DNA from: a candidate division Zixibacteria bacterium SM23_81
GTDB taxonomy: Bacteria > SM23-81
Assembly (NCBI GenBank): GCA_001304015.1
Contig: LJUY01000068.1
Span: 1 to 12,003, forward strand
Direction: 5' to 3'
Length of the DNA: 12,003 nucleotides
In this document: positions 1-12,003 of the stretch, piece after piece
Numbering within the stretch: position 1 is the first letter of the stretch
How the letters are laid out: every line of letters starts with the position of its first letter
Notes under the pieces: model-generated
Databases searched by the model: none
The model's input: the letters and a program-made list of their open reading frames with translations, nothing else
What the model was told of the DNA's origin: nothing
Made by a program: the position numbers and the translations under genes

Positions 1-24
1 ATATGATGAACTGCAAGACCCTGG

Positions 25-44
25 ATTCCCGCTTTCGCGGGAAT
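25..44. repeat. Palindromic dispersed-type repeat (dRS3-like)
   Basis: A perfect inverted repeat: ATTCCCGC (25-32), a TTTC loop (33-36), and GCGGGAAT (37-44). It fits the pattern ATTCCC-N8-GGGAAT, the published consensus of the Neisseria dRS3 element. Very similar palindromes are scattered between genes in many other proteobacterial genomes. As RNA it would form an 8-bp GC-rich hairpin. It has no T-tract, so it is not a typical intrinsic terminator. The resemblance to dRS3 is by pattern only; I cannot show that it is multicopy from this window. Confidence 0.65.
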
Positions 45-115
45 GACAGGGAGGACACGACAGAAATAACAGTGAGTGTCAAAGCGGGAATGACAGTGGG
101 GCAAGGCGGGAATGA
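37..115. repeat. Three direct copies of the GCGGGAATGA half-repeat
   Basis: GCGGGAATGA occurs at 37-46, 84-93 and 106-115. The first two copies share 13 bases (GCGGGAATGACAG) and both run into a G-rich tail. Only the first retains its left ATTCCCGC arm, so copies two and three look like decayed or truncated units of the palindrome at 25-44. No gene is seen in 1-183; the rest of this stretch (116-183) holds nothing I recognise, and no clear promoter. Confidence 0.6.
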
Positions 116-183
116 TAAGTACCTAGCGTCGCATACGGACACCTGACGCCACCTGAAAACAACTCCTGGCGCAGAAATCAATC

Positions 184-939
184 ATGAACACACTCCAATT
201 AGAACACCACGACCACATCGCCATCGCCAAACTCAACCGGGGCGTCACCAATGCCATCAACCTGGAGCTCATCAAGGAACTTTCCGGGACGCTCCAGAAG
301 ATCAAGGACGATCCCGACACCAACGGCCTTGTGCTGACCAGCTCAAACGAGAAGTTCTTCTCCATCGGCCTGGACATCCCCTGGCTGTTTCCCCTCAGCC
401 GGGGGGACTTCACCTCTTTCTACAAGGCCTTCAATCGCCTGTGCATCGATCTGTTCACCTTGCCCAAGCCTACGCTGGCGGCCATCACGGGACACGCCAT
501 CGCGGGCGGGTGCATCCTGGCCCTGTGCTGCGACTATCGGTTTATCTCCGAGGGCCGGAAATTGATGGGGCTTAACGAGATCAAGCTGGGCGTCCCCGTC
601 CCCTATCCCGCCGATTGCATTTTGAGAAATCTGGTAGGATTTCGCATGGCCCGCGACATAATGGACACGGGGGAATTCTATCAAGGTAAAGAATTGCTGA
701 AGATGGGCATCGTGGATGATGTATCACCACCAGATCAGATGCTGGCAATGTCAGTTGAAAAGGCTCAATCCTTGAGTGGGGCATCCCCACAGGCCTTTGC
801 CATGATTAAGCGCAGCCGTGTTGAGAGGGTGAAAGCTGAAATCCTGGCGCACCTGCAAGAGAGAGAACAGCTGTTCGTGGACCGCTGGTACTCCTCCGAA
901 GCCCGGGGGCGATTGAAAGAGGCCATGGAGAGATTCTAA
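184..939 (+). CDS. Enoyl-CoA hydratase/isomerase (crotonase) family protein, enoyl-CoA isomerase-like
   Basis: 251 residues, a normal length for a single-domain crotonase. Such enzymes act in the cytoplasm on acyl-CoA thioesters and use a two-amide oxyanion hole. The first oxyanion segment is FSIGLDIPWL (59-68); the second is HAIAGGCILAL (104-114). The position matching hydratase Glu144 (CEL in GGGCELA) is Ile111, whereas GLNEIKLG (129-136) keeps the second acid as Glu132. A single retained Glu and the AGGC..AL.CDYR...GLNE..LG pattern resemble mitochondrial delta3,delta2-enoyl-CoA isomerase (ECI1) more than a hydratase. This suggests double-bond migration in unsaturated fatty acyl-CoA oxidation, but the substrate is not provable here. 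The ATG at 184 has no good Shine-Dalgarno sequence. The next gene follows after 18 bases, which suggests co-transcription. Fold assignment is secure; the reaction is inferred. Confidence 0.88.
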   Translation: MNTLQLEHHDHIAIAKLNRGVTNAINLELIKELSGTLQKIKDDPDTNGLVLTSSNEKFFSIGLDIPWLFPLSRGDFTSFYKAFNRLCIDLFTLPKPTLAAITGHAIAGGCILALCCDYRFISEGRKLMGLNEIKLGVPVPYPADCILRNLVGFRMARDIMDTGEFYQGKELLKMGIVDDVSPPDQMLAMSVEKAQSLSGASPQAFAMIKRSRVERVKAEILAHLQEREQLFVDRWYSSEARGRLKEAMERF

Positions 940-957
940 CTTTTTCTAGAAAAGTGC

Positions 958-1791
958 ATGAAAAAATCCGCAGCCATCAAAAAAATTGAAGAAACCATGG
1001 CAAAGCTGGAGGAGACTTTCGTCAAAGACGAGAAGGTCCTGGGCGCCTTTTACTGTGGAACAAGCGGAACCGGTTCCTATGGCGAATACTCCGATATCGA
1101 TCTCGTCCTGGTGGTGGCAGATGAAGACCAAAAGGACTTCTTCAAAAAGGTGCCCAATGTTCTCCAGAGGACCGTGGGATTGAAGTCAGCCGTCAATGCA
1201 GCAGGAGAAGATGTGGAGTGGTGCTGCCTGGTCACCGACGATTATTTCGGATTAGACCTGCCCATCTTCAAAAAGGCTGACTTGGTCTGTAGCCCAAAGT
1301 TCGCCAATATCAGGATTCTCAAAGACCACCATGACCTTCTGCGTCGCTTCAAGAAAAGATCGGTGGCCCTAAAATCCCGTATCGAAACCAAGAATTTCGT
1401 CAACGACATGCGTCAAATAAAAGACGATCAGCTCTGCCTGGCCAGGCAGGTGAGAAAGGGGCAACTCCTGGAAGCGATGAGCGAATGTACCCGAGACGGC
1501 GAGGAGCTATTTCACTGGTTGGTGAAGCTTAAAGGCATCAAATATCAACCTCCCAGTTTAAGGGACGCTGAGAAAATCCTAACCCAAAAAGAGCTGGAGA
1601 TGCTTCTGGAGACCAGAGTCAAGAATCCGGTGGACTCCGAGATCAGGGCTGGTATGCAAGGCCTTTGGAAACTGACGCTTCATGTCATCGATGAATACGA
1701 AAAGAGAACGGGAAGAAAATTCCCCGCAGGCCGTGACGACAACCGGTTCTTAGGCCTGGTCAACGACGTCTATAAGGGAAGGAGATTTTAA
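958..1791 (+). CDS. Nucleotidyltransferase-domain protein (DNA polymerase beta-like fold)
   Basis: 277 residues. The N-terminal half shows the nucleotidyltransferase signature GTGSYGEYSDIDLVLVV (37-53), a Gly-Ser loop followed by Asp46-x-Asp48, which bind the metal ions. A further acid that might complete the site is Asp100 in GLDLPIF. Residues about 135-277 are predicted mainly helical and rich in charged residues, as in the C-terminal domain of aminoglycoside or lincosamide nucleotidyltransferases. Proteins of this architecture transfer a nucleoside monophosphate to a small hydroxylated molecule. The motif shows the chemistry but not the acceptor, so I do not call it a resistance gene. A weak ribosome-binding site precedes ATG 958. 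The gene lies 18 bases after the crotonase-family gene and 69 bases before a methyltransferase. Confidence 0.82.
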   Translation: MKKSAAIKKIEETMAKLEETFVKDEKVLGAFYCGTSGTGSYGEYSDIDLVLVVADEDQKDFFKKVPNVLQRTVGLKSAVNAAGEDVEWCCLVTDDYFGLDLPIFKKADLVCSPKFANIRILKDHHDLLRRFKKRSVALKSRIETKNFVNDMRQIKDDQLCLARQVRKGQLLEAMSECTRDGEELFHWLVKLKGIKYQPPSLRDAEKILTQKELEMLLETRVKNPVDSEIRAGMQGLWKLTLHVIDEYEKRTGRKFPAGRDDNRFLGLVNDVYKGRRF

Positions 1792-1860
1792 CGCCAACTC
1801 CCCCAAAATGGCCAGACAAAAAGGACTCTTCTCATACAAATTTCATAGGAAGAAGAATAT

Positions 1861-2628
1861 ATGCAAGACAGAACGGCTCGGTTCACATCGTTGATTCAGC
1901 ACGTTAAACCCGGCAAGATCGTCGAGCTTGGTTGCGGCAACGGCCTCGTTCTCGAGGCGTTGTCCAAGCGCTTTAGCGAAAGCATCATAGTCGGCCTTGA
2001 CGAAGACCTGGAAGCATTAGAAAAAGTCCTCGAAAAAGGCTTCGATAATGTCATCCCCATAAAGGCTGATATCACTCAGAAGATTTTTCCCGACAGAACC
2101 TTTGACACAGCGCTCTTCGTGGCAAGCCTCCACGAAGTATTTTCCTATAGAGGGAAGAAAAAAGTGCGGGTGGCATTTCAGAACGCCAGTGATATGCTGA
2201 TGGACTCTGGCGTTTTAATCATCCAGGATTTTCTTAGACCTCCATCGCGATTGGTGAAAATCAATTTCCTTAACGAAGGAGCTGGGAAACGATTCCTGAG
2301 GTTTGCCAGGGAATTTCGCCCCAGAAAGGTAAGATACGAAGAAAGAGAAGGCGTCGTGGGAGTGGACATCGCAGACGCCGTCGAATTTATCAGCAAATAC
2401 CGCTCTCCCGATGAAGAGGACTGGCAAGAAGAGATGCGCGAGACTCATTTTTTCTTCACCGAGGAAGAGTACCAAGAGATGGCCCAGAGGACCGGCTTGG
2501 TGATAAAAGACTTCAAGAAGCTGCCCACGGACAAGAGCTGGTGGGGAGCAATTCGGGAGGATATGGAGTTGACTCTTGAGCCCCAATATCTGTGGGCTCA
2601 GCTGGTTCTCACGAAAAGTGTGAGCTAG
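1861..2628 (+). CDS. Class I SAM-dependent methyltransferase
   Basis: 255 residues. Motif I, VELGCGNG (21-28), forms the glycine-rich SAM-binding loop. It is followed by the acidic residue at the end of strand 2, Asp47 in IIVGLDEDLEAL, then IPIKADI with Asp70, and the motif IV-like FDTALFVASLHEVF (81-94). The C-terminal part is charged and carries no domain I recognise; it probably contributes the substrate pocket. The start ATG 1861 has a good Shine-Dalgarno sequence, AGGAAG (1847-1852). The substrate cannot be assigned: proteins of this Methyltransf_11/25-like group act on small molecules, lipids or proteins. The gene sits between a nucleotidyltransferase and a lipoprotein-like gene. An inverted repeat overlaps its stop codon. 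Confidence 0.85.
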   Translation: MQDRTARFTSLIQHVKPGKIVELGCGNGLVLEALSKRFSESIIVGLDEDLEALEKVLEKGFDNVIPIKADITQKIFPDRTFDTALFVASLHEVFSYRGKKKVRVAFQNASDMLMDSGVLIIQDFLRPPSRLVKINFLNEGAGKRFLRFAREFRPRKVRYEEREGVVGVDIADAVEFISKYRSPDEEDWQEEMRETHFFFTEEEYQEMAQRTGLVIKDFKKLPTDKSWWGAIREDMELTLEPQYLWAQLVLTKSVS

Positions 2629-2662
2629 CTGTCAGAAAGCCCCACAAGATACTGCGTGGGCT
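2599..2662 (+). other. Two consecutive hairpins at a gene junction (possible weak terminator or attenuator)
   Basis: The first hairpin is CAGCT-GGTT-CTCAC (2599-2612) against GTGAG-CT-AGCTG (2620-2631), which spans the stop codon of the upstream methyltransferase. The second is AGCCCCAC (2638-2645) against GTGGGCT (2656-2662), with one bulged C and a 10-base loop. Neither is followed by a run of T, so intrinsic termination would be inefficient. They might instead stabilise a 3' mRNA end or set differential expression inside the gene run. Confidence 0.3.
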
Positions 2663-2700
2663 ATAGCAGAGAAGGGTAATTTCACAGAAGGAAACAAAAC

Positions 2701-3294
2701 GTGTTGCGGTTCAGCATCATTTTTCTGATTCTTCTTGTTCTCGCAATTATTTGTTGTGGCCCAGACAAGCCAGAACAAGCGAAAGTGGAGGAGAAAATAG
2801 CCATCGAGAGATGGCCCGGGGAGGGGGTTCCCGTGATCGCCTCGACCGGCTCGGAAGACTCGTTGCCTCTGTATTCTCAACCGGGAGATGAGAAGCCAGA
2901 TGGCCACCTCCCAGTGCAACCACATCAACATTTCCACTGGGATAAGTCGCTGATAGTCGTTAAGAAGCTCGGAAAGCTGGAGATTCTCGAGAACTGCATC
3001 ATCGCCGCGTACGTCTATGACTCATTTGAAGACAATAAATTAGCCGAAGGCAAAGCCAGAGAGCTCAATTTTTCTTCAGGCATGATTCTAGATGTGGTGT
3101 GCTACGCTGCTGAGGGCTATTACATTTTCCGCCACCTGGATAAATATATCGAGATGGGCAGCTCCCACAAGTGTCAGCGAATGCTGGCATCGCCCCAGAC
3201 GGAATGGTGGGTGCGCATCACCATAGACGATAAGCCCATAGGGTGGGTTCGAGTAGACGAAGAGAGGGTATCCGTCGTGGATCGGCGTTTTTGA
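2701..3294 (+). CDS. Putative lipoprotein of unknown function, possible SH3-like C-terminus
   Basis: 197 residues starting at GTG 2701, with AGAAGGA (2686-2692) as ribosome-binding site. The N-terminus is a strongly hydrophobic stretch (residues 4-17) ending in Cys18-Cys19-Gly, followed by a charged, Pro- and Glu-rich linker. This looks like a lipoprotein signal, but the lipobox (AIIC or IICC) departs from the usual L-A/S-G/A-C, so lipidation is likely rather than certain. The C-terminal segment WWVRITIDDKPIGWVRVDEE (168-187) resembles the strand pattern of bacterial SH3 domains that end in GWV. I recognise no family over the whole length. If lipidated, it would sit in the inner or outer membrane facing the periplasm. 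It lies 72 bases after one methyltransferase and 32 before another. Confidence 0.65.
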   Translation: MLRFSIIFLILLVLAIICCGPDKPEQAKVEEKIAIERWPGEGVPVIASTGSEDSLPLYSQPGDEKPDGHLPVQPHQHFHWDKSLIVVKKLGKLEILENCIIAAYVYDSFEDNKLAEGKARELNFSSGMILDVVCYAAEGYYIFRHLDKYIEMGSSHKCQRMLASPQTEWWVRITIDDKPIGWVRVDEERVSVVDRRF

Positions 3295-3326
3295 AGTCGC
3301 TAATGATATCGCAAAAAGAGGATTCA

Positions 3327-4103
3327 ATGGGCCGGGAAGAGGATTACGCTGAGATTGCCAGAAGACAGTGTGAAAGGACCGCCATGATCTACTACGCCTT
3401 TCGTAAAAGGGGCGGCACGGCCAACGATCTGGTCGAAATGCCCGCGATGAAAAAGCTCATCGGGGATGTCAAGGGCAAGAGGCTCCTCGATGCCGGCTGC
3501 GGATTCGGCAGCTATTCCATCTATTGTGCCCAGCAGGGGGCTACCGTTACCGCCGTGGACATCTCCCCTACCATGATCGAGCTGGCCCACAAAGAGGCGA
3601 CAGAGGCTGGCGTGGATATAGATTTCAGGATCGGAGATGCAACCAATTTAAAGGATATCCCCCGCGACACTTTTGAGATGGCCATCTCCAGTATCGTCGC
3701 CTGTTTCAACATGCCGCTTTTTTTCAAAGAAATCGGCAGGGTTCTCAAAGCAGCAGGGAGCTTTTGTTTTAGCGATGTCCACCCCATACTCGGCAGCGGT
3801 CAAAAAGCCGGCTCAAAAAAAGATCCTGCCCGGCTGGTGGGTCGATATTTTCAGCGAGGCCTCAGAACGTCGGCCAACGTCTTTGGGAAAATCGACCCCT
3901 CGGATGAGGATTACCACTGGCAATGGGAGCAGTATACCCTGGGGGATTACTGCACCGCATTGCGTCAGGCTGGATTCCTGATCGAGGCCCTGTGGGAGCC
4001 CGAGCCGGATCCAGCCACTCGCCACCTGAATCCGGAATTATATGAACGAGCCCGGAGGTACCCATTCTTCGTGCTCATCCGGGCCATCAAGATGAAGGCA
4101 TAG
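3327..4103 (+). CDS. Class I SAM-dependent methyltransferase (UbiE/Methyltransf_11-like)
   Basis: 258 residues from ATG 3327. I chose this start because AGAGG (3317-3321) lies five bases upstream and because earlier in-frame starts would run into the preceding gene. Motif I is LLDAGCGFGSYSIYCA (53-68). The ribose-binding acid is Asp78 in VTAVDISPTMIELA, and RIGDATNL (101-108) is the adenine-region acidic motif. FEMAISSIVACFNMPLFFKEIGRVLK corresponds to motifs IV-V, as in ubiquinone/menaquinone-type and small-molecule methyltransferases. The C-terminus (YHWQWEQYTLGDYCTALRQA and beyond) is typical of this superfamily, where the lid recognises the acceptor. No quinone-biosynthesis gene is nearby, so the acceptor is unknown. 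The next gene begins 38 bases downstream. Confidence 0.87.
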   Translation: MGREEDYAEIARRQCERTAMIYYAFRKRGGTANDLVEMPAMKKLIGDVKGKRLLDAGCGFGSYSIYCAQQGATVTAVDISPTMIELAHKEATEAGVDIDFRIGDATNLKDIPRDTFEMAISSIVACFNMPLFFKEIGRVLKAAGSFCFSDVHPILGSGQKAGSKKDPARLVGRYFQRGLRTSANVFGKIDPSDEDYHWQWEQYTLGDYCTALRQAGFLIEALWEPEPDPATRHLNPELYERARRYPFFVLIRAIKMKA

Positions 4104-4141
4104 AAACGGAGAACACAGCTTTTGAAAAAGGGGGGCGTGGC

Positions 4142-4729
4142 TTGTTCGCAGATCTATACCTGGAGACAGAGAGATTGCTGCTGCGAGCCTACACCATGGA
4201 GGACCTCACGGACCTCCACGCCATCGTCAGCCAAGAAGAAGTCATGAAGGATCTTCCTGAGGGCATCATGAGCATGGAGCAGACTGAAAAAGGATTACGC
4301 TGGATCATCGAATGTTACGGCAAGAACACCCCTGAGAAGATAGTCAAATTCTCCGTCGGGGTGGTGGAAAAGGACACCGGAAAGCTCATCGGCTGGTGCG
4401 GGCTGGGGCCGTTGGAATTCGACGAATCGGACACCGAGATCTATTACGGCTTGTCCAGACCTTATTGGGGAAGGGGGATCACCACGGAAGCGGCTAAGGC
4501 TCTTCTGCACTATGGATTTCACACAATCGGCCTGGACAAAATCGTCGCCATTGTCAAACCCGAGAATATTGCCTCCCAGAGGGTCATCGAGAAGCTGGGT
4601 CTGAATTACAGGAGAAAAATCCTCGGCCTGCCCCAAAAGTTCAAATTTTTCGAAGGACTGCTCTATTACTCGCTGACCCGGAAAGAATACAAAACAGGTT
4701 TTGAGGCAGCATCCTCTGCAGAGCGATAA
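4142..4729 (+). CDS. GNAT-family N-acetyltransferase (RimJ/RimL type)
   Basis: 195 residues, a usual length for this group. The N-terminal LETERLLLRAYTMEDLTDLH (7-26) is the signature opening of RimJ/RimL-like acetyltransferases. The acetyl-CoA pyrophosphate loop is RPYWGRGITTEAAKAL (106-121, R/Q-x-x-G-x-G/A pattern), and the later CoA-contacting helix is NIASQRVIEKLGL (142-154). The family transfers acetyl from acetyl-CoA to protein N-termini or to small amines such as antibiotics or polyamines; the acceptor is unknown here. The start is TTG 4142, supported by AAGGGGGG (4128-4135) six bases upstream. No in-frame ATG exists before residue 20, which is inside the first conserved strand. It ends the left-hand run of genes and is followed by a strong hairpin. 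Confidence 0.85.
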   Translation: MFADLYLETERLLLRAYTMEDLTDLHAIVSQEEVMKDLPEGIMSMEQTEKGLRWIIECYGKNTPEKIVKFSVGVVEKDTGKLIGWCGLGPLEFDESDTEIYYGLSRPYWGRGITTEAAKALLHYGFHTIGLDKIVAIVKPENIASQRVIEKLGLNYRRKILGLPQKFKFFEGLLYYSLTRKEYKTGFEAASSAER

Positions 4730-4752
4730 GAAAACGGTGCTCCTGTCGAGAT

Positions 4753-4826
4753 GAAAGAAACATATCCGCTCTGGATTCGTAGTCTTAGGATGTACGGTTG
4801 AATCGCAAGAGCGGATATTTTCTTTT
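4753..4826 (+). terminator. Long inverted repeat with T-rich tail: terminator or leader hairpin
   Basis: A perfect 11-bp inverted repeat, ATATCCGCTCT (4762-4772) and AGAGCGGATAT (4808-4818), is followed by TTTCTTTTT. The stem can be extended imperfectly outward, because GAAAGAAA (4753-4760) pairs with much of the T-rich tail. It also extends inward through GATTC (4774-4778) and GAATC (4800-4804), giving one long arm. This fits an intrinsic terminator for the acetyltransferase gene run. It ends only five bases before the ribosome-binding site AGGAG (4831-4835) of the next gene, so it would also lie in that gene's leader if transcription reads through. Confidence 0.5.
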
Positions 4827-4840
4827 TCACAGGAGATAAT

Positions 4841-7129
4841 ATGAATGTCGGGAAAGAGGCAACCATAACCCTCGTGATCTTCATCCTCTCTGCCGGATCA
4901 CTAAGGGCACCAGTATCTCAGGCGGATGAAAAATATCAACCCGTCTATAAGCCCACGCTCCAGGTCTCCCGAAAAGCAGGATCCGTCAAGATTGACGGCC
5001 AGCTGGACGATCCAGGCTGGGCGGGGGCTGCCAGGGCCGACAACTTCGCCGAGCACAATCCCGGCGATCAGACCAAACCTCCGGTGGACACCGAAGCGTT
5101 TATCACCTACGACGACGAACACCTCTACGTGGCCTTCATCTGCTACGACGACCCTAAGGATATCCGGGCTTCGTTCTGTGAACGGGAAGGTATTTATTCG
5201 GATGACTATATTGTTCTGTGCATTGACACCTATGATGAGGCCACCTGGGCCTACGAGCTCGCTGTCAATCCCCATGGGATTCAGGGAGATGTCCTGTGGA
5301 GCCGCAGCGGCGGAGAGGATGTAGGCTTTGATGTCATCTTTGAATCTGCTGGCAAGATCACCGATGGGGGTTACCAGGTTGAGATGGCCATTCCCTTCTC
5401 CAGCCTCAGGTTTCCCAACAGACCGGTTCAAACCTGGAAGATGGACTTCTGGCGGAACCATCCCCGTGATGACCGCGGTCAATACTCCTGGGCGGCCTAC
5501 GATCGCGATGATCCCTGCTGGCCGTGCCAGTGGGGGACGGTCACCGGGATCGAGAACGTGCAGCCGGGCAAGGGATTTGAGATCCTGCCCTCCTTGATCG
5601 GGTTCCAGAGCGGCGACCTCGACGGGGATGGCACCGTTGAGGCGCCCTACACATTCCAAAACGACGATCTTGACGGTGAGATCTCCATTGGCGCAAAATA
5701 TTCGCTCGCATCCGACGTCACCACCGAGCTCACTTACAATCCGGATTTCAGCCAGGTGGAGGCCGATCCCGCCCAGATCGACGTCAACACAAATTTGGCT
5801 CTGTGGTATGACGAGAGACGCCCATTCTTCCAGGAAGGCAGCGACCTGTTCCGCACCTGGTCAAACACCATCTATACCCGCTCGATCAATGACCCCCAAT
5901 TCGCCGGCAAGCTGACGGCCCGTTTCGACGGCACCAGCATCGCGTATCTGGCTGCCCTGGACGAAAACTCCCCCGTCATCCTGCCCCTGGAGGAGAGCAG
6001 CTCCGTGCTGCTGGCCGGAAAGAGCTTCTCGAATATCCTGCGGGCTCGAAAAAACCTGGGAGAGGACACCTATCTCGGCACCATCATCACCGACCGCCGC
6101 CTGGACGGCGGCGGATCCGGAACGGTGCTCAGCGCTGACGGGGAGATCCGGTTCTCTCAGAATTTCCGATTCCAATGGCAGGCCGCTGCCAGCCACACCG
6201 AGGAGCTCAACGACACCTCCCTGACCTCCGATCTGAGCGACAAGTACATCGACGCAAAGACATACACGGCAGCCTTCGACGGCGAGTCTTTTTGGGGCAC
6301 GGCTCTGATCGGCAATCTGGAGGAGCGCCACCGGCATTTCAATCTCGATCTCACCTATGTCCAGCTTAGTCCTACCTTTCGGTTAGACAACGGGTATCTG
6401 TCCCAGAACAACCGGCGGGAGCTCGGCCTGTACGCCGGATATACATTCTATTTCGAGGACCACCCGATCTTCAATTACATCCGGCCGTACATCTACCCGG
6501 GCATCGTCTGGAACTTCGACGGGCTGCGGAAGGATGGCTGGATGAGGCTGGAGTGCGACCTGTCGATGACGGGGCAGACCACGGTACACCTCTGCTTTCT
6601 GAGGAGCTCCGAACGGTTGGCCGGCATCAAATTCGAGGACATCTGGAGGTTTCATCTCTGTTGGAACAGCAAATTCAGCGACATGCTGGGAGTGAACGGC
6701 TCGATCAATTTCGGGCACCTCATCGCCCGTAATGAGGACCCTCCGGTCATGGGCAAGGAGCAGTTCCACGAGTTGGGACTGAGCTTCAAGCCCGCGGCCT
6801 GCCTGCGCATCGAGCCCGAGATCATGTACGACCGGAGCGTCCACCGGGGCACCGGCGAGGAGCTGTTCGCCGGTTTCATCACTCGAACGCGTTTGCAATA
6901 TCAGTTCAACCGCGAGCTGTCTCTACGGCTGGTGGTCCAGTACGACGACTTCGATAAAATCTGGGATGTCGACCCTCTGCTGACCTATCGCCTGAATCCC
7001 TTTACGCTGTTTTATGTCGGCACCACCTATGATTACGAGAAGCTGGCCATCGAAGAAAAGCAGGGCCGACATTGGAAGTTAAGCTCCCGTCAGTTCTTCC
7101 TCAAGCTGCAGTACTTATTTCAAATATAA
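4841..7129 (+). CDS. Exported CBM9-like / DUF5916 outer-membrane beta-barrel protein
   Basis: 762 residues, in the normal range for DUF5916 proteins. A Sec signal peptide is likely: Lys5, a hydrophobic core at 8-20, and a plausible cleavage after VSQA (25-28). Residues about 41-235 form the carbohydrate-binding family 9-like beta-sandwich: VKIDGQLDDPGW (49-60), FITYDDEHLYVAF (87-99), DDYIVLCIDTY (121-131) and VEMAIPFSSLRF (180-191). From about 243 to the end, alternating polar and aromatic strands with Asp/Asn-rich turns match the DUF5916 region, predicted to be an outer-membrane beta-barrel. The chain ends FLKLQYLFQI, close to the aromatic end typical of barrels, though the last residue is Ile. 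Function in this family is not established; glycan binding or uptake is a guess from the CBM9-like fold. AGGAG (4831-4835) supports ATG 4841. No TonB partner or glycosidase gene is adjacent. Confidence 0.87.
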   Translation: MNVGKEATITLVIFILSAGSLRAPVSQADEKYQPVYKPTLQVSRKAGSVKIDGQLDDPGWAGAARADNFAEHNPGDQTKPPVDTEAFITYDDEHLYVAFICYDDPKDIRASFCEREGIYSDDYIVLCIDTYDEATWAYELAVNPHGIQGDVLWSRSGGEDVGFDVIFESAGKITDGGYQVEMAIPFSSLRFPNRPVQTWKMDFWRNHPRDDRGQYSWAAYDRDDPCWPCQWGTVTGIENVQPGKGFEILPSLIGFQSGDLDGDGTVEAPYTFQNDDLDGEISIGAKYSLASDVTTELTYNPDFSQVEADPAQIDVNTNLALWYDERRPFFQEGSDLFRTWSNTIYTRSINDPQFAGKLTARFDGTSIAYLAALDENSPVILPLEESSSVLLAGKSFSNILRARKNLGEDTYLGTIITDRRLDGGGSGTVLSADGEIRFSQNFRFQWQAAASHTEELNDTSLTSDLSDKYIDAKTYTAAFDGESFWGTALIGNLEERHRHFNLDLTYVQLSPTFRLDNGYLSQNNRRELGLYAGYTFYFEDHPIFNYIRPYIYPGIVWNFDGLRKDGWMRLECDLSMTGQTTVHLCFLRSSERLAGIKFEDIWRFHLCWNSKFSDMLGVNGSINFGHLIARNEDPPVMGKEQFHELGLSFKPAACLRIEPEIMYDRSVHRGTGEELFAGFITRTRLQYQFNRELSLRLVVQYDDFDKIWDVDPLLTYRLNPFTLFYVGTTYDYEKLAIEEKQGRHWKLSSRQFFLKLQYLFQI

Positions 7130-7187
7130 TCATCCCTGCCCCCATAGCTTATCATGGCGTTGGGCTTTGCTCTGGGAGATCCGAAGC

Positions 7188-8042
7188 ATGACCATCACAG
7201 ACCTCATCAACCGCTCGATGCCCCCCAAGCCATGGGACGAGGGCGACAATATCCCCTGGGATGATCCCCAGTTAAGCGAGAGGATGCTGCAGGAGCATCT
7301 CTGCCAGGATCACGATGCCGCCAGCCGTCGTTTTGAAAAGATCGACCAGCACGTCGATTGGATTCATCAACATCTGTTGTCCTGCCAGCCCACACGCATT
7401 CATGATCTCTGCTGCGGGCCGGGTTTTTATACCAGCCGCCTGGCCAGACTGGGACATGAGTGCGTGGGCATCGATTATTCTCCCGCCTCCATAAGATATG
7501 CGATCGCACAGGCGTCGGAACAGAATCTATCTTGTCGATATTATCTCGGGGATATTCGCGGAGCCGATTATGGCACCAATTACGGATTGGCCATGCTAAT
7601 ATTCGGTGAATTCAATGTCTTTTCTCCTGAGGATGCCAAGCACATTCTCAAAAAAATCCTTGCGGCTTTGGCCCAAAATGGCCTTCTTTTACTTGAAGCT
7701 CACACCCTTGCTGCCGTCAGGAAAAAAGGGCAGGAGGAGAACTGCTGGCATTGCGTCGACCAAGGGCTTTTCTCTGATCATCCGTATCTTTTCCTCGAGG
7801 AAGGCTTTTGGGAACCTCAGGGGAAAACGACTACCAAGCGCTACTACATCATCGATGCCCGTACCGGCAAGGTTCAGCGCCATGCTCAGAGCTTGCAGGC
7901 TTATACAAAATCCGAGTATCGATCCATCCTCGAGGATCATGGTTTTGTCCATGTGGAATTTTTTCCTTCCCTCATCGGAGAAGAAGATGCATCCCAGAGC
8001 GACCTCATCGCCATAGTCGCCGCAAAGGAGGCTGGGAAATGA
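7188..8042 (+). CDS. Class I SAM-dependent methyltransferase, translationally coupled to sodN
   Basis: 284 residues from ATG 7188, preferred over the in-frame TTG 7167 because GGGAG (7174-7178) lies nine bases upstream. Motif I is IHDLCCGPGFYTSRLA (71-86), with Cys in place of the more usual Gly after DL. Asp96 in CVGIDYSPASIRYA binds the ribose, and GDIRGADYG follows at 121-129. The N-terminal 60 residues, PWDEGDNIPWDDPQLSERML and onward, are an extension seen in several uncharacterised methyltransferases. The substrate is unknown. The stop codon overlaps the start of the nickel superoxide dismutase gene as ATGA, so the two are probably translated together. Their functional link is not evident from sequence. 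Confidence 0.85.
   Translation: MTITDLINRSMPPKPWDEGDNIPWDDPQLSERMLQEHLCQDHDAASRRFEKIDQHVDWIHQHLLSCQPTRIHDLCCGPGFYTSRLARLGHECVGIDYSPASIRYAIAQASEQNLSCRYYLGDIRGADYGTNYGLAMLIFGEFNVFSPEDAKHILKKILAALAQNGLLLLEAHTLAAVRKKGQEENCWHCVDQGLFSDHPYLFLEEGFWEPQGKTTTKRYYIIDARTGKVQRHAQSLQAYTKSEYRSILEDHGFVHVEFFPSLIGEEDASQSDLIAIVAAKEAGK
8024..8031 (+). promoter_or_regulatory. Strong ribosome-binding site fixing the sodN start
   Basis: AAAGGAGG lies inside the last codons of the methyltransferase gene, seven bases before ATG 8039. It is close to the perfect anti-16S complement and decides the start of sodN, although the reading frame stays open far upstream (to 7808). Confidence 0.8.
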
Positions 8043-8542
8043 AAAAGTATGCCCTCATCTCCATCGTTCTCCCTGTTGTTTTGCTCATCGCCCCTGGTGT
8101 TTTTTCCCACTGTGAAATCCCCTGTGGCATCTACGGGGACGAAACCCGCTTCTATATTCTGGAAGAACATATCCAGACCATAGAGAAGTCCATGACCATG
8201 ATCATGGATCTGTCGGGAGAAGGAGAGAAGAACTACAATCAGCTGGTCCGCTGGATCGACAACAAGGAAACTCACGCGGGCTATTTTCAGGACATCGTCT
8301 CCCAGTACTTCATGACCCAGCGGGTCAAACCGATGGATCCCGAGGATGAGCAATATCAGAAATATCTGGAAAAGATCACGCTGCTCCACAAGATGCTCAT
8401 CGCCGCCATGAAAACAAAGCAAACCACTGATGTGGAGATCACAAAAGAGCTGAGATCTCTTTTGGACCGTTTCAGAATCGCCTATTTCGGTGCCGAGCGG
8501 GGAGAGCACCGACCGCCCCATGGAAACCATGAGCGCCATTGA
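8039..8542 (+). CDS. sodN: Nickel superoxide dismutase with Sec signal peptide
   Basis: 167 residues. Ni-SOD converts superoxide to oxygen and hydrogen peroxide at a nickel site built from the mature N-terminus. The nickel hook HCEIPCGIY (24-32) matches HCxxPCGxY: His24, Cys25 and Cys29 correspond to His1, Cys2 and Cys6 of the mature enzyme. Residues 1-23 form a Sec signal peptide (Lys2-Lys3, hydrophobic core 5-18) with Val21-Phe22-Ser23 just before the hook, so signal peptidase cleavage would directly free His1. The helical-bundle body is recognisable: EEHIQTIEKSM (42-52), QLVRWIDNKETHA (68-80) and IVSQYFMTQRVKP (86-98). The mature form would be about 144 residues, against about 117 in Streptomyces. 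Part of the excess is a C-terminal tail with four His in the last eleven residues. Predicted location is the periplasm. No nickel transporter or sodX-like peptidase gene is seen here. Confidence 0.93.
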   Translation: MKKYALISIVLPVVLLIAPGVFSHCEIPCGIYGDETRFYILEEHIQTIEKSMTMIMDLSGEGEKNYNQLVRWIDNKETHAGYFQDIVSQYFMTQRVKPMDPEDEQYQKYLEKITLLHKMLIAAMKTKQTTDVEITKELRSLLDRFRIAYFGAERGEHRPPHGNHERH

Positions 8543-8608
8543 TGTTCCGAACCTGTTGGCTGGCCTTCCGCCATTCGGTGTAGACATCTCTCTTCTGGAG
8601 ACATCCCA

Positions 8609-10114
8609 ATGGAAAACAAACTGAAAAAGCTAAAGACACGCTTGATCGAAATCGATGACCTGCATGGTGCAGCAGCGCTGTTGTACTGGGACCAGGCGAC
8701 CTACATGCCGCCTGGCGGTGCCTCTGCTCGCGGGCGTCAGATGGCTACCCTGGAACGGCTGGCTCACGAGAAGTTCACCGATCCAGTCATCGGAAATCTG
8801 CTGGAAGAACTTCGCCCCTATGAGGAGAGCCTGTCTTACGACTCAAACGAGGCCAGCCTCATTCGCGTCACGCGGCGTGAATACGAAAAGGCCGTGAAGG
8901 TACCCCCAGCTTTCACCGAGAAGTTCTCTGTCCATTCATCTGCCTCATACGAAGTTTGGACGAACGCCCGACCGGCAAATGACTTCGCTGCGGTGCGTCC
9001 TTATCTCCAAAAAACCCTCGACCTGAGCCGACAACTGGCTGATTTCTTTCCGGGCTATGAGCACATCGCCGATCCACTCATCGACTTTGCGGACTACGGC
9101 ATGAAAGCCTCGACTTTGCGTAGCCTCTTTGATGAGCTTCGCAAGCAACTCGTCCCTATGGTTGAGGCACTCACCGCACAGCCGGCGGCGGATGACTCCT
9201 GTTTGCGCCAGACCTTTCCCGAAAAGCAACAGTTGGCCTTCGGCCTGGAGATCATCAAACGCTTGGGCTACGACTTCCAACGCGGCCGACAGGACAAGAC
9301 TCCCCACCCCTTCATGACGAAGTTCTCCCTGGGAGACGTGCGCATCACCACTCGCGTCCAGGAGAACGACCTTCGCGAGGCCCTGTTCGGGGCGATGCAC
9401 GAGGCCGGCCACGCGCTATACGAACAGGGCATCTGTGAAGAATTTGAGGGCACACCGCTGGCAGATGGGGCATCCGCAGGCGTCCACGAGAGTCAGTCCC
9501 GTCTGTGGGAAAACCTCGTGGGTCGGAGCCGGGCTTTCTGGCAGTTTTTCTACACCAAACTTCAGGATGTGTTTCCAGATCAACTGAAAGCGGTTTCTCT
9601 GGAAACGTTCTATCGGGCCATCAACAAAGTGGAACGTTCTCTGATTCGCACGGCCGCCGACGAGGTGACCTACAATCTACACGTCATGATTCGCTTTGGG
9701 CTGGAGCTGGAGCTGTTGGAGGGCAATTTGACCGTGGCCGATCTCCCCGACGCTTGGCGCGAGCGTTATCGGAGGAACCTGGGCATCGCATCGGAGAACG
9801 ACCGAGATGGCGTGATGCAGGACATGCACTGGTTCAGCAGCACCATCGGGGGAAAATTCCAGGGTTACACCCTCGGCAACATCATGGGCGCCCAGTTCTA
9901 CGAAGTCGCGCTCCGAGCCCACCCCGAGATCCTAGACGAAATGAAAGGAGGCCAATTCGGCACTTTGCTCAACTGGTTGAAAGAAAACATATATCAGCAC
10001 GGTTATAAGTACACAGCGGCTGAGCTCGTCGAGCGGATTACCGGCGGGCCGCTGCGCATCGAGCCTTACGTCCATTACCTGGGGAAGAAGTTCGGCGAGC
10101 TGTACCGTTTATGA
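8609..10114 (+). CDS. M32 family metallocarboxypeptidase (carboxypeptidase Taq-like)
   Basis: 501 residues, the standard full length of family M32. All five family signatures are present in order: HPF, then DVRIT in GDVRITTR, the zinc site HEAGH (264-268, with Glu265 as catalytic base), HESQ (293-296, with Glu294 as third zinc ligand), and IRTAADEVTYNLH. The N-terminal LYWDQATYMPPGGASARGRQ (25-44) is also typical. These enzymes remove C-terminal amino acids from peptides, with broad specificity excluding proline, and act in the cytoplasm; no signal peptide is seen. TGGAG (8596-8600) supports ATG 8609. The gene follows sodN by 66 bases and is followed by amino-acid enzymes, consistent with a role in peptide turnover. 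Confidence 0.95.
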   Translation: MENKLKKLKTRLIEIDDLHGAAALLYWDQATYMPPGGASARGRQMATLERLAHEKFTDPVIGNLLEELRPYEESLSYDSNEASLIRVTRREYEKAVKVPPAFTEKFSVHSSASYEVWTNARPANDFAAVRPYLQKTLDLSRQLADFFPGYEHIADPLIDFADYGMKASTLRSLFDELRKQLVPMVEALTAQPAADDSCLRQTFPEKQQLAFGLEIIKRLGYDFQRGRQDKTPHPFMTKFSLGDVRITTRVQENDLREALFGAMHEAGHALYEQGICEEFEGTPLADGASAGVHESQSRLWENLVGRSRAFWQFFYTKLQDVFPDQLKAVSLETFYRAINKVERSLIRTAADEVTYNLHVMIRFGLELELLEGNLTVADLPDAWRERYRRNLGIASENDRDGVMQDMHWFSSTIGGKFQGYTLGNIMGAQFYEVALRAHPEILDEMKGGQFGTLLNWLKENIYQHGYKYTAAELVERITGGPLRIEPYVHYLGKKFGELYRL

Positions 10115-10152
10115 CCCGCTCGCGCTGCGATCCTCGACGGAGGGTGTTAGAT

Positions 10153-11454
10153 ATGACAGCCCGCAGTAAAAAATCGAGTCCCCAAAAACCTGGCACAAAA
10201 CTCGTCCATGCTGGCGCAGAGGAGCAGGGAAATGTCCAGCCTGCGGTGACCCCCATATACAGAGCCACCACTTACGGAATGAGCCTGGACCTCTATCGCG
10301 GGACAAGGAAATATTATCAAACGAAGGGATCGGGGACAAAGGCCAGCGAGCTGGAATTGCGAAAGTTACGAAGCAGTTTTTTTTATGCCCGCTACGCCAA
10401 TCCAAATGTCGCCGTGTTGCAAAGAAAAATGGCGGCTCTGGAGGGCTGCGAGGACGGCGTCGCCACCTCCTCGGGCATGGGGGCCATAACCTCGACGATC
10501 CTCAGCGTTGTGAAGGGGAAAAAATACATCGTCACCAGCCCTCATCTTTACGGTTCCAGCTTTTATTTGCTGTTCCATGAACTGAGAGAGATGTTCGGCA
10601 TCGAGGTGCTTTTATTAGAGGACTTTCTGTCGAAAGGTTGGCCAGACAAAATCGACGGTAAAGATATTGCCGCCGTCTATGTTGAGTCTCTCTCTAATCC
10701 CCTGCTCGTGTTTGCCCCCCTTGATGAAATCAGGGATGTTCGAGACGAACTGTGTCCCATGACACCGATCATCGTGGACAACACGCTGTTGACCCCAATC
10801 AACCTGGAGGTTTTTCGCGTCCTCAAACCAAAGCGAGACGTCGTGTTATACAGCGCGACGAAATATCTCGGTGGACACAGCGATGTCATTGCAGGAATCG
10901 TCTGCGGCTCCTCGGCAATGATGGACGGCGTTTGGGAGAAGATGACGCTCTATGGCTGCTGTCTGGATGCGGAGAGCGCATATTACCTCGAAAGGGGCAT
11001 GAAAACACTTCACATCAGGATGGAGAAACACAACCAAAACCTACATGAGGTCTTCAAATATCTGAAAAGCGTGTCTGGGAAGTTCGGGATTAAGATTTTT
11101 CACCCGTTGATGGGCGAAAATCCAATCCCGAAGTATGCCAAACAGCTTGTCAAACAGAAAAGGCTTGGCGGGATGATCGCCTTCCACATCGAGAGCAAGG
11201 GCCAAAAAGACGGAATCCGGTTCATGGAAATTCTTCACGAAAAAGGGGTGATACAGCATGCCCCCAGCCTAGGCGGTGTGGAAAGTCTCATCAGCATGCC
11301 CTGCAACACCTCGCAGCCCACCAGGGAACAACAGAAGTTGTTGGGGCTCGATCAGTATGGATGTCTGCTTAGGCTCTCCACGGGCATCGAAGATGCGGGT
11401 GACATCATAGGCTCCCTGGATACGGCTTTCACAAAAATTTGCAGCCGCCGTTAG
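10153..11454 (+). CDS. Cys/Met-metabolism PLP-dependent enzyme (cystathionine gamma-synthase/lyase or methionine gamma-lyase family)
   Basis: 433 residues from ATG 10153, chosen because GGAGGG (10139-10144) lies eight bases upstream; ATG 10111, which overlaps the previous stop, lacks such a site. The PLP lysine is Lys237 in YSATKYLGGHSDVIAG (233-248), a hallmark of this fold-type I family. Asp209 in VDNTLLTP pairs with the pyridine nitrogen. FYARYANP (77-84) gives the Tyr-x-Arg phosphate contact from the neighbouring subunit, TSSGMGAI (106-113) the phosphate loop, and LRLSTGIED near the C-terminus the substrate carboxylate Arg. About 20 extra residues lie between TTYGM (39-43) and YAR, where most members have a short linker. 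Members interconvert homocysteine, cystathionine and cysteine, or cleave methionine; I cannot choose among them. It forms a likely unit with the carboxypeptidase and racemase-like genes. Confidence 0.88.
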   Translation: MTARSKKSSPQKPGTKLVHAGAEEQGNVQPAVTPIYRATTYGMSLDLYRGTRKYYQTKGSGTKASELELRKLRSSFFYARYANPNVAVLQRKMAALEGCEDGVATSSGMGAITSTILSVVKGKKYIVTSPHLYGSSFYLLFHELREMFGIEVLLLEDFLSKGWPDKIDGKDIAAVYVESLSNPLLVFAPLDEIRDVRDELCPMTPIIVDNTLLTPINLEVFRVLKPKRDVVLYSATKYLGGHSDVIAGIVCGSSAMMDGVWEKMTLYGCCLDAESAYYLERGMKTLHIRMEKHNQNLHEVFKYLKSVSGKFGIKIFHPLMGENPIPKYAKQLVKQKRLGGMIAFHIESKGQKDGIRFMEILHEKGVIQHAPSLGGVESLISMPCNTSQPTREQQKLLGLDQYGCLLRLSTGIEDAGDIIGSLDTAFTKICSRR

Positions 11455-11469
11455 ATGGATGAGATTCAT

Positions 11470-12003
11470 ATGGCTAAGCATATCGGCATCGTGGCGTGCA
11501 GTGCAGAAGGAGCTTCCCTCTGCTATCGCAGCATCTGTCAAGAAGGCGCCCATCTCATGGGAAAATACTCGCATCCCGAGATCACCATGCACACCCATCC
11601 TCTCAGCGAATACATACGCTATATCGAGGTAGGCGACTGGGATGGTGTGGCGAATCTGATGTCGTCTTCGGCCGAGAAGGTGGCCAGGGCCGGAGCAGAC
11701 TTCGCAATATGCCCCGACAACACCATTCACCAGGCCTATGATCAGGCCGTCGAGAAATCACCCATCCCCTGGCTTCACATCGCCGAGGTGGTGGCCGCTG
11801 AGGCAAAAAGAAAAAAGTACAAATGCCTGGGGGTATTGGGAACACGGTGGCTCATGGAGGGCCCGGTTTACCCTGCCAAACTCGCGGCCTCGGAGCTGCC
11901 CCACATGATTCCAGAGCCGGAGGACAGGGCAAGGATCAACGAGATTATCTTCACTGAGCTGGTCGAGGGCCGCTTCACTTACGAGTCTCGTGACTATTTC
12001 GCC
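11470..12003 (+). CDS. Aspartate/glutamate racemase family protein (3' end outside window)
   Basis: The first 178 residues are visible; the frame is open at the window edge, and full members are about 230-250 residues. The N-terminal strand KHIGIVACSAEGASLCYR (3-20) and the segment ADFAICPDNTIHQAYD (76-91) match the Asp/Glu racemase superfamily. These enzymes invert the alpha carbon using two acid/base residues, usually Cys, one per domain. At the first site the usual Cys-Asn-Thr is Asp83-Asn84-Thr85, with a Cys two residues earlier (Cys81). The second site would lie beyond the edge. The chemistry may therefore differ from classical racemisation. ATG 11470 gives the conserved MAKHIGIVA start; an in-frame ATG at 11455 would add five residues. 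The preceding PLP-enzyme gene ends 15 bases upstream. Confidence 0.82.
   Translation, partial: MAKHIGIVACSAEGASLCYRSICQEGAHLMGKYSHPEITMHTHPLSEYIRYIEVGDWDGVANLMSSSAEKVARAGADFAICPDNTIHQAYDQAVEKSPIPWLHIAEVVAAEAKRKKYKCLGVLGTRWLMEGPVYPAKLAASELPHMIPEPEDRARINEIIFTELVEGRFTYESRDYFA

Follow-up and report, generated by a model that had tools for sequence, protein, structure and literature searches.

How the N-terminal histidine of a nickel superoxide dismutase (Ni-SOD) is set free is the question raised by the gene at positions 8039–8542 of the window, the 12,003-nucleotide stretch of DNA that was analysed as a whole. According to textbooks, a Ni-SOD becomes active only through the action of a dedicated peptidase. 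Our preferred reading, to which we give a probability of roughly 0.8, is that this gene encodes an exported Ni-dependent SOD of a SodX-independent class, which would be matured by the housekeeping signal peptidase LepB and would acquire its nickel outside the cytoplasm. We infer the cut, the compartment, the metal, its loading and the enzymatic activity from the lines of evidence set out below.

The gene and its leader

The open reading frame 8039–8542 lies on the forward strand and specifies 167 amino acids, reading MKKYALISIVLPVVLLIAPGVFS followed directly by HCEIPCGIYGDETRF... The frame is open beyond the ATG at 8039, up to a TTG at 7808. The ATG is well supported as the start because a Shine-Dalgarno-like AGGAGG, read directly at 8026–8031 on the same strand and 7 bases before it, is combined with an ATGA overlap with the upstream stop codon. 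The upstream gene (7167–8042, forward strand) encodes a SAM-dependent methyltransferase and shares 4 bases with the start of sodN. The two genes may be translationally coupled, their functions being unrelated, and a methyltransferase is absent from the common neighbours of the relatives' Ni-SOD genes.

The original prediction that the gene encodes a Ni-SOD is borne out by Pfam Sod_Ni (PF09055), which matches the product with 95.9 bits (E 3.4e-27, cut-off 25). The NCBIfam sodN equivalog model TIGR02753 gives just 35.8 bits, below its 90-bit cut-off, and these two scores mark the protein as a divergent Ni-SOD. A profile search of its genome found no second Sod_Ni gene, and none was detected in the other three of the four genomes searched from the phylum.

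The first 23 residues (8039–8107, forward strand) are a predicted Sec-type signal peptide, as judged from sequence, hydropathy and the leaders of relatives. The nickel hook HCEIPCGIY, with His1, Cys2 and Cys6 as ligands and Glu at position 3 (hence E/Q-type), occupies 8108–8134 on the same strand and is followed by 135 more residues to the end of the protein. The whole mature domain (8108–8539, forward strand) comprises 144 amino acids, is predicted from Pfam, AlphaFold2 and a fold match to be a four-helix Ni-SOD bundle, and has no cysteine besides the two of the hook. It had been claimed that a 23-residue leader with Val at −3 and Ser at −1 ends right at the hook, and the residues do read VFS and then HCEIPCGIY.

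The leader has a basic n-region (KK, in MKK), a hydrophobic core and a c-region PGVFS with small residues at −3 and −1 (V/S), the features expected of a Sec substrate of signal peptidase I (SPase I). Its best 9-residue Kyte–Doolittle mean is 3.49, whereas no SodX-type propeptide in the comparison exceeds 1.89. Two other export routes were considered and rejected: a lipoprotein signal, since a lipobox is absent and His separates the −1 Ser from the Cys, and the Tat pathway, there being no RR in MKKYALIS.

Two classes of Ni-SOD and the occurrence of SodX

A whole-protein scan of one genome per species, made without the hook pattern, returned 35 relatives that are 40–56% identical to the window protein. 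They come from Calditrichota, Thermodesulfobacteriota, Latescibacterota, Omnitrophota, Aminicenantes, KSB1, Planctomycetota, Dadabacteria, Ignavibacteriota and Bacteroidota, with one further member in an Alphaproteobacteria MAG. The hydrophobic stretch terminates at HC[EQ][IV]PCG in all 35. An extra E/Q-type member is carried on a plasmid of the Fusobacteriota species Ilyobacter polytropus DSM 2926 (WP_013389192.1), where the leader MNKLVLILSLLILIPNYLFA is followed by HCEVPCGIY. E/Q-type Ni-SODs thus appear in about 12 phyla; single assignments may be wrong, most being MAGs, while the spread is not in doubt.

Sod_Ni is present in 55 of 392 Planctomycetota genomes, and two kinds of gene were found in this phylum. 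Fourteen are D-type, with the hook HCD[GI]PCG and polar propeptides of 9–20 residues. The other 43 are E/Q-type and mostly have a Sec-like leader that ends at the hook, the exception being a small subclade with a spacer; two of the 43 were already among the 35 relatives, and matches truncated at the end of a contig were left unclassified. In Thermodesulfobacteriota there are 19 E/Q-type genes, with leaders that run up to the hook, besides a single D-type gene (G455). Hook residue 3 (Asp versus Glu/Gln) tracked the class in every sequence classified. A tree of the mature domain (91 rows, 140 columns, root not known) separates E/Q from D by one change, with an SH-aLRT of 99. On sequence grounds, then, the Ni-SODs sampled fall into two clades, D-type with the hook HCD..PC and a short polar propeptide, and E/Q-type with the hook HC[EQ][IVL]PCG and a Sec-like leader. 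Since the tree shows a single split, SodX dependence would have changed once, deep in the family, jointly with the leader and with residue 3 of the hook.

The leaders themselves differ in character. The best 9-residue hydropathy averages 2.84 in the E/Q-type (n = 78) versus 0.67 in the D-type (n = 15), and the mean number of acidic residues within the final 18 leader positions is 0.35 versus 1.87. Start codons were assigned by rule (an ATG with a Shine-Dalgarno sequence), and the E/Q hydrophobicity is understated for L025, L033, L034 and L143 because the rule chose starts that were too short. The −3/−1 rule (A, S or G at −1 and a permitted −3 residue) is obeyed by 70 of the 78 E/Q-type leaders. 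As proof of SPase I cleavage the rule was set aside as non-diagnostic, since D-type propeptides likewise end in A/V-x-A, in 15 of 15 cases. The argument made earlier from Val −3 and Ser −1 is therefore correct as to the residues and proves little by itself. Similar −3/−1 residues in both leader classes are to be expected because SodX belongs to signal peptidase family S26. It is the hydrophobic core, rather than these residues, that tells the two leader classes apart.

It is improbable that the leader is an uncut anchor or is cut elsewhere (for example after Gly20, between APG and V), in which case the hook would keep extra residues and there would be either no working Ni-SOD or a need for a second trimming protease. 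The −1 and −3 residues before His1 fit SPase I in the window protein as well as in the 70 E/Q-type leaders just mentioned, and such a reading leaves unexplained why the leaders stop exactly at the hook in every one of the relatives collected without the pattern. What speaks for it is the Planctomycetota spacer subclade with its F, R, W or L at −1. In this subclade (L134, L137, L138, L142, L144 and L145) a signal-like stretch is followed by a spacer and then by one of these residues before His1; because SPase I alone could not free His1 there, these proteins would need a second protease or another solution. A separate peculiarity is seen in L147 (G043), an E/Q-type Ni-SOD with about 300 more in-frame residues, which may thus be fused to a further domain.

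The distribution of SodX was followed with TIGR02754 (cut-off 63.25 bits). No sodX was found inside the window, as the original prediction had said, and the same holds for the genome as a whole, which is 92.6% complete: nothing scores above the curated cut-off, and the best match, 18.9 bits, falls on the lepB gene. That gene encodes the sole S26 peptidase found in the genome (Peptidase_S26, 177 bits), a canonical LepB with the motifs IPSGSMEDTL and KRCVAIEGQ. SodX above the cut-off is likewise absent from the 34 genomes of relatives, from 40 E/Q-only Planctomycetota genomes and from the 19 Thermodesulfobacteriota with E/Q-type genes, and no adjacent match was seen for any of 62 E/Q-type genes, 43 of them from Planctomycetota.

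The D-type genes served as a positive control. Nine of the 55 Planctomycetota genomes with Sod_Ni exceed the TIGR02754 cut-off, all of them D-type and with the match beside sodN. Four more D-type genes of this phylum adjoin weaker matches (34–46 bits); the last of the fourteen is situated where its contig ends. The Thermodesulfobacteriota D-type gene is followed about 140 bases downstream by a SodX-like frame of 104 residues (54.3 bits, below cut-off). An adjacent TIGR02754 match thus accompanies 14 of the 15 sampled D-type genes, five of these matches being below the cut-off. Inspection by eye also revealed SodX-like frames close to the D-type genes of Nonomuraea and Novosphingobium. For Planctomycetota, a Fisher test of adjacent SodX match against class gives 5.7e-12, a value that overstates the weight of the association because the link between leader and SodX goes back to a single deep split and so to one evolutionary event. 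Three Planctomycetota genomes, G135 (L075/L148), G204 (L071/L132) and G226 (L072/L149), hold both classes, and in each a SodX match adjoins the D copy and none lies by the E/Q copy. These pairs look as if each enzyme served one compartment.

The E/Q genomes do contain weak TIGR02754 matches of up to 39 bits, which are distant from the Ni-SOD gene or on a different contig and mostly fall in longer open frames; they were taken for ordinary signal peptidases as a group rather than one by one. That a SodX is hidden in an assembly gap of the window's genome is unlikely, given the absence across the class. These observations bear on the possibility that, as in Streptomyces, a SodX-like peptidase removes the leader in the cytoplasm or at the inner face of the membrane, and that this peptidase went unrecognised or falls in an unassembled part of the genome. 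The likeness of the cut sites, with A/V-x-A at the end of the D-type propeptides, and the incompleteness of the genome are compatible with this idea. We regard it as very improbable, since the one S26 peptidase of the genome is an ordinary LepB, the E/Q-only genomes lack SodX over the cut-off or adjacent to the gene where the same search finds it by D-type genes, and the core of the window leader is far more hydrophobic than that of every SodX-type propeptide compared.

Hook, fold and genomic surroundings

H1, C2, P5, C6 and G7 of the hook are identical across the 78 E/Q-type and 15 D-type genes, which were chosen by the pattern HC..PCG, so that only the neighbouring positions test conservation independently; Tyr9 is Tyr in 71 of the 78 E/Q-type sequences. 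Outside the hook, R48, K53, A57 and H94 of the mature protein are invariant in the alignment. M101, K102, K104 and Q105 are nearly so, and the motif MKTKQ that contains them (mature residues 101–105) corresponds to positions 8408–8422 of the window.

AlphaFold2 was used to model the mature part from 58 sequences (the window protein and fetched loci, with two plasmid sequences left out). The model has four helices and a mean pLDDT of 89.6, but confidence is low in the hook, where residues 1–10 average 61. In a Foldseek search NiSOD was the best match, with a probability of 1.00 in the first fifteen rows and a TM-score by target of up to 0.84; the E-values were modest, 7e-3 at best. Alignment of the model to 1q0d with VIA-align gave a Z of 14.4 and 2.3 Å over 114 residues, and seven NiSOD entries head the ranking (Z 13.7–14.4), the next fold reaching 12.4. 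A phmmer search with the single window sequence against solved structures gave an insignificant match to NiSOD (E 0.5). The model supports, rather than proves, a NiSOD four-helix fold for the mature part, as helical bundles often score high.

Among 89 co-directional close neighbours of the relatives' E/Q-type genes there are 15 matches to Rubrerythrin, 7 to Ferritin, 5 to ODP/flavodiiron, 4 to AhpC/TSA and 3 to Desulfoferrodoxin; these are raw counts without a background rate, the families overlap, and part of them comes from closely related loci. The window's own neighbours, the methyltransferase and an M32 carboxypeptidase Taq, fall outside this oxygen-defence theme. The carboxypeptidase gene lies downstream (8609–10114, forward strand; Pfam PF02074, 549 bits). 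It was considered as a maturase and rejected: such enzymes act on C-termini, and no neighbour of this kind stood out by the relatives. Further upstream, positions 4841–7129 encode a secreted-looking protein of 762 amino acids that carries a CBM9-like domain and matches DUF5916 in part.

Elsewhere in the genome, a search with family profiles found neither Fe/Mn-SOD nor CuZn-SOD. A superoxide reductase of the desulfoferrodoxin type, without a leader, is encoded on contig C36 (locus L155) in a row of catalase-like, superoxide reductase, ferritin-like and rubrerythrin-like genes, all but the superoxide reductase being named by eye. The row is of the kind seen in the cytoplasmic oxygen defence of anaerobes.

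It is conceivable, if improbable, that the hook binds another metal such as copper outside the cytoplasm, so that the Ni-SOD fold would have been retained in a protein with a metal-binding or different redox function. The exchange of Asp3 for Glu or Gln points this way, as do the identity of the window protein to D-type proteins, which is 21–23%, and the copper binding of other secreted proteins with an N-terminal His, reported in the accessible text of PMC12537917. Against it stand the retention of all hook ligands together with Pro5 and Gly7, the preference for Tyr9, the best fold match being NiSOD and the location of several relatives among genes for defence against reactive oxygen.

Proposed maturation route and comparison with known systems

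In the route that we favour, Sec would carry the precursor across the membrane and LepB would cleave behind Ser23. The cut would free the α-amino group and the imidazole of His24 (His1 of the mature protein), completing the hook His1-Cys2-Cys6, which would take up nickel outside the cytoplasm. The protein would then assemble as a helical-bundle enzyme that removes periplasmic superoxide, cytoplasmic superoxide being handled by the genome's superoxide reductase. It had been proposed for this locus that export and maturation are one step carried out by SPase I, and the conserved E/Q leaders, which are hydrophobic and directly precede His1 in most of the 78 sequences, the single LepB and the lack of SodX in E/Q-only genomes support such a cleavage. 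Moreover, leaders that end at the hook characterise a widespread class as a whole and not the window locus alone. Counting against this explanation are the change of Asp3 to Glu or Gln, the score below the TIGR02753 cut-off and the spacer subclade, which is beyond SPase I alone.

A signal peptide that ends at His1 of a Ni-SOD is already known and thus not wholly new. The Ni-SOD of Roseiconus lacunae (WP_230780104.1) is described in the accessible text of PMC12537917 (2025) as having the signal peptide MTRLLTATLALMFTASIASA and then directly His, and a search with this signal peptide plus His as bait retrieved many Ni-SODs. In that text the protein serves only as bait for other metalloproteins with an N-terminal His, without an analysis of SodX or of the enzyme and how it matures. 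No paper in the open-licence literature was found to describe these Ni-SODs as a clade of their own that is without SodX and has a different residue at position 3 of the hook.

If the favoured route is correct, nickel insertion moves to the periplasm, and anaerobes gain a SOD outside the cytoplasm beside a superoxide reductase inside it. In ten cyanobacteria, the absence of sodX has been taken as a possible loss of sodN function (PMC8346466). A class matured by a housekeeping peptidase would reverse this inference for E/Q-type genes, as an absent sodX need not mean lost function where the leader of the Ni-SOD is a signal peptide. A bolder reading, which we hold only tentatively and think less likely to be right than wrong, is that there are two ancient classes of Ni-SOD: an exported one, matured by SPase I, loaded with nickel outside and widespread in anaerobes, and a cytoplasmic one in which SodX cuts a worn-down signal peptide that has kept its A/V-x-A end. 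On this view a signal peptidase would have been co-opted as SodX once the enzyme became cytoplasmic; the direction of this change is not fixed by the unrooted tree.

The closest known system is the SodN of Streptomyces and cyanobacteria (TIGR02753) with its SodX (TIGR02754). It shares with the window protein the Sod_Ni domain, the hook H-C-x-x-P-C-G-x-Y and the need for a free His1, and the predicted helical bundle of the window protein matches its structures 1q0d and 1t6u. It has a short polar propeptide, SodX and Asp3, whereas the window protein has a hydrophobic Sec-type leader, no SodX and membership of the Glu/Gln3 class. The ubiquitin–NiSOD fusions of marine algae (PMC6332867) resemble the window protein in that their Ni-SOD is preceded by something different from a SodX-type propeptide, and removal of the ubiquitin would free His1; they differ in being eukaryotic ubiquitin fusions without a secretion signal. 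Finally, the periplasmic CuZn-SOD (SodC) is likewise exported against superoxide outside the cytoplasm, the function that the window protein would have, but its fold and metals are unrelated to those of the window protein.
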